Source: Enterococcus pallens ATCC BAA-351
Lineage (GTDB): Bacteria; Bacillota; Bacilli; Lactobacillales; Enterococcaceae
Length of the DNA: 64,000 nucleotides
Direction: 5' to 3'
Assembly (NCBI RefSeq): GCF_000407485.1
Contig: NZ_ASWD01000006.1
Span: 62,001 to 126,000, forward strand
Below the pieces are notes generated by a model. It saw only the letters and a list, made by a program, of their open reading frames with translations, was not told where the DNA came from and ran no database searches. Within the stretch, counting starts at the first letter, position 1; every line of letters begins with the position of its first letter. The position numbers and the translations under genes are program-made. Shown piece after piece: positions 1-64,000 of this stretch.

Positions 1-896
1 CCCATGCGGCCGGTTTCTAAGATGATCAACTCTTCAGGCTTGTACTTTTTCATTTCCTTCAAGGTGATAAACAAATCCTCAGGAACTTCCAATTTTCCTA
101 AGCGCATGGCGGTACGGATAATCCGTTCAAAATCTTGACCCGTTAGAACCACTTTACGGTGCGCTTTTTCAACTGCATTTAAGACTTGCTGAACGCGTTG
201 CAGGTTGCTGGCAACACAAGCGACAATAATTCGGCCTTCCCAGTATTTGATGGTATCGAAAACTTCGGCTGAAATTTCGCGTTCGGAAGCCACTTGGATG
301 GCATTTTCTGCATTGGAAGAAGAGCTTAACAAGGCCAACACACCTTCAGAACCAATCTCTGCCAAGCGACGATAATCCGTTGCATACATTGGAATAGCAG
401 TTGGATCGAACTTGAAGTCGCCAGTATAAACAATGCTTCCTTCATCGGTTTTCAAGCTTATCCCAACGGAATCAGGAATTGTGTGCGTTGTCCGGAAGAA
501 GCTGACGCTGGCAGTCCCAAAGTCAATTTCCGTGTGCTCATCAATCACATGGAAATCCTTGAACTTCTTGCTGTCTTCATTTTCTTTTACATTCAGCTTC
601 GCCAATTCGATCGTCAGCTCAGTCCCAAAGACTGGAACATTCACTTCAGATACTAAATAAGGCAAAGCACCGATCGCATCGGCATGTCCGTGGGTCAAGA
701 ATACCCCGGCCACTCGATCAGCATTTTCAATTAAATAGGTAAAATCGGGAATGACAATATCAATTCCCAACAGTTCGTTTTCTGGATACTTCAGTCCGCA
801 ATCTAGGACAAAAATATCGTTATCCACTTCAACCACGTACATGTTTTTACCATTTTCACGTACTCCGCTGAAGGGGATCATTTTGATTGTACTCAA
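1..896 (-). CDS. rnjB: Ribonuclease J2-type metallo-beta-lactamase RNase, 5' part (C-terminus outside window)
   Basis: About 298 N-terminal codons are present; the gene runs off the left edge. It starts with TTG at 896, preceded by a good AGAGGTGG site, and reads M-S-T-I-K-M-I-P-F-S-G. The beta-lactamase/beta-CASP fold is evident, but the metal motif reads HGHADAIG rather than the HxHxDH of active RNase J1. RNase J2 proteins are known to carry this degenerate form, so this is J2 rather than J1. J2 normally works in complex with J1 in mRNA turnover and rRNA maturation. A nearby asd gene fits enterococcal order. A hairpin (about 940-965) lies in the presumed 5' leader. Confidence 0.85.
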   Translation of the reverse strand, partial: MSTIKMIPFSGVRENGKNMYVVEVDNDIFVLDCGLKYPENELLGIDIVIPDFTYLIENADRVAGVFLTHGHADAIGALPYLVSEVNVPVFGTELTIELAKLNVKENEDSKKFKDFHVIDEHTEIDFGTASVSFFRTTHTIPDSVGISLKTDEGSIVYTGDFKFDPTAIPMYATDYRRLAEIGSEGVLALLSSSSNAENAIQVASEREISAEVFDTIKYWEGRIIVACVASNLQRVQQVLNAVEKAHRKVVLTGQDFERIIRTAMRLGKLEVPEDLFITLKEMKKYKPEELIILETGRM

Positions 897-986
897 AAAT
901 AGCCACCTCTTATATTTTTTTATCTATTGGTTTCAGCTTCCTCAGACCCCGTAACAGTTCGGTCTGTGCTTATACACTCATTAGCT

Positions 987-992
987 ATTATA
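987..992 (-). promoter_or_regulatory. Possible -10 box of the rnjB promoter
   Basis: A TATAAT hexamer on the minus strand lies about 90 bases upstream of the TTG start. No convincing -35 box is visible at 16-18 bases, so this is tentative. Confidence 0.35.
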
Positions 993-1144
993 CATGATTT
1001 TTACTGAAAAACCATGGAAGGAGTTATAAAGCAAGGAAGCCTTAAAAGATTTAACCGCTGAAAAAGTCAGCCGAGCTATTTTGCAAAAATTTATTGGCCC
1101 TCAAAATGAAGATTTTCATATCCTAGAAAAAATCTATCCCTCTT

Positions 1145-1747
1145 TTATACCCCTGCTTCGACAAAATGCACCTGTGAATTCTCCCAATACTTTTTATACA
1201 TCCGGTCCTTTTGCCCATCCAGGTTCAACTGGTACATACGAAAAACCACTAAAAAGTCCTTGGGCTGCCATTGTTCTTCATAGGAATAGCAGTAAGACAT
1301 CCCCAGATTAACCATTACACCACCGCTTCTCGGATTGTTGCGGTCATGCGTAGCCGTAATATAAGGGATACCATCTATTCGCAGCTGTTCAATGACCGCT
1401 TTACCTGCCCCTGTCACAATGCCCTGGTGCCAGTATTCCTTTCTTAATCCGTAACCAAAGTCATAACTATCGCTGTCACCAACATGGACATAGCCAATCG
1501 GGACATTATCGGATTTCAAACAAATCGCATAGTTATATCCTTGTGGTTTCTCATAGGCTTTGGCGTATTTTTCCTGATAAAGTGCTGCTGCCTCATCCAA
1601 TGTTTGCAAAGGAAACCAAGGTAAATAAGCATTGACTTCCTCGTCGCTGTAAATCGCCAGTAAGGCTTCAATATCACTTTCCTTAAATCGGCGAAGGATC
1701 AATCGCTTTGTTTCTAGTGTGGGAGTATTTACTATATTCGTGCCCAT
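1145..1747 (-). CDS. GNAT-family N-acetyltransferase (RimJ/RimL-like)
   Basis: A 200-residue single-domain protein. The N-terminus (LETKRLILRRFKESDIEALLAI) is typical of the Acetyltransf_3 group, which transfers acetyl from acetyl-CoA to an amine. The acetyl-CoA loop region (about residues 100-120) includes GLRKEYWHQGIVTGAGKAV, followed by the NPRSGGVMVNLGM helix seen in RimJ-like proteins. The substrate cannot be predicted. It stands alone between rnjB and a deacetylase-like gene. Just past its 3' end is a possible gene relic on the other strand. Confidence 0.8.
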   Translation of the reverse strand: MGTNIVNTPTLETKRLILRRFKESDIEALLAIYSDEEVNAYLPWFPLQTLDEAAALYQEKYAKAYEKPQGYNYAICLKSDNVPIGYVHVGDSDSYDFGYGLRKEYWHQGIVTGAGKAVIEQLRIDGIPYITATHDRNNPRSGGVMVNLGMSYCYSYEEQWQPKDFLVVFRMYQLNLDGQKDRMYKKYWENSQVHFVEAGV

Positions 1748-1854
1748 GCTCCAGCCTCCTTATCTTGCACCTCTTATTTTATATCAGCTTATCGAAGGAA
1801 AATAGGATTTGTCTACTATTATAGTTTAAGTATCCTTTCCCCTGACTGTTGCTC

Positions 1855-1879
1855 AAAAAAAGAAGGCACTAGGCCTTCT
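1855..1879 (-). terminator. Rho-independent terminator of the deacetylase-like gene
   Basis: A seven-base stem (AGAAGGC/GCCTTCT) with a five-base loop is followed, reading on the minus strand, by a run of Ts. It begins a few bases after the stop codon. Confidence 0.8.
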
Positions 1880-1882
1880 TTT

Positions 1883-3136
1883 CTACGGTAATCCTCGCGC
1901 TTCTTTGTCAATCACGTCTGCGACATCCATGAAAGGTGTTAAGCTAGCATTTCCAGCCTCCAAGGCGGCACCGGTCACCATAATACGCGAATTGCGATAA
2001 TAGTCTGGGGTGAATTCGCCCCAGGATTCCTGCGCAGCATCCTGCTGACTAAAGACCGAAAAACCTGCCTCCTGCACATATAGATAGGATTGGTTGGTTT
2101 CATCGTAGGGTTGCCATGTACCGATATCCGAGCCCTCCGGAAACATAAGCAGGGGTGTCTCGCCGATAATCGGCTCCACTTCTTCTTGGTACTTTATCGT
2201 GTCTGCTTGAATCATCGCTAAAGTAGAATGGTTAAAATTGATGGGTGCCCATGAATAAGAGGCCAACGTCCAGCCCGTTTCCTTTAAGCGATCGGCAACG
2301 GCTTTTGCCCGCTCCTTTTCCTTAGTGGTTTTCTTTGACGAAACATCATAGCCAAAGACACCTTCTGCTCCGGTTACCGCTAGGGCACCTTTTGATCCCT
2401 GATAAGAAAAATCCGGGTGCTTCCAGACAAATTGATCCACGATCGGTACCAGGTCATAATTCCCAGCGAGCTCATTATCCCCTACGCGGTAACAGCTTTT
2501 CACTCGCTTGTCTCGGTCTACCACTAATTTGGTGGACAGCCCTGCTTCCGCCATCTCATCATTGTAAGAAATATTTTCCTGTGACAGAATCAACGGTTTT
2601 TTTCCTTCAGGCAAAGCCACCCCGACAAATTGCCAGGTCCCGTCTTCCTTTTTTTTGACAATATCAGACAAACGCACCAATACATAATTTCTTTCATATA
2701 ATTCATTCAATAGACGAGTAAACTCCTCCGTCGTTAAATGATTCGCCTGATAATTCATTAAAGCAGCTGAACTAAAGGCTTTTTCTGGTAAAGCAACTAA
2801 CGGCTGAAACGACAAGTGTGAAAACAATGCAGGATCAGACCACATAATCGTTTCACTCTTTCGCAGCTTATAATCAAGTACCCGTTCTTCTGCTTCTTTA
2901 AACTCTTTCCCCTGAAGCAGCCTAATCGCTCCATCATAGTCATACTGCATCGCCAACGTATCCGCCTGCTTCAACTGTTCCTCTTCCTTTTCAGTTAAAG
3001 GATTAACAGTAGCTTGCTTTGGCTCTTGGCTTTGCCCTTCACTGCGATTGCTTAACCCTATTTTTATACTAACTCCTGTAGCCAACAGGATTGCTAGGAC
3101 CAACCCACAAACAACAATCATTTGACCTTTTTTCAT
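1883..3136 (-). CDS. Membrane-anchored polysaccharide deacetylase-like protein
   Basis: 417 residues from the chosen ATG at 3136 (MKKGQMIVV...). The upstream GGAGG sits 6 bases before it; an in-frame ATG at 3163 lies upstream of that site and is unlikely. A basic N-terminus and one membrane helix (about residues 5-24) suggest an uncleaved anchor. A linker and helical region follow, then a domain with the layout of extracellular NodB-like proteins (NYQANHLTTEEFTRLLNELY, then a strand with LILSQENISYND where active enzymes carry the DD metal motif). The canonical metal residues are not clear, so it may be inactive. Its terminator follows directly. Confidence 0.6.
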   Translation of the reverse strand: MKKGQMIVVCGLVLAILLATGVSIKIGLSNRSEGQSQEPKQATVNPLTEKEEEQLKQADTLAMQYDYDGAIRLLQGKEFKEAEERVLDYKLRKSETIMWSDPALFSHLSFQPLVALPEKAFSSAALMNYQANHLTTEEFTRLLNELYERNYVLVRLSDIVKKKEDGTWQFVGVALPEGKKPLILSQENISYNDEMAEAGLSTKLVVDRDKRVKSCYRVGDNELAGNYDLVPIVDQFVWKHPDFSYQGSKGALAVTGAEGVFGYDVSSKKTTKEKERAKAVADRLKETGWTLASYSWAPINFNHSTLAMIQADTIKYQEEVEPIIGETPLLMFPEGSDIGTWQPYDETNQSYLYVQEAGFSVFSQQDAAQESWGEFTPDYYRNSRIMVTGAALEAGNASLTPFMDVADVIDKEARGLP

Positions 3137-3263
3137 CATAATCCTCCAACAAAGAACTTTCATACATAATTTTAATGTAAAGTGTATAAAAAATATAGAG
3201 TAAATTGTGAAAAAGGTATAATTCTCTCTCTTTTTTAGATTTTGACAAGTACTTTTTTAAAAA

Positions 3264-3779
3264 TTACAGGATATACAGGTAAGCAATAAACAGCAAAATA
3301 AGGATTAACATTGCCAAAGAGACAATTTTGCCGTATTTGACTTGTTTTTCCCAATCATAGGTACGTCCCTTTAAGCGATCAATTTTTGTTTGAAAATAAA
3401 TCATTGGAACAAGATTAGTGGCTGCTGCTGCCAGAATTAGAAATTTAAAGCTTCGATCCGTACTGTTTGGCAACATAAACAGCAGAATCAGTAACAGCCC
3501 ACTAGTCATTATTGGTCCAAAAAATTGAAGCCGGCTCAATTGAGCTGCTTGTTCCTTTTTCTTTAAATCTTCCACCATATCCGACCCCTCCATTAGTAAT
3601 TCATCCAGTGATAGCTGATAGAGCTTCGCCAAACGAATCAAGCTTTCGATGTCTGGCATATTTCGTCCATTCTCCCAATTGGAAATGGAACGTGCTGAAA
3701 CAAATAGCTCTTCTGCCACCTCTGCCTGTGTCCATTCCTTTTCCAAACGTTTCTGTTTTAGTTGTTCACCGATCTTCAT
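3264..3779 (-). CDS. XRE-family transcriptional regulator with C-terminal membrane segments
   Basis: 171 residues. Residues 1-60 form a classic Cro/CI helix-turn-helix (KIGEQLKQKRLEKEWTQAEV, SARSISNWENGR). The C-terminal half has three hydrophobic segments (about 88-105, 110-127 and 150-170), so the DNA-binding domain is tethered at the membrane. Such proteins often sense envelope conditions and act nearby. It lies just downstream of the SipW-type operon on the same strand but is separated from it by a strong terminator. The target is unknown. The ATG at 3779 follows a GGAG site. Confidence 0.8.
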   Translation of the reverse strand: MKIGEQLKQKRLEKEWTQAEVAEELFVSARSISNWENGRNMPDIESLIRLAKLYQLSLDELLMEGSDMVEDLKKKEQAAQLSRLQFFGPIMTSGLLLILLFMLPNSTDRSFKFLILAAAATNLVPMIYFQTKIDRLKGRTYDWEKQVKYGKIVSLAMLILILLFIAYLYIL

Positions 3780-3885
3780 GTTTTTTCTCCATTCATTTAC
3801 TGCTTTTATCGTAAGGATAAATGAAGGATTTGTCTAGATATTTCAGGTAGAAAGGTCTTTCCGGTGTTGCTGCTACAAGGTTTAT

Positions 3886-3926
3886 AAAAAAAGAGACCAA
3901 AAAGCGATTGAGCTTTTCTGATCTCT
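3886..3926 (-). terminator. Terminator of the SipW/TasA-like operon
   Basis: On the minus strand a long, nearly perfect stem (AGAGATCA.AAAAGC paired with GCTTTTTGGTCTCT) is followed by seven Ts. It lies 20 bases beyond the second signal peptidase gene and marks the operon's end. Confidence 0.85.
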
Positions 3927-3945
3927 TGCAAGGGTATTTTTTGCT

Positions 3946-4434
3946 TTATCGTTTACGGTGACTATCCAAATAAAGCATGAGTAAAAACAAACTAATGATC
4001 ACTAATAATCCCAATGGTGTACTCGCAACTTGAATCATGTATCCGATCAGAGGTAATGTAAACACCACTTTTCCAAAGATTTGTTCATCGGTAATCGGCG
4101 GGTCAGCCGTATTGTTGGCATCTCCTTGAGTAATAAATTGGTTATTTTCGTGTGCAATCAGACGGTGCGTGGTTGTTCGGTTGTCTCCTGCTTGAATAAA
4201 AGTAAGAATATCGTTCTTCTCATAAGTAGACTCTGCATGGACAATCACTAAATCTCCTCGTGACAAAGTCGGCTCCATGCTTCCAGAGGCCACAACAGCA
4301 TAACCGTATCCCAGAACCATCGGAAAACGGCTGTCGTTTATATTTCTTTGGTATAAGCTGTACAGATTAAAGCCTAAAATCAGGACTAACAAAACAATCA
4401 CGAGGTTTTTCAGTCCATTAATGATTATTTTCAT
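3946..4434 (-). CDS. SipW-type (ER-like) signal peptidase I, second copy
   Basis: 162 residues from ATG 4434. AAAGGA lies 7 bases upstream and the start overlaps the preceding gene by 17 bases, implying translational coupling. One N-terminal helix is followed by the Ser box ASGSMEPTLSRGD (Ser52) and THRLIA (His90). A Ser-His rather than Ser-Lys dyad marks the ER/SipW class. ITQGDANNTADPP matches the conserved GDAN box, and a C-terminal membrane helix closes the protein. It probably removes SipW-dependent signals from one or both secreted proteins of the operon. It differs clearly from the first copy, which suggests divided substrates. Confidence 0.85.
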   Translation of the reverse strand: MKIIINGLKNLVIVLLVLILGFNLYSLYQRNINDSRFPMVLGYGYAVVASGSMEPTLSRGDLVIVHAESTYEKNDILTFIQAGDNRTTTHRLIAHENNQFITQGDANNTADPPITDEQIFGKVVFTLPLIGYMIQVASTPLGLLVIISLFLLMLYLDSHRKR

Positions 4435-5221
4435 TTTGCTGTCCTTTACGCAACCGCCAAATGATAAAGACAAAAAATAGAATCAAAAATCCGATGACAA
4501 TGCTGGCTTTCGCTAAGGATTCACCCGTTTGCGGATAAGCCCGCCATTTCTTATCCGAAAAGAAACCTGAGACTTTTTTATCATTTGGATTGGCATCTGC
4601 AAGTTTCCCCTGGCCTTCATCAGTTTCTACAATTACATTTAACGTTAGTTTGTAAATTAACGCTCTGGTTTCTGCTATTTCTCCATAATCCGTATCATCA
4701 GGATCCCGATTGCGTTCAAAGGGCCATTGCCATTGCAAGTTAATGGTCTCGCTCATCCCAGACTCCAGTTTTCTGGTATAGCTTAAAGGAAATGTACTAG
4801 ACCATAAATTCCAGTGGTCATTCCCTTGAGTAATCCAAGGACCATTAGCTACTCGCAGCTTAAAGTCCAAGGGCAGCGCATCAATATTCTGATCCTGTCC
4901 AATAACCGTGTATTCAATCGGATGCTCATATGTATTATGAATCGTAAAAGAATACTTGCCGCTAGTGCCCGGAGCAATCAATTTCTCACCATCTAATGCT
5001 GGACTGGCAACCGTATCTTCTATAATAGTAGCGAAAATATTGGTGTTGGTCATTTCCCCAGGCCGCCAACGTTCACCATATTGGTCTTCCACATAAACAA
5101 AGTCTTCAACTGCCGCATAGCTATAGGATGATTGAACAATCAAACAGAGGACAAATGCTGTGAAAAAGAAGATAAGCAACTGAAACTTAGCTAAGGGATA
5201 ATTGATTGGCTTTCCCATCAT
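4418..5221 (-). CDS. SipW-dependent-type exported protein with YPQTG cell-wall sorting signal
   Basis: 267 residues. After a hydrophobic signal segment (about 10-36) the extracellular part contains APGTSGKYSF and LQWQWPFER, two motifs also present in the neighbouring TasA-like protein, so both belong to one structural family. The C-terminus has a sortase-type signal: YPQTGE at 229-234, a hydrophobic stretch, then WRLRKG. Position one is Tyr instead of Leu. A wall-anchored minor subunit that roots a fibre is a reasonable inference. ATG at 5221 or the adjacent ATG at 5218 could be used; both follow GGAGGGG. Confidence 0.7.
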   Translation of the reverse strand: MMGKPINYPLAKFQLLIFFFTAFVLCLIVQSSYSYAAVEDFVYVEDQYGERWRPGEMTNTNIFATIIEDTVASPALDGEKLIAPGTSGKYSFTIHNTYEHPIEYTVIGQDQNIDALPLDFKLRVANGPWITQGNDHWNLWSSTFPLSYTRKLESGMSETINLQWQWPFERNRDPDDTDYGEIAETRALIYKLTLNVIVETDEGQGKLADANPNDKKVSGFFSDKKWRAYPQTGESLAKASIVIGFLILFFVFIIWRLRKGQQNENNH

Positions 5222-5241
5222 TTCTCCCCTCCTTTCAATCT

Positions 5242-5295
5242 CTCAAAAGGCTGTCTAGTTTAGACAACCTTTTGAGAAGCTGAAAGCAGCTTCTC
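5242..5295 (-). repeat. Two abutting hairpins between major and anchored subunit genes
   Basis: 5242-5275 forms a stem of CTCAAAAGG.TGTCT against its complement; 5274-5295 forms a perfect nine-base stem GAGAAGCTG/CAGCTTCTC with loop AAAG. Neither is followed by a T-run in the minus direction, where the ribosome site of the next gene begins. It could be a leaky attenuator or an mRNA-stabilising or processing element. Confidence 0.7.
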
Positions 5296-5310
5296 AAGAT
5301 AGAGTGTGGG

Positions 5311-6186
5311 TTAGTCGACTTGGACTACCGTATATTTCATACTCATTTTGAAACGTGGCATATCAACATGATCAGTTGCGATACTAGCTGCTCTATTTCC
5401 AACAACCGTATCGTTTTTATCCACTGGAATTAAGGTTACATTCGCACGTTCAAAAGGCCATTCCCATACAATTTTTAACCCCATTCTAGCTAACTTATCT
5501 TGTTTAGTGGTCAAAGAATCTCCTGGATAAATAGTCTCAGAGCTGGCTGCATTTTTTATTGCATCATTCAGACCATTAAGTTGAGCAATTCCATTATCTA
5601 CAGCCGATTCAGTTGAAGCCGAACTTCCTTTCTCAACAACACCATCATAAATTTTGGTTGTATATTTATCAGCACCAGCTTCAGCAGCGTTGTATTTGTA
5701 CACAGAAAAACGTAGAGGTAACCAATTGTCTCCAGAAGTACCATCCTCTGCGTCGTTCCAGTTTCCAAGATATTTACCAAAAACATTATCACCAGCATAT
5801 TCTCCGTAAGCATAACTTACCTCAAAAGCAGCTTCAACATTTTTTAACTTGGCTTCTGAAATACTTGGTAAAACTAGAACCTCCCCTTTAGTACCAGGTG
5901 CAATTACATTTTGACCATCAGAAGGATCTGTAACATTTTTGACTGTAGTCTGTTGTTCATCATTTAAGTACGCTGTATCAAACATATCCAATTCCTGTGT
6001 TTCTTCTGTTAATCCCCATCTCGCTACGCGTGCACTATCACTAGCCTCACCAATCGTCCCAGTATACTTCGCCAACGTGCCGCCCAAAAGACTCGTTGTC
6101 AGCAAAACTGCCCCAAACAATAAAACAGCGGTTTTCACAGACTTGTTGCTTTTACGCTGTGTAGTTGTTTCTTTTTCCTTACTCAT
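5311..6186 (-). CDS. TasA/CalY-like exported protein (probable major fibre or matrix subunit)
   Basis: 291 residues. A long basic N-terminus (about 20 residues) and hydrophobic core end in LLGGTLAKYTGTIG, resembling the SipW-cognate signal of TasA (GGTWAAF). The mature part has APGTKGEV, a central insertion rich in Asp/Ser/Gly, and IVWEWPFER near the C-terminus. TasA and CalY (camelysin) form biofilm fibres in Bacillus and are processed by SipW. The gene lies between a SipW-type peptidase and the anchored relative. There is no sorting signal here. The fibre function is inferred from family and context. Confidence 0.7.
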   Translation of the reverse strand: MSKEKETTTQRKSNKSVKTAVLLFGAVLLTTSLLGGTLAKYTGTIGEASDSARVARWGLTEETQELDMFDTAYLNDEQQTTVKNVTDPSDGQNVIAPGTKGEVLVLPSISEAKLKNVEAAFEVSYAYGEYAGDNVFGKYLGNWNDAEDGTSGDNWLPLRFSVYKYNAAEAGADKYTTKIYDGVVEKGSSASTESAVDNGIAQLNGLNDAIKNAASSETIYPGDSLTTKQDKLARMGLKIVWEWPFERANVTLIPVDKNDTVVGNRAASIATDHVDMPRFKMSMKYTVVQVD

Positions 6187-6219
6187 TTCTTTTCTTCCTT
6201 TCCTTACTTCCCCTTTAAT

Positions 6220-6834
6220 TTATGATCTGACTTCCTTGCGGCGCGTGAGACGCTTCGCGACAAAGTCATACCCCCAAAATAATAGTATTGGAATTCCAAT
6301 ACATATCAGCATGCCTAATGGTGTTCGTGAGAATAAAATGAAATCTCCAACCTTGGGCACACGCTGCATAAACTTACCAATGATATTTTTCTTTTGAACC
6401 GGATCTAAATCCTCAGTATCATTGGCATCTCCTTTAGTGGTGAATGTATCGGTTTCCTCGTTGTAGCCAACGATTCGGTGAATGACCGCTGTTTGATTAT
6501 TCTTAAACATGATCACATCGCCAACCTCTAAAGTGTCTGGATTGGTTTGCTTGGTAATTACCATATCACCTGCTCGAATAGCATCTGGCTCCCCAGTATT
6601 CATGGAATTCGTCACAACCGCCATCGGTGCATAGCCCATCACCGTTGGAATTTCATCTGGATTCAAGCTTCCTTTTACGATAATCACTAAGTTCGCAATC
6701 AAAATCGGTAACAACAACAGGCATATAACAATGGCTATCCATCCTGTAATCCTTTGTGGCAGCGATTTTTGTGATTTCTTTCGCTTTTCTTTACTTTCCG
6801 TTACCTCGACGTTGTTCTCTTTGTGAATTTCCAT
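6220..6834 (-). CDS. SipW-type (ER-like) signal peptidase I, first copy
   Basis: 204 residues from ATG 6834, seven bases after GGAGG; an in-frame TTG at 6852 overlaps the ribosome site and was not chosen. The order is a charged cytoplasmic tail (1-28), a membrane helix (31-54), VVTNSM with Ser77, VIHRIVGY with His119, the TKGDANDTED box, and a C-terminal membrane helix. The Ser-His dyad and GDAN box define the SipW subgroup rather than housekeeping SipS/T. It is the first gene of the operon, directly upstream of the TasA-like substrate. Confidence 0.85.
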   Translation of the reverse strand: MEIHKENNVEVTESKEKRKKSQKSLPQRITGWIAIVICLLLLPILIANLVIIVKGSLNPDEIPTVMGYAPMAVVTNSMNTGEPDAIRAGDMVITKQTNPDTLEVGDVIMFKNNQTAVIHRIVGYNEETDTFTTKGDANDTEDLDPVQKKNIIGKFMQRVPKVGDFILFSRTPLGMLICIGIPILLFWGYDFVAKRLTRRKEVRS

Positions 6835-7402
6835 TTCACCTTCCTCCAACAAAAGCGAGCACCCCCTTCTTACAAAACAAAAGTACCTTATCTAATAAGT
6901 ATTATCTGTCTCAACTTCCCCAGTAAAGATCTAATTGACTACTTATTCTTATACAATAATAATAATAATATAACAATTTTTAAAAAACAAGATGTTTATC
7001 GAATTTTAAAACATTTGAATATTCCATTTCTATAATAAGAAGGCATCATTAGGTTATTATAAAAATCTATTTTGAATATCCTTATGACAAATACCAATCT
7101 CTTCTAGTTTAGAAAGGTCTTTTTTTCGCTAATAGACATTTAGCAAGCAGTAAATGCTATTATTTTAAGTCATATATTCTTTTAATTTATATTTTTTAAA
7201 GTTTTTAAGTATAACAGGAATTATAACTAGCTTCGACTACCAATAGATGTAACTTTTTGCTATTTATTCTCACCTTTCACTCATTTCAATCTATCTAAGC
7301 CCTTTATTTACCTTGAATCCACTGATTAAACTACTAATCTTACTATTTATCCAAAAAACAACTATCGTTTTTTTAAGTTCCTTTTTTACAATTTTAAATA
7401 AC
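6835..7402. other. AT-rich intergenic region upstream of the SipW operon
   Basis: About 570 bases with no convincing gene on either strand. It must hold the operon promoter; several TATAAT-like boxes exist on the minus strand, but none has a clear -35 partner. A five-unit ATA trinucleotide repeat lies near 6955-6972. The length and base composition suggest a heavily regulated promoter. Confidence 0.6.
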
Positions 7403-7437
7403 AAAAAAGCATCCTCTGAATAGAGAATGCCTTTTTT
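7403..7437 (-). terminator. Terminator of asd
   Basis: A nine-base imperfect stem (GCATCCTCT/AGAGAATGC) is flanked by A and T runs. It lies 10 bases beyond the asd stop codon and could also act on the opposite strand. Confidence 0.8.
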
Positions 7438-7446
7438 CGATTCTGT

Positions 7447-8481
7447 TTACAGTAAATCCATTTCTACCATTTTCTCTGCGATTTGAACAGAGTTCCAAGC
7501 GGCACCTTTTAATAGGTTGTCTGAGACTACCCACATGTGCACGCCAGTATCTACATCTAAGTCTTTACGAATCCGTCCTACGAAGGTTTCCTTTTTGCCA
7601 ACGCTGTTTAAAGCTTGTGGATAAATTTGTTGACTTGGATCATCTTCTAAAACAGCTCCAGGGAAATTAGCTATCACGTCTTGGATTTCTTTCACGGTTG
7701 CTGGTTTTTCTGTTTCGATATAAATAGATTCAGAATGACCCGACAGGACTGGAATTCGCACGCAGGTTGCTGAGACCTGGATGCTATCGTCTGACATAAT
7801 TTTCTTAGTTTCGTTTACCATTTTCCACTCTTCGTAGGTATAGCCTTCTTTGGCGAATACATCGATTTGCGGCAAGGCATTGAAGGCCAATGGATAATGC
7901 TTCTTATCTCCCCCACATGGCAGGATTTCAGCTGTCATGGGTTCATCGTTTAAGAAAGCTTGCGTTTGGGTCTTTAATTCTTCCATTGCTTGATTGCCAG
8001 CACCTGATACAGCTTGATAGGTTGAAACAATGATTCGTTTCAGTCCGAACGCTTTACGAACAGGTTCTAAAGCCACCATCATTTGAATGGTTGAGCAGTT
8101 AGGGTTGGCAATAATTCCTTTATGATCTCGTAATGCTTCAGGATTTACTTCAGGCACAACTAAAGGAACTTCTTTATCCATCCGGAAGTGACTAGTGTTG
8201 TCTACCACGACTGCTCCACGTTTTACTGCTTCAGGAGCGAATTTAGCAGAAATACCGCCGCCTGCTGAGAACAAAGCCAAATCAACGCCTTCAAAGGATT
8301 CAGGCACTAATTCTTCAATGATCTTGGTTTCTCCATTAAAGGTTAATTCTTTACCTGCTGAACGGATGGAAGCAAGGAACTTCACTTCCCCTAAAGACAT
8401 GGATGTTTCTTCTAACATTTTGATCATTTGTGTACCAACAGCACCAGAGGCACCTACGACAGCCACATTGACTTTTCTCAT
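7447..8481 (-). CDS. asd: Aspartate-semialdehyde dehydrogenase
   Basis: 344 residues from ATG 8481 ([13 protein letters not shown]). The start has a weak AAAGAG site. The NADP-binding loop VGASGAVG (about 9-16) and the catalytic cysteine in NPNCSTIQM (Cys129) are intact, as is the dimerisation domain with [16 protein letters not shown]. The enzyme reduces aspartyl phosphate to the semialdehyde, feeding lysine/diaminopimelate, threonine and methionine synthesis. Its length is typical. In this window asd stands alone with its own terminator; no dapA follows. Confidence 0.95.
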
Positions 8482-8553
8482 TTCAATCACTCTTTCACTT
8501 CATAGTATTTTTATCATTCTATCATATACTGCCTAAAAGACAACCATTGTTTT

Positions 8554-8572
8554 CCGAACATTAGCGAACATT
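8554..8572 (+). promoter_or_regulatory. Tandem PurBox-like CGAACATT repeats between asd and the LCP gene
   Basis: CCGAACATT and GCGAACATT occur 10 bases apart in the divergent intergenic region. The first, with the preceding TTT, resembles the PurR box (AWWWCCGAACWWT) known from lactic acid bacteria. Function here is speculative. Confidence 0.3.
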
Positions 8573-8677
8573 TTTTTATTTTTTTCTAAGTTTTCGCATT
8601 CTCTTACTGATTAGACTACCCATCTGGTGAAAAAAGTTCATAATAAGCACGTACAAGATTAGAAATGAGGTCTATTT

Positions 8678-9571
8678 ATGAAAGCTGTCAAACGCGGACT
8701 GTTGATCCTGCTAGGCGTTATTGTGCTTGTTGAAGGTTACTTCGCTTTTTCTTTTATTAACGGCTATGAATCATCTAAGAATAAAACGACTGAGGCATCC
8801 ATTGAGTTTAATGGAACTGAAGCCCCTGATGTGAACGACTTGAATGTACTGATTATCGGTTCAGATTCCCGCGGCGAGGACCGGGGACGCTCCGATTCAC
8901 TGATGGTGGCTCATTACGACCAATCCAAGAAAGTTCCTAAGCTGGTATCGATCATGCGAGACAGCTACGTAGATATTCCAGGATATGGGATGGACAAAAT
9001 CAACGCTGCTTATTCTTATGGCGGCATTGAACTGGTGCGAAAAACCTTAGAGGAAAACTTCAACCTGCCTATTCAATACTATGTAGTAATTGATTTCGAT
9101 CATTTCAAAGATGCTGTGGACACCTTATTTCCTAAAGGCGTAACGATTAACGCTGAAAAGGATTTAGACTTAGACGGTGTTTTTATTAAAAAGGGCAAAC
9201 AAAAAATGGATGGAAATACCCTACTGCAATACTCGCGCTTCCGTGAAGACGAAGAAGGCGACTTTGGCCGCGTGCGACGCCAGCAGCAAGTGATGGGGGC
9301 AATCGCCAGCCAAATTACTAATGTAACCAGCTTAACCAAGCTACCTAAAACAACCGGTAAGCTGCTGGGATATGTCGAAACCAACGTTCCAGAAAGTACG
9401 ATGTTAAGTGTCGGAAAAGATTTCGCTCTAGGCGAAACGGAAAAAATCGAAACCTTAGCAGTACCAGTGGACGGCTCTTGGCAATTCAATGATTATACAG
9501 AAAGCGGCAGTGTCATTGAATTAGATGCTCAGCAAAACGCTGAAGCAGTTGAGAAATTTCTAACTGAATAA
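8678..9571 (+). CDS. LytR-CpsA-Psr (LCP) family cell-wall polymer ligase
   Basis: 297 residues with one N-terminal membrane helix (about 6-27) and an extracellular LCP domain. Signature regions are visible: VLIIGSDSRGEDRGRSDSLMV, LVSIMRDSYVDIPGYGMDKINAAYSYGG, and LLQYSRFREDEEGDFGRVRRQQQVM, which together hold the Asp/Arg residues that bind the pyrophosphate lipid. LCP enzymes attach teichoic acids or capsular glycans to peptidoglycan. The EPS locus in this window has no LCP gene, so this one could serve it, but several LCP paralogues are usual. ATG follows GAGG. Confidence 0.9.
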   Translation: MKAVKRGLLILLGVIVLVEGYFAFSFINGYESSKNKTTEASIEFNGTEAPDVNDLNVLIIGSDSRGEDRGRSDSLMVAHYDQSKKVPKLVSIMRDSYVDIPGYGMDKINAAYSYGGIELVRKTLEENFNLPIQYYVVIDFDHFKDAVDTLFPKGVTINAEKDLDLDGVFIKKGKQKMDGNTLLQYSRFREDEEGDFGRVRRQQQVMGAIASQITNVTSLTKLPKTTGKLLGYVETNVPESTMLSVGKDFALGETEKIETLAVPVDGSWQFNDYTESGSVIELDAQQNAEAVEKFLTE

Positions 9572-9602
9572 CCTAAAATGGTCTCGCCTAACCAGACCAG
9601 TA

Positions 9603-9652
9603 AGCTGCAGATAGCAACTTCTCCTGAAGAAGTCGTTAGCTGCAGCATTTTT
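9603..9652 (+). terminator. Terminator of the LCP gene
   Basis: A long stem (GCTGCAG...CTGCAGC, extended by an inner AACTTCT/AGAAGT stem) is followed by TTTTTATTT, shortly after the stop codon. Confidence 0.8.
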
Positions 9653-9662
9653 ATTTACCCGC

Positions 9663-9693
9663 AAAAAACTGACAACCCATCAGGATCGTCAGT
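9663..9693 (-). terminator. Terminator of the CsbD gene
   Basis: Reading the minus strand, ACTGAC pairs with GTCAGT across a partly paired loop and is followed by six Ts. Confidence 0.7.
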
Positions 9694-9701
9694 CAGTATT
9701 G

Positions 9702-9923
9702 TTAGTCTTCTTTTTTCTTACTGAATTTTTCTTTCAGCTTGTGGCCTTCTTCTTTAATCTCATCACCTAAATGACGAGCATCATTCTTAAGGTCTGCACC
9801 AAGTGATTGGCCTTTGCCTTTTAGCTCTTGGCTTTTGTCGCCTTTGACTTTACCAGCAGCTTCATTAGCTTTGCCTTTTGTTTTGTCCTTCGCATCTTTT
9901 AATTCTTTGCTTGTGTCTGTCAT
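9702..9923 (-). CDS. CsbD-family general stress protein
   Basis: 73 residues, highly charged and without hydrophobic stretches, with repeated K-G-K and A-x-G-K-V-K-G-D patterns typical of CsbD proteins. These accumulate in stress or stationary phase; their molecular role is not well defined. ATG 9923 was preferred to the in-frame ATG at 9929 because AGGAGGTC then sits at normal distance. It is a single gene with its own promoter and terminator. Confidence 0.85.
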   Translation of the reverse strand: MTDTSKELKDAKDKTKGKANEAAGKVKGDKSQELKGKGQSLGADLKNDARHLGDEIKEEGHKLKEKFSKKKED

Positions 9924-9946
9924 AATCATGACCTCCTCTTTCCTTA

Positions 9947-9975
9947 AGAGTAGGCATTGTCAGCGCTTTTTGCAA
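9947..9975 (-). promoter_or_regulatory. Sigma-A-like promoter of the CsbD gene
   Basis: TTGCAA, a 17-base spacer and TACTCT on the minus strand, about 25 bases upstream of the start codon. Confidence 0.5.
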
Positions 9976-9984
9976 CTAATCTGC

Positions 9985-10587
9985 TTACAAGCCTTCCAGC
10001 CAATTACGGGCAGACTGCAGCTCTTCCATATTAATCTGATGACCCGTGCTTGTCTCTTCAACAAATACGTTCCCGTTGCGCTTTTGGAAGGCGGTGACTA
10101 ATTCATCAAAGGATTCTTGGCTAACAATCGGATCACGATCGCCGCCATAAGACAACCATACCTTCTTATCCGACAAATCAAAGGTTTTCGTATGAACTTC
10201 TAACGACATAGGATGGAAAAACAAGCCCTTACGCAAAGGCGTTTCTCGTTCCAGCAATAAGTGAGCAGCAATGTTCGCACCGTTAGAATAGCCAACCAGT
10301 ACCCAATCCTCCATCGCTACGCCTTTCTCCTTGCTTTCTTTTTCGATCGCCGCTAACAGCTTATCCGTTTCCTCTTCCAAGCTTTCAACGTCAAATTGAT
10401 TCAACCCATTCCGTTTAAAAAAGCGATTCATGCCCTCTTCTTGAATTTCCCCTCGAAAAGACAGAATCCGGCAGCTGCCATCTAAAAAACGGGCAATATC
10501 TACGAGTGAGGTTTCGTCGCCGCCAGTTCCATGCAGCAGCAATAAATTCTTGCCGCCCGCTTGCCCAGCATCGTATAAAGTTTTCAT
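9985..10587 (-). CDS. Alpha/beta-hydrolase, carboxylesterase/phospholipase type (MhqD-like)
   Basis: 200 residues covering a complete small alpha/beta-hydrolase. LLLLHGTGGDE near the N-terminus gives the oxyanion hole, VGYSNGANIA supplies the nucleophilic serine, and GGDRDPIV (Asp) and STGHQI (His) complete the triad. Bacillus MhqD belongs to the same family and is induced by quinones; whether this protein shares that role is unknown. ATG follows GGAGG. A DsrE-like gene lies upstream on the same strand with 83 bases between them, so the two could share a transcript. Confidence 0.8.
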   Translation of the reverse strand: MKTLYDAGQAGGKNLLLLHGTGGDETSLVDIARFLDGSCRILSFRGEIQEEGMNRFFKRNGLNQFDVESLEEETDKLLAAIEKESKEKGVAMEDWVLVGYSNGANIAAHLLLERETPLRKGLFFHPMSLEVHTKTFDLSDKKVWLSYGGDRDPIVSQESFDELVTAFQKRNGNVFVEETSTGHQINMEELQSARNWLEGL

Positions 10588-10670
10588 CGCTCATCCTCCG
10601 TTACTTACTTTTTATAAGTTAAAGGTAGCATGTTCGACAATAGATAGCAAAGAATCTGTTTGCGACTTGA

Positions 10671-10991
10671 TTAGAAAGTGACCACTTTATCCGCCCATTC
10701 CACCATTTCTACACAATCAAACATGGTAGAAACCGGACAGCTGGTTTTGTCTTCTAATTGCCGAGACTTCAGACAAGTACCGCAAGCCAACAGCTCCCCA
10801 CCATTTTCCTCCAGCTTTTTCATTTGGGCTGGGACGTCGTATTCTTCATCCACGATGGCTTCCACTTCAACCGCTTCTCCCATCAAAAAGAATTTAACCT
10901 CGTGCTGCTTTTTCAAACTGGCTACGCCAAAACGAAAAGCATTCCAGGCTTTTTCGTGTTCCTTCGTTTCTAAAATAATCGCTAATTTCAT
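10671..10991 (-). CDS. DsrE-family small sulfur-relay-like protein
   Basis: 106 residues with the DsrE/F fold pattern: KLAIILETKEHEKAWNAFRFG at the N-terminus and LLACGTCLKSR with the conserved cysteine after helix three. The family includes sulfur-transfer proteins of tRNA thiolation and small proteins of unknown use. The extra cysteines (CPVSTMFDC) could allow redox or metal chemistry. It has a clear promoter and may be read together with the esterase gene. Confidence 0.7.
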   Translation of the reverse strand: MKLAIILETKEHEKAWNAFRFGVASLKKQHEVKFFLMGEAVEVEAIVDEEYDVPAQMKKLEENGGELLACGTCLKSRQLEDKTSCPVSTMFDCVEMVEWADKVVTF

Positions 10992-11039
10992 GGTTTTCGC
11001 TCCTTCAACTCTAGTTAATTAATTGTCTCATTAGTTATA

Positions 11040-11067
11040 AGTATAGTAGTTTCTAGAATTTAGACAA
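11040..11067 (-). promoter_or_regulatory. Sigma-A promoter of the DsrE-like gene
   Basis: TTGTCT, a 16-base spacer and TATACT on the minus strand, about 50 bases upstream of the start codon. Confidence 0.7.
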
Positions 11068-11312
11068 GAGCTTCTGATCTCTGAAAACCAGACGGATATT
11101 CTTCTGTTCTTTGCTGTCATCTAAAATAGCTGATCGTTGAAATGCACGCAATCTATTTAATTCAACTTATCTTCTTTTCTCTGGAAAACACTTGGCTATG
11201 AGCGGATTTTTTCGCATAGCTTGATTAACTATTTCAATTCAGCTGTCTACTTTTTAGCCATGGCTTTTGCCACTAATCAATAACTCCTCACCAAGCTTTC
11301 CCACTTCTTACA
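11068..11312. other. Intergenic stretch without a recognised gene
   Basis: No supported ORF. An imperfect hairpin at about 11194-11221 (GGCTATGAGCG / CGCATAGCT) with an internal T-run is the only structure seen. Confidence 0.5.
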
Positions 11313-11357
11313 GAAAAGCAGCGCAGGTATGTATATCATTCTCCCCTGCGCTGCTTC
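11313..11357 (-). terminator. Terminator of the first pseudo-receiver winged-helix gene
   Basis: A perfect eleven-base GC-rich stem (AGCAGCGCAGG/CCTGCGCTGCT) is followed on the minus strand by TTTTCTG. Confidence 0.8.
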
Positions 11358-11371
11358 TTATTCACTATTTT

Positions 11372-12121
11372 TTATCCAGCCAATTGGCCTTCTGATTTAG
11401 CCAGTTGGATTAATTGCCAGAACTTGTCAGTAAAGGCATAGCCTTTTTTCCAGTGATTCTTAATAATTTCGTCATGAATGCCCACATCCTGGAATTTTCC
11501 ACGGATTTTTTTCACAATGTTTGATAATGAAGAAAGCTGAGAGTTGGTTAATTCCTCTGACCAAATATGTTCGCAAATCGCTTTACGCGAAATGGTTTGA
11601 TTATCTACCGAAACTAAATAGTAGAACACTTTTCTTTCGTTGCTGGAAAGCTTGCGTAACGCCCGTAGGAATTGATCCCCTTCCGCCAAGAAAAATTGAT
11701 TAGGAGTATTGATCGTTGATGAACTGTTCATCGCTTCCGCTTGTGTCGCGCTGCTTGTGTTGGTACGTTCTAACTTTTCACGCAAGATTTCAAATGTATC
11801 AGCTGCTTCGATCCAGCCATCTATTTCTAGATCTGCGTATTTCTCGCGATCCTGTTTATCTGGCAGACTTTCAACCTTTCTAAAGACTTTGATATCTTTC
11901 GTATTTAAAACCTTCAAGATTTCAACCATCTGATGATCGGAAATTGTTTCACTAATGATCACAATTGGGAAAAAATTGATGACATTCATCAAGAAAACTT
12001 TATTGTTTAATTGGTCAAAATCACAGAAAGTACAATATACTTCATGACTCAGTCGTTGAATATTCTCCTGCAGACTTTTCTCGTTTAAAATATTTCTGGT
12101 CAACACTAAAATTTTTTGCAT
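11372..12121 (-). CDS. Winged-helix regulator with pseudo-receiver domain, copy 1
   Basis: 249 residues. The C-terminal part (about 155-240) is an OmpR/PhoB-type winged helix (LRKLSSNERKVFYYLVSV, ISRKAICEHIW, LSSLSNIVKKIRGKF, HWKKGYAF). The first 120 residues are laid out like a receiver (KILVLTRNIL, IVIISETISDH), but the acidic pocket and phospho-acceptor Asp are missing; Ser/Glu occupy that strand. It is therefore unlikely to be phosphorylated like a normal response regulator, and no histidine kinase is adjacent. A paralogue lies at 45640-46323. Confidence 0.75.
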   Translation of the reverse strand: MQKILVLTRNILNEKSLQENIQRLSHEVYCTFCDFDQLNNKVFLMNVINFFPIVIISETISDHQMVEILKVLNTKDIKVFRKVESLPDKQDREKYADLEIDGWIEAADTFEILREKLERTNTSSATQAEAMNSSSTINTPNQFFLAEGDQFLRALRKLSSNERKVFYYLVSVDNQTISRKAICEHIWSEELTNSQLSSLSNIVKKIRGKFQDVGIHDEIIKNHWKKGYAFTDKFWQLIQLAKSEGQLAG

Positions 12122-12508
12122 TAAAAAATCCCCATTTCTTTGAATATCTAGCTGCTGACTCTCTTAACTTTTCCATACTTATTTTAAAAAAACATCAAGT
12201 GTTGTGCTCACTTTTTGCTCGAAGGCATAATGTGGGTTTATTCTAAGAGCATTAAAAACTGGAAAACATTAATTATAACTTTCTGTTAATAAGTGATGGA
12301 TTGTCAAGACAAACAACATCTAGCAATATAAAATTAGTTCTATTCAACTCAATTTTCTTCATTATTTTATTTTTAACAGCAAAAACTAGTTTTTCATATG
12401 CTAACGAACCTTTTATTACCTTATTCTAATTTACTGATTTTTTTTCTATTGTATAGAAATAATTTTTCAACCACATACTAGTGAAAATCAAAAAGAATAT
12501 TCTATCTA
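12122..12508. other. Divergent control region between the winged-helix and Mga-type genes
   Basis: About 390 AT-rich bases without a gene. It must contain the winged-helix gene's promoter on the minus strand (a TATAAT is seen, no good -35) and lies just upstream of the Mga gene's promoter. Confidence 0.5.
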
Positions 12509-12536
12509 TTGGATTCCGTTATTTTTTTGTTATAAT
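12509..12536 (+). promoter_or_regulatory. Promoter of the Mga-type regulator
   Basis: TTGGAT, a 16-base spacer and TATAAT, with an extended TG element before the -10. Its position places the true start codon at 12622, downstream of in-frame codons back to 12481. Confidence 0.7.
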
Positions 12537-12621
12537 AGAGATTAAAATTATGACCGATTCTTATATCCTTGTTTTAAACGAATATTCATCTAATACACAT
12601 ATTATTGAAGGAAGTGGGCCT

Positions 12622-14088
12622 ATGAAGCAACTATTATCCACAAAACATCAAACTCAGCTGATTATCATGGAGGCTTTTTTAGAAAAGAATGAGATTACAA
12701 TTGAGGAGCTGGAGACATTAACTGGTGCTTCAAAACAGACAATTCGCACCTATATTGATGAAGTGAAGCAGTCCACCGACTTCTTCCATATCCAAAAGGG
12801 AAAAGGAACTTATTTTCTTAAGCGGAATAATCGCACAACCTACAGCACGATTTATCGTTACTTTTATCAGCATTCGATTCAGCTGCAGCTATTGGAGATT
12901 ATTTTCCTGAATCCTTTTATCCAGACGAAGGAGATTGTTCAACGATTTGGTATCAGCCGTTCCCAGTGCAACCAGCTGCGGCATACGTTAAAAAAGGTTT
13001 GCGAATCCTATGGCTTTTCCCTAAGCGATTCACCCTTTAGATTTCAAGGAGACGATTACAAAATTTGTGCTTTCTTTATTGCTTATATGTTCGAAAAATA
13101 TGACTTTGCTGACGAATACATATCTCCAAAAGAAAACCAATTGCTGGATCAATTAATCCCTAGCTTTGCGAATCTTCCACTGGTAGGTGGTCTGCAAAAT
13201 AGACATCGCATTAAGACTTGGTTATGGGTCATCATCAAATTAAGCAAGCATTTCCCTGAACACTTGAATCAAGAATTCGACAACGTAGAAACGTTCAAAT
13301 CCGTCTTCAGCTATCAGGATTTCGAGGAAACCTTCTCTGTAAGTTTCTCTGGTCATATCAACCATGTTTTCTCCCAGCTGTACTTATTTTTGGAGGAAAA
13401 AATTACCGTTCCTGAACTGGTAAGAAAAAAGGAGTCGTTTGTTTCCTTTTTCCAAACGTTGTATTCCCTGTTTAACTGTACCGAAACCTTTGATGACAAG
13501 CGTCTTATCGATGTAGCTCTTTTGCTTTACATCGGACCTAACTATATTTTAAATAAGAGAAGACATCGCTTTGTTTTAAACTTCTTTGAACAAAACAGCT
13601 GCTTTTCAAAGGAAATCTCCGAAAAGCTCTATCACGAAATTCTACATTTGAGAACCATAATTGGTGCAGATGGGCTGTTTTTTGAAATAATGTATTCTCT
13701 GTTGATTAATGAAACTACCTTGACTAGATTAATCAAGGAGCACCAAGTGAAAAAACGGGTGGGGGTTTTGTATACCTATGATAAGGAGCATAGTGAGCTG
13801 TTTGCTTATCAATTGAACAATTCCTTTACCAATAATTTGGCGTTTGAAGTGATTGACTACGAGGATTACTGCAATGCTCAGTATAGTGAGGCGGAGCTGG
13901 CAGGCTATGACTTTATTATGACTAGTTTGACCACCTTGAAGCTGGACAACTGTATTGTCACTGATATCTATCCAACCATTTCTGACATTAAATATTTAAA
14001 TGAACTCGCTGATTTTGCAATTCGAAAAAAGTTTGAAAATGGCTTGAAGCATGCGTTGACCAATCCGCTCCCCAATGTTCAACCCTAA
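12622..14088 (+). CDS. Mga-family transcriptional regulator
   Basis: 488 residues from ATG 12622, after GGAAGTGG. An N-terminal helix-turn-helix (ITIEELETLTGASKQTIRTYIDEV) is followed by a second Mga-type helix-turn-helix (IQTKEIVQRFGISRSQCNQLRHTLKKV). A long helical middle could hold PRD-like modules, and a C-terminal region with KKRVGVLYTYDKEHS resembles the EIIB-like end of Mga/AtxA proteins. Family members control virulence and surface genes and can respond to PTS phosphorylation. Possible targets are the adjacent GH25 gene or the divergent regulator; no operator was identified. Confidence 0.8.
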   Translation: MKQLLSTKHQTQLIIMEAFLEKNEITIEELETLTGASKQTIRTYIDEVKQSTDFFHIQKGKGTYFLKRNNRTTYSTIYRYFYQHSIQLQLLEIIFLNPFIQTKEIVQRFGISRSQCNQLRHTLKKVCESYGFSLSDSPFRFQGDDYKICAFFIAYMFEKYDFADEYISPKENQLLDQLIPSFANLPLVGGLQNRHRIKTWLWVIIKLSKHFPEHLNQEFDNVETFKSVFSYQDFEETFSVSFSGHINHVFSQLYLFLEEKITVPELVRKKESFVSFFQTLYSLFNCTETFDDKRLIDVALLLYIGPNYILNKRRHRFVLNFFEQNSCFSKEISEKLYHEILHLRTIIGADGLFFEIMYSLLINETTLTRLIKEHQVKKRVGVLYTYDKEHSELFAYQLNNSFTNNLAFEVIDYEDYCNAQYSEAELAGYDFIMTSLTTLKLDNCIVTDIYPTISDIKYLNELADFAIRKKFENGLKHALTNPLPNVQP

Positions 14089-14258
14089 ACTGATGGATAA
14101 GCTTGTGTCAGCCGATACATGATGAACGTATTTTACCTTATATTTTTAAGAAATGTTTTACCCTTAAAGTATAATTTCGGCCATTGTTTTCTACCAGTTC
14201 CTTCAGGCATGATAAGGGTAGCAAGCTTGCCAAATACCTGAAGAAAAGAAGGGATAAC

Positions 14259-15149
14259 ATGACCCAACCAATTATTTTAGATATCAGCGAATGGCAGGTG
14301 CCTTCGCAAATTAATTACCAGCAACTGGCTCAACAGGTGGCTCACGTAATTGTCCGCGTACAATACGGTTCTGCCTATGAAGACAAACATTACCGAACCC
14401 ATATTGAAAACTTCCAGGCGCTAGGCGTACCTGTCGCCGTCTATGCTTGGGTTCGCGGTGTCAATCATCACGATATGGAAGAAGAAGCTCGCAGCTTTTA
14501 CGAACGAGCTAAACAATACAACCCCACCTTTTACTGGCTGGACGTTGAAGAACAATCGATGGCTGACATGCGGGGCGGTGTAGAATGCTACCGCCGCAAG
14601 CTCAAGGAACTTTCTGGCAAAAAAGTCGGTGCTTATATCGCCAACCATCTTTATAGCACCTTCAATCTGGTTACCGAAAATTTCGATGCGATTTGGCTGC
14701 CAACCTATGGTGCGAATACCGGCAGCTACCAAGGAGCTAACCCAACTGCTTCCAACCAGTATGATTTGCATCAGTATACCTCTGTCGGACGGCTGGCCGG
14801 TTATGCCGGCGCATTGGATTTGAATCGTTTAGCAGGGACAAAACCTCTTAGCTATTTTACCGATGGTGCTTCCACAGCCGCCCCCTCACCGACACCGAGC
14901 TGGGGAACTGCTGAGAAAGGCATTTTCACTTTAAACACAGCCATTCATTTACGAACTGAGCCTTCTGCCAGTGCTCAAAGCTTAGCTGTGCTGCCCGCAG
15001 GTTCCGAGGTCCATTACAATGCCTTTGCTCATCAAAATGGGTATGTCTGGATTCGTCAACCCCGAGGAGACGGCACCGTCGCCTATTTAGCGACAGGACC
15101 ATCAAATGGTACGGTAAGAACCGGCACAGCCTGGGGGACTTTTCGTTAA
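14259..15149 (+). CDS. GH25 muramidase with C-terminal SH3-like domain, no signal peptide
   Basis: 296 residues from ATG 14259, after AGAAGGG. An upstream in-frame ATG (14184) would add a non-hydrophobic, unlikely leader. The GH25 fold spans about 1-200, with Asp8 in ILDISEW and Asp95/Glu97 in FYWLDVEE as catalytic residues. An Ala/Pro/Ser/Thr linker leads to an SH3-type wall-binding domain (about 225-290). The layout is that of a phage endolysin: no export signal, so release would need a holin, lysis or a non-classical route. No phage genes surround it. An IS200 element begins just after its stop codon. Confidence 0.85.
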   Translation: MTQPIILDISEWQVPSQINYQQLAQQVAHVIVRVQYGSAYEDKHYRTHIENFQALGVPVAVYAWVRGVNHHDMEEEARSFYERAKQYNPTFYWLDVEEQSMADMRGGVECYRRKLKELSGKKVGAYIANHLYSTFNLVTENFDAIWLPTYGANTGSYQGANPTASNQYDLHQYTSVGRLAGYAGALDLNRLAGTKPLSYFTDGASTAAPSPTPSWGTAEKGIFTLNTAIHLRTEPSASAQSLAVLPAGSEVHYNAFAHQNGYVWIRQPRGDGTVAYLATGPSNGTVRTGTAWGTFR

Positions 15150-15158
15150 CAAATCAAA

Positions 15159-15180
15159 ACCACCCGTGGTAACGGGTGGT
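15159..15180. repeat. IS200 right-end hairpin
   Basis: A perfect nine-base stem with loop GGTA, ten bases after the GH25 stop codon. It may double as the GH25 terminator. Confidence 0.8.
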
Positions 15181-15286
15181 TTGCTCTTCGGCTGAAAGCC
15201 TCTTTTACCGGCCTTGGCCTAAAAGGCCTTCTGAAGGAGCTTCCTCCCGCACCACTATTACCCACTGATTCTAAAAGAATCTCGGG

Positions 15287-15760
15287 TTATTTCTTTTTGT
15301 TTTTTTCTCCTGTAAACGGATCATATTCTTCAAATAATGTTAACTGATCTGCTGCATAATCATCTTGTAATTGATTACGAATATATTCTGCTATCTTCTC
15401 CTTGTTTCGTCCGACTGTATCCACGTAATAGCCACGACACCAAAATTTTCGATTCCCATAACGATATTTTAGATTGGAATGACGATCGAATATCATCAAA
15501 CTACTTTTTCCTTTCAAGTAACCCATGAATTGAGAAATACTTATTTTGGGCGGGACGCTAACAAGTAGGTGAATGTGGTCTTTACAGGCATTTGCTTCGA
15601 GAATTTCTACTCCTTTTCGTTCGCATAATTCTCGAATAATCTCGCCGATGCTTTGTTTGTATTTTCCATAGATAATCTGCCTTCTATACTTTGGGGCAAA
15701 TACAACGTGGTACTTACATCTCCAACTGGTATGTGATAAACTTTCTTTGTCCTTTTTCAT
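15287..15760 (-). CDS. tnpA: IS200-type Y1 transposase
   Basis: 157 residues, the usual size. The HUH motif is His62-Ile-His64 in DHIHLLVS and the single catalytic tyrosine is Tyr126 in KIAEYIRNQ. The N-terminus (TSWRCKYHVVFAPKYRR) is diagnostic. It catalyses single-strand excision and integration at the element's hairpins. The frame is intact, so the element may be active. The start codon follows TAGGAGGT, which is complementary to a segment of the 5' leader. Confidence 0.95.
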   Translation of the reverse strand: MKKDKESLSHTSWRCKYHVVFAPKYRRQIIYGKYKQSIGEIIRELCERKGVEILEANACKDHIHLLVSVPPKISISQFMGYLKGKSSLMIFDRHSNLKYRYGNRKFWCRGYYVDTVGRNKEKIAEYIRNQLQDDYAADQLTLFEEYDPFTGEKNKKK

Positions 15761-15766
15761 AAGGGT

Positions 15767-15827
15767 ACCTCCTAATTTGTTTGCGATGCGGTCGGGAAAC
15801 CAGCATCAGTTTAACATTCTAGGAGGT
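15767..15827 (-). promoter_or_regulatory. Leader RNA structure masking the tnpA ribosome binding site
   Basis: ACCTCCTA in the leader (15820-15827) is a perfect eight-base complement of the TAGGAGGT ribosome site (15767-15774), six bases before ATG. Between them an inner GATGC/GCATC hairpin (about 15786-15807) would close the structure. Similar repression is known for Salmonella IS200. Confidence 0.75.
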
Positions 15828-15857
15828 TTTTTCACTACCACGCTGGAAGCTCTCCGG

Positions 15858-15880
15858 AACCACCTGCATAGCAGGTGGTT
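15858..15880. repeat. IS200 left-end hairpin
   Basis: A ten-base perfect stem AACCACCTGC/GCAGGTGGTT with a three-base loop at the tnpA-proximal end. Confidence 0.8.
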
Positions 15881-15896
15881 TTCAAAGCATACAACA

Positions 15897-15930
15897 AAAA
15901 GAGGAGCGTCTATTCCGACGTCTCCTCTTC
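15897..15930 (-). terminator. Terminator overlapping the 3' end of the small unknown gene
   Basis: On the minus strand AGAGGAGACGTC pairs with GACGCTCCTCT, followed by five Ts. The stop codon lies inside the hairpin loop. Confidence 0.75.
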
Positions 15931-16248
15931 ATTAAATAAATTTACTCGCATAAAGCCCCATTGCGTTGGCAAATAATAACCATCCACCGCTTCATTCTTT
16001 AACCGGCTGGAAATCAATGAACCCTTGATCTGATACAATGCCGGCTTCTCCGGATCAAGCGGACCCAGCTTCTCCAGCAATTCTTCCAAATCGTGCTTTG
16101 TCATCATAAAGTAGACAAAATCTGAATCCTTCAATCGTTCATGACTAATCGCACCATCAAATGTCATCCTTGACCTTAATTCTTCAGGACTCAAGGTCAC
16201 ACTCACCGGTAACAACTCCAACTCTCGAAAGGAAAATCCCTCCGCCAT
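15910..16248 (-). CDS. Small protein of unknown function
   Basis: 112 residues from ATG 16248, preceded by GGGGGAG. Soluble, mildly acidic, with no signal or membrane segment. Visible patterns are a paired EL-LLP-VTLSPEELRSR segment, a KHDLEELLEKLGPL helix and YYLPTQWGFMRVNLF near the end. I do not recognise the family. It lies 63 bases downstream of lacZ on the same strand, with no terminator seen between them, so it may be co-transcribed. Confidence 0.6.
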   Translation of the reverse strand: MAEGFSFRELELLPVSVTLSPEELRSRMTFDGAISHERLKDSDFVYFMMTKHDLEELLEKLGPLDPEKPALYQIKGSLISSRLKNEAVDGYYLPTQWGFMRVNLFNEEETSE

Positions 16249-16311
16249 CTGTACTCCCCCTATCACATGCTTCCAGTTTTATTTTATCACAGTTGACGGA
16301 GGTTTGAGTGT

Positions 16312-20822
<4,511 letters not shown>

Positions 20823-20886
20823 GGAACTACTTCCAAGGGGATTTTGTTGCTACTATATGTCATTATGTTGAATGAAGGGAGAAAAA

Positions 20887-21717
20887 ATGTTTAACTCTGT
20901 CGGAACCTTTCAAACCCAAGAAGTGCTCAGCCAAGAGCTGACCCTCTTCGAATGCGGCTTTGAAGACGTCAAACCACGCGAACCCTATCAATACGAAAAA
21001 ATCGATTATTACCTGATTCACTATATTTTAGAAGGCGAAGGCCTGTTTTTTATTAACGACGAAGTCCATCGACTTTCTGCTGGCGAAGGCTTCGTCATTC
21101 CACCAGACACCAAAAATAATTACTACCCACTATCCGGCAATCCCTGGAGCTACCGCTGGATCGGCATCCGCGGCAGCCAATGCGAAGCCATTCTAAAAAA
21201 AGCCGGACTGCTAGATGGCACCTTCATCTACAAATACAAAAAATTAGAAACCATCGACACGTTGTTTAAAGCCATTTATGACTATGCCGAAAGCGGTCAA
21301 CTCTACGGCTCCATCGCCAAAATCTATGAATTTTTCAATTGCCTGATAGTCCAAAACGAAGAACTTCTACGCTTTTCCACCAGCGAAGGCGAACAATATG
21401 TCCTCGCCGCTTTGGACATTATCAAGCAACATTACGCCAATAACGAACTACAAATTACCAACATCTGCGACCAAATCAAAATCGAACGCAGCTATCTTTA
21501 CAAGCTATTCAAACGTTACGTCACCACCAGCCCGCAGCAGTACCTGATCCAATTTCGCCTAAACAAAGCCAGCGAGCTACTCCGCAAAACCAATTATTCC
21601 ATCGAAGAAGTCGCCCAACTCACCGGCTTCTCCAGCTACTCCCACTTCTCCAAAATCTTCAGCAAATACAAAGGCTACTCACCCCATAAATTCCGCTTAC
21701 GCTATCGCGTCCATTAA
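20887..21717 (+). CDS. AraC-family regulator with cupin-type sensor domain
   Basis: 276 residues from ATG 20887, after AAGGGAG. The N-terminal half is a cupin sensor (YYLIHYILEGEGLFFINDEVHRLSAGEGFVIPP), and the last 100 residues carry two AraC helix-turn-helix motifs (ICDQIKIERSYLYKLFKRY and IEEVAQLTGFSSYSHFSKIFSKYKGYSPHKFR). It is divergent from the permease-lacZ operon and is probably its sugar-responsive activator. The architecture resembles activators of raffinose and other glycoside operons. Confidence 0.85.
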   Translation: MFNSVGTFQTQEVLSQELTLFECGFEDVKPREPYQYEKIDYYLIHYILEGEGLFFINDEVHRLSAGEGFVIPPDTKNNYYPLSGNPWSYRWIGIRGSQCEAILKKAGLLDGTFIYKYKKLETIDTLFKAIYDYAESGQLYGSIAKIYEFFNCLIVQNEELLRFSTSEGEQYVLAALDIIKQHYANNELQITNICDQIKIERSYLYKLFKRYVTTSPQQYLIQFRLNKASELLRKTNYSIEEVAQLTGFSSYSHFSKIFSKYKGYSPHKFRLRYRVH

Positions 21718-21719
21718 AA

Positions 21720-21754
21720 AGAAAAGGTTAAGCCACACGGACTTAACCTTTTCT
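21720..21754. terminator. Bidirectional terminator between the AraC-type and VanZ-like genes
   Basis: A perfect 13-base stem AGAAAAGGTTAAG/CTTAACCTTTTCT. It overlaps the final codons of the converging vanZ-like gene. Confidence 0.75.
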
Positions 21755-22312
21755 AAACTGCTTCTTCAATTGATTACATAAGCCATACCCAATCATACAA
21801 CCAGCAAAATTCGTCAACACATCCCAAATATCAAACGTCCCCAAATAAAAAACATACTGCAACGTCTCAATACCAAGAATCGTCACCAAAGACAAAACAA
21901 CCGCCTCAACCAACCGCGCCCGCATCCCATACAAAATCCCCAACGGAATAAAGTACCCAATATTCAACACAAACTCAATCACAGCCGCCCCCGACTCCAA
22001 CGGCACCTGCCGAATATCCAAATTCAACGCATGATAATGCTCCGCCTTCGTAAATAACACAATAAACATCAACAACGCATACACACTATAAAACAAATAC
22101 AAATAAACCGTCCACAGCTGCCGCCGCTCCCACTGAACATAGAACAACCACAAACTCAAAAACAAAAACGCCCACAACGCCTCATCTGTATAAACAAAAC
22201 GATGCATCATCCCCGCCAAACGCGGATAATGCATCAATGTCGGCATAACCAAATAATATATAATGCCATAGCTGGCAATCAATGATAAAATTCCTGCGAT
22301 GATTTTTTTCAT
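21743..22312 (-). CDS. VanZ-like membrane protein
   Basis: 189 residues with about five membrane helices. The VanZ-type pattern is NIGYFIPLGILYGM, then ETLQYVF and FDIWDVLTNFAGCMIGYGL. The family is named for teicoplanin resistance in Tn1546, but most members are housekeeping envelope proteins of unknown role; no van genes are present. It lies after the EPS locus on the same strand with its own extended -10 promoter, so it is probably not part of that operon. Confidence 0.75.
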   Translation of the reverse strand: MKKIIAGILSLIASYGIIYYLVMPTLMHYPRLAGMMHRFVYTDEALWAFLFLSLWLFYVQWERRQLWTVYLYLFYSVYALLMFIVLFTKAEHYHALNLDIRQVPLESGAAVIEFVLNIGYFIPLGILYGMRARLVEAVVLSLVTILGIETLQYVFYLGTFDIWDVLTNFAGCMIGYGLCNQLKKQFRKG

Positions 22313-22343
22313 GATGGAAGTGAAGCCTTTCTGGTTTTTGGTT

Positions 22344-22352
22344 ATTATAGCA
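22344..22352 (-). promoter_or_regulatory. Extended -10 element upstream of the VanZ-like gene
   Basis: TGCTATAAT on the minus strand, about 30 bases before the start codon; the -35 region is weak. Confidence 0.5.
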
Positions 22353-22416
22353 GAAAAACTTTGCCTTCAGTAGAAAATCCATTGGAAACAAAGCTTTCTT
22401 ATAACTCATATAAAAA

Positions 22417-23583
22417 TTAATCTCTTCCGAAGATATCTCGAGTGTAGACTTTCTCTTCCACATCTTGCAATTCTTCTTCATAACGATTTGAAACAATAAC
22501 ATCGGAAATTTTCTTAAACTCATCCAAGTCTTTAACTACACGAGAATTATAAAAAGTATTGTCTTCTAAAGTCGGCTCATAAACAACTACTTCGATTCCC
22601 TTAGCCTTAATGCGCTTCATTACACCTTGAATAGAAGAGTATCTAAAGTTATCAGAATGAGCTTTCATTGTTAAACGATACACACCCACAATTTTAGGTT
22701 CTCTTTCTAAAATTTGATTCGCGATAAAGTCTTTTCTGGTTGTATTCGCATCAACAATGGCACCAATGATATTACTTGGAACTTCGTCATAGTTTGCTCT
22801 TAGTTGCTTAGTGTCTTTAGGCAGACAATAACCACCGTATCCAAATGAAGGATTATTGTAGTGAGAACCTATTCGTGGATCAAGTCCCACACCTTCAATA
22901 ATTTGTTTCGTATTAAGTCCACGTGATTCAGCATAAGTATCAAGTTCATTAAAGTACGCCACACGTAGAGCTAGGTAAGTGTTGGAAAATAGTTTAATTG
23001 CTTCAGCTTCGGTAGAATGAGTCAGTAAAACTGGAGTATCTTCATCCTCTGCGTTACGTTTGAACATGTCTGCGATTTCTTGACCTCGATCAGAACATTC
23101 ACCAACAATAATGCGAGATGGGTGCAGGTTGTCATATAGTGCACGACCTTCACGTAAAAACTCAGGAGAAAAGATAATATTTTCGGTTTGATATTTGATC
23201 TTCAGCTCTTCTGTATATCCTACTGGAACAGTGGATTTGATGATAAATGTTGCATCAGGACGAATAGCCAACGCTTTTTCGATCACTTCTTCGACAGTAG
23301 ATGTATTGAAATAGTTTTTCTTCTCATCATAATCAGTTGGTGTTGCGATTATTAGATAATCACCAAAAAGAACTGTTTCTTCAAAACTTCTAGTAAACTC
23401 AACTTTCAGATCACTACGTTCCAAAAATTCATGAATCTCTTTGTCTTCAAGAGGAGATTGTCTTTTTTGCAGCATATCTATCTTTTCCGATACTATATCG
23501 TAAGCTTTTATTCTTTCGTTTTGTGATAATAGTAGTGCATTTGCTAGACCTACGTAGCCCAATCCTAAAATAGATATATTCAT
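22417..23583 (-). CDS. ugd: UDP-glucose 6-dehydrogenase (nucleotide-sugar dehydrogenase)
   Basis: 388 residues. The Rossmann motif [12 protein letters not shown] opens the protein, and the catalytic cysteine lies in [16 protein letters not shown]. The three-domain layout and length fit UDP-glucose dehydrogenases, which oxidise UDP-glucose to UDP-glucuronate. A UDP-mannose-type dehydrogenase is a less likely reading. With the next gene upstream (a uronate epimerase) it would supply UDP-GlcA and UDP-GalA for the polymer. Last gene of the EPS locus. ATG follows GGAG. Confidence 0.85.
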
Positions 23584-23653
23584 GACATCACTGCTCCTTT
23601 CCCAATTTAACTTATTACGTCAACAAAACCGTTAGAAAGCAACTATATTATTC

Positions 23654-24661
23654 TTATTTCATATTAATTCCGTAGTAATCTTTGTACCAAATTACAAATT
23701 TTTTTAATCCTTCGTCCAAGGTAGTATTTGGTTTGAAATCTATAGTTTTTTCTAGATCTGCAGTGTCAGCATAAGTTGATTGAACATCTCCCAATTGCAT
23801 CGGTTTAAAAATTTTTTTAGCCCTAATTCCTAGATGCTTTTCTATTGTTTCAATAAATTCTAGTAATTTTACTGGCTGATTGTTACCAATATTGTATATC
23901 TTATATGGAGCCCAACTTTCAGATATTTTTTCTTCTGACCATCTACTATTTTCCTCAGGGACCTTTTCTATCAATCGAATTATTCCCTCAACAATATCAT
24001 CTACAAAAGTAAAATCTCTCATCATGTCTCCGTTGTTAAAAATTTCGATAGGTTCGCCTTTGATTATTTTATCGGTAAAACTAAAATAAGCCATGTCCGG
24101 TCTTCCCATAGGTCCATATACTGTAAAAAAACGAAGACCCGTTGTTGGAATTCCATATAAACTGGAGTAAGTGTGTGCCATCAATTCATTAGATTTCTTA
24201 GTGGCAGCATATAAAGAAACGGGATGGTCTACATTGTCATTAGTTGAGAAGGGTATCTTTTTATTTCCCCCATATACTGAACTTGATGAAGCATATAACA
24301 AGTGTTTAACCGGGTAATTTCTACACCCTTCAAGAATGTTCATCATTCCCATAATGTTTGAGTCAATATATGCATAAGGATTTTCAATTGAATATCTAAC
24401 ACCTGCTTGAGCACCTAAGTTAATGACAATATCAAAACCTTTATCTTTAAAAAGATTCATTACAGTTAATTTATCCGCTAAATCCACTTTAAGAAAATTA
24501 AAGTTACCTTTTTTCTCTAGCCGCTTCAAGCGGGAGAGTTTCAAATTGACATCATAGTAATCATTTAGATTATCGATTCCCAAAATTTCACAATCTTCAT
24601 CGTATAGTTCAATTAGTCTCGAACCTATAAACCCAGCAGCACCAGTTACTAGCATCTTCAT
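23654..24661 (-). CDS. UDP-glucuronate 4-epimerase-like short-chain dehydrogenase
   Basis: 335 residues. TGAAGFIGSRL near the start binds NAD, and the catalytic set is SSSSVYGGN with YAATKKSNE (Tyr-x3-Lys). The stretch IDNLNDYYDVNLK and GRPDMAYFSFTDKI are typical of UDP-glucuronate 4-epimerases (CapI/GlaE type), which make UDP-galacturonate. GalE-type activity cannot be excluded by eye. Base composition is lower in G+C than the dehydrogenase gene that follows it. Confidence 0.8.
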   Translation of the reverse strand: MKMLVTGAAGFIGSRLIELYDEDCEILGIDNLNDYYDVNLKLSRLKRLEKKGNFNFLKVDLADKLTVMNLFKDKGFDIVINLGAQAGVRYSIENPYAYIDSNIMGMMNILEGCRNYPVKHLLYASSSSVYGGNKKIPFSTNDNVDHPVSLYAATKKSNELMAHTYSSLYGIPTTGLRFFTVYGPMGRPDMAYFSFTDKIIKGEPIEIFNNGDMMRDFTFVDDIVEGIIRLIEKVPEENSRWSEEKISESWAPYKIYNIGNNQPVKLLEFIETIEKHLGIRAKKIFKPMQLGDVQSTYADTADLEKTIDFKPNTTLDEGLKKFVIWYKDYYGINMK

Positions 24662-24713
24662 ATTCTATACCTCTATTCAGTAATGTTTAGATCATTTTAA
24701 TTATAATTAGTAG

Positions 24714-26129
24714 CTATTTTTTCAAAGTACTCACCAACTGTATAATTGTTTTACTTTTTAGTACATAACAAAATATCAAATAGATAACAACTCCTAATAT
24801 TATTTGAATAAATGTAGTGAGCATGTTAGCTTCTAAGCTTGAAGTAATAAGGCTTACAGAAAAAAACATAATAAATCCTGATACAGAAAATTTCACTATC
24901 TCACTCAAATTAAATTTAAAACTTGTTTTTTTTCTAAGAAAACTTATTCTTGATATAGTTACAAAAAATTCTGTGATGACATTCGAAACAACCGCACCTA
25001 AAACACTAAATTTATAAATTAGAGCAAAACCTGTAATTACATTGATGATAGCTGCCAAAATCGATGTAACATTCACGAATCGTATTTCATTCTTTGGTAC
25101 TAAATATTGCCTAACTATAGAAGCACCTAGAGGTATTATTATAACAATTGTGCTTGCCAGAGGTAGATACTTACTTACATCTGAAAAGCTAGGTCCCAAG
25201 AACCAGTTGATAAATTTTTCATTAATCGTTAAAAATCCGAAGTAAATAGGAATAGTCAAAAAAAGTTGAATATGTAATGAAAGATCTAACAATCTGATTC
25301 CTTTATCCTCGTTAGTTTTGAAGATATCTGTCATTCTAGGTAGTAATACCATGTCCGCTGCACCAATTATAGAATTCACCATAACAGGAATAACAGTTGT
25401 ATTAGTAAATATCCCTACTGCTGAAGAAGAAACCATTAATCCAAGAGTTGTTTTATTTACATTTAAATATATTGTAGTAGCGATTTTACTTATAAAATAA
25501 TTGCACGCAGGATACAGATGTGAAAAAACCCCTTTAAAGTCAATATTTACGAAAAATATCTTTTTAAAAACAAACAACCATAATATAATTTGTGAAACTA
25601 ATATATTAGCCGACTGAATCAATATATATATCCATAAGTCACTATAAGAATTCACAAAAAACAAAATCAACATAAAGCTAACTATTTTCACAATAAAGTT
25701 AGCCATAGTAATATGCTTAAAATCTTCAATTCCCTGATAGTACCAAGAAATATCTAACAAAGTACCTAGTATAACCAAAGACTGAAAATAGTAATACAAT
25801 GACATGTCCTGAAAAAAAGCAAAAAATAAATAAAACAGAAAAACTATAAAGGCTATTCCGGCATTCAAAATTTCAATTTCCCAAAATGTTTTACTAAGTT
25901 TATTAGGATCATCTTTAGCTAATGATATTTCTCTTACCCCATAATTAGCAATCCCTAGCCCCGCAAACAATACAAAATAATTTGTAATAGAGTTTATAAA
26001 ATTGTATATGCCAATTCCTTGAGAGCCTAAGGCATTAGATACAATGGGAACTGTTACTATTGGAAGTAAGATCAACAAAACCTGGTAAGAAGCCTGATAA
26101 AAGAGATTAGATATTATTTTTTTAATCAT
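24714..26129 (-). CDS. Wzx-type polysaccharide repeat-unit flippase
   Basis: 471 residues with 12-14 membrane helices and no large soluble domain. The N-terminus (VSNALGSQGIGIYNFINSITNYFVLFAGLGIANYGVREIS) is diagnostic of the polysaccharide-biosynthesis MOP flippases. It moves undecaprenyl-linked repeat units across the membrane for polymerisation. Very AT-rich. The start overlaps the upstream glycosyltransferase gene by 8 bases. Confidence 0.85.
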   Translation of the reverse strand: MIKKIISNLFYQASYQVLLILLPIVTVPIVSNALGSQGIGIYNFINSITNYFVLFAGLGIANYGVREISLAKDDPNKLSKTFWEIEILNAGIAFIVFLFYLFFAFFQDMSLYYYFQSLVILGTLLDISWYYQGIEDFKHITMANFIVKIVSFMLILFFVNSYSDLWIYILIQSANILVSQIILWLFVFKKIFFVNIDFKGVFSHLYPACNYFISKIATTIYLNVNKTTLGLMVSSSAVGIFTNTTVIPVMVNSIIGAADMVLLPRMTDIFKTNEDKGIRLLDLSLHIQLFLTIPIYFGFLTINEKFINWFLGPSFSDVSKYLPLASTIVIIIPLGASIVRQYLVPKNEIRFVNVTSILAAIINVITGFALIYKFSVLGAVVSNVITEFFVTISRISFLRKKTSFKFNLSEIVKFSVSGFIMFFSVSLITSSLEANMLTTFIQIILGVVIYLIFCYVLKSKTIIQLVSTLKK

Positions 26130-27228
26130 TATTTTTTTCTTTCTTCCTTATGCCTTTTTCAATCAATCGTATTGCTTCATCAGCTCTTATAAATTTTGCT
26201 GAAGAATTTTCGTCATAAAATCCAATAAAATTCGTGTTCATCTTATCAACGTATTTTTTATATTCATAACTATTATTTGCATGTATTTCTGAAAGTGCAT
26301 ATTGTTCATATTTAATTATATCATTTGGTAAAAACTTATAATGCAATATTACGCCGTCTAAGCTAGCGATATCGTTCTTTTCATATATTAAAGGAAGATG
26401 CTGTAAAAAAACATCACCATCTTGAAATTTGAACAGGGGGTATTTTGTTAAAGTAGGATTAATGTCAAAAATTCTTTTACGTACACCACCTAGGACATCA
26501 TATCCTTGATACGTTTTATAAATAGAATACCCTTTGTAATCATAATAGATACACTCTTTCATAAAATCTTGTGGATTTCCATTTTTATACCATTCATTTG
26601 AAGCATACATGTCTAGTAGCATAGTTCTAAACCTATATTGTTTTCTTGATTCTAAAAACTCAACTAACTTATGTATGTCACAAAAATCATACTTGGACGA
26701 GAAAAATTCATCAGAATCTAAACAAAGATACCATTTATCATACCCATAATCGAGAATAACGCGATTAAACCACGCTTGACATTTTACAGAAGAGAACATT
26801 TCAGTTACACGAAAGACTTCAACATTTTCAAGTGAGATAAGGTATTCAAAGGTCCCATCACTTGAATTATTATCAATAAATACAAAATTAGTTAAGCCTA
26901 TTCTATTATGGTATTTAATAAATTCTTTTATTTTAACAAGATCATCCTTAACAGGCACAATAGTTATAACCTCGTTCAATTTGACTTTACCATCTTTAAC
27001 TTTTGTAATATCACTTTTGAAAAAAGCAGATATATACTCTAAAGACGATTTAGGTTTATACGTGATGTAAGTTACCAAACTTCGGTATAATTTATCTCTT
27101 GAAGCATCGTCTATTTTGAAATGCTCAATCTCATTATCTAACATTTTCTTAGCTTTCATTACTTCTTTAAAATATTTTATTCTGTGCCCATACAGGGTTA
27201 AACGACTTTTAACTGGAAAAAAATCCAT
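26122..27228 (-). CDS. Glycosyltransferase, GT2/GT92-like
   Basis: 368 residues. After an N-terminal extension of about 100 residues the catalytic domain reads VITIVPVKDDLVKIKEFIKYH, FIDNNSSDGT and CLDSDEFF, the last being the metal-binding DxD-type motif. This resembles the Glyco_tranf_2_4 family. Donor and acceptor are unknown. No membrane segment is seen, so it works at the cytoplasmic face. AT-rich; ATG follows AGGAG. Confidence 0.7.
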   Translation of the reverse strand: MDFFPVKSRLTLYGHRIKYFKEVMKAKKMLDNEIEHFKIDDASRDKLYRSLVTYITYKPKSSLEYISAFFKSDITKVKDGKVKLNEVITIVPVKDDLVKIKEFIKYHNRIGLTNFVFIDNNSSDGTFEYLISLENVEVFRVTEMFSSVKCQAWFNRVILDYGYDKWYLCLDSDEFFSSKYDFCDIHKLVEFLESRKQYRFRTMLLDMYASNEWYKNGNPQDFMKECIYYDYKGYSIYKTYQGYDVLGGVRKRIFDINPTLTKYPLFKFQDGDVFLQHLPLIYEKNDIASLDGVILHYKFLPNDIIKYEQYALSEIHANNSYEYKKYVDKMNTNFIGFYDENSSAKFIRADEAIRLIEKGIRKKEKNND

Positions 27229-27238
27229 ATTATTTCTC

Positions 27239-28459
27239 CTACTCTATACCTTTTTTCTTATTGGCCAATACTATTCCTAAAAAGATAAATAGTAAACAAC
27301 CTGGGCTAGTTTTAAGCATTGACGATCCTACTGAGCTAGCAAATAGACCTATAATTGTCGAAATAGTAAATACTCTTTCCAAAAAGCTATATTTCGCATC
27401 GTTTGCGGACTGAATCAACACCAAGACTATGGATAAAAATACACCAATACCTAGAAATCCCGTTTGTGCTATGATCATCGATAAATAATTATCATTTAAA
27501 TAGTTATAGTCTTTCAAGCCAAGCATCTCTAGCCCATCATAGTTATAAAACTGTAGTTTTAAATATATTGGACTGTAATACCTTGCTGCCATTTCCCCTC
27601 CATATGTTCCAAAACCGCTACCTAACGGAAAAAATTGATTAAAAATCTGAAAGGAACCTTTGTATAGAACTGATCTTGCACTATAATTTTCATTCAAAAG
27701 ATAGGCTTTAATACTCCAATCAGCAAATGGGTAAGCTATTATAGCTAAAGGGATGAGTTGCCATAACTTAAACTTTTGTGACCACGTCAAAATAACATAT
27801 AAGCCTATGAAAGATACCGGCAATATTATAACAGAAATTTTTGTTGTTAATAGAATAGATAGTATATTCAGGGACAAAAAAAATGTATTGGTACTCTTTT
27901 TATCTAGTAATAATATTCCGAAGACAAAAAATAAAATCAAACCTAATGCTCCACCGTATCCATATATAAATGCAAAACTTTTGATACCGTATCGTTGGCC
28001 GTTAGACATCCCCAAATCAATAAATTGTTCAGCAATTCCTGAAATAGCTACGAGTACAGTAAACAGTTTAGCTGGTACCCTAAGAATTTCAATAACTTCT
28101 AAGTATCCAATGCTTGATAGAAAAATTTTAGAACCTAAAAGCAAGATAAAAACCTTAGAGAATAGAAAATAATCGGTTAGTACCATAAAAAGACTTCTAT
28201 CTATACTACTAAATATGTTTGAGATAAACCCAATCACAAAATAAGCTAACAATAAACCGATTATCCTAAAATCAAACTTATCAAATTTTTTGATTGAAAA
28301 AAGTAATTGAATTACAAGATACAATGTTGCAATCATTGCAATTACTTCATCAAAGTATTGATTTAAGAAGGGATAAAAGATAAACATCACTAATATCAAA
28401 ACAGCCACTATACTTTTTAAAGTAACTTTTCTATTCAAAAAGTTATACAAAATATACAC
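27239..28459 (-). CDS. Wzy-type polysaccharide polymerase (O-antigen ligase family)
   Basis: 406 residues with about 11 predicted membrane helices and a larger extracellular loop before the last third (LPLGSGFGTYGGEMAARYYSP), where Wzy/WaaL proteins hold conserved residues. Sequences in this family diverge strongly, so the call rests on topology, this loop and context. It would join repeat units delivered by the flippase. GTG start at 28459. Extremely AT-rich. Confidence 0.7.
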   Translation of the reverse strand: MYILYNFLNRKVTLKSIVAVLILVMFIFYPFLNQYFDEVIAMIATLYLVIQLLFSIKKFDKFDFRIIGLLLAYFVIGFISNIFSSIDRSLFMVLTDYFLFSKVFILLLGSKIFLSSIGYLEVIEILRVPAKLFTVLVAISGIAEQFIDLGMSNGQRYGIKSFAFIYGYGGALGLILFFVFGILLLDKKSTNTFFLSLNILSILLTTKISVIILPVSFIGLYVILTWSQKFKLWQLIPLAIIAYPFADWSIKAYLLNENYSARSVLYKGSFQIFNQFFPLGSGFGTYGGEMAARYYSPIYLKLQFYNYDGLEMLGLKDYNYLNDNYLSMIIAQTGFLGIGVFLSIVLVLIQSANDAKYSFLERVFTISTIIGLFASSVGSSMLKTSPGCLLFIFLGIVLANKKKGIE

Positions 28460-28465
28460 AACCTA

Positions 28466-29380
28466 TCATATTTTTTTAAATCTTTTTAAATACCATAAAT
28501 AACTAGGGAAAATTAGTATTAAAGACATTAATTTGTTTGGAGAACGATATGTAATTACCTTGTTCAATTTAATGTTGTATGCCCCTAAGTTCATCAAACA
28601 TTTCAACAATTCTTTGTATTTTTGAATATACTTCACTTTAGTTAGGTATGAGTATCGACTATTTAATAAACAATATGTCCCACGAGGATTATCAATCCAG
28701 CTTTTAAAAACAGAAGATGTTTCACCATCAGCTTGATAAGTCCCACCGACTATAACTTCATTTGTATAAATAAATGTGTATTTTTGTGCTACTTCATGCA
28801 TGTGCATCTCTGGACTAGAAAATTTTTCACCCTCAAATGTAGGAAATCTATATTGTTTTAGAATGTCTGTTTTCTGTAATGCTGTATTTTCAACATTCAG
28901 TCCATATTGAAACTTCAAATCCATAATATTTAGTAATTTCATATTAGGAACTCTATCTCGAACAGATCTATCATAACCAAAATCTCTTGTTGAGAAAGCT
29001 CCTATCACATTTTTCTTATCTCTTATCAGGGATATTTGTCTATATATTTTTTCCTTAGAATTATCAAGAAGATAGTCATCAGAGTCTAAAGTCAAAAAGA
29101 ATTTACCTTTAGCTTTTTCAATTCCTAAATTATATGCTCTAGATTTTCCACCGTTTTTTTGGTAATAATAATTAATGGGGATTTTTTTTTGAGCTTTCCA
29201 TTGTTTTACCAATTGAGCAGTATTGTCAGAAGATCCGTCATCTATTATAAGCCATTCAATATTTGTAAATTCTTGATCTATAATACTTTGGTATACCCTA
29301 GATAATAAGTGATCTCGATTATAAGTAGCTGTAAATATTGTAAGGTCATACTCACAGTGTTCAAGCATGGAATTATTCAT
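28466..29380 (-). CDS. Glycosyltransferase family 2
   Basis: 304 residues with the classic GT-A start: LTIFTATYNRDHLLSRVYQSI, WLIIDDGSSDNT and FFLTLDSDDYL (DxD metal site). The rest fits EPS transferases acting on lipid-linked sugars. The donor sugar is unknown. ATG 29380 lies against the AAAGGA site, so the ATG at 29368 is a possible alternative start. It overlaps the upstream GT4 gene by 8 bases. Confidence 0.85.
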   Translation of the reverse strand: MNNSMLEHCEYDLTIFTATYNRDHLLSRVYQSIIDQEFTNIEWLIIDDGSSDNTAQLVKQWKAQKKIPINYYYQKNGGKSRAYNLGIEKAKGKFFLTLDSDDYLLDNSKEKIYRQISLIRDKKNVIGAFSTRDFGYDRSVRDRVPNMKLLNIMDLKFQYGLNVENTALQKTDILKQYRFPTFEGEKFSSPEMHMHEVAQKYTFIYTNEVIVGGTYQADGETSSVFKSWIDNPRGTYCLLNSRYSYLTKVKYIQKYKELLKCLMNLGAYNIKLNKVITYRSPNKLMSLILIFPSYLWYLKRFKKI

Positions 29381-30488
29381 CCTTTCTAAACAAGACTTGC
29401 TCCCATTTTTTTGTTATTAGAGATTCATCGAATCTATCTCTTACATATATATTATTACTGATCTGATGCTCCAAAATTTTATCATCGGTCAAAGTATTAA
29501 TTATTTTATTTGACATTTCTTCAGGATCGAAGGAATTTACTATGCTCCCATACTTTTCGTCTTTTATAATCTCTTTTGCTACTCCCGGAGAAAAATTGGT
29601 TGTGACTATAGGGAATGCATTTGCCATAGCTTCAATTAATACATTGGGAAAACCTTCATATCTAGACGTCATCACAAATAATTTTGCTTTTCTATTTTTT
29701 TTGAGAGGGTATTCCTCATGACCTACCATAGAAATATAATCCTTCAATTCTAGATCATCAATTTTTTTTTGTAGTGAATTTCTAAGTTCACCTTCTCCAA
29801 TAATTTTCAGATTATAATAGGGTAAAACATCGTGAACTTTCTTGAAACAGTCTATAAGAAGGTCAAAGTTTTTTTGTGGGGCCAATCTTCCAACTGAAAT
29901 AATCTCACTTTTTCTTTGAGTTAGTGGGGTTACCTCTTCCTCGTAAGAATCCAAACTCAACGGATTTTCTATTACTGCTAATTTTTTAAGGGGGATTTTC
30001 AATTCTTTATTATAATAACTTGCAATGACACGTGATTGGCAGATTAATTTATCTACATCTCTATAAAAAAATTTTTTTAACACTAATAAAATTCTTGGAT
30101 TTCTTGTTACATCATTTCTTTCAGAAACAACTGTAAATAATTTTGGGTGCATTTTTTTGTAAAGAGATGTAATAAAAGTTGCATTATCCAGAAAAGACAA
30201 AACTACGTCAGGATTCAATTTTTTAATCAATTTAGAGTAAAAGAAAAAACTTCTGATACCCATCAAAATTAAAGATATCGACTTGAAAAATTTATTGGAT
30301 CTATTAATTTGTAAATCACTACATATATAGTTCACCTTATCATCTAGTGCGTATGGAGAAACCGACTTTTGTAAAGATATTAAGGAAACCTTATATCCTT
30401 TCCGGGAGAAGGAATTAGCCAAATTGGCCATAACCCTTTCAGCTCCACCATACCTCATAGCTGGGATTACTAATACTAAACTTTTCAC
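29373..30488 (-). CDS. Glycosyltransferase family 4
   Basis: 371 residues, GT-B fold. The N-terminal domain has MRYGGAERVMANLANSF, and the C-terminal donor domain has IISVGRLAPQKNFDLLI and SRYEGFPNVLIEAMANAFPIV with the E-x7-E pattern. A retaining transferase of the EPS assembly line with unknown sugar. GTG start at 30488 after AGGA. It follows the TupA-like gene with essentially no gap. Confidence 0.85.
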   Translation of the reverse strand: MKSLVLVIPAMRYGGAERVMANLANSFSRKGYKVSLISLQKSVSPYALDDKVNYICSDLQINRSNKFFKSISLILMGIRSFFFYSKLIKKLNPDVVLSFLDNATFITSLYKKMHPKLFTVVSERNDVTRNPRILLVLKKFFYRDVDKLICQSRVIASYYNKELKIPLKKLAVIENPLSLDSYEEEVTPLTQRKSEIISVGRLAPQKNFDLLIDCFKKVHDVLPYYNLKIIGEGELRNSLQKKIDDLELKDYISMVGHEEYPLKKNRKAKLFVMTSRYEGFPNVLIEAMANAFPIVTTNFSPGVAKEIIKDEKYGSIVNSFDPEEMSNKIINTLTDDKILEHQISNNIYVRDRFDESLITKKWEQVLFRKDE

Positions 30489-30489
30489 G

Positions 30490-31392
30490 TTAATTTTCCT
30501 CCTTGTTTGGGAGGATTAACCATTTTCCCAATTCATAATCAACTTCTTCTGGATTAAACGGAACGAAACCTCCATTCGGAAAAAAAGTAAGTTCCCCAAA
30601 ATATATCTTTTCATTCTCTGTAAAAAGATCTACTCTCACAAATGGAAAATCCTCAGCTAATTTCTCAGCTACTTCAATTAACTTCCGTAAATTAAAAGGT
30701 TTGGAAATTTCTTTACCTCTTGTTTTACCATTATAAATATCTAGTTCTTCCCATTTAACTGAATACCAGTTTTCCTTTGTTTCAGTACCCCTTTCAGATA
30801 CAACTAAAATAATTTTTACACTTCCATTAAAACAGAATAATTTGTAATCATTAGGAACTCCTCCATCTTCTCCCATGATTAACTCCTCAACTAAGATACG
30901 CTTAGGCATATCATAGTACACCCATTCCTTGGTAAATCGAAAATAACTTTGAGCATGACTATTCCTAATTCTTTTAATAATGCAGTTTACATCCAAATTC
31001 TTTTTGTCTTTACAGATTACCACATCCCCTGAACCATTGCTTGGTTTTAAAACAAAACTAGATGGCAGAGTGTCAAAGTTGACTTCATCTATTGAGTTCC
31101 ATTCACCAACTTCAGGAATTAAATAATCGATCCCAATTTTATGGATGACATAATCTCGAACATCTATTTTGTCAGCACATTTTTTTGCTAATTCATCTTT
31201 CCAAAAGATTTTCAACCATGCAAGTTTCTCGGTAAAGGCCCTAGGATTATCCAAATCCAGTTTTCTTTTGAATATTTTTTTGTACATGAATGCCAAATAT
31301 CTTTTATCAGTCATAAAATTTAGTAAACCAACCCTTGCTGGTATGAACCATAGACCACCAGGCTTTTTAAATAGATACTCAATTTTTTTCAA
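30490..31392 (-). CDS. TupA-like ATP-grasp enzyme
   Basis: 300 residues. The pattern NPRAFTEKLAWLKI, then CADKIDVRDYV, LPSSFVLKPSNGSGDVVICKDK, LVEELIMGEDG, DYKLFCFNGSVKII and FVRVDLFTENEKIYFGELTFFPNGG matches the TupA-like ATP-grasp family, often mislabelled as glycosyltransferase. ATP-grasp enzymes make carboxylate-amine bonds; Bacillus TupA is linked to teichuronopeptide. Here it may amidate a uronic acid of the repeat unit with an amino acid. TTG start at 31392, with GGAG upstream and a 14-base overlap with the preceding gene. Confidence 0.75.
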   Translation of the reverse strand: MKKIEYLFKKPGGLWFIPARVGLLNFMTDKRYLAFMYKKIFKRKLDLDNPRAFTEKLAWLKIFWKDELAKKCADKIDVRDYVIHKIGIDYLIPEVGEWNSIDEVNFDTLPSSFVLKPSNGSGDVVICKDKKNLDVNCIIKRIRNSHAQSYFRFTKEWVYYDMPKRILVEELIMGEDGGVPNDYKLFCFNGSVKIILVVSERGTETKENWYSVKWEELDIYNGKTRGKEISKPFNLRKLIEVAEKLAEDFPFVRVDLFTENEKIYFGELTFFPNGGFVPFNPEEVDYELGKWLILPNKEEN

Positions 31393-32503
31393 CTAAAGTT
31401 TCTCCTTTATAAACTTGCAAAGTTTTAGTCGCTATTTTTTTCCAGTTATATCTTTTTTTAACAGAGTCTCTGCTTTTCTTCTTCATTTCATTTACTAAAC
31501 TTCTATTTTCTATAAGATGTTCTAGCTTATCGTTCAAATCCTCTATGTCCCCACATTTGAAACTTAATCCACTATCTCTTACAACATCCAAATTTTCAGC
31601 AATGTCACTAACGAGAACTGCATTACCAAAACTCATAGCTTCTAACAAGCTCAATGGCATTCCCTCAACTTCACTAGGTAAAACATAAAGATACGAGTTA
31701 CTAAAAAGTTCATTATATAATTGTCCACTAACATGACCCACAAATATTATTTGAGGGTCATGTTTATATCTATCTTTTAGAGAATCACTATAGCCATCAT
31801 TCTTTATTCCTTCACCAGCAATCACAAGTTTTTTTTTAGTTTTTAAATTTTTATAAGCATTAATCAAATAATGGAGCCCCTTTTCAGGTACTAGTCTTGC
31901 TAGAAATAGTATATACTCATCTTTTTCTAAGCCCCATTCATTTTTAATTAAACTTGCTTTCATATATTCCGTTTCTCGGACTCCGTTAGGAATAAATATA
32001 GTTTTTTTTTCATATTCCTCAAAAAAATATTCAGCAATTTTTTTCGAAAGCACTATTAATTCATCCGAAAACTGTGCAGAAATTTTTTCACCAAATAAAA
32101 GATACTTCCTAGCAAGTCCCCCCCATTTGGATCGTTGCCAATCTAATCCATGATTTGTTACAATTACTCTTATCCCAAAAAGCTTGGGTAACCAACACAT
32201 TGCGGATGGTCCTTCTGCATGATAATGAATAACATCATAATTTTGAGTGATTGCATGGAAAGTTGCAAGTATAGAATAAATTAATGCGTTCAGACTACTT
32301 CTTTTAGGAGTCGGGATGGCAACTATTCTAATATTATTCTCAATACAAAAATTATTCACTATAATTTTATTAAGTTTCCCTCTATTATAGATGACAACTT
32401 GGTGCCCCATTGAACTTATTTCTCGAGATAATTCTTCAACGACAACCTCTACTCCACCACTCCTGTTAGGGACTTGTTTGTGACCAATCATTGCAATCTT
32501 CAT
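31379..32503 (-). CDS. Glycosyltransferase family 4 with DUF1972-type N-terminus
   Basis: 374 residues. KIAMIGHKQVPNRSGGVEVVVEEL is the hallmark of the DUF1972/GT4 group, which includes the Cps2T-like rhamnosyltransferases acting second in capsule repeat-unit synthesis. The donor domain has LFLARLVPEKGLHYLI and SEVEGMPLSLLEAMSFG. It is the first transferase after the priming enzyme, so it probably adds the second sugar. Donor unproven. Confidence 0.85.
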   Translation of the reverse strand: MKIAMIGHKQVPNRSGGVEVVVEELSREISSMGHQVVIYNRGKLNKIIVNNFCIENNIRIVAIPTPKRSSLNALIYSILATFHAITQNYDVIHYHAEGPSAMCWLPKLFGIRVIVTNHGLDWQRSKWGGLARKYLLFGEKISAQFSDELIVLSKKIAEYFFEEYEKKTIFIPNGVRETEYMKASLIKNEWGLEKDEYILFLARLVPEKGLHYLINAYKNLKTKKKLVIAGEGIKNDGYSDSLKDRYKHDPQIIFVGHVSGQLYNELFSNSYLYVLPSEVEGMPLSLLEAMSFGNAVLVSDIAENLDVVRDSGLSFKCGDIEDLNDKLEHLIENRSLVNEMKKKSRDSVKKRYNWKKIATKTLQVYKGETLVEKN

Positions 32504-32537
32504 CTGCTACCTCTTCATATCTATAAAAAATTGGTAA

Positions 32538-33230
32538 TCAATAAGCTCCATTTGGAATAATCATAATCCTTACAGTCTTCCAAATAATCTTAATATCATT
32601 CATCAAACTCTGCTCTCTAATATATTGAATATCCAGTTCAACCATTTCCGCAAAGTTAACTTCATTTCGACCACTAATTTGCCAAGGTCCAGAGCAACCT
32701 GGTTTAACTAACAATCTTTGCAGATCATACCGACTGTATTCCTTAACCTCTCTTGGTAAAGGCGGACGTGGTCCAATCAGACTCATATCTCCCTTAAGCA
32801 CATTAAGTAATTGTGGCAGCTCATCAATACTATTACGGCGAATAGCTTTCCCAATTTTCGTTACTCGAGGGTCATCTTTCATCTTGAACATGGCACCCTT
32901 TATCTCATTTTCAGCTAATAGCTCGGCCAATTTTTCTTCTGCATCCACACACATTGAACGGAATTTGTACATAGTAAATTCTTTACCATTTCTCCCAACC
33001 CGTGTCTGTTTAAAAAAGATTGGTCCCTTAGGCTCTTCCTTCTTCATCAAGATAGCAACAACAATGAAGACAGGTATTAGACAAACTAGTCCCACTGCAC
33101 TTAATACAATATCTATTATTCGTTTCACACATTGGAATCCAATGCGGCTACTAATTTCATCTGCGTCCAACCAAACTGTTTCTACCTTCTCAACAGGCGG
33201 AACTTCGTCTTTAACTACATGCTTGTCCAT
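32538..33230 (-). CDS. Priming undecaprenyl-phosphate sugar-1-phosphate transferase
   Basis: 230 residues. An N-terminal membrane helix (about 37-60) is followed by the catalytic domain: FFKQTRVGRNGKEFTMYKFRSM, DELPQLLNVLKGDMSLIGPRPPLP and KPGCSGPWQISGRNE. This bacterial sugar transferase (CpsE/WcaJ type) loads the first sugar phosphate onto undecaprenyl phosphate. Its composition is like the flanking core genes, not the AT-rich centre. ATG follows GGAG. Confidence 0.92.
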   Translation of the reverse strand: MDKHVVKDEVPPVEKVETVWLDADEISSRIGFQCVKRIIDIVLSAVGLVCLIPVFIVVAILMKKEEPKGPIFFKQTRVGRNGKEFTMYKFRSMCVDAEEKLAELLAENEIKGAMFKMKDDPRVTKIGKAIRRNSIDELPQLLNVLKGDMSLIGPRPPLPREVKEYSRYDLQRLLVKPGCSGPWQISGRNEVNFAEMVELDIQYIREQSLMNDIKIIWKTVRIMIIPNGAY

Positions 33231-33243
33231 CTTCCCCGCTCCT

Positions 33244-33984
33244 TCACATTAACTCCTGGTAATTAAAAGGTGCTACTGGATCGCCGTTGATAATATCACG
33301 GCACATTTGATCCATTTGTTCCCAACGTTTTTCCCCAAAATGTTTTACTATGTACTCCGAAGCTTCCTTCAAGTAGAAGTCCCGCTGCTTCAAGCGATGA
33401 GCATCCGATGCTACCATTTGTACTAACCCATTTTCGACTAATCGGTGACTCAGCTTTTGAACTGGTTTTCCAAAAATACCCACAATACTTGGCGCAGTTA
33501 GTTGAGCCAAACACCCCATATTTAAAAAGTTCAATAATTGATTGGGTTCTTCTTGAAAACCAAGATTTCTCTCTGGGTGCACAATAATCGGTATCTTATC
33601 CATTTGTCGTAAATCATAAAGCACCGTTTCTGCATAATGTGGAATCTCTGCTGTGGGAAACTCGATTAATACGTATTGATCGTATACATCCGCGAAAAGG
33701 ATACGATCTTCTTCTATCTCTCGAACGAGTTGATCATGTATACGTACTTCTTGTCCTTCAAACAAAGTTATTGGAATTCCCTTATCATCAAAAACTGCTT
33801 GCAATTCCTCAACTGCAGGAATCACTTCGTCCTTTGGATTTTGATAATGTCTATTGTGGTGTGGAGTACAAAGGATGTGGGTAATTCCTTGCTTAACGGC
33901 TTTTTTCGCCATTTTTATACTATCGTCAATTGTCTGAGCGCCGTCATCGACTCCCGGTAATATATGACAATGTAAATCCAACAT
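33244..33984 (-). CDS. CpsB/Wzh-type PHP protein-tyrosine phosphatase
   Basis: 246 residues. The PHP metal motif HCHILPGVDDGAQ opens the protein; later metal ligands lie in CTPHHNRHY, FEGQEVRI, VHPERNLG and ASDAH. CpsB enzymes dephosphorylate the CpsD-type kinase and so set polymer length or output. It lies 11 bases from the kinase gene. Complete and of standard length. Confidence 0.92.
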   Translation of the reverse strand: MLDLHCHILPGVDDGAQTIDDSIKMAKKAVKQGITHILCTPHHNRHYQNPKDEVIPAVEELQAVFDDKGIPITLFEGQEVRIHDQLVREIEEDRILFADVYDQYVLIEFPTAEIPHYAETVLYDLRQMDKIPIIVHPERNLGFQEEPNQLLNFLNMGCLAQLTAPSIVGIFGKPVQKLSHRLVENGLVQMVASDAHRLKQRDFYLKEASEYIVKHFGEKRWEQMDQMCRDIINGDPVAPFNYQELM

Positions 33985-33995
33985 CCTTGTTCCTC

Positions 33996-34682
33996 CTAGC
34001 CGTAATAATAATAACCAGCTGAATCGCCTTTTTTCTTACCGTTGTAAATTACACCTAGAATATTGGCTTTTGCTCTGGTTAATAATTCTTTTGCTTTAAT
34101 AACATCTTGTTTCTTTGTCTTGCGCTCACGAACGACCAACAGTGTTCCATCCGTGTGAGCTGCTAAGATCTGTGCATCTGTTACTGTCGCTACTGGCGGC
34201 ATATCGAAAATAATTACATCAAACTCTTCGCTCATTACATTCATAATGTCCAGCATTCTTTGTGATCCTAATAGTTCAGATGGATTTGGTGGCTTTGGCC
34301 CACTGGTCATTACGTATAAATTATCCACTGAGCTTGCTTGATAATAACGATCAATTGAAGCCTCTCGATTGGTCAATAAGTTGCTTAGCCCCGTTGCATT
34401 CGGTAAGCGGAAACTAATCGCCACACTCGGTTTTCTTAAGTCGGCATCAACTAACAAAACTTTACTACCAGCATTCGCAAAAACGATTGCCAAATTTGCA
34501 GAAGTAGTTGATTTTCCTTCTGATGGTCCAGAAGAAGTAACCACTAGGGTTTTAATTTCTTTATCCGCTGATGAAAAGCTGATATTGGTTCGAATAGTCC
34601 GATATTGTTCGGTGGTAGTTGAGAAGTTATCGGTGGCTGCTACTAAGGCAACCGGTAATATTTCAGTTTTTTTCTTTGCCAT
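33996..34682 (-). CDS. CpsD/CapB-type autophosphorylating tyrosine kinase
   Basis: 228 residues. Walker A GPSEGKST (about 52-59), Walker A' VLLVDADLRKP and Walker B VIIFDMPP are present. The C-terminus ends in SAGYYYYG, a tyrosine cluster that serves as autophosphorylation site. It acts with the CpsC-like membrane adaptor and is reversed by the phosphatase downstream. ATG follows GGAGG. Confidence 0.92.
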   Translation of the reverse strand: MAKKKTEILPVALVAATDNFSTTTEQYRTIRTNISFSSADKEIKTLVVTSSGPSEGKSTTSANLAIVFANAGSKVLLVDADLRKPSVAISFRLPNATGLSNLLTNREASIDRYYQASSVDNLYVMTSGPKPPNPSELLGSQRMLDIMNVMSEEFDVIIFDMPPVATVTDAQILAAHTDGTLLVVRERKTKKQDVIKAKELLTRAKANILGVIYNGKKKGDSAGYYYYG

Positions 34683-34691
34683 GACTTCCTC

Positions 34692-35483
34692 CTACACACG
34701 TTTCCTTGATTGTCGTCTGCCAGCTGCTGTGGCTGCTTTTGCTGGTGCTTTGTGCGTTGTTTGCGGTCCTTGAGCATTTCGACTGTAACTTAATTCTTTT
34801 TTGTTCATTTCAGTTACTTGACCTAAAATTGGTAAGTCCAATGTTTCAATTACAAAGCGTTCGTCTTTAACTGTTTTGTCCAATAGCTCCAATAAGAAAG
34901 CAATACCGATGCCTAACATAATACCTAAAGCAGCTCCAATTACTAGATTCAGCTTATTGTTGGGCGAAACGGGCTTAGTAGGTGTCTGAGCGTTTGACGT
35001 AATTGTTACTTTACTAACACCCAATACTTCCTGAGCTTTATCTTGGAAAATTTGTGAAACTTTGTTAGCAATAACAGCTGCTTCTTGTGGATGTTGAGCA
35101 GTCGCAATTACTTGGAACATTTGCGAGTTTTGAGATTGCTCTACAGCAATCATGTCTCTTAGATCTTCACTGGTTAGGCTATAATTGTTCTCTGCCTGGA
35201 GTTGATCCCGAGCAGTGTCAATGACTAAATCACCGGTAATCATATCTTTATATGTATTAATCAGCAGAACATTACCATTGATATCATTTTGTAGATTAGT
35301 ATTTGGATTTTCAGCGGCACTCGATTGCACAATCATCTGTGTTGAGGCACTGTATTTAGGGGTAATAATGAAAAAAGTAACGGCACCTGCGATTAAGATA
35401 CCTGCTAGCGTACTAACAAGTATCATGCCGATGCGTTTCTTTAAGATGTCAAAGATTTCCCCTAAGCTAATTGTTTCTTCCAT
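34692..35483 (-). CDS. CpsC/Wzz-type chain-length determinant and kinase adaptor
   Basis: 263 residues with two membrane helices (about 18-38 and 178-200) flanking an extracellular Wzz domain, and PTKPVSPNNKLNL before the second helix as usual. The cytoplasmic tail is longer than in many CpsC proteins and ends in a basic Ala/Lys/Arg-rich stretch (about 238-263). It activates the CpsD-type kinase and helps set chain length. Confidence 0.9.
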   Translation of the reverse strand: MEETISLGEIFDILKKRIGMILVSTLAGILIAGAVTFFIITPKYSASTQMIVQSSAAENPNTNLQNDINGNVLLINTYKDMITGDLVIDTARDQLQAENNYSLTSEDLRDMIAVEQSQNSQMFQVIATAQHPQEAAVIANKVSQIFQDKAQEVLGVSKVTITSNAQTPTKPVSPNNKLNLVIGAALGIMLGIGIAFLLELLDKTVKDERFVIETLDLPILGQVTEMNKKELSYSRNAQGPQTTHKAPAKAATAAGRRQSRKRV

Positions 35484-35484
35484 T

Positions 35485-36333
35485 TTATTCTCCCTTTACC
35501 CGACTAACATTTTTGCGACGTAAAACTTCACTAACCAGCACTAAGATCACTGCTAAGACTAAACTAATGATTCCAGCTTTAACAAAAGTGAGATCAAAAG
35601 CCTTCAAGTAATTAGTGATAAAATGATACATTCCTTCAGATGTGATCCCTAAACGATCAATGACCCCACTAAAGTAAATGTACAGTGGTAAAGCTGTTAA
35701 CATTAAGCCCGCACCACCGATAACAGCTCCGGCAAAACGGAGACGACGATGCAGCCATTTAGTCGTAATCATTAAGCCTATAAAGACAAGTAAAAAGGCC
35801 ACCCCAACAATGATCATTAACAGCGTCAATGTTTGATTGTAGGCCATCACTTTTTGTCCGTATTCTAATAGGTAAGGAATTGCGACGTAGGATTCGAAAG
35901 CTCCGGCAGCGGTATCGTTCAATTGATCAATATTCGCTTGGGTTGCTTCGTCAATATCGATTCCTTTTTCTGCTGCGTAACGATCAACAGCTGTTTGAAT
36001 GTTCTTACTAAGCTTATCTTTACCAACTATGTTAAATGGAACACCTGTGTAAATTCCGCGAATATAGTTATCCACATTCTCTTCGACAACTTCTCTGGGA
36101 ACCACTTCAGCTAATTCATCTGGAGGAATATTACTTCCTCGTCCATAGTCTTGAATGCGTTGGGTAACGTCTTTTTGTACTCGTGTTACATAATCTGCTT
36201 GATGAATTTGATCAACCATGAACTCTTGGTTGAACAATGTGGACTTAACACAGGTCAGGGCCAGCAACGAGAATAGTAACAGAGAACTGATGAAGGCTAA
36301 CAGCCAACGGGCAAATTTTTTCGATGTGCTCAT
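35485..36333 (-). CDS. Membrane protein of unknown function in the EPS locus head
   Basis: 282 residues. One N-terminal helix (about 9-29), an extracellular segment of about 130 residues rich in Asp/Gln/Val (VQKDVTQRIQDYGRGSNIPPDELAEVVP), then three helices (about 165-190, 200-222 and 245-270). No family recognised beyond a general hypothetical. Tight spacing (10 bases after the sortase gene, 1 base before cpsC) makes it an integral part of the operon, perhaps linking sortase-anchored protein and polymer export. Confidence 0.65.
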   Translation of the reverse strand: MSTSKKFARWLLAFISSLLLFSLLALTCVKSTLFNQEFMVDQIHQADYVTRVQKDVTQRIQDYGRGSNIPPDELAEVVPREVVEENVDNYIRGIYTGVPFNIVGKDKLSKNIQTAVDRYAAEKGIDIDEATQANIDQLNDTAAGAFESYVAIPYLLEYGQKVMAYNQTLTLLMIIVGVAFLLVFIGLMITTKWLHRRLRFAGAVIGGAGLMLTALPLYIYFSGVIDRLGITSEGMYHFITNYLKAFDLTFVKAGIISLVLAVILVLVSEVLRRKNVSRVKGE

Positions 36334-36342
36334 GCTTCTCTC

Positions 36343-37041
36343 CTATTCATTCTCATTAATCATTGGTCCTGATGTGTAGTCTGCAGTGATAAACAACCGC
36401 TCATCAGTCATCCCTAAGCTATCAATTGGATAGCAGGTATATAAAAGTGCAACCCGTTTGTCTCGTTGATAGATCAAATCGTTGATTGCTTTATCGTCTT
36501 TATTTGCGACTTCTTTATTGGAAACAGTAAATACATAATTGCCATAGGTTGTCTGGATCTGGATCTCATCACCGACGTTAATCATCGCTAATTTTCCAAA
36601 GCCATCAACATTGTGGCCGCCAATTAAGCTAGTTCCCTGTTCACCAGGATAAACCGAGCCCATAAATTGTCCGGCACCTAAACGTAAAATTTCATCAGTA
36701 TCTCCAAAATACAACGGAACATTCAAATCGATGGGTGAAACAACTACCTTACCATACTGCTGTCCGCCAACTGGATAAGTCAGTTCACTAGATGGAAGTT
36801 CGTTGTTTTCATTAACCTTTGCTTGAACTTCTTCTTCTTTAACAACTGTAAAATCTTCAGCAGCTTGAGCGTCAAATGTCGGTGCATCTGTTAGCAAGAA
36901 TAATTGTATGGTTGATGTCACAAATTGAATGACAGGTTTTCCGATTACGTACATGAGAGAGTATCCGATTACTAAAAAAACAACTGGGGCAACGATTGCC
37001 GCCCCAAGTCTCTTTAGCCAAGAAGTTTTCTTAGGCAACAC
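36343..37041 (-). CDS. Sortase
   Basis: 232 residues, N-terminal membrane anchor (about 15-35). The catalytic set is His143 in GGHNVDGF, Cys203 in LLYTCYP and Arg215 in TDERLF, so it should be active. The class (A or D) cannot be settled by eye. GTG start at 37041 overlaps the upstream gene by 11 bases without its own clear ribosome site, implying coupling. The obvious substrate is that upstream surface protein. A sortase as second gene of a polysaccharide operon is unusual. Confidence 0.85.
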   Translation of the reverse strand: MLPKKTSWLKRLGAAIVAPVVFLVIGYSLMYVIGKPVIQFVTSTIQLFLLTDAPTFDAQAAEDFTVVKEEEVQAKVNENNELPSSELTYPVGGQQYGKVVVSPIDLNVPLYFGDTDEILRLGAGQFMGSVYPGEQGTSLIGGHNVDGFGKLAMINVGDEIQIQTTYGNYVFTVSNKEVANKDDKAINDLIYQRDKRVALLYTCYPIDSLGMTDERLFITADYTSGPMINENE

Positions 37042-37639
37042 GCTTTTTAGCTACGACAAACGCACCTGCTGCGAGTACCAATAAACTTCCGAATGATGCA
37101 AAACTAACCGCGTAATTAGCGCCAGTTTGTTTCACTGCGCCACCAGAAGCATAAACAGTGTTTTTGCCTGGAGTTACAGTTTTAACATTAGCTGCACCGT
37201 TGTTTCCAGTTCTTTCAGAAATAGTTACTGAACCTGGAGCAAAAGTTGCAGTTAGACCCAACGCATTCGCTGCTGAAGAAACAATGTTCTTCAAATCATT
37301 GATCACATTACGTGGGAACAATTTGATTAACTCAGGTAATGAGTTAACATTTGAAACATTCACGTTTTGAGCAGCTGCAATTGCGCGTGCTTGTTGAATG
37401 TAACCAACAACCGCATCAACCTGTGCAGTAGAGACATCGTGTTGCTTCAAGTAGTTTTCTGCTTGTGCACGATCTGAACTTGCAAAAGCAAAATTCTTGC
37501 CACTTACAGTAACGCCTTTGTCCATCTCTGTTAAAATACGTTGCTCGTCTGCTGTGATCGCGCCATCCGCGTGTGCAGAAGGAGCAGCTAATAAGAACAC
37601 TGCCATTACTGCTAAAACAACACTAACAAGTTTTTTCAT
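37031..37639 (-). CDS. Secreted surface protein with VKQTG sorting-like signal, first gene of EPS operon
   Basis: 202 residues from ATG 37639, after AGGAGG; codons further upstream precede the ribosome site. A signal peptide (about 1-23, cut near SAHA-DG) is followed by about 140 residues of Ala/Asn/Val-rich sequence with helical character. The C-terminus has VKQTG at 169-173, a hydrophobic stretch and KKR. It lacks the usual Leu-Pro, so the signal is non-canonical, presumably read by the overlapping sortase. Its role in the capsule is unknown. Confidence 0.7.
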   Translation of the reverse strand: MKKLVSVVLAVMAVFLLAAPSAHADGAITADEQRILTEMDKGVTVSGKNFAFASSDRAQAENYLKQHDVSTAQVDAVVGYIQQARAIAAAQNVNVSNVNSLPELIKLFPRNVINDLKNIVSSAANALGLTATFAPGSVTISERTGNNGAANVKTVTPGKNTVYASGGAVKQTGANYAVSFASFGSLLVLAAGAFVVAKKRVA

Positions 37640-37781
37640 TCGACAGACCTCCTTTTTTAGTTTTATTTGGAAAAGAGTTAGACTCTGAATCCCGTGATTT
37701 AATGCGCAATTAAGTAAAAATAACCCCCTGACCAAATTGTACACAGGCCAAACTATGCCATTTTAATTAATCACTGTTCAC

Positions 37782-37810
37782 ATTATACTTTCATCTAGCT
37801 CAAAATACAA
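37782..37810 (-). promoter_or_regulatory. Main promoter of the EPS operon
   Basis: TTGTAT, a 17-base spacer and TATAAT on the minus strand, leaving a leader of roughly 135 bases before the first start codon. A second TATAAT lies about 35 bases further upstream. Confidence 0.75.
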
Positions 37811-38051
37811 CAACACTATTATAACTTTCAGATTAAAAAACGCTGTATAATCGTAAGTCGATTTGGTTAATTTCATTGTATCTATTATTTTATACATTGT
37901 TTATCTTTGTTTACTGGTTTTTAAGCGATAAATGTATTCTAATAAGAAAAAATATTTCTTTTACCCCTTGAAATCCTGGAAAATAACAACAATTTCAATT
38001 GAGTAACTTTTTTATTTTTTCTGAAAATTCAGGCGCCCTTTCATAAAAAAA

Positions 38052-38119
38052 CAAAAAAACGAAAGAGAATTCTCTTTCGTGAAGTGTTTTGTAATATCTG
38101 TCATCTAATCTGCCTCTCA
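38052..38119 (-). ncRNA. Putative small RNA with own promoter and terminator
   Basis: On the minus strand, TTGACA (38151-38156), an 18-base spacer and TGTAAG form a promoter. About 40 bases after the expected start lies a perfect 22-base palindrome (38059-38080) followed by seven Ts, a textbook terminator. The transcript would be about 70 bases. A short ORF with a weak ribosome site begins inside but reads through the terminator. No RNA family recognised. Confidence 0.45.
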
Positions 38120-38126
38120 TATTTGC

Positions 38127-38156
38127 CTTACATTTATGCTGCTAAAAGCTTGTCAA
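38127..38156 (-). promoter_or_regulatory. Promoter of the putative small RNA
   Basis: Perfect TTGACA, an 18-base spacer and TGTAAG (four of six consensus positions). Confidence 0.5.
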
Positions 38157-38558
38157 CACTCAAAATGAAGGAATTTGGTTCATTTCATCAAACAAACTAC
38201 ATAGAAACTAAACTAATAGATTACTTTTTTTAACGCATCATAAAAAAATTTCTTTTCACGGCAATACTTAGGCTTTTTAATAAATTACTTACTTACGTGT
38301 ACGTTATCAGCTTGGCACGCAGGAGTTTGCTTTTACATTTACAGGATTTGGTAAAGAATTTGTTTACCAGAACGAAAGTTATGAGGACCATGAAGTACTT
38401 TTTCTGCTATTTACAAGATTATTTCGAAACAAGCGAGTGAAGACTTATTTACTTAACACTCGCTCCTTGATTTTTTAACTAACGTATTCGCTACGCCATT
38501 TGAAACTTAGACAGCTTAACTCATTTATGTTCTTTCGTTTCCAATTTCTAAACAATAA

Positions 38559-38592
38559 AAAAAAGACCGAAAAGAGTTTTCTTTTCAGTCTT
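38559..38592 (-). terminator. Terminator of the 3D-domain gene
   Basis: On the minus strand AAGACTGAAAAG pairs with CTTTTCGGTCTT and is followed by eight Ts. Confidence 0.85.
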
Positions 38593-38599
38593 CTAGTAT

Positions 38600-39778
38600 T
38601 TAGCTGATGATAGTTAGTGTTACTGATCGACGTCCCCATTGAATACATTGCTCGACGGTTGGGAAGTGGACGTCCACGATATTTCCTTTGATTGCTCCGC
38701 CGGTATCACCAGCAATCGCAATTCCGTAGCCGGAAACTTCTACCATTGACCCTAGTGGAACCACTGAAGGATCAACTGCAACTACCTGCGGATTTTGACG
38801 AAGGTCAATTCCTAAAGCAGTGTAGAAGGTATTAACTGACTCAGCACAAGAGTAGGCTGTTGACTGCATCTGAATAGTGCGCCCAGATGTTGTCGGTGTA
38901 CTTGGTGCTGGAGCAGGTGCAGCTGGTTGCTCTGGAGCAGCAGATTGCTGCGTTGATTCTTGTGTTTGTGTTTCTGAAGTTGTGCTGGATGCTGCAGAAC
39001 TTTGCTGTGCTTGTGAAGCAGCGGCTTGTTCTTGCTGCGCTTTGGTCTCGGCCGTTTTTTGGGCTTCGGCTTTCTCAGCAGCTTCTTTCGCTTCTTTTTC
39101 AGCTTTTTCTTTTTGGGCCTTTTCTGCCGTTAGACGCGCTTGCTCTACTTCTTTGGCCTGGCTAATTTCTTCTAGGCTGGACTTCTTATCTGCCAGTTCA
39201 GTCTTCAGGTTCGCCATTTTATTATCTAGCTGAGAAGATTCTGTTTTCAAGCTTTTTTCGTTAGCTACCAGTTTAGCCTGAGCTGCTTCTTGTGTTGCCT
39301 TCAATTCGTCTAGCTTAGCTTTTGCTTCATTTAGACTGATGACTTTTTCTTTTTCAGCCTTTTGAATAACCGACATAGCATACGCACGATTCAAAAAGTC
39401 ATTGAAGTCTTTTGCTTCAAGCAGAGCGGTAATGGTACGATCGGTCGTGCTGTTTAGCTGCACTTCCTTCATTCGTTCTGCGATAACTTCTTTACGCTGC
39501 TCTATATTCTTTTCCGTTTCCGCAATCTCTGACTTAGTCTGTTCGATTGTTTGCTGATTGGCTTCAATCTCGCTGCGGATTCCGTTTACCTCTTGATAGG
39601 TTTCGTTTACATCATTTAATGCCAACTGTAGTTCTGCACTGATTTTGTCACTTTGGCGTGCGATAGTTGTGGCTTTTTCATCTAGCTTATCCAATGATTC
39701 GGCTTGTGCGAATATTGGCGTCAGCATACTTGCGCTTAACAAAACTGTCGCAAAGATACCAAATGTCTTCCCCTTCAC
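38600..39778 (-). CDS. Secreted coiled-coil protein with C-terminal 3D domain (SagA/PcsB-like N-terminus)
   Basis: 392 residues; GTG start at 39778 after AAAGGTGG. Signal peptide 1-26 (cut after AQA). A coiled coil (about 28-235) with ALLEAKDFNDFLNRAYAMSVI resembles PcsB/SagA-type autoinhibitory regions. A low-complexity Ala/Gln/Ser/Pro linker (about 235-300) leads to a 3D domain (TAYSC, VVAVDPSVVPLGSMVEV, AGDTGGAIKGNIVDVHF), the double-psi barrel of lytic-transglycosylase-like proteins. Its Asp triad is intact. It probably acts in wall remodelling outside the cell. Confidence 0.85.
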   Translation of the reverse strand: MKGKTFGIFATVLLSASMLTPIFAQAESLDKLDEKATTIARQSDKISAELQLALNDVNETYQEVNGIRSEIEANQQTIEQTKSEIAETEKNIEQRKEVIAERMKEVQLNSTTDRTITALLEAKDFNDFLNRAYAMSVIQKAEKEKVISLNEAKAKLDELKATQEAAQAKLVANEKSLKTESSQLDNKMANLKTELADKKSSLEEISQAKEVEQARLTAEKAQKEKAEKEAKEAAEKAEAQKTAETKAQQEQAAASQAQQSSAASSTTSETQTQESTQQSAAPEQPAAPAPAPSTPTTSGRTIQMQSTAYSCAESVNTFYTALGIDLRQNPQVVAVDPSVVPLGSMVEVSGYGIAIAGDTGGAIKGNIVDVHFPTVEQCIQWGRRSVTLTIIS

Positions 39779-39810
39779 TGCATTTCCACCTTTCTATCTT
39801 CCCTTTGGTC

Positions 39811-39864
39811 ATTATACGCAAAGAAAGGAACAGTGATGTTGCATGCAGGTTACAGTTTGTTACA
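39811..39864 (-). promoter_or_regulatory. Control region of the 3D-domain gene: -10 box and WalR-like direct repeat
   Basis: TATAAT at 39811-39816 and two TGTAAC hexamers at 39849-39864, spaced by four bases. The WalR box is TGTWAH-N5-TGTWAH, so the spacing is one base short. Wall hydrolase genes are classic WalR targets. Confidence 0.35.
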
Positions 39865-39906
39865 AAAAGATGAAATTTCATAAAAAATTAGCGGTAACTA
39901 ACCTTT

Positions 39907-40722
39907 CTAGTCGTTTTTGTCTTTACGCAGTTCTTTTACTAACTTGCGGATTTCTTCTATTGAAGTAGTGAATTCTTTGGATTGCATATTAGGGAATCCT
40001 GACAAGAAACGGCGTTCCTGCAAATTCAAACGGGGCAAGCGTCTTCCCTCGTCTTTTTGGCGAAGCTCAGTCAGCCAATCATAGCGATCGGAAACCTGTT
40101 GTTTGATTTCTGACAGTCGCTGACTGGAAAGATCCTTGTTTTCCTCCACTGTTTGCTGCAGCTGGTCCTTCTTCTCTTGAATTGCTGCATTCAATTCATT
40201 AATTCCACGACGGAAGGATGGAACGCTGCTTAGGGTAAAACCTAAGTCAAAGCTAATTAACATTAATAAACCAATTGGTAGAAAAATACCGAAGCGATCA
40301 CCCCAGCTTGCTACCAGCAGCATTAGCCGCGGATTTAATACTTCAACAATCACTAAGCAGCAAAGTCCCCAAAAAATCGAAACCGGAACGGCTACTCTTC
40401 CATTAATATTAAGGGGAACAGTTTTGTAATCCCAAAGACTGGCATGAAATAATTTCTCTAATAAAAGGCTGGTAATATATTCTAATGTGGTTACTAAAAT
40501 AAATGCTAAACAGAAAACCACCAGTTCATTGTTCTGATACGGCGCTATAAAGTATAAAACCCCCAGCACGCCAAAACCGTAAATAGGCGTAATTGGTCCC
40601 AATAGAAAACCACGATACACAAATTTCTTAGCTTTAATCGAACAGTAAATAGTTTCCCATATCCAGCCAATCAAGGAATAACAAAAAAATAAAAGCACAA
40701 CAATTGTAAATTCTCGTTCCAT
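39907..40722 (-). CDS. Membrane protein of the CmpB/type IV ABC-permease-like family
   Basis: 271 residues. Five to six membrane helices in the first 170 residues, with SLIGWIWETIYCSIKAKKFVYRGFLLGPITPIYGFG and ISLLLEKLFHASLWDY, the signature of the putative ABC-transporter type IV (CmpB) family. The C-terminal 100 residues are a charged cytoplasmic coiled coil (LNAAIQEKKDQLQQTVEENKDL). No ATPase gene accompanies it on this strand. Function unknown despite the family name. Confidence 0.75.
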   Translation of the reverse strand: MEREFTIVVLLFFCYSLIGWIWETIYCSIKAKKFVYRGFLLGPITPIYGFGVLGVLYFIAPYQNNELVVFCLAFILVTTLEYITSLLLEKLFHASLWDYKTVPLNINGRVAVPVSIFWGLCCLVIVEVLNPRLMLLVASWGDRFGIFLPIGLLMLISFDLGFTLSSVPSFRRGINELNAAIQEKKDQLQQTVEENKDLSSQRLSEIKQQVSDRYDWLTELRQKDEGRRLPRLNLQERRFLSGFPNMQSKEFTTSIEEIRKLVKELRKDKND

Positions 40723-40846
40723 CGTCCCCCTCCTTTTGTTTGATTCTACCAGATTTCTTTCAAATCACGTATCAAAATTCGTTCGTTTTCTAACAAAATG
40801 AGCTACAATGGGAGGGAACCCTATTTTTTAAGGAGGGAGTTTTTCT

Positions 40847-42574
40847 ATGGTTCGGCTATTACGTTATGCCAAAGAATACCGAAAACAGGTTATTCTTGGG
40901 CCATTTTTTAAATTTTTAGAAGCTGTTTTTGAACTAGTTCTGCCCTTATTTATGGCGCGGCTAGTGGATGAAGGGATCGCTAAGAATAATCCGGAGAAGG
41001 TTATTGAAATGGCTTTGTGGATGTTCGGCTTATCCATCCTTGGGTTGCTTTGTGCTTTGGTGTGCCAATATTATGCCTCTATCGCCTCTCAAGGCTTTGG
41101 AACCGTATTAAGAAATCAAATGATGAAACATATCAACAGCTTTGCTCATAAAGAGTTGAATCGTTTTGGGACAGATACGTTGATTACACGAATGACCAAT
41201 GATATTAATCAAATGCAGCAGGCCTTGGCCATGCTGATTCGCTTAGTCGTACGAGCACCTTTCTTAAGTATCGGATCAGTCATTATGGCCTTCTACATCG
41301 ATTGGCAGATGGGCTTGATCTTTTTGATTTTGCTGCCTTTTTTCTGTTTGATTTTGTATTTAATCATTCATTATTCGGTTCCTTTGTATCGCAAGGTGCA
41401 GCATCAGCTGGATCAATTGAATCAGCTGGTTACGCAAAACTTAAGCGGAGTCAGAGTTATTCGGGCCTTTGCTCGAACCAAAACAGAAACAGATCATTTT
41501 GGCGAAAAGACGGTGGAGCTGTCGGACTTAAACCAAAAAGTTGCGAATATTTCTGCTTTGCTGTCGCCTAGCACAACCTTGATTATGAACATTGGTGTCG
41601 TGGCATTGCTATATTTTGGCGGATTTAAGGTAAATGTTGGTCATTTAGAGCAAGGTCAGGTATTGGCTTTAATTAATTACATGAATCAGATGCTGTTGGC
41701 TTTGATCGTGGTTTCTAACTTAGTTGTTCTATTTACACGAGCTGCTGCCTCAGCCAATCGAATCAATGAAGTTTTTGACACGAAACCTTCATTAGTTGAA
41801 GAGTCAAAAGATGTGCTGCCTGATGTCAAAGCTCCTTTGGTTCGCTTTGACCATGTTGACTTCCGTTACACAGAAGATTCCGGCTTGGCTTTAGAGGATA
41901 TTACCTTTGATTTGCCGGAAAATGAAATCTTAGGAATCACTGGAGCAACCGGTAGTGGAAAATCGACCTTGATTCAGTTAATTCCCCGATTTTATGACGC
42001 TTCAGATGGTCATGTATTGGTTGAAGGCAATGATGTAACAGTTTGGCCTTTAAGGCAATTGCGCTATGAAATCGCGATGGTTCCTCAAACGGCTGTTTTG
42101 TTCACTGGTACAATTCGGGAAAACTTGCAGTGGGGAAAACCGGATGCCACCGATGAAGACTGCTGGCAGGCATTGGATACTGCTCAAGCAACAGAGTTTG
42201 TAAAAGGTTTGCCTGAGGGCTTGGATACAGCGATTTTCGAAAATGGGAAAAACTTCTCTGGTGGACAGCGACAACGTTTAACCATTGCCAGAGCGTTAAT
42301 TCGCAAGCCTAAGCTATTAATTTTGGATGATTCGCTTTCTGCCTTGGACTATCAAACCGATTTGGATTTACGAACTGCTCTGAAGAAGGATTTGAATGCT
42401 TCGGTCATTATTATTTCCCAACGTTTGCGTTCAATCCAGGATGCACCCACAATTCTGCTTTTAGACAATGGAAAATTAGTAGCTAAGGGCAGCCATGAAC
42501 AGCTGATGCGAGATTCTGAAATGTATCAGGAGCTGGCTGCGTCACAAGCAGAGGGAGGTGCAGCGCATGAATAA
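40847..42574 (+). CDS. ABC exporter half-transporter, first of a heterodimeric pair
   Basis: 575 residues: six membrane helices (about 15-290) then a nucleotide-binding domain with Walker A GATGSGKST, signature SGGQRQRL and Walker B LILDDSLSALD. The residue after Walker B is Asp, not the catalytic Glu, so its own site would be weak. Together with the next gene it forms a LmrCD/BmrCD-type drug or peptide exporter. ATG follows AAGGAGGG. The next gene's start overlaps its end by 8 bases. Confidence 0.92.
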   Translation: MVRLLRYAKEYRKQVILGPFFKFLEAVFELVLPLFMARLVDEGIAKNNPEKVIEMALWMFGLSILGLLCALVCQYYASIASQGFGTVLRNQMMKHINSFAHKELNRFGTDTLITRMTNDINQMQQALAMLIRLVVRAPFLSIGSVIMAFYIDWQMGLIFLILLPFFCLILYLIIHYSVPLYRKVQHQLDQLNQLVTQNLSGVRVIRAFARTKTETDHFGEKTVELSDLNQKVANISALLSPSTTLIMNIGVVALLYFGGFKVNVGHLEQGQVLALINYMNQMLLALIVVSNLVVLFTRAAASANRINEVFDTKPSLVEESKDVLPDVKAPLVRFDHVDFRYTEDSGLALEDITFDLPENEILGITGATGSGKSTLIQLIPRFYDASDGHVLVEGNDVTVWPLRQLRYEIAMVPQTAVLFTGTIRENLQWGKPDATDEDCWQALDTAQATEFVKGLPEGLDTAIFENGKNFSGGQRQRLTIARALIRKPKLLILDDSLSALDYQTDLDLRTALKKDLNASVIIISQRLRSIQDAPTILLLDNGKLVAKGSHEQLMRDSEMYQELAASQAEGGAAHE

Positions 42575-44330
42575 AAAGAAGAATTTCTTTCGTTCGCTTA
42601 AATTATTTGGCCCTTACTTAGCTGCCTATCCAAAAGAATTGACTGCTGCAGTTGTCTTAGGTATTGCTAGCGGCGTTACCTCCGTCATGATGACTTATTA
42701 TATTGGTGTTGGTGTGGACCAAATGGTAGCGGCTGGACAGGTTGACTTTAGTCGTCTTTTCCACATTTTGTCGCTCTTTATTGGATTGTTTTTAGTAACA
42801 GTTGTCAGTCAATACTTGATTCAACGGCTCGGAAACAAAGTAGCCTTTGATTCAGTCGCCAGCCTGCGGGATAAAACCTTTCGGCATTTAAACAAGCTGC
42901 CCTTAAGCTATTACGATCAATCCTCGCAAGGAGATATCGTCAGTCGTTTTACCAATGATATGGACAACATTTCTACAGCTGTCTCGGCAGTGTTTAATCA
43001 AGTGTTTTCCGGCATGTCAGTTGTATTGGTTGCATTGATTTTCATGCTTTATCTTAGTCCATTGCTGACGCTGGTTGTATTAGTGGCAACGCCAATCATC
43101 TTCTTGATCACTTATATCGTAGCCCGAACTTCACAAAAATACTTTACTAGTCAGCAACGGATCGTTGGACAAATTTCAGGTTTTATTACTGAAATGGTCG
43201 GCAATCAAAAAATCGTGAAGGCTTTTCAACGAGAAGACGTGAACCAGCAAAATTTCGAAACCATTAATCAAGAGTTGTATGTCCGGGGACAAAAGGCACA
43301 GTTCGCCTCTTCTTTGACTAATCCATCTTCTCGCTTTGTGGATCATCTAGGCTATTTAATGGTAGGGTTAGTCGGTGGCTTGTTGGCCTTGCAAAGTTCT
43401 CATGGAATTACGATTGGGATGATTTCCAGCTTCACCATTTATTCCAGTCAATTCACCAAACCATTTATCGAATTGTCAGGAATTACGATTCAGCTGCAAA
43501 CAGCGGTTGCTGGTTTGGATCGTTCCTTTGATCTATTAAATCAACCCGTTGAAAAACCGGACTCCGCTGATTCTATTGCCCTGGATCAGGTAAAAGGCGA
43601 AGTGGAATTTGATCATGTGTACTTCAGTTATCGACCTGGTCAAAAGCTAATTGAAGATTTTAACTTGAAGGTAAATCCTGGGGAAACAATTGCGATTGTT
43701 GGTAAAACCGGTGCCGGAAAATCGACCTTAGTAAACTTGTTGATGCGTTTTTACGAAGTGGATCAAGGTAGTATTAACATTGATGGGACTGATATTCGTA
43801 ACATTCAACGAGAAAGTCTGCGAAAACATTTTGGTATGGTGTTGCAGGAAACTTGGCTGATGGACAGCAGTTTGCGAGCTAATTTACGTTATGGTCGCAA
43901 GGAAGCAACAGACGAAGAAATTTATGCAGCATTAAAGGATGCGTACATGTATGAATTTGTCATGCGGCTACCGAAAAAACTGGATACCGTAATCGGCGAA
44001 GCTGGTTTGAAGCTTTCAGATGGGCAACGACAGTTATTGACGATTGCTCGAACGATGATTAGTCGGCCACCTATGCTGATTTTAGATGAAGCTACCAGCT
44101 CCGTCGATACTTTAACTGAGAAAAATATTCAAAATGCTTTCTTAAAAATGATGACTGGACACACCAGCTTCGTCATCGCCCACCGTTTATCAACGATTCA
44201 AAATGCTGATCAGATCTTAGTGCTGGATCAAGGACAAATCGTAGAAGTCGGAACGCATGATGAATTGCTGCAAAAGGGCGGTTATTACAAACGTCTGTAT
44301 GAAGCACAATTTTCGAATCAAGGGATATAA
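42567..44330 (+). CDS. ABC exporter half-transporter, second of a heterodimeric pair
   Basis: 587 residues from ATG 42567, after GGGAGGTG. Six membrane helices, then Walker A GKTGAGKST, signature LSDGQRQLL and Walker B LILDEATSSVD. The Walker B Glu is canonical, whereas the signature has Asp for Gly (SDGQ). Paired with the partner's Asp, this builds one active and one degenerate ATP site, as known for heterodimeric exporters. Substrate unknown. Confidence 0.92.
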   Translation: MNKKKNFFRSLKLFGPYLAAYPKELTAAVVLGIASGVTSVMMTYYIGVGVDQMVAAGQVDFSRLFHILSLFIGLFLVTVVSQYLIQRLGNKVAFDSVASLRDKTFRHLNKLPLSYYDQSSQGDIVSRFTNDMDNISTAVSAVFNQVFSGMSVVLVALIFMLYLSPLLTLVVLVATPIIFLITYIVARTSQKYFTSQQRIVGQISGFITEMVGNQKIVKAFQREDVNQQNFETINQELYVRGQKAQFASSLTNPSSRFVDHLGYLMVGLVGGLLALQSSHGITIGMISSFTIYSSQFTKPFIELSGITIQLQTAVAGLDRSFDLLNQPVEKPDSADSIALDQVKGEVEFDHVYFSYRPGQKLIEDFNLKVNPGETIAIVGKTGAGKSTLVNLLMRFYEVDQGSINIDGTDIRNIQRESLRKHFGMVLQETWLMDSSLRANLRYGRKEATDEEIYAALKDAYMYEFVMRLPKKLDTVIGEAGLKLSDGQRQLLTIARTMISRPPMLILDEATSSVDTLTEKNIQNAFLKMMTGHTSFVIAHRLSTIQNADQILVLDQGQIVEVGTHDELLQKGGYYKRLYEAQFSNQGI

Positions 44331-44378
44331 AAAATCTGCTCCTGTTTGCAAGCTTATTTGCAAAGGAGCAGATTTTTT
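44331..44378. terminator. Bidirectional terminator between the ABC operon and the NagZ-like gene
   Basis: A long stem, AAATCTGCTCCT...AGGAGCAGATTT with inner TTTGCAA/TTTGCAA pairing, is flanked by A and T runs. Confidence 0.85.
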
Positions 44379-45525
44379 ATTTCAACAACCCAAGTTCAGC
44401 CTTCCAGTTCAGCACTCGTTCAACAGATTGATTCAGCTGATCTTCGCTATATTTTCCCTCTTGAATGGCCTGCAAAATATAAGGGATTTGACTGCCATAG
44501 CTAGACGATAGGATAAGATCATTGCCTGCTTGTAATGCTTGCAGTCCAGCCTCTTCTTGAGAAGTGAAGGCAGCCAAGCCAGCCATGTCCATGTCATCAG
44601 TCATTACAACACCATTAAAGCCCAATTCTTGACGAATCACCTCATGAACCTTAGGTGAGATTGATGCGGGACGATCAGGGTCAATAGCATTACTAATATT
44701 ATGCGAAACCATCAGACTGTCTGCCCCTGCTTGAATGCCTGCTTGGAAAGGCAGAAAATCATTGTTTCGTAATTCCTCGATTGGACGATCGTCGGTTACG
44801 ATTTCAACGTGAGAATCTCGGTTATTGCCATACCCAGGAAAATGCTTTAAGGTAGAACCGATTTTTGCTTGCTTCATTGCCTCTACACTTTTAGTGACAT
44901 ATTCACTGGTGCTAGCCGCATCCATCCCTATCGTACGATTGTAGATAAATGATTCTGGATCCGTGGAAACATCCGCATCAGGTGCCATTCCTACCTGTAT
45001 CCCTAATTCATGAAAAATAGTTCCTTTACGGGCGATGTCATCTACTATTCCCTGCCAACCGTCCCTTTGATACAACTCTTGAGGACTAAGAAACGGTGGG
45101 TTCACTAGTTGATTACGGCTTAGTCGACTAACCACTCCCCCTTCTTCATCAGAGCCGATTAACATCGGGTATTTGCTTACTGCTTGATAGCTAGCGATTT
45201 TCTGCTTCAGAGAGTCTGGTGATTCTCCTTCCATGTCACGATCAAATAGTAAATAGCCTCCTAAATGATAGGTTTGGATATCGTCTAGTTGATTTTCCAA
45301 TGGAACGCGAACCAAAAAGAGCTGACCGACTTTTTCTTCTATCGTCATTTGCTCCAGCATCCTCTTCACCTGTCCTTTTTCACCTGCTTTGGGTTCTTCA
45401 GCTGTAGATGCAGATGATGATTGTTGCTTTTCTTTAGTAGTATCTGTCTCAGAATCTGCGCTGCATGCACTTAAGATCATTCCAAGTAACACAACGACGA
45501 ATAAATAAAATCCTTTTTTTCCCAT
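44377..45525 (-). CDS. GH3 beta-N-acetylhexosaminidase-like lipoprotein (NagZ type)
   Basis: 382 residues from ATG 45525, after GGAGG. The lipobox ILSACS gives lipidation at about Cys21, then a Ser/Thr-rich linker. The GH3 barrel carries KHFPGYGNNRDSH with the catalytic His and VVMTDDMDMAGL with the nucleophilic Asp. Such proteins remove GlcNAc from muropeptides in wall recycling. As a lipoprotein it acts outside the cell, as in Bacillus. The C-terminal second GH3 domain is absent. Confidence 0.9.
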   Translation of the reverse strand: MGKKGFYLFVVVLLGMILSACSADSETDTTKEKQQSSSASTAEEPKAGEKGQVKRMLEQMTIEEKVGQLFLVRVPLENQLDDIQTYHLGGYLLFDRDMEGESPDSLKQKIASYQAVSKYPMLIGSDEEGGVVSRLSRNQLVNPPFLSPQELYQRDGWQGIVDDIARKGTIFHELGIQVGMAPDADVSTDPESFIYNRTIGMDAASTSEYVTKSVEAMKQAKIGSTLKHFPGYGNNRDSHVEIVTDDRPIEELRNNDFLPFQAGIQAGADSLMVSHNISNAIDPDRPASISPKVHEVIRQELGFNGVVMTDDMDMAGLAAFTSQEEAGLQALQAGNDLILSSSYGSQIPYILQAIQEGKYSEDQLNQSVERVLNWKAELGLLK

Positions 45526-45603
45526 GAGTGCCTCCTTCAATCGTTTCATTTTACCATGAACGTTTTATCTTTTCCGAAAAAAAGGCTCCTCTATAATTGG
45601 AAT

Positions 45604-45632
45604 AAAAAAAGTCCAGCTGCTAAAGCCGGACC
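45604..45632 (-). terminator. Terminator of the second pseudo-receiver winged-helix gene
   Basis: On the minus strand GTCCGGCTTTAGCAGCTGGAC folds on itself and is followed by seven Ts. Confidence 0.7.
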
Positions 45633-45639
45633 TGGTTGC

Positions 45640-46323
45640 TTATTGCTTTAAAATATACCCTTTACGCCAAACAGTTTGGATGATTTCTCCATCGATATCG
45701 TTGGATTCAAACTTCATACGCATATTTTTGATCAGGGAAGATAGTTGAACCATTCTTGATTGCGTGGACTCTGTCCATAACAATTGGCACAATTCTTCTC
45801 TTGATACCGTATGACCTCGTTCTTGTTTAAGCTTTTGGAAGACTTTGAACTCACTTGCGGAGAAGGAGGCCAAGACATTTTCCATGTGCTTGCTGTCGAG
45901 TTTTGAGAACTGACCTGAAGCAAATGAATGATTTCCTTGATTTTCTACACCCAAATTGTAATAAGGCAGGGAAATTAATTCACGGATTTCTTCAGTTGAG
46001 GCATCAGAATGCAGCCAGCCTGTAATCTGCTCTTGGTTCAGTATCGATTTTTCTTCCTCCACAAAGGAACGATCAGCTTTCCGGAAAATTAAACGTCCAT
46101 CATTTACAAGGCGCGGCAATATGCTTTCTACTTCGTGACAGGAAATAGTTTCACTCAAAATTATGACCGAAAAGTATTCAGCCAATTCGGCACCTTCATC
46201 TCCTGCTAACAGTAACTCTAATGTGCTTGAAGATGCGAACACCTCAAAGTTCAAACGTTGTAATTTTTGCAACAATTCTTGTTCAGACAACACGTTCTTG
46301 GTTAGTAATAGTATTCTAATCAT
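45640..46323 (-). CDS. Winged-helix regulator with pseudo-receiver domain, copy 2
   Basis: 227 residues from ATG 46323, after GAGGGG. Same architecture as the gene at 11372-12121: receiver-like IRILLLTKNVLSEQELLQKLQRLNFEVF and SVIILSETISCHE, with the phospho-acceptor position occupied by Ser/Glu, then an OmpR/PhoB-type winged helix (FSASEFKVFQKLKQE, VSREELCQLLW, LSSLIKNMRMKF, VWRKGYIL). No histidine kinase nearby. The two proteins share the odd SETIS strand and are clearly paralogues. Targets unknown. Confidence 0.75.
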   Translation of the reverse strand: MIRILLLTKNVLSEQELLQKLQRLNFEVFASSSTLELLLAGDEGAELAEYFSVIILSETISCHEVESILPRLVNDGRLIFRKADRSFVEEEKSILNQEQITGWLHSDASTEEIRELISLPYYNLGVENQGNHSFASGQFSKLDSKHMENVLASFSASEFKVFQKLKQERGHTVSREELCQLLWTESTQSRMVQLSSLIKNMRMKFESNDIDGEIIQTVWRKGYILKQ

Positions 46324-46536
46324 GTTTCCCCTCTTTTGATTATTAATTTTGTAAAAATTAAACTTTCTATTACTATACAATAAAATAATATTATAGTCTC
46401 GTGTTTTTAGAAAATTCTTTTTTGTTCAATTGCTGTTGTTAAAGAGACAGAATCCCTTTAAGTATAAGCTTTATACCTTCTTTTCCCACATTTTTTACAG
46501 AATCATAAAAAATTTGTTTTTTTGCAAATAATAGGA

Positions 46537-46566
46537 AAAGAAAAATCGCAGTAAAAACTGCGATTT
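46537..46566 (-). terminator. Terminator of the niacin transporter gene
   Basis: AAATCGCAG/CTGCGATTT stem with a T-rich tail on the minus strand; it overlaps the stop codon. Confidence 0.75.
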
Positions 46567-47176
46567 AGGCGATGATCTTTTTCAATTTCTTTTCTTGTTT
46601 AAGTGCCTTGTCGAAAATTGGTAAGTTAAAGTGTTTGTATAATGTGCCAGCAATAAAGTAGGCAATATTGTAATCCACCAAGCTGTGAATTACCCCGCCG
46701 ATTCCCATCAGGATAAAGACTGTATATATATATCCTTGTGAGTAATAAGTATCCGGCATGTTCCCCATGAAGTAAAAGACACTGACAACTACCATTTCAA
46801 CTGCCGAATGAATAATACCGATAATCAGATTGAATAGTTGAAATTTGCCGTTAGCCAAAGTGAATTGCCCATTTTTGAAAACCAGCTCTGGATGCTTTTG
46901 TAAATAGCGAGCGCCTAATATAGCAAAAACTAAATGAGACAATGCCCGTAAAGCAATAATTGGCGAGGTAGAAATGAAAAAGCCAAAAGCAGTTCCTAAT
47001 ACAACGGCTACTGCCATCCCCGGCGAGAAAAACATAGCGATAAAGACGGGTACATGGCTAGCTAGTGTAAAGGATGCTGGTGGAATTACCACTTTGGGCA
47101 TGACCATCGGGATCAATACCCCTAACCCAATTAATAAAGCTGAAATCGTTAAATGTTTCACAGAATTATTTTTCAT
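46565..47176 (-). CDS. niaX: ECF transporter substrate-binding (S) component, probably for niacin
   Basis: 203 residues with about six membrane helices and an N-terminal ALLIGLGVLIPMVMP segment typical of ECF S components, plus a short basic tail. The substrate is inferred from control elements: the promoter carries two copies of an ATGTGTCTTGACAT-type palindrome that resembles the NiaR (YrxA) operator. It would share the ECF energising module encoded elsewhere. Confidence 0.7.
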   Translation of the reverse strand: MKNNSVKHLTISALLIGLGVLIPMVMPKVVIPPASFTLASHVPVFIAMFFSPGMAVAVVLGTAFGFFISTSPIIALRALSHLVFAILGARYLQKHPELVFKNGQFTLANGKFQLFNLIIGIIHSAVEMVVVSVFYFMGNMPDTYYSQGYIYTVFILMGIGGVIHSLVDYNIAYFIAGTLYKHFNLPIFDKALKQEKKLKKIIA

Positions 47177-47191
47177 TATTTCCTCCTGTTT

Positions 47192-47207
47192 ATGTGTCTT
47201 GACATAA
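47192..47207. promoter_or_regulatory. NiaR-like operator, proximal copy
   Basis: ATGTGTCTTGACATAA, a near palindrome between the niaX promoter and start codon. It is the inverted counterpart of the copy at 47241-47256. Confidence 0.55.
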
Positions 47208-47220
47208 GTAACTGTTTTCC

Positions 47221-47256
47221 AGTTTAGTCCAAACTATCCGATGTGTCAAGACATAA
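47221..47256 (-). promoter_or_regulatory. niaX promoter with overlapping NiaR-like operator
   Basis: Minus-strand TTGACA (47244-47249), a 17-base spacer and TAAACT (47221-47226). The -35 box is embedded in the palindrome TTATGTCTTGACACAT (47241-47256), so a bound repressor would block polymerase. Confidence 0.65.
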
Positions 47257-47283
47257 AAACAGAAGCATGAATTTCATGCTTCT
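47254..47283 (-). terminator. Terminator of trhO
   Basis: Stem AGAAGCATGA/TCATGCTTCT, then TGTTTTTATG on the minus strand; it abuts the niaX operator. Confidence 0.75.
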
Positions 47284-48226
47284 ACATCTGTACTATTTTT
47301 GCTAAACGACGTTGTCTTTCAGCCTGTGTTAATCCATGTTCAGCTGCATAGCGATTGTGTTCGTGACAGGCACAATCGTATGAGCATGCACCTAAATAGC
47401 GAGCTTCATTTTCCTCTGAAACTAGAATTTGGCGGTTGCATTCCGGATTGCTGCAGTTGATATAGCGTTCACAGGGCGTTCCGTCAAACCATTCTTTTCC
47501 CACTACCTGTTTGTCTACTTGATTGATTTCGACACTGATTCGCTCGTCAAAGACATACATTTTTCCATCCCAAAGCTCTCCTTTGGTGGCTGGATTTTTG
47601 CCGTAATTAGCAATGCCTCCATGAAGCTGCGCGACATCCTCAAAGCCTTCTCGCAGCATCCAGCCAGAAAACTTTTCACAGCGAATGCCACCGGTACAAT
47701 AAGTTACAACCTTTTTATCCATAAATTTCTCTTTATTGGCACGAATCCATTCTGGTAATTCGCGAAACGCTCGGATATCTGGGCGAACGGCTCCACGAAA
47801 ATGCCCTAAATCGTATTCGTAATCATTTCTGGCATCAATGACGACAGTATTTTCATCTAATAGAGCAGCTTTAAATTCTTCAGGCTCTAAGTAATTTCCC
47901 GTTAACGTCGTAGGATCTATATCATCTTCTAAATTCAAAGAAACTAATTCTTTACGAGGACGAACAAACATCTTTTTGAACGCATGCTCTTCACTCTCGT
48001 CCACCTTAAAAAAGGTATCCTTAAAGCGTTCGTCTTGGTGCATAAAGTCCATATATTGATCTGTCGCTTCTTTGGTTCCTGATAAGGTTCCGTTGATCCC
48101 TTCTTCAGCCACCAGAATACGTCCCTTTAAATCTAAGGAGCGGCAAAATGCCAAATGTTCCTTAGCAAACTGCTTCGGATCGGTAATTGGTGTGTATTGG
48201 TAATAAAGTAAAACACGGTAATCCAT
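47282..48226 (-). CDS. trhO: tRNA uridine(34) hydroxylase, rhodanese-like
   Basis: 314 residues. An N-terminal domain with [16 protein letters not shown] is followed by a rhodanese domain whose active-site cysteine lies in [13 protein letters not shown], and a Cys-rich C-terminus ([22 protein letters not shown]). This is the YceA/TrhO family, which hydroxylates U34 of tRNA on the way to 5-methoxyuridine in Gram-positives. Complete and typical. Confidence 0.92.
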
Positions 48227-48313
48227 CCTAATTCCCCACTTTCTTTATTTACTATACGAAAAGTTCAGAAAATTGACGACTCCTTTGCTTGTTTATTGAT
48301 GTACAAGCGCAGT

Positions 48314-48366
48314 AAAAAAAAAGAACCAATCTAAGCGGCGATTAAGCGGCTTTCGATTGGTTCTTT
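48314..48366 (-). terminator. Terminator of the DUF3089 gene
   Basis: AAAGAACCAATC/GATTGGTTCTTT stem with a partly paired loop, followed by Ts on the minus strand. Confidence 0.8.
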
Positions 48367-48369
48367 AAA

Positions 48370-49491
48370 TTATTGGACTGGTTCGCCAGTCGTTTCTGTT
48401 GCTTCTGCTGGTGCAGGTGCTTCTGGCGTTTGCGGATGGGCTGCCAAATATTGAGCCACCCGGTTTTCAGCATTTTGCTGCAAATTGTAATAATAGAAAC
48501 TAATATCATTGTTGTGGAAGGAGCCTTCAGGGAAAATCTTTCTGGCACTTTCAGGCATGCCATAGCGAGAGACATCAGCGGTTGAACAAATAACTAACCC
48601 ACGAGATGTGTCTACCCGAGCATCAGCTATGCCCATCGCTTTTTCATAGTTCCCTTCATCATTACGCACATAAGAGCCTAAATTGGCCTCTACTGGCGCT
48701 GGAGTATCATCTCTGGTCCAGGTGATAGGATTAATCGCAATCGCCCCAGGAGCACTGGTAGACAGCTCTCCGCTAAAGTTAGCCGAAACTGTATTGTAAG
48801 AAATAATTACCCCGGTATCGTCTGGTCCGCTGGCGAATTTTGCTTGCGGATTGGCTTCTAGTTCTGCTTGTGTAACGGATTGACCTAAAACATAGGCCGC
48901 TACCATACGTTCATTGACCTCAGGATTCTTTTTCAAATAGTCAAATAGGATTTCTTTGACCATGGCTGCTCCTTGAGAATGTCCGACTAAAATAAACGGA
49001 CGGCCATTATTGTAATTTTCGATATAGTAATGGAATGCTGCTAGAACATCGGCTTTAGGTACACCGTTAACGTATTCTTCTTGTTTTTCCTTCGATTGAC
49101 TTAACAACCAGTTTGCATCCAATTGACGATAATATGGCGCAAAAACATTTCCGCTGCTTTCAAAGGCGGACCCTTGATTAGCTAGGAAAACCTGTGCTCC
49201 TGCCCGCATGCTTAAGTTGTCAATTTTCGAAACAGGTGATTGATTTCCCTGTTTTTGGTAAGCCGTTGGATATAAAATAAATACATCAGCTGGTTCAGTA
49301 GGATCGGTTGTCTTTGCCAACCAATTATCCACATCGTGGTAATCAGATGCTTCAATGGTATCTCCTTTTTTAGCTGGCGTTTCTACTGCTGCTGATTGTT
49401 TGGTGTCTTCTTTCTTGTCTTTTTGACTGCAAGCTGACAGCAAACCTAATGCCAATAGCCCAACCATGGAGCCGTAAATTAATTTTTTCAT
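48370..49491 (-). CDS. DUF3089 lipoprotein with alpha/beta-hydrolase (lipase-like) fold
   Basis: 373 residues from ATG 49491, after GGAGG. The lipobox GLLSACS marks a lipoprotein. DVFILYPTAY, ANWLLSQSKEKQEEYVNGVPKADVLAAFHYYIENYN and the nucleophile elbow LVGHSQGAAM match DUF3089, a lipase/esterase-like family of unknown substrate. The C-terminus ends in a Pro/Ala/Glu/Thr-rich tail. Located at the outer membrane face. Confidence 0.85.
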   Translation of the reverse strand: MKKLIYGSMVGLLALGLLSACSQKDKKEDTKQSAAVETPAKKGDTIEASDYHDVDNWLAKTTDPTEPADVFILYPTAYQKQGNQSPVSKIDNLSMRAGAQVFLANQGSAFESSGNVFAPYYRQLDANWLLSQSKEKQEEYVNGVPKADVLAAFHYYIENYNNGRPFILVGHSQGAAMVKEILFDYLKKNPEVNERMVAAYVLGQSVTQAELEANPQAKFASGPDDTGVIISYNTVSANFSGELSTSAPGAIAINPITWTRDDTPAPVEANLGSYVRNDEGNYEKAMGIADARVDTSRGLVICSTADVSRYGMPESARKIFPEGSFHNNDISFYYYNLQQNAENRVAQYLAAHPQTPEAPAPAEATETTGEPVQ

Positions 49492-49562
49492 GTGATGTGT
49501 TGCCTCCTTGCACACAGTATAAATAATTTCTGCGTAAGATAGCAGAGCTGCGGCTGCTTTTT

Positions 49563-51025
<1,463 letters not shown>

Positions 51026-51033
<8 letters not shown>

Positions 51034-51802
51034 AGGCACCAATCCTAAATAGACGATGAGCATTTTCGGTTGTCTGCTGAGCAATTTCTGTGAACGGCAT
51101 TTCTCGCAGCTCGGCTATCTTCTCTGCCACGTAGCGAGTGTAGCCAGGTTCGTTGCGTTTGCCGCGGTAAGGCATCGGTGCCAAATACGGCGCATCTGTT
51201 TCGACCAACAGCTTATCCAAAGGCACTACCTTGGCTGCCGCTTGAACTTCCGGTGCATTTTTAAAGGTGACCACACCAGAAAACGATACGTGCATCCCTA
51301 AATCTAAGAAACGCTTCGCCCACTCATCATCACCGCTGAAGCTGTGCATGATCCCCCCGATAGAGCGGATATCTTCTTCCTTTAACACTTTATAGGTGTC
51401 TTCCAAGGCCTCACGAGTATGAATACTGATTGGCAGCTTCATCTCCTTAGCGATAGCAATCTGACGGCGGAAAACTATGTCCTGTACGTCTTTCGGGTCC
51501 TCCATCCAGTGATAATCCAAACCGATTTCACCTAAAGCAACGACCTTGGGCAAGGTTAATTGCTGGATCAGCTTTTCCTCTACAGCTTTTGTGTAGCTGC
51601 CGGCTTCAGTAGGATGCCAGCCGATAATCGAGTAAATTCCTTGATAGGTTTGGCTCAGCTCCAAGCTTTTTTCAATTGTTGGTGTTTCAAAGCCCACCAC
51701 CGCCATCTCAGTGACTCCAAGCTCTTTTGCTCGTTCAACGGTCTCAGGTATTTCATCTTTAAATTGTTCAGCGTTTAAATGGGTATGTGAATCAAAAAGC
51801 AT
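51026..51802 (-). CDS. tatD: TatD-family metal-dependent DNase
   Basis: 258 residues. Metal-binding motifs are [11 protein letters not shown] at the start, [27 protein letters not shown] and [10 protein letters not shown]. TatD proteins are 3'-5' exonucleases acting in DNA repair and quality control. First gene of the tatD-rnmV-ksgA cluster, which in many Firmicutes directly follows metG; here metG is about 11 kb away. Confidence 0.95.
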
Positions 51803-52062
51803 GATTTATTCGCTCCTTACCTTTATCTAATTCTCCAGGTCATTCTTGTCCAACTACCATTTTACTACAATCTTCTAGTAAATGCAGAAATGGCCGATTT
51901 CTATAGGTAGTTTTAATTTATGGCGAGATTAAACGTCTGAATTAGAAATGAAGAGCGCTCGGTTGTTTTCTTTATTCAGGACTCTTTATCCCTGAGAAAA
52001 ATATCAGTCGTACATCTTTAGACGGATGTACATTGGAGGAAAAGCTTCTATAATGGGGTAGC
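51803..52062. other. Intergenic region between tatD and the membrane-protein gene
   Basis: No supported gene. It holds the divergent promoters. A plus-strand TATAAT at about 52051 has no good -35 box; GTACATC...GATGTAC at about 52012-52032 is a small inverted repeat. Confidence 0.45.
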
Positions 52063-52097
52063 CTGCCAGTCTGTTTGTTTAGAAACTGGCAGTTTAG
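52063..52097 (+). terminator. Hairpin in the leader of the membrane-protein gene
   Basis: TGCCAGT/ACTGGCA stem with a loop of about 17 bases and a short T-rich tail, between the -10-like box and the ribosome site. It could be a weak attenuator. Confidence 0.4.
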
Positions 52098-52124
52098 TTA
52101 AACTATCTGAATTGGAGGCTTTTT

Positions 52125-52739
52125 ATGCATAATTTTCAGCGTGACTATCCAAATGCGGCCAAAGCTTTGAAGCAAAAATTTCCTGAAAAGGCGCCCTTAA
52201 GCAGTATCTGGCATTGGGTGGTTTTGGCGCTTTTTAGTTTCTTAAGTGTCGCAACAATTCCGAATCAATTATGGACAATCGGTTTATTGATAGTAGTAAC
52301 AGCTTTAATCAAAGGTCCCGGATTGCTTATTTGGGGCATTGCTTATTCTTTTCTAGTTAGTCTCTTTCCGCCATTAGGAATCGTGTTGTCCGCGATCTTT
52401 TTTCTGTTAAACATCCGGTTGTTGACTAGAAGCTGGCGCGTAAATATGATTACCACTCTTTTTTACCTGTATCCGTTAGGTCTGAGTATTTTGCAGCACT
52501 TTACCGGCTGGACCGAGCATTGGCAAACCGCTTTACTGCTGGTTCCAGGTTTAGTCATTTTGCATTTCAGTCTTACAAAGGTCTACAGCTATCACCCAAA
52601 TGCTCGACAAGTTGCCTGGACTATTCTGGCAACACCATTTGAGCTGCTGTCCTTGCTGCTGCCTAAACGTTTCAAAAATCGTTTTAAGGGACCAGACTAT
52701 CAGAAAAGACCGACTATCAATAAAACCACTCGCTATTAA
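52125..52739 (+). CDS. Small integral membrane protein of unknown function
   Basis: 204 residues with about six hydrophobic segments between residues 28 and 150 and a basic C-terminus (LLLPKRFKNRFKGPDYQKRP). ATG follows GGAGG. No family recognised. It stands alone between tatD and the MATE gene with a bidirectional terminator behind it. Confidence 0.7.
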   Translation: MHNFQRDYPNAAKALKQKFPEKAPLSSIWHWVVLALFSFLSVATIPNQLWTIGLLIVVTALIKGPGLLIWGIAYSFLVSLFPPLGIVLSAIFFLLNIRLLTRSWRVNMITTLFYLYPLGLSILQHFTGWTEHWQTALLLVPGLVILHFSLTKVYSYHPNARQVAWTILATPFELLSLLLPKRFKNRFKGPDYQKRPTINKTTRY

Positions 52740-52746
52740 CCCACAC

Positions 52747-52786
52747 AAAAACATCCGCAGGCCTTTTGCTTACGGATGTTTTTGCA
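52747..52786. terminator. Bidirectional terminator between the membrane-protein and MATE genes
   Basis: AAAAACATCCG/CGGATGTTTTT stem with A/T runs on both sides. Confidence 0.8.
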
Positions 52787-54163
52787 TTATTCAAAATCCA
52801 GCTGGTTATTCAGTCGAATTTCCTGTCTTAACTTTTTCATTGCTATTAAGTATAAGCTGCCTGTTAGTATAACAGAAGCCGCATCAGAAAACGGTGCAGC
52901 ATACAGAATTCCTTCTAATCCCCAAATATTGGAAAAAATAAAGATTGCCGGCAACAGCATTAAAAACTGACGAGTTAAGGTCAAAATAATCGCGACAGTG
53001 GTTTTTCCAGTTGCCTGAAAGTAATTTGATGCAACAATTTGAAAGCCGATAACAGGCAGGCAGAAGAACCAAGCCTGCAGGGCAAAGGCACTAAAGGACA
53101 TCAGCTCAGGATCACGGTTAAACATTGAAACTAGCAGTTCTGGTGCTATGCGCGTAATAATCCAGCCAAGGACTACAATCGCTGTAGCCGAAGTAATTGC
53201 AATCTTTTGTGCTTGCCAGACTCGTTGAAATTTCTTCGCACCATGGTTAAAGCTGATGATTGGCTGCGTTCCCTGCACCAGACCAGTAATCGGCATTAAA
53301 AGAATCGTTTGGATGCTATTAACAATTCCCATACCAGAAACAGCAATATCACCGCCATAAGTAGTAAGGTTAACATTTAAAACAACATTCAGCAGGCTGT
53401 TAGCTAACTGAATAAAAAATGATGGCAAGCCAAGTGCAGTTAGTCGAGTGGATGTCTGCCATTTTAGGCGCATATTTCTAACATGAATTTTGTGATGACT
53501 GCGTTTGCCTAAAAAGTAAGCTAAAATCCAAACCATTGAAATAAACTGAGACAAAATTGTCGCTAAGGCTGCCCCAGCCATCCCCATATCAAAAACGTAA
53601 ATAAACACAGGGTCCAAAACAATATTAACACCAGCCCCCATGAACATCGTGATCATGGCCAATTTAGGCTGGCCATCCGCTCGCATAAAGTTATTCATGC
53701 CCAAACTGACAATTTGGAAAATCGCACCAAAGAAAATGATGCGCATATACTCAATCGAATAAGGCAAGACAGTAGGGCTAGCACCAAATAGTGTTAGTAC
53801 ACGAGTTAAAAACAGCTGCCCCAGCAGCATAAACAGCAGCCCGCTGATAATTAACAGGCTAAAAGCATTTCCCAGTGCCTCCTCTGCTTCTTGTACCTTC
53901 TTTTCACCTAAGCGAATGGAGAACAAGGTTGCTCCGCCTACACCAAACAACAAACCAATCGCAATCAAAATAATCATAATCGGAAAACCAATTGTAATTC
54001 CAGCCAACCCGTTTTGACCTAAGCTGGGCGCATTACCAATATAAATGCGATCAACGACATTGTACAACGCATTAACGATCATCCCAATAATCGCGGGAAT
54101 AGAAAATTGAATGATTAATCTTGACACCTTCTCTGTCCCTAACGGATTTTTACTTTCGTCCAT
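52787..54163 (-). CDS. MATE-family multidrug efflux transporter
   Basis: 458 residues with 12 membrane helices, from ATG 54163 after GAGGGTG. The two-fold repeat is visible (LIIQFSIPAIIGMIVNALYNVVDRIYIG and LGLPSFFIQLANSLLNVVLN). It is an NorM/MepA-like sodium or proton antiporter exporting cationic drugs. The start overlaps the marR gene by 14 bases, an arrangement like mepR-mepA of Staphylococcus. Confidence 0.9.
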   Translation of the reverse strand: MDESKNPLGTEKVSRLIIQFSIPAIIGMIVNALYNVVDRIYIGNAPSLGQNGLAGITIGFPIMIILIAIGLLFGVGGATLFSIRLGEKKVQEAEEALGNAFSLLIISGLLFMLLGQLFLTRVLTLFGASPTVLPYSIEYMRIIFFGAIFQIVSLGMNNFMRADGQPKLAMITMFMGAGVNIVLDPVFIYVFDMGMAGAALATILSQFISMVWILAYFLGKRSHHKIHVRNMRLKWQTSTRLTALGLPSFFIQLANSLLNVVLNVNLTTYGGDIAVSGMGIVNSIQTILLMPITGLVQGTQPIISFNHGAKKFQRVWQAQKIAITSATAIVVLGWIITRIAPELLVSMFNRDPELMSFSAFALQAWFFCLPVIGFQIVASNYFQATGKTTVAIILTLTRQFLMLLPAIFIFSNIWGLEGILYAAPFSDAASVILTGSLYLIAMKKLRQEIRLNNQLDFE

Positions 54164-54596
54164 TTTTTTCACCCTCATATTCTTCTACTTTTTCAACAAT
54201 TTCCAGCAGACTGTCGTAAATAAACTGCTGCTGTTCTTCGTCGAAATCCTCCAACAAAAATTGATTCCATTCCTCCAGCTTCTCAATAATGATTTGTCTA
54301 ATCTCTCCGCCCTTCGCGGTGATAGAGACTAAATTACAACGTTTATCCACCGTATCTTTTTGCTTGGTGACAAACTCCTTGGTAATTAAGGTACGAAGTG
54401 TCCGGGTAACAGCGGCCTTGTCTAATTGCAGATACTGGGCAATCTCTTCTTGCGGAACTTCATTGTGCTTGTACAAATACATCAATACAGCCTGCTCACT
54501 GGCTGTTAAACCATAGGGAGCCAAGGCTTCATTTAAATAGCTTTGATTTTTGCGATATAAAATAGAAATTAATCGTCCTAAACTCTGTACCATCAT
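54150..54596 (-). CDS. MarR-family transcriptional regulator
   Basis: 148 residues with the MarR winged helix (YGLTASEQAVLMYLYKHNEVPQEEIAQYLQLDKAAVTRTLRTLITKEFV), then a dimerisation helix. It is translated with the MATE gene. A perfect palindrome overlaps its -35 box, so autorepression relieved by a MATE substrate is likely. ATG at 54596 or 54593 could serve; both follow GGGAGGG. Confidence 0.9.
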   Translation of the reverse strand: MMVQSLGRLISILYRKNQSYLNEALAPYGLTASEQAVLMYLYKHNEVPQEEIAQYLQLDKAAVTRTLRTLITKEFVTKQKDTVDKRCNLVSITAKGGEIRQIIIEKLEEWNQFLLEDFDEEQQQFIYDSLLEIVEKVEEYEGEKNGRK

Positions 54597-54608
54597 TTCC
54601 CTCCCTCT

Positions 54609-54640
54609 TCATACTAGAAATATTTAGTTGAGTTGTCAAC
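54609..54640 (-). promoter_or_regulatory. marR-MATE promoter with overlapping operator
   Basis: Minus-strand TTGACA, a 17-base spacer and TAGTAT. The -35 box lies inside the palindrome TAGTTGA-GTTG-TCAACTA (54623-54640; perfect seven-base arms). Confidence 0.75.
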
Positions 54641-54749
54641 TATATTTTTGTTCATGCAAGCATTAATTTTGTCGTAAAATTGACTATTTGTTACTATAGT
54701 GCTGAAGAAGAGCTAATTTATAACGATTATAGAAAGGAAGTGAAACAAG

Positions 54750-55037
54750 ATGATGGCAACCAGGACCCCTTTTTTCAAGACGATCATCCCCTATAAAGAG
54801 CCCGAAGAATTATCGTTTTATTGTGCCTCAACCATGGTGAGTACCCATTTAATTACTTCCTATCAAAATACAAATGGTTCCTTATTTTACATAGCTGAAT
54901 ACATGTACGGTACACCTGCCACAATGTGGACAAAGCAAGATCTTCAAATTGCAGCAGCTTATTTAAATGCAAAAAATCTCGAATTATACTTTCAAATAGA
55001 TGATAATCGCTTTGAAAGGATTACCTCTGACCGCTAA
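54750..55037 (+). CDS. Small protein of unknown function
   Basis: 95 residues, soluble, ATG after GAAAGGAAGTG. It contains no recognised motif; aromatic residues are frequent (MYGTPATMWTKQDLQIAAAYLNAKN). Divergent from marR, so it might share the operator region, but it starts about 110 bases away. It could be specific to a narrow group. Confidence 0.55.
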   Translation: MMATRTPFFKTIIPYKEPEELSFYCASTMVSTHLITSYQNTNGSLFYIAEYMYGTPATMWTKQDLQIAAAYLNAKNLELYFQIDDNRFERITSDR

Positions 55038-55096
55038 CTTTCACTATTGTAAGTTTGCAGAGCTGCTTTGTAAGTAGTTCCCCCGTACTTTCCTTG

Positions 55097-55105
55097 GTAT
55101 GATAA
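55097..55105 (+). promoter_or_regulatory. Extended -10 element upstream of the 28-residue peptide gene
   Basis: TGGTATGAT about 40 bases before the start codon; the -35 region is weak. Confidence 0.45.
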
Positions 55106-55143
55106 ATACAACAAATGAGAACAAAAAAAGGAGCGGGTTAAAA

Positions 55144-55230
55144 ATGGATCAAGCAATAGTAGCAGCAGTAGCAGTGGGAGCAATGTTAATTGTCAGTGCC
55201 CTGCGAAAAAGAAGACGGATGAATAAATAA
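55144..55230 (+). CDS. 28-residue single-helix membrane peptide
   Basis: ATG 55144 follows AAAGGAGCGGG and reads MDQAIVAAVAVGAMLIVSAL, then a basic tail of Arg/Lys ending in NK. One hydrophobic helix of about 17 residues with a positive end gives membrane topology like type I toxins, small regulatory peptides or alarm peptides. An extended -10 box precedes it and a strong terminator follows, so it is its own transcription unit. Function unknown. Confidence 0.6.
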   Translation: MDQAIVAAVAVGAMLIVSALRKRRRMNK

Positions 55231-55237
55231 TTTTTTT

Positions 55238-55262
55238 AAGACTGGCTTAGCCGGTCTTTTTT
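55238..55262 (+). terminator. Terminator of the small-peptide gene
   Basis: AAGACTGGC/GCCGGTCTT stem with a three-base loop and six Ts. Confidence 0.85.
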
Positions 55263-55270
55263 GCTATAAT
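55262..55270 (+). promoter_or_regulatory. Extended -10 promoter of the Imm-5-like gene
   Basis: TGCTATAAT directly after the terminator's T-run; the start codon is 30 bases downstream. Confidence 0.6.
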
Positions 55271-55300
55271 AGCCTGTAAAAGATTTTTTTGGAGGCTGAC

Positions 55301-55822
55301 ATGAAGCAGGTGTATTCTTGGAATGAACATGAATTGAAAACCAAAAGACAATTGCCAACTAAACCAAAGATCAAGCTGGTAGATGACCAACAATTACGCG
55401 CACAGCTAGAATTGACCTTGGAGGAGCTGCCTCATGCTTTACTGGCTGAATGGGCCCTTGAACAGTCGCTTGTTTATTTGCGATACCTAGATCCCCCATT
55501 GCAAAAGGATAAGCGAATCGCTCAAAGTATAAACGTACTCAAGCAGCGAGTGAAGGAAGCGTGTTCTGCTCATGAGCTAAGACAAGCCGGCTTTATGGCA
55601 AATGAATTGGCACAGGAGTCTTCCTCGCTTCTCAGCAAATACGCTGCTCGGGTATTTGCTCAAGCAATTGCCAGCGGTCATATGCGGGGGCATGCTTTGG
55701 TTTCGGCTGATTATGGCATCAAGGTGATCAACGAGCTTTTCCCTAACGATTTGCTGCAGGTTCGTCAGCAGCGAGAAGCTCAGCTGGCACTGGCCCGCCA
55801 TTATTTAACCCGCAAAAAATAG
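55301..55822 (+). CDS. Putative immunity protein of the Imm-5-like family
   Basis: 173 residues from ATG 55301, after GGAGG. An all-helical C-terminal region shows the family pattern: LLAEWALEQSLVYLRYL, then KRIAQSINVLKQRVKEA, and ARVFAQAIASGHMRGHALVSADYGIKVI. The family is called putative immunity on genomic grounds; no toxin gene lies nearby. The N-terminal 45 residues are basic and of unknown use. The assignment is from memory of the family pattern. Confidence 0.55.
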   Translation: MKQVYSWNEHELKTKRQLPTKPKIKLVDDQQLRAQLELTLEELPHALLAEWALEQSLVYLRYLDPPLQKDKRIAQSINVLKQRVKEACSAHELRQAGFMANELAQESSSLLSKYAARVFAQAIASGHMRGHALVSADYGIKVINELFPNDLLQVRQQREAQLALARHYLTRKK

Positions 55823-55856
55823 CCTGAGTACGACAACGGGGGCTGCCGCACTCAGA
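55815..55856 (-). terminator. Terminator of the beta-glucoside operon
   Basis: CTGAGTGCGGCAGC...ACTCAG stem followed by TATTTTTTG on the minus strand. Confidence 0.65.
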
Positions 55857-55869
55857 CTATTCGGGTAAA

Positions 55870-57303
<1,434 letters not shown>

Positions 57304-57317
57304 TCAATTCCTGCTTT

Positions 57318-58709
57318 CTATACTTTTTCTAAGTCTAATTCACGTGCCACTTCATCCTGAACCTCGATGCCTTCTTTTTCTAGTCGTTCGATGGTTTCCT
57401 TGAAGTTTGGCAGATGATCTTTGTGTGCAATAAATAATTCATCCATGATGCGTTGAGCTGTTTTACCCGAGCGAACCATTGGATTGATAGTAAATGCTTG
57501 TAATGCTGTGTTGTAATCACCCGTTACCGCTGCTTCGATAGTTAACAGCTCCATTGCTTTCATAACCTGCAGCCAGCCGCGTTCGGCGGTTGGTAATTCG
57601 CCAAAGGCAACATTACGGGCACCTTGTCCACCAATATACGCTGAAACTTCAACTACGCAGTCTGCCGGAAGATCTGGCACTGCACCATCATTTTTCGTTG
57701 AAACAACCAACTGGGTATTTTTGTTCGCATAAATCGAAGCGATGGATTCACAAGCAGCATCAGAATAGTAAGCACCGCCGCGTTGACTTAATTGCTCTGG
57801 TTTGTAATCTAAGTTTGGATCTTTGTATAATTCAAACAATTCGGTTTCTGTTTTCTTAACCTGTTGGGCACGTGTCCCGATCGTTTGGTACTCTTCTAAT
57901 GCATGAGCAAGGGTTTCTTCTTCTTGATAATAATAATGATGGTAACCACAAGGAATCATTTGCATTTGTTCTAGAATCTCTCTTGGGAATGGAATATCAT
58001 GAATGTTTTTCGGCATCCCTGTTTCGTCGCCTTCATACATTTTATTGATAATATCCTGAGTCACATCTTTTCCGTGAGCATCTGTCACCTTATGCCAATG
58101 GAAATGATTCAAGCCAGCGAATTTGTAAATCAATTCATCCGGTTGTTTGCCTAACATTTCCGGTTCAACCATCTGTGCCATTACTGGAACATTACATAAA
58201 CCAATCACTTTATCCCATTTTCCATAACGAACCACGGCTTCAGTCACCATGCCGCTTGGGTTAGCGAAGTTAATCAACCAGGCATCTGGACATAAGCGTT
58301 TCATATCTTCAACAATTTCTAAGATGATTGGTACTGTTCGGAAGGCTTTAAACATCCCGCCAGCTCCGTTGGTTTCTTGCCCCAACATGCCATAGTATGC
58401 AGGAATACGTTCATCTTTAATGCGCGCTTCTAGTAAACCAACCCGGAATTGAGTGGTTACAAAGTCAGCATCCTTCAACGCTTCTTCACGATCCAAGGTC
58501 ATGTGAACTTTTACATCGTAGGGGGAAGCATCCCACATTCGCTGCGCCATTTTACCAACAATGTCCAATTTTTCTTTTCCAGCTTCAATATCAACTAACC
58601 AAATCTCACGGATTGGTAATTCGTCGTAACGTTTAATAAATCCTTCCATTAATTCTGGAGTATAGCTGCTTCCTCCACCGATTGTCGCAATTTTCACACC
58701 TTGAGTCAT
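57318..58709 (-). CDS. 6-phospho-beta-glucosidase, GH4 (NAD/metal-dependent)
   Basis: 463 residues from ATG 58709, after AAGGAGA. The NAD loop is KIATIGGGSSYTPELMEGFI; metal and catalytic regions include NPSGMVTEAV, GLCNVP and GLNHFHW. GH4 enzymes use an oxidation-elimination mechanism with NAD and Mn. Its size fits LicH/CelF-type enzymes. Paired with a GH1 enzyme, it widens the range of beta-linkages that can be cleaved. Confidence 0.9.
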   Translation of the reverse strand: MTQGVKIATIGGGSSYTPELMEGFIKRYDELPIREIWLVDIEAGKEKLDIVGKMAQRMWDASPYDVKVHMTLDREEALKDADFVTTQFRVGLLEARIKDERIPAYYGMLGQETNGAGGMFKAFRTVPIILEIVEDMKRLCPDAWLINFANPSGMVTEAVVRYGKWDKVIGLCNVPVMAQMVEPEMLGKQPDELIYKFAGLNHFHWHKVTDAHGKDVTQDIINKMYEGDETGMPKNIHDIPFPREILEQMQMIPCGYHHYYYQEEETLAHALEEYQTIGTRAQQVKKTETELFELYKDPNLDYKPEQLSQRGGAYYSDAACESIASIYANKNTQLVVSTKNDGAVPDLPADCVVEVSAYIGGQGARNVAFGELPTAERGWLQVMKAMELLTIEAAVTGDYNTALQAFTINPMVRSGKTAQRIMDELFIAHKDHLPNFKETIERLEKEGIEVQDEVARELDLEKV

Positions 58710-58753
58710 TGAATCGTCTCCTTTGTTTTTATTTACAATATCATTATCAGATA

Positions 58754-58899
58754 TGTAAACGCACCATTCAATAGTAAACGCTTCGATTGCACCTTCATTT
58801 ACAAACATTCACGAAAAAAGGTGCCAATTTGTGAATATCGTTTATCTTTCCGACTGTAAAAAGCGAAAAGCCTATTCAAACAAGCTTTTTTCGTTTACA
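58754..58899. promoter_or_regulatory. Repeated GTAAACG motifs in the GH4/RpiR divergent region
   Basis: TGTAAACGC (58754-58762), AGTAAACGC (58773-58781) and, inverted, TCGTTTACA (58891-58899). They may be RpiR operators; they also resemble cre half-sites. Confidence 0.4.
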
Positions 58900-58935
58900 A
58901 TAAATCCAATCACATTGTAAAAAGAGGTGGAACCT

Positions 58936-59853
58936 GTGTTAATTAGTGAAAAAATGAAGCAAACTGATTTTTCAGCGGCTGAATCCGCCTTAGTCAGCTA
59001 TATTTTAGATCAAGGAATTGCTATTGAAGAAATGACCATCAAGGCAATTGCTCAGGCAACCTTTGTCCATCCCTCAACCTTAATCCGCGTTTCCAAAAAG
59101 TTGGGCTTTGCTGGCTGGATGGAGCTGAAAGCCGCCTTTTTAGAAGAACTAACCTATATGCAAACCTATTTTGATACTGTTGATGCCAATCTGCCTTTTG
59201 ATCCAAACGATGGTGTAATGACCATTGCCAATAAAATTGCGACTTTAGAGCGGACGACCATTGACGATACTCTCAGTCTTTTAAATCATGATAACCTGCA
59301 GAAAGCCAAGCAGCTCCTACTATCCGCCAATCAAATCAAGATTTTCGGCAGTAACGCCAACACCCTGATTGCTCAGGATTTTTCGTTAAAAATGCGTCGG
59401 ATTAAACGCAATGTCATCATTTCTCAAACCATGGGCGAAAATGCCTATGAAGCATACAATTGTCAATCCAATGACTGCTGTATCCTGATTTCCTATACTG
59501 GTGAGAATTCAATGATTATCCAAACTGCCGAGATTTTGAAGAAACTGAAGATTCCGATTATCGGCTTAACTAGTATCGGTGACAACTCATTGGCTAAACT
59601 GAGCGATGTTGCCCTGCGAATCACTACTCGTGAACGTCTGTATTCTAAAATTGGCAATTACACGATTAATACCTCCATCTGCTACCTGTTGGATATCCTG
59701 TATAGCTGCTGCTTTGCCGAAGATTATTCCTTAAACCTGAATCACCTGATTAAAATCGGTGAACACTTCGATACTCGCAAATCCAGCTCTACCATTATGG
59801 AGGAATCCTCAGAGACCCGCGTGCATTTCACAGAATCTTTTCGACCGAATTAA
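58936..59853 (+). CDS. RpiR/MurR-family sugar-phosphate-responsive regulator
   Basis: 305 residues. GTG 58936 was chosen because an upstream in-frame GTG (58927) lies inside the AGAGGTGG ribosome site. An N-terminal helix-turn-helix (FSAAESALVSYILDQ, TFVHPSTLIRVSKKLGFAGW) is followed by a SIS domain (about 110-260; IKIFGSNANTLIAQDF, CCILISYTGEN) that binds a phosphosugar. Divergent from the GH4-GH1 operon, its likely target. Confidence 0.88.
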   Translation: MLISEKMKQTDFSAAESALVSYILDQGIAIEEMTIKAIAQATFVHPSTLIRVSKKLGFAGWMELKAAFLEELTYMQTYFDTVDANLPFDPNDGVMTIANKIATLERTTIDDTLSLLNHDNLQKAKQLLLSANQIKIFGSNANTLIAQDFSLKMRRIKRNVIISQTMGENAYEAYNCQSNDCCILISYTGENSMIIQTAEILKKLKIPIIGLTSIGDNSLAKLSDVALRITTRERLYSKIGNYTINTSICYLLDILYSCCFAEDYSLNLNHLIKIGEHFDTRKSSSTIMEESSETRVHFTESFRPN

Positions 59854-59876
59854 AGGAGGGGAATCCCCTCCTTTAT
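59851..59876. terminator. Bidirectional terminator between RpiR and PTS genes
   Basis: A near-perfect palindrome TAAAGGAGGGGA/TCCCCTCCTTTA lies between the converging genes. Confidence 0.7.
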
Positions 59877-59878
59877 GG

Positions 59879-62643
<2,765 letters not shown>

Positions 62644-62792
62644 GTAAAGCTTCCCCCGTTCTACGCTGTACGTTGCAGAGAAATTTAGCAGCTTCTAAAT
62701 TTTTCTCTCACTAAAATGATAGAGTTTTAAGTAATTGCTGTCAATCTGATTTCCGATAACCAGTGTTCTTTTTTCACCTCCTGGAGAACAAC

Positions 62793-62845
62793 AAAAAAAC
62801 CCAATGAGCGTACGACAAATAAACTTTGTCTTACGTCATCAGGTT
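62793..62845 (-). terminator. LicT-controlled leader terminator
   Basis: A long imperfect stem (AACCTGATGACGTAAGACAAA with TTTGTCGTACG..CATTGGGTT) ends in seven Ts on the minus strand. Its first bases overlap the RAT element. Confidence 0.85.
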
Positions 62846-62872
62846 TAGCTTGTATTTAAACAATCACTATCC
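62843..62872 (-). promoter_or_regulatory. RAT ribonucleic antiterminator element
   Basis: The minus strand starts GGATAGTGATTGTTTAAATA and ends CAAGCTAAACC, resembling the LicT/SacT-family RAT (GGATTGTTACTG...GCAGGCAAAACC). It sits directly before the leader terminator. Confidence 0.75.
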
Positions 62873-62898
62873 ATCAGTGGTCTATTTAATTCATATTT

Positions 62899-62927
62899 AT
62901 CTTAGCAAAGGAAGAAAACGCTGTCAA
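62899..62927 (-). promoter_or_regulatory. licT-bglP promoter with overlapping cre-like site
   Basis: Minus-strand TTGACA, a 17-base spacer and TAAGAT. TGACAGCGTTTTCT (62913-62926) matches the cre consensus at 12 of 14 positions and overlaps the -35 box, implying CcpA repression. Confidence 0.75.
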
Positions 62928-63004
62928 CAACTTTTTGAAAAAATTTTTTTCTGATGTTTTGCTAACGAAGAACAATGATACCGCTCAAACCCTTTCAGAT
63001 AGAG

Positions 63005-63039
63005 AAAAAAGGCTTAAAATCGTAGAGATTTCAAGCCTT
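63005..63039 (-). terminator. Terminator of metG
   Basis: AAGGCTTGAAATC/GATTTTAAGCCTT stem followed by six Ts on the minus strand. Confidence 0.85.
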
Positions 63040-63050
63040 CTTGATTTCTA

Positions 63051-64000
63051 TTATCCAACAATCGAACCGTTTGGCATGTCCTTTGGTGCTTCCACTACTT
63101 TTAAGCTGCCATCTGGGGCTTCTGCTGACAGAATCATGCCTTGACTGATTTCGCCGCGCATTTTACGAGGCTTCAGATTCGCAACAATAATTAGTTTTTT
63201 ACCAATTAATGAAGCAGGGTCGGCATAAAATTCGGCAATGCCTGAAAGAATTTGGCGGTCTTGCTTGTCGCCGGCATCTAAACGGAATTGCAGCAGCTTG
63301 TCTGCTCCTTCGACTTTTTTACAGTCAATGACTTCCGCAACCTTCAGCTCTACCTTGTCAAACACCTCAAATTTAATTTCCTTGTCTTTGACTGACACCA
63401 ATTCAGTTTCTTCAGGGTTCCATTTAATGGCTTCTTCCTCCGGCTGACTGCCTTCAGACATTTTTTGTTTAATATAAGCCACTTCTTCTTCCATGTCTAA
63501 ACGTGGGAAGATTGGTTTACCCTTTGGAATAACTTTGGTATCTTCCGGGAATTCGCCAAAGTGAATTTTCTCTAATTGCATGCCGTCAGGGTTTAGACCT
63601 AACTGCTCGAAAATTTTCTTCGGTGTTTGTGTCATAACTGGTTGTAAAAGAATGGCCACGATTCGCAGGCTCTCAGCCAAATGAACCATTACGCTGTCCA
63701 GCTCTTCTTTTTTCTCTTCGTCCTTAGCTAAAATCCAAGGCTCTGTTTCGTCAATGTATTTATTGGCACGAGAAACCAGTACCCAAACCTCCGCTAAAGC
63801 CGTATTGAATTCCATTTTTTCCATGGCTTCACGATAACGACTAACGACATTCGCAGCGGTTGTTGACAGCTCACTATCAAATGGCGTCACTAAAGATTTA
63901 TACTTCGGCACAACACCATCACAATACTTATTAATCATAGCAACAGTCCGGTTTAACAGGTTCCCTAGATCGTTAGCTAAATCATAATTTACCCGTGAGA
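63051..64000 (-). CDS. metG: Methionyl-tRNA synthetase, C-terminal part (N-terminus outside window)
   Basis: About 316 C-terminal codons; the frame continues unbroken to the right edge (SRVNYDLANDLGNLLNRTVAMINKY). The anticodon-binding domain (NKYIDETEPWILAK) is followed by the tRNA-binding OB-fold appendix (about the last 110 residues; VELKVAEVIDCKKVEGADKLLQFRLDAG, GKKLIIVANLKPRKMRG). It charges tRNA-Met. In Bacillus it neighbours tatD; here the beta-glucoside operon lies between. Confidence 0.95.
   Translation of the reverse strand, partial: SRVNYDLANDLGNLLNRTVAMINKYCDGVVPKYKSLVTPFDSELSTTAANVVSRYREAMEKMEFNTALAEVWVLVSRANKYIDETEPWILAKDEEKKEELDSVMVHLAESLRIVAILLQPVMTQTPKKIFEQLGLNPDGMQLEKIHFGEFPEDTKVIPKGKPIFPRLDMEEEVAYIKQKMSEGSQPEEEAIKWNPEETELVSVKDKEIKFEVFDKVELKVAEVIDCKKVEGADKLLQFRLDAGDKQDRQILSGIAEFYADPASLIGKKLIIVANLKPRKMRGEISQGMILSAEAPDGSLKVVEAPKDMPNGSIVG

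Follow-up and report, generated by a model that had tools for sequence, protein, structure and literature searches.

How is a donor-strand fibre tethered to a cell bounded by a single membrane, and why should its subunits need a dedicated signal peptidase? These questions are raised by a four-gene operon in a 64,000-nt stretch of Enterococcus pallens ATCC BAA-351 (contig NZ_ASWD01000006.1; host genome of 5.44 Mb), hereafter the window. TasA-type fibres are known from a small number of models in Bacillus and clostridia; these have a single dedicated peptidase, and how the fibre is held to the cell is debated. The operon described here adds a predicted covalent link to the wall, a further peptidase with a lineage of its own and a conserved RNA hairpin with a possible role in subunit ratios, and it makes both questions testable, together with a third one, namely whether signal cleavage controls the order of assembly. 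It is probably the shortened form of a conserved operon for a wall-attached, TasA-like donor-strand fibre, in which the base only accepts a strand, one peptidase (SipW1) serves the major subunit and the other (SipW2) serves a minor one.

The operon lies on the minus strand, from 6834 down to 3946, and its gene order is the one given in a first-pass annotation of this DNA: SipW1, an ER-type (Ser/His) signal peptidase (6220-6834), a major TasA-like subunit of 291 aa (5311-6186), a wall-anchorable TasA-like protein of 267 aa (4418-5221) and SipW2, a second ER-type signal peptidase (3946-4434). The start of SipW2 is the ATG at 4434, the mechanical open reading frame opening at a TTG at 4473, and its gene overlaps that of the anchored protein by 17 nt. 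The strong terminator claimed for the end of the operon is real (3886-3927): its hairpin at 3891-3927 (MFE -18.4 kcal/mol, z -4.0, 0 of 200 shuffles as good), left unlisted by one scan for signals, runs into a T7 tract at 3886-3892, two of whose T are paired. A promoter scan was uninformative (15 sites vs 13.2 expected). The nearest relatives of SipW1, by search and by tree, belong to Enterococcus sp. 665A, Enterococcus sp. 669A and E. hulanensis. Downstream of the operon and outside it (3264-3779) there is an HTH_3 regulator with a membrane tail, the latter recognised by eye; the same regulator is found at both syntenic loci, L072 and L073.

Both peptidases exceed the cut-off (51.85 bits) of TIGR02228, the SipW/archaeal-ER type of signal peptidase I, with 86.0 bits for SipW1 and 86.6 for SipW2, and neither reaches the 190 bits set for the Bacillus SipW equivalog NF046067 (79.2 and 77.2 bits, respectively). 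TIGR02228 has 20 matches in the same genome, 16 of them over the cut-off: two in the window, two in a paralogous operon (L022, on contig C1) and 12 in a repeated element. Inverted repeats suggestive of phase variation near the integrase of the multi-copy element were unconvincing, consisting of a single 15-nt pair (87%) in two paralogous copies, with one arm inside a called gene; a third stretch, which has no integrase, showed no comparable repeat.

We take Ser/His(/Asp), instead of Ser/Lys, to be the catalytic residues of SipW-type peptidases. They are found in both window peptidases (Ser77, His119 and Asp142 in SipW1) and in all 82 distinct sequences aligned, and the complete Ser/His/Asp set is conserved in the 65 proteins aligned from the two operon positions (32/32 SipW1 and 33/33 SipW2), which argues against a dead, chaperone-only peptidase. 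Signal-peptidase-like SipA proteins act in some streptococcal sortase pili as non-proteolytic assembly factors, and a similar role for one of the SipWs would suit an operon for a surface fibre that has two peptidase-like genes and a sortase-anchored partner. Given the intact catalytic residues at both positions and a window major subunit devoid of a sorting signal, however, we regard a mainly non-proteolytic SipW as very improbable.

The major subunit begins with a SipW-type signal peptide (residues 1-39; 6070-6186), its precursor reading ...LLGGTLA|KYTGTIGEASDSARVARW, where the bar is the presumed cleavage site, placed by analogy with TasA. The segment that follows the bar (6016-6069) is a putative donor strand. 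Its first two residues, K1 and Y2 of the mature protein, and A16 are invariant in an alignment of 64 rows, and signal plus donor-like segment are 90-92% identical between the window and the syntenic L072/L073, whereas the remainder of the protein reaches only 34-35%. The same remainder is 52% identical to that of the non-syntenic L074. In the comparison with L072/L073, identity is 84% for SipW1, 74-79% for the anchored protein and 68-75% for SipW2. Such figures suggest that the parts needed for assembly have been held while the exposed part of the major subunit varied, as may be the case for a surface fibre under diversifying pressure.

The C-terminus of the major subunit, -VVQVD, carries no sorting signal. 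Its predicted structure ranks a TasA-superfamily filament subunit (TasA) first, weakly; Foldseek returned no match at E<=0.001 for this model, and a sequence search of solved structures returned no rows. Neither the major nor the anchored protein has a Pfam family above cut-off. The TasA/CalY camelysin family, PF12389, is absent from their matches at E<=1 and from those of all 64 rows of the major alignment at E<=0.1, and its two matches in this genome, one of them over cut-off, are both elsewhere. Membership of the two secreted proteins in PF12389 was rejected for lack of any match, and so was membership in the TapA family (TIGR04087), to which the window proteins have no match at E<=1. The conserved N-terminal segment suggests that the major subunit keeps a TasA-like donor-strand N-terminus, by which it may polymerise.

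The anchored protein combines a conventional signal peptide with a complete C-terminal sorting signal (4421-4537), made up of a YPQTG motif, a hydrophobic membrane segment and a basic RLRKG tail. It narrowly passes TIGR01167 (LPXTG_anchor; 16.9 bits, cut-off 15.9), and its relatives P0130 and P0132 match PF00746. Sortases are encoded elsewhere in the genome (19 PF04203 matches, none in the operon); as the operon itself lacks a sortase match and its major subunit a sorting signal, this is not the class C pilus arrangement. A motif pair of the anchored protein, APGTSG and WQWPFER..D..DT..G, occurs in similar form in the major subunit, and comparing the profiles of the two (alignments of 20 and 64 rows, respectively) revealed that they are homologous (probability 99, E 2.2e-18, 146 columns). 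The predicted structure of the anchored protein also ranks a TasA-superfamily filament subunit first, and its best Foldseek match is AbpA (7ueg), a bundling pilin; in the sequence search of solved structures it drew four rows (E 0.1-0.14), of which three fell on the end with the sorting signal.

The ranking for the anchored model also places carbohydrate-binding and glycosidase beta-sandwich domains high. Together with the fast evolution of the exposed part of the major subunit, these ranks would fit a set of related binding proteins of the adhesin or carbohydrate-binding type, wall-bound and secreted, that share a beta-sandwich and act as monomers. This reading seems unlikely to us, since filament subunits head the ranking for either model, pilins appear repeatedly among the matches, and the signal and donor-like segment are the most conserved part of the major subunit. 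In the anchored protein there is no SipW-type signal, and its start appears to fall after the donor strand; with probably the same fold and seemingly no donor strand, it could accept a strand and not give one, and its tie to peptidoglycan through YPQTG would make it the wall-side end of the fibre.

How common such operons are was assessed with homologues of the anchored protein. Eight full-length ones were found in six of the 20 genus genomes examined. A contig scan gave 25 loci, four enterococcal ones already among the eight and 21 others, labelled Clostridia, Lachnospiraceae, Oscillospiraceae, Ruminococcus, Eubacterium, Erysipelotrichaceae, Pelotomaculum, Mageeibacillus and Bacilli. Five more came from a phylum sample of 398 genomes and one (L026) from another genus of the same family, for a total of 35 distinct loci from Enterococcus, Clostridia, Erysipelotrichaceae and other Bacillota; L023, L024, L025 and L029 are the same places as L075, L074, L073 and L072 and were counted once. 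Since the phylum survey was shallow, scoring at most five candidates per genome with the anchored profile, its at least 6 positive genomes out of 398 are a lower bound.

With each gene assigned by profile, SipW genes flank the secreted genes on both sides in 30 of the 35 loci. These 30 include L086, where no major subunit was detected, L096, whose anchored position is occupied by a 1001-aa protein, and L135, with a second major subunit and unrelated genes between its halves. A single SipW is present in the other five, upstream only in L027 and L028 and downstream only in L026, L091 and L137. As a control, 16 of 18 PF12389 loci have one SipW, L156 having two side by side and L157 none. The first-pass annotation had allowed that a survey might reveal peptidases and secreted proteins to be inconsistently linked; the survey went the other way, with both peptidases in 30/35 loci and in position-specific lineages.

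These lineages were recovered in two trees, in which the SipW1 and SipW2 labels denote gene position, not sequence, and which took in four of the 12 repeated-element SipWs. On a tree of 59 SipWs the positional labels need two changes, the minimum possible, vs 22 on shuffling, and the long-branched SipW2 of L026 and L091 fall outside the SipW2 group. The second tree covers more loci and has 13 SipWs from PF12389 (TasA/CalY-type) loci as outsiders, from which the SipWs of these operons are split (100/97); a duplicate row of the L096 downstream SipW was left uncounted here. SipW2 forms one side of a branch (33/33 rows, support 100/95). SipW1 is the remainder, with a single origin in 28% of bootstrap trees, a weak figure, and with the SipW1 of L096 and of L027/L028 branching near the base. 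Distances within SipW1 and within SipW2 are correlated, with r 0.88 over 30 loci (a value reached by 0 of 999 permutations) and r 0.89 over the 24 loci outside Enterococcus; shared host ancestry contributes to this correlation. Judged from these trees and distances, SipW1 and SipW2 are two distinct lineages that are inherited together, and both stand apart from the SipWs of TasA/CalY operons.

What would the second lineage be for? The first-pass annotation had SipW2 serve the anchored protein, a claim that finds no support in the signals. The SipW-type motif follows the hydrophobic core in 33/33 major subunits, 31/31 minor1 and 7/7 minor2 proteins, the first two counts being partly circular because the profiles used to recognise most of these proteins cover the signal region; the counts leave out L086, L135 and a second minor1-like match in L094. 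Among anchored proteins the motif occurs in 1/32 (L080), well past the membrane segment and not at the signal, and those of enterococci have signals that end, by eye, in ordinary SPase I-like sites. We rejected anchored-protein processing as the main role of SipW2 on this count.

The second substrate is more likely to be a minor subunit, whose gene directly follows SipW2 in most relatives and is absent from the window. Relatives add one or two genes at this place, a point missed in the first-pass annotation, and a minor1-type (TasA-like) gene lies downstream in 31 of the 35 loci. Outside Enterococcus it was weakly recognised (15-64 bits in one search, 10-23 in another), position and signal helping. 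The sequences of L086 and L135 stop just after SipW2, so that only the window and the syntenic L072 are shown to lack minor1. The other syntenic locus, L073, retains both minor1 and minor2, so that the window operon is a six-gene operon reduced to four genes. A second, complete operon exists in the same genome, the paralogous L022; a LytTR regulator and a GHKL kinase adjoin it, with look-alikes beside L023.

Read from the motif list, GTxAKY is present in 31/33 major subunits and GTxA in 0/31 minor1 proteins. SipW1 thus immediately precedes one class of signal and SipW2 a second one, with the anchored protein in neither, which is a correlation and not proof of substrate choice. The two peptidases of the same fibre might instead be redundant, either one processing all SipW-type substrates and the second being kept for dosage. 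The five one-SipW loci still have major and minor-type genes, and the window retains SipW2 without a neighbouring minor gene, both as redundancy would allow. We find it rather doubtful, because two position-locked lineages inherited together across 30 loci and the distinct signals of major and minor1 argue for a division of labour.

A further element lies between the genes for the major and the anchored proteins. Hairpins 3' of the major gene (5229-5297; MFE -41.8, z -6.6), stronger than the terminator and missed in the first-pass annotation, consist of a long stem of 25 pairs and an overlapping stem of 11 bp, mutually exclusive because they share bases. In each of the six two-SipW Enterococcus loci this gap is the longest one inside the operon (83-112 nt), and in all six it folds far better than shuffles (z -4.6 to -6.4). 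Across them 98.7% of the cells of the stem are paired, vs 35-58% in slid controls; no shuffle out of 500 has as high a covariation score, and 11 of 500 are as high for pairs changed on both sides, of which there are five. In clostridial-type loci a GC-rich hairpin with a GTGG loop occurs in 12 of the 19 folded (whole-gap z -2.9 to -6.3), being absent in that form from L080, L084, L085, L087, L089, L091 and L095. The gap of L026 has no unusual fold (z 0.3), those of L027 and L028 are too short to fold (23 and 16 nt), and L086 and L135 were left out. Rfam gave no family at gathering score in eight loci of relatives and two sub-threshold rows in the window. As no U-run follows it, the window hairpin is read as a probable processing or stabilising element rather than a terminator, and it may set subunit stoichiometry.

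The mechanism that we favour derives from this gene anatomy, and the fibre is known here from its genes. SipW1 would cut the GTxA|KY-type signal off the major subunit, freeing an N-terminal donor strand that would insert into the next subunit, down to the anchored, acceptor-only protein at the wall. SipW2 would be a separate peptidase whose usual substrate is the adjacent minor subunit of most relatives; in this genome its substrate may come from L022. Through the hairpin, more of the major subunit would be made than of the base and the peptidases. From the original reading, the SipW-dependent TasA-like fibre system with a wall-attachable relative is upheld by homology, sorting signals and fold ranking, weak for the major subunit, and the assignment of the anchored protein to SipW2 is not. 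More tentatively, and with somewhat less than even confidence, such operons may define a distinct and widespread class of Gram-positive fibres: TasA-like donor-strand filaments that end at the wall in a sortase-anchored subunit able only to accept a strand, and in which the early-diverged SipW1 (for the shaft) and SipW2 (for a minor end subunit) would each free their own donor strand, the timing of cleavage ordering assembly.

The first-pass annotation knew of no described two-peptidase version, and open-access literature on SipW, TasA, camelysin and sortase systems agrees, with no two-SipW operon among the matches listed. This form of the SipW/TasA system, with two peptidases and a wall-anchored member, occurs in enterococci and in uncultured Clostridia of gut and rumen; it is real, conserved and apparently undescribed. 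One close parallel is tapA-sipW-tasA of Bacillus subtilis, which shares a SipW-type peptidase, a subunit of probable TasA fold (TasA ranks first, weakly, for the major model here) and a SipW-type signal followed by a donor-strand segment, putative in the window. It has one SipW, and its accessory protein TapA, itself a SipW substrate and proposed, like the anchored protein here, to lie at one end of the fibre, can give a strand but not take one (PMC9674648, PMC10151520). The window operon differs in its two SipW genes, in secreted proteins without PF12389 or TapA matches, and in an anchored protein that, unlike TapA, has an ordinary signal plus a sortase signal and seems to accept only.

The sipW-tasA/calY/capP system of Bacillus cereus likewise has two TasA-like proteins and a third, wall-associated assembly protein, but one SipW and an assembly that its authors consider independent of sortase; CapP, as described there, has DUF4047 and repeats and no TasA-like domain (PMC13082335). 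Clostridium perfringens sipW-bsaABCRSD is similar in gene arrangement, with sipW upstream of the major fibre protein and a two-component system at the locus. A terminator is predicted right after bsaA, and a short sipW-bsaA message was seen. It differs in the single SipW of the operon described and in a BsaA reported without LPXTG, and the adjacent srtB could be deleted without effect (PMC7395162). The archaeal bundling pili (AbpA, 7ueg) and Sulfolobus threads are donor-strand filaments, as proposed for the fibre here, but archaeal (PMC9715654). Finally, the operon resembles the sortase-assembled pili of Gram-positive bacteria in having an LPXTG-type protein as the likely wall-side end, and departs from them in its lack of a sortase gene and in a major subunit without a sorting signal.

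The major, TasA-like subunit encoded in the window (5311-6186) has diverged unevenly from its counterparts in the two syntenic Enterococcus loci, L072 and L073. Its signal peptide and the putative donor strand that follows are 90-92% identical to theirs, the remainder of the protein is 34-35% identical, and the products of the neighbouring genes fall at 68-84%. At the other end of the protein, a Q(V/I/L)(D/N) motif was found at or near the C-terminus of 29 of 33 majors and in 24 of 32 rows for minor1, the TasA-like gene that follows the second SipW gene in most related loci (one of these rows being a second match in L094). In an alignment of 64 majors, Q250 was invariant.

The gap between the major gene and the gene for the anchored subunit contains two hairpins (window 5229-5297), which overlap and are hence mutually exclusive. 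In 12 of 19 clostridial-type loci, a hairpin with a GTGG loop (L076-L094) occupies the same gap. An Rfam scan of eight loci returned no family at the gathering score. In the related locus L135, the operon is split in two by a second major gene and by genes that by eye resemble homoserine kinase and threonine synthase (L135:2365-8433).

An element of about ten genes, present in 12 copies in the same genome (L030-L041; for example L032:2497-11992 and L035:1642-11812), represents another type of SipW surface system. Each copy has its own SipW (314-356 aa). Alongside it the element encodes a secreted-type protein (414-445 aa), an LPQTG-type protein, a signal peptidase I of the ordinary kind, a protein with a glucosaminidase domain, one that weakly resembles DivIVA, and two more whose PF12389 matches are weak or borderline; the Pfam scan covered one copy. 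A tyrosine integrase adjoins the element in 10 of the 12 stretches, the other two (L033 and L040) beginning too late to judge.

Elsewhere in the window, a sortase-family gene with an adjoining small secreted-looking protein (36343-37744; sortase match 36379-36741) stands at the terminal end of what appears by eye to be a polysaccharide gene cluster (22-36 kb).

The complete paralogous operon of this genome, L022, is adjoined by genes for a response regulator of the LytTR type and a histidine kinase of the GHKL type (L022:62-2078), and look-alikes of both were recognized by eye at locus L023 (601-2620). This pair is reminiscent of BsaRS, the two-component system of the sipW-bsaABCRSD locus of C. 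perfringens.
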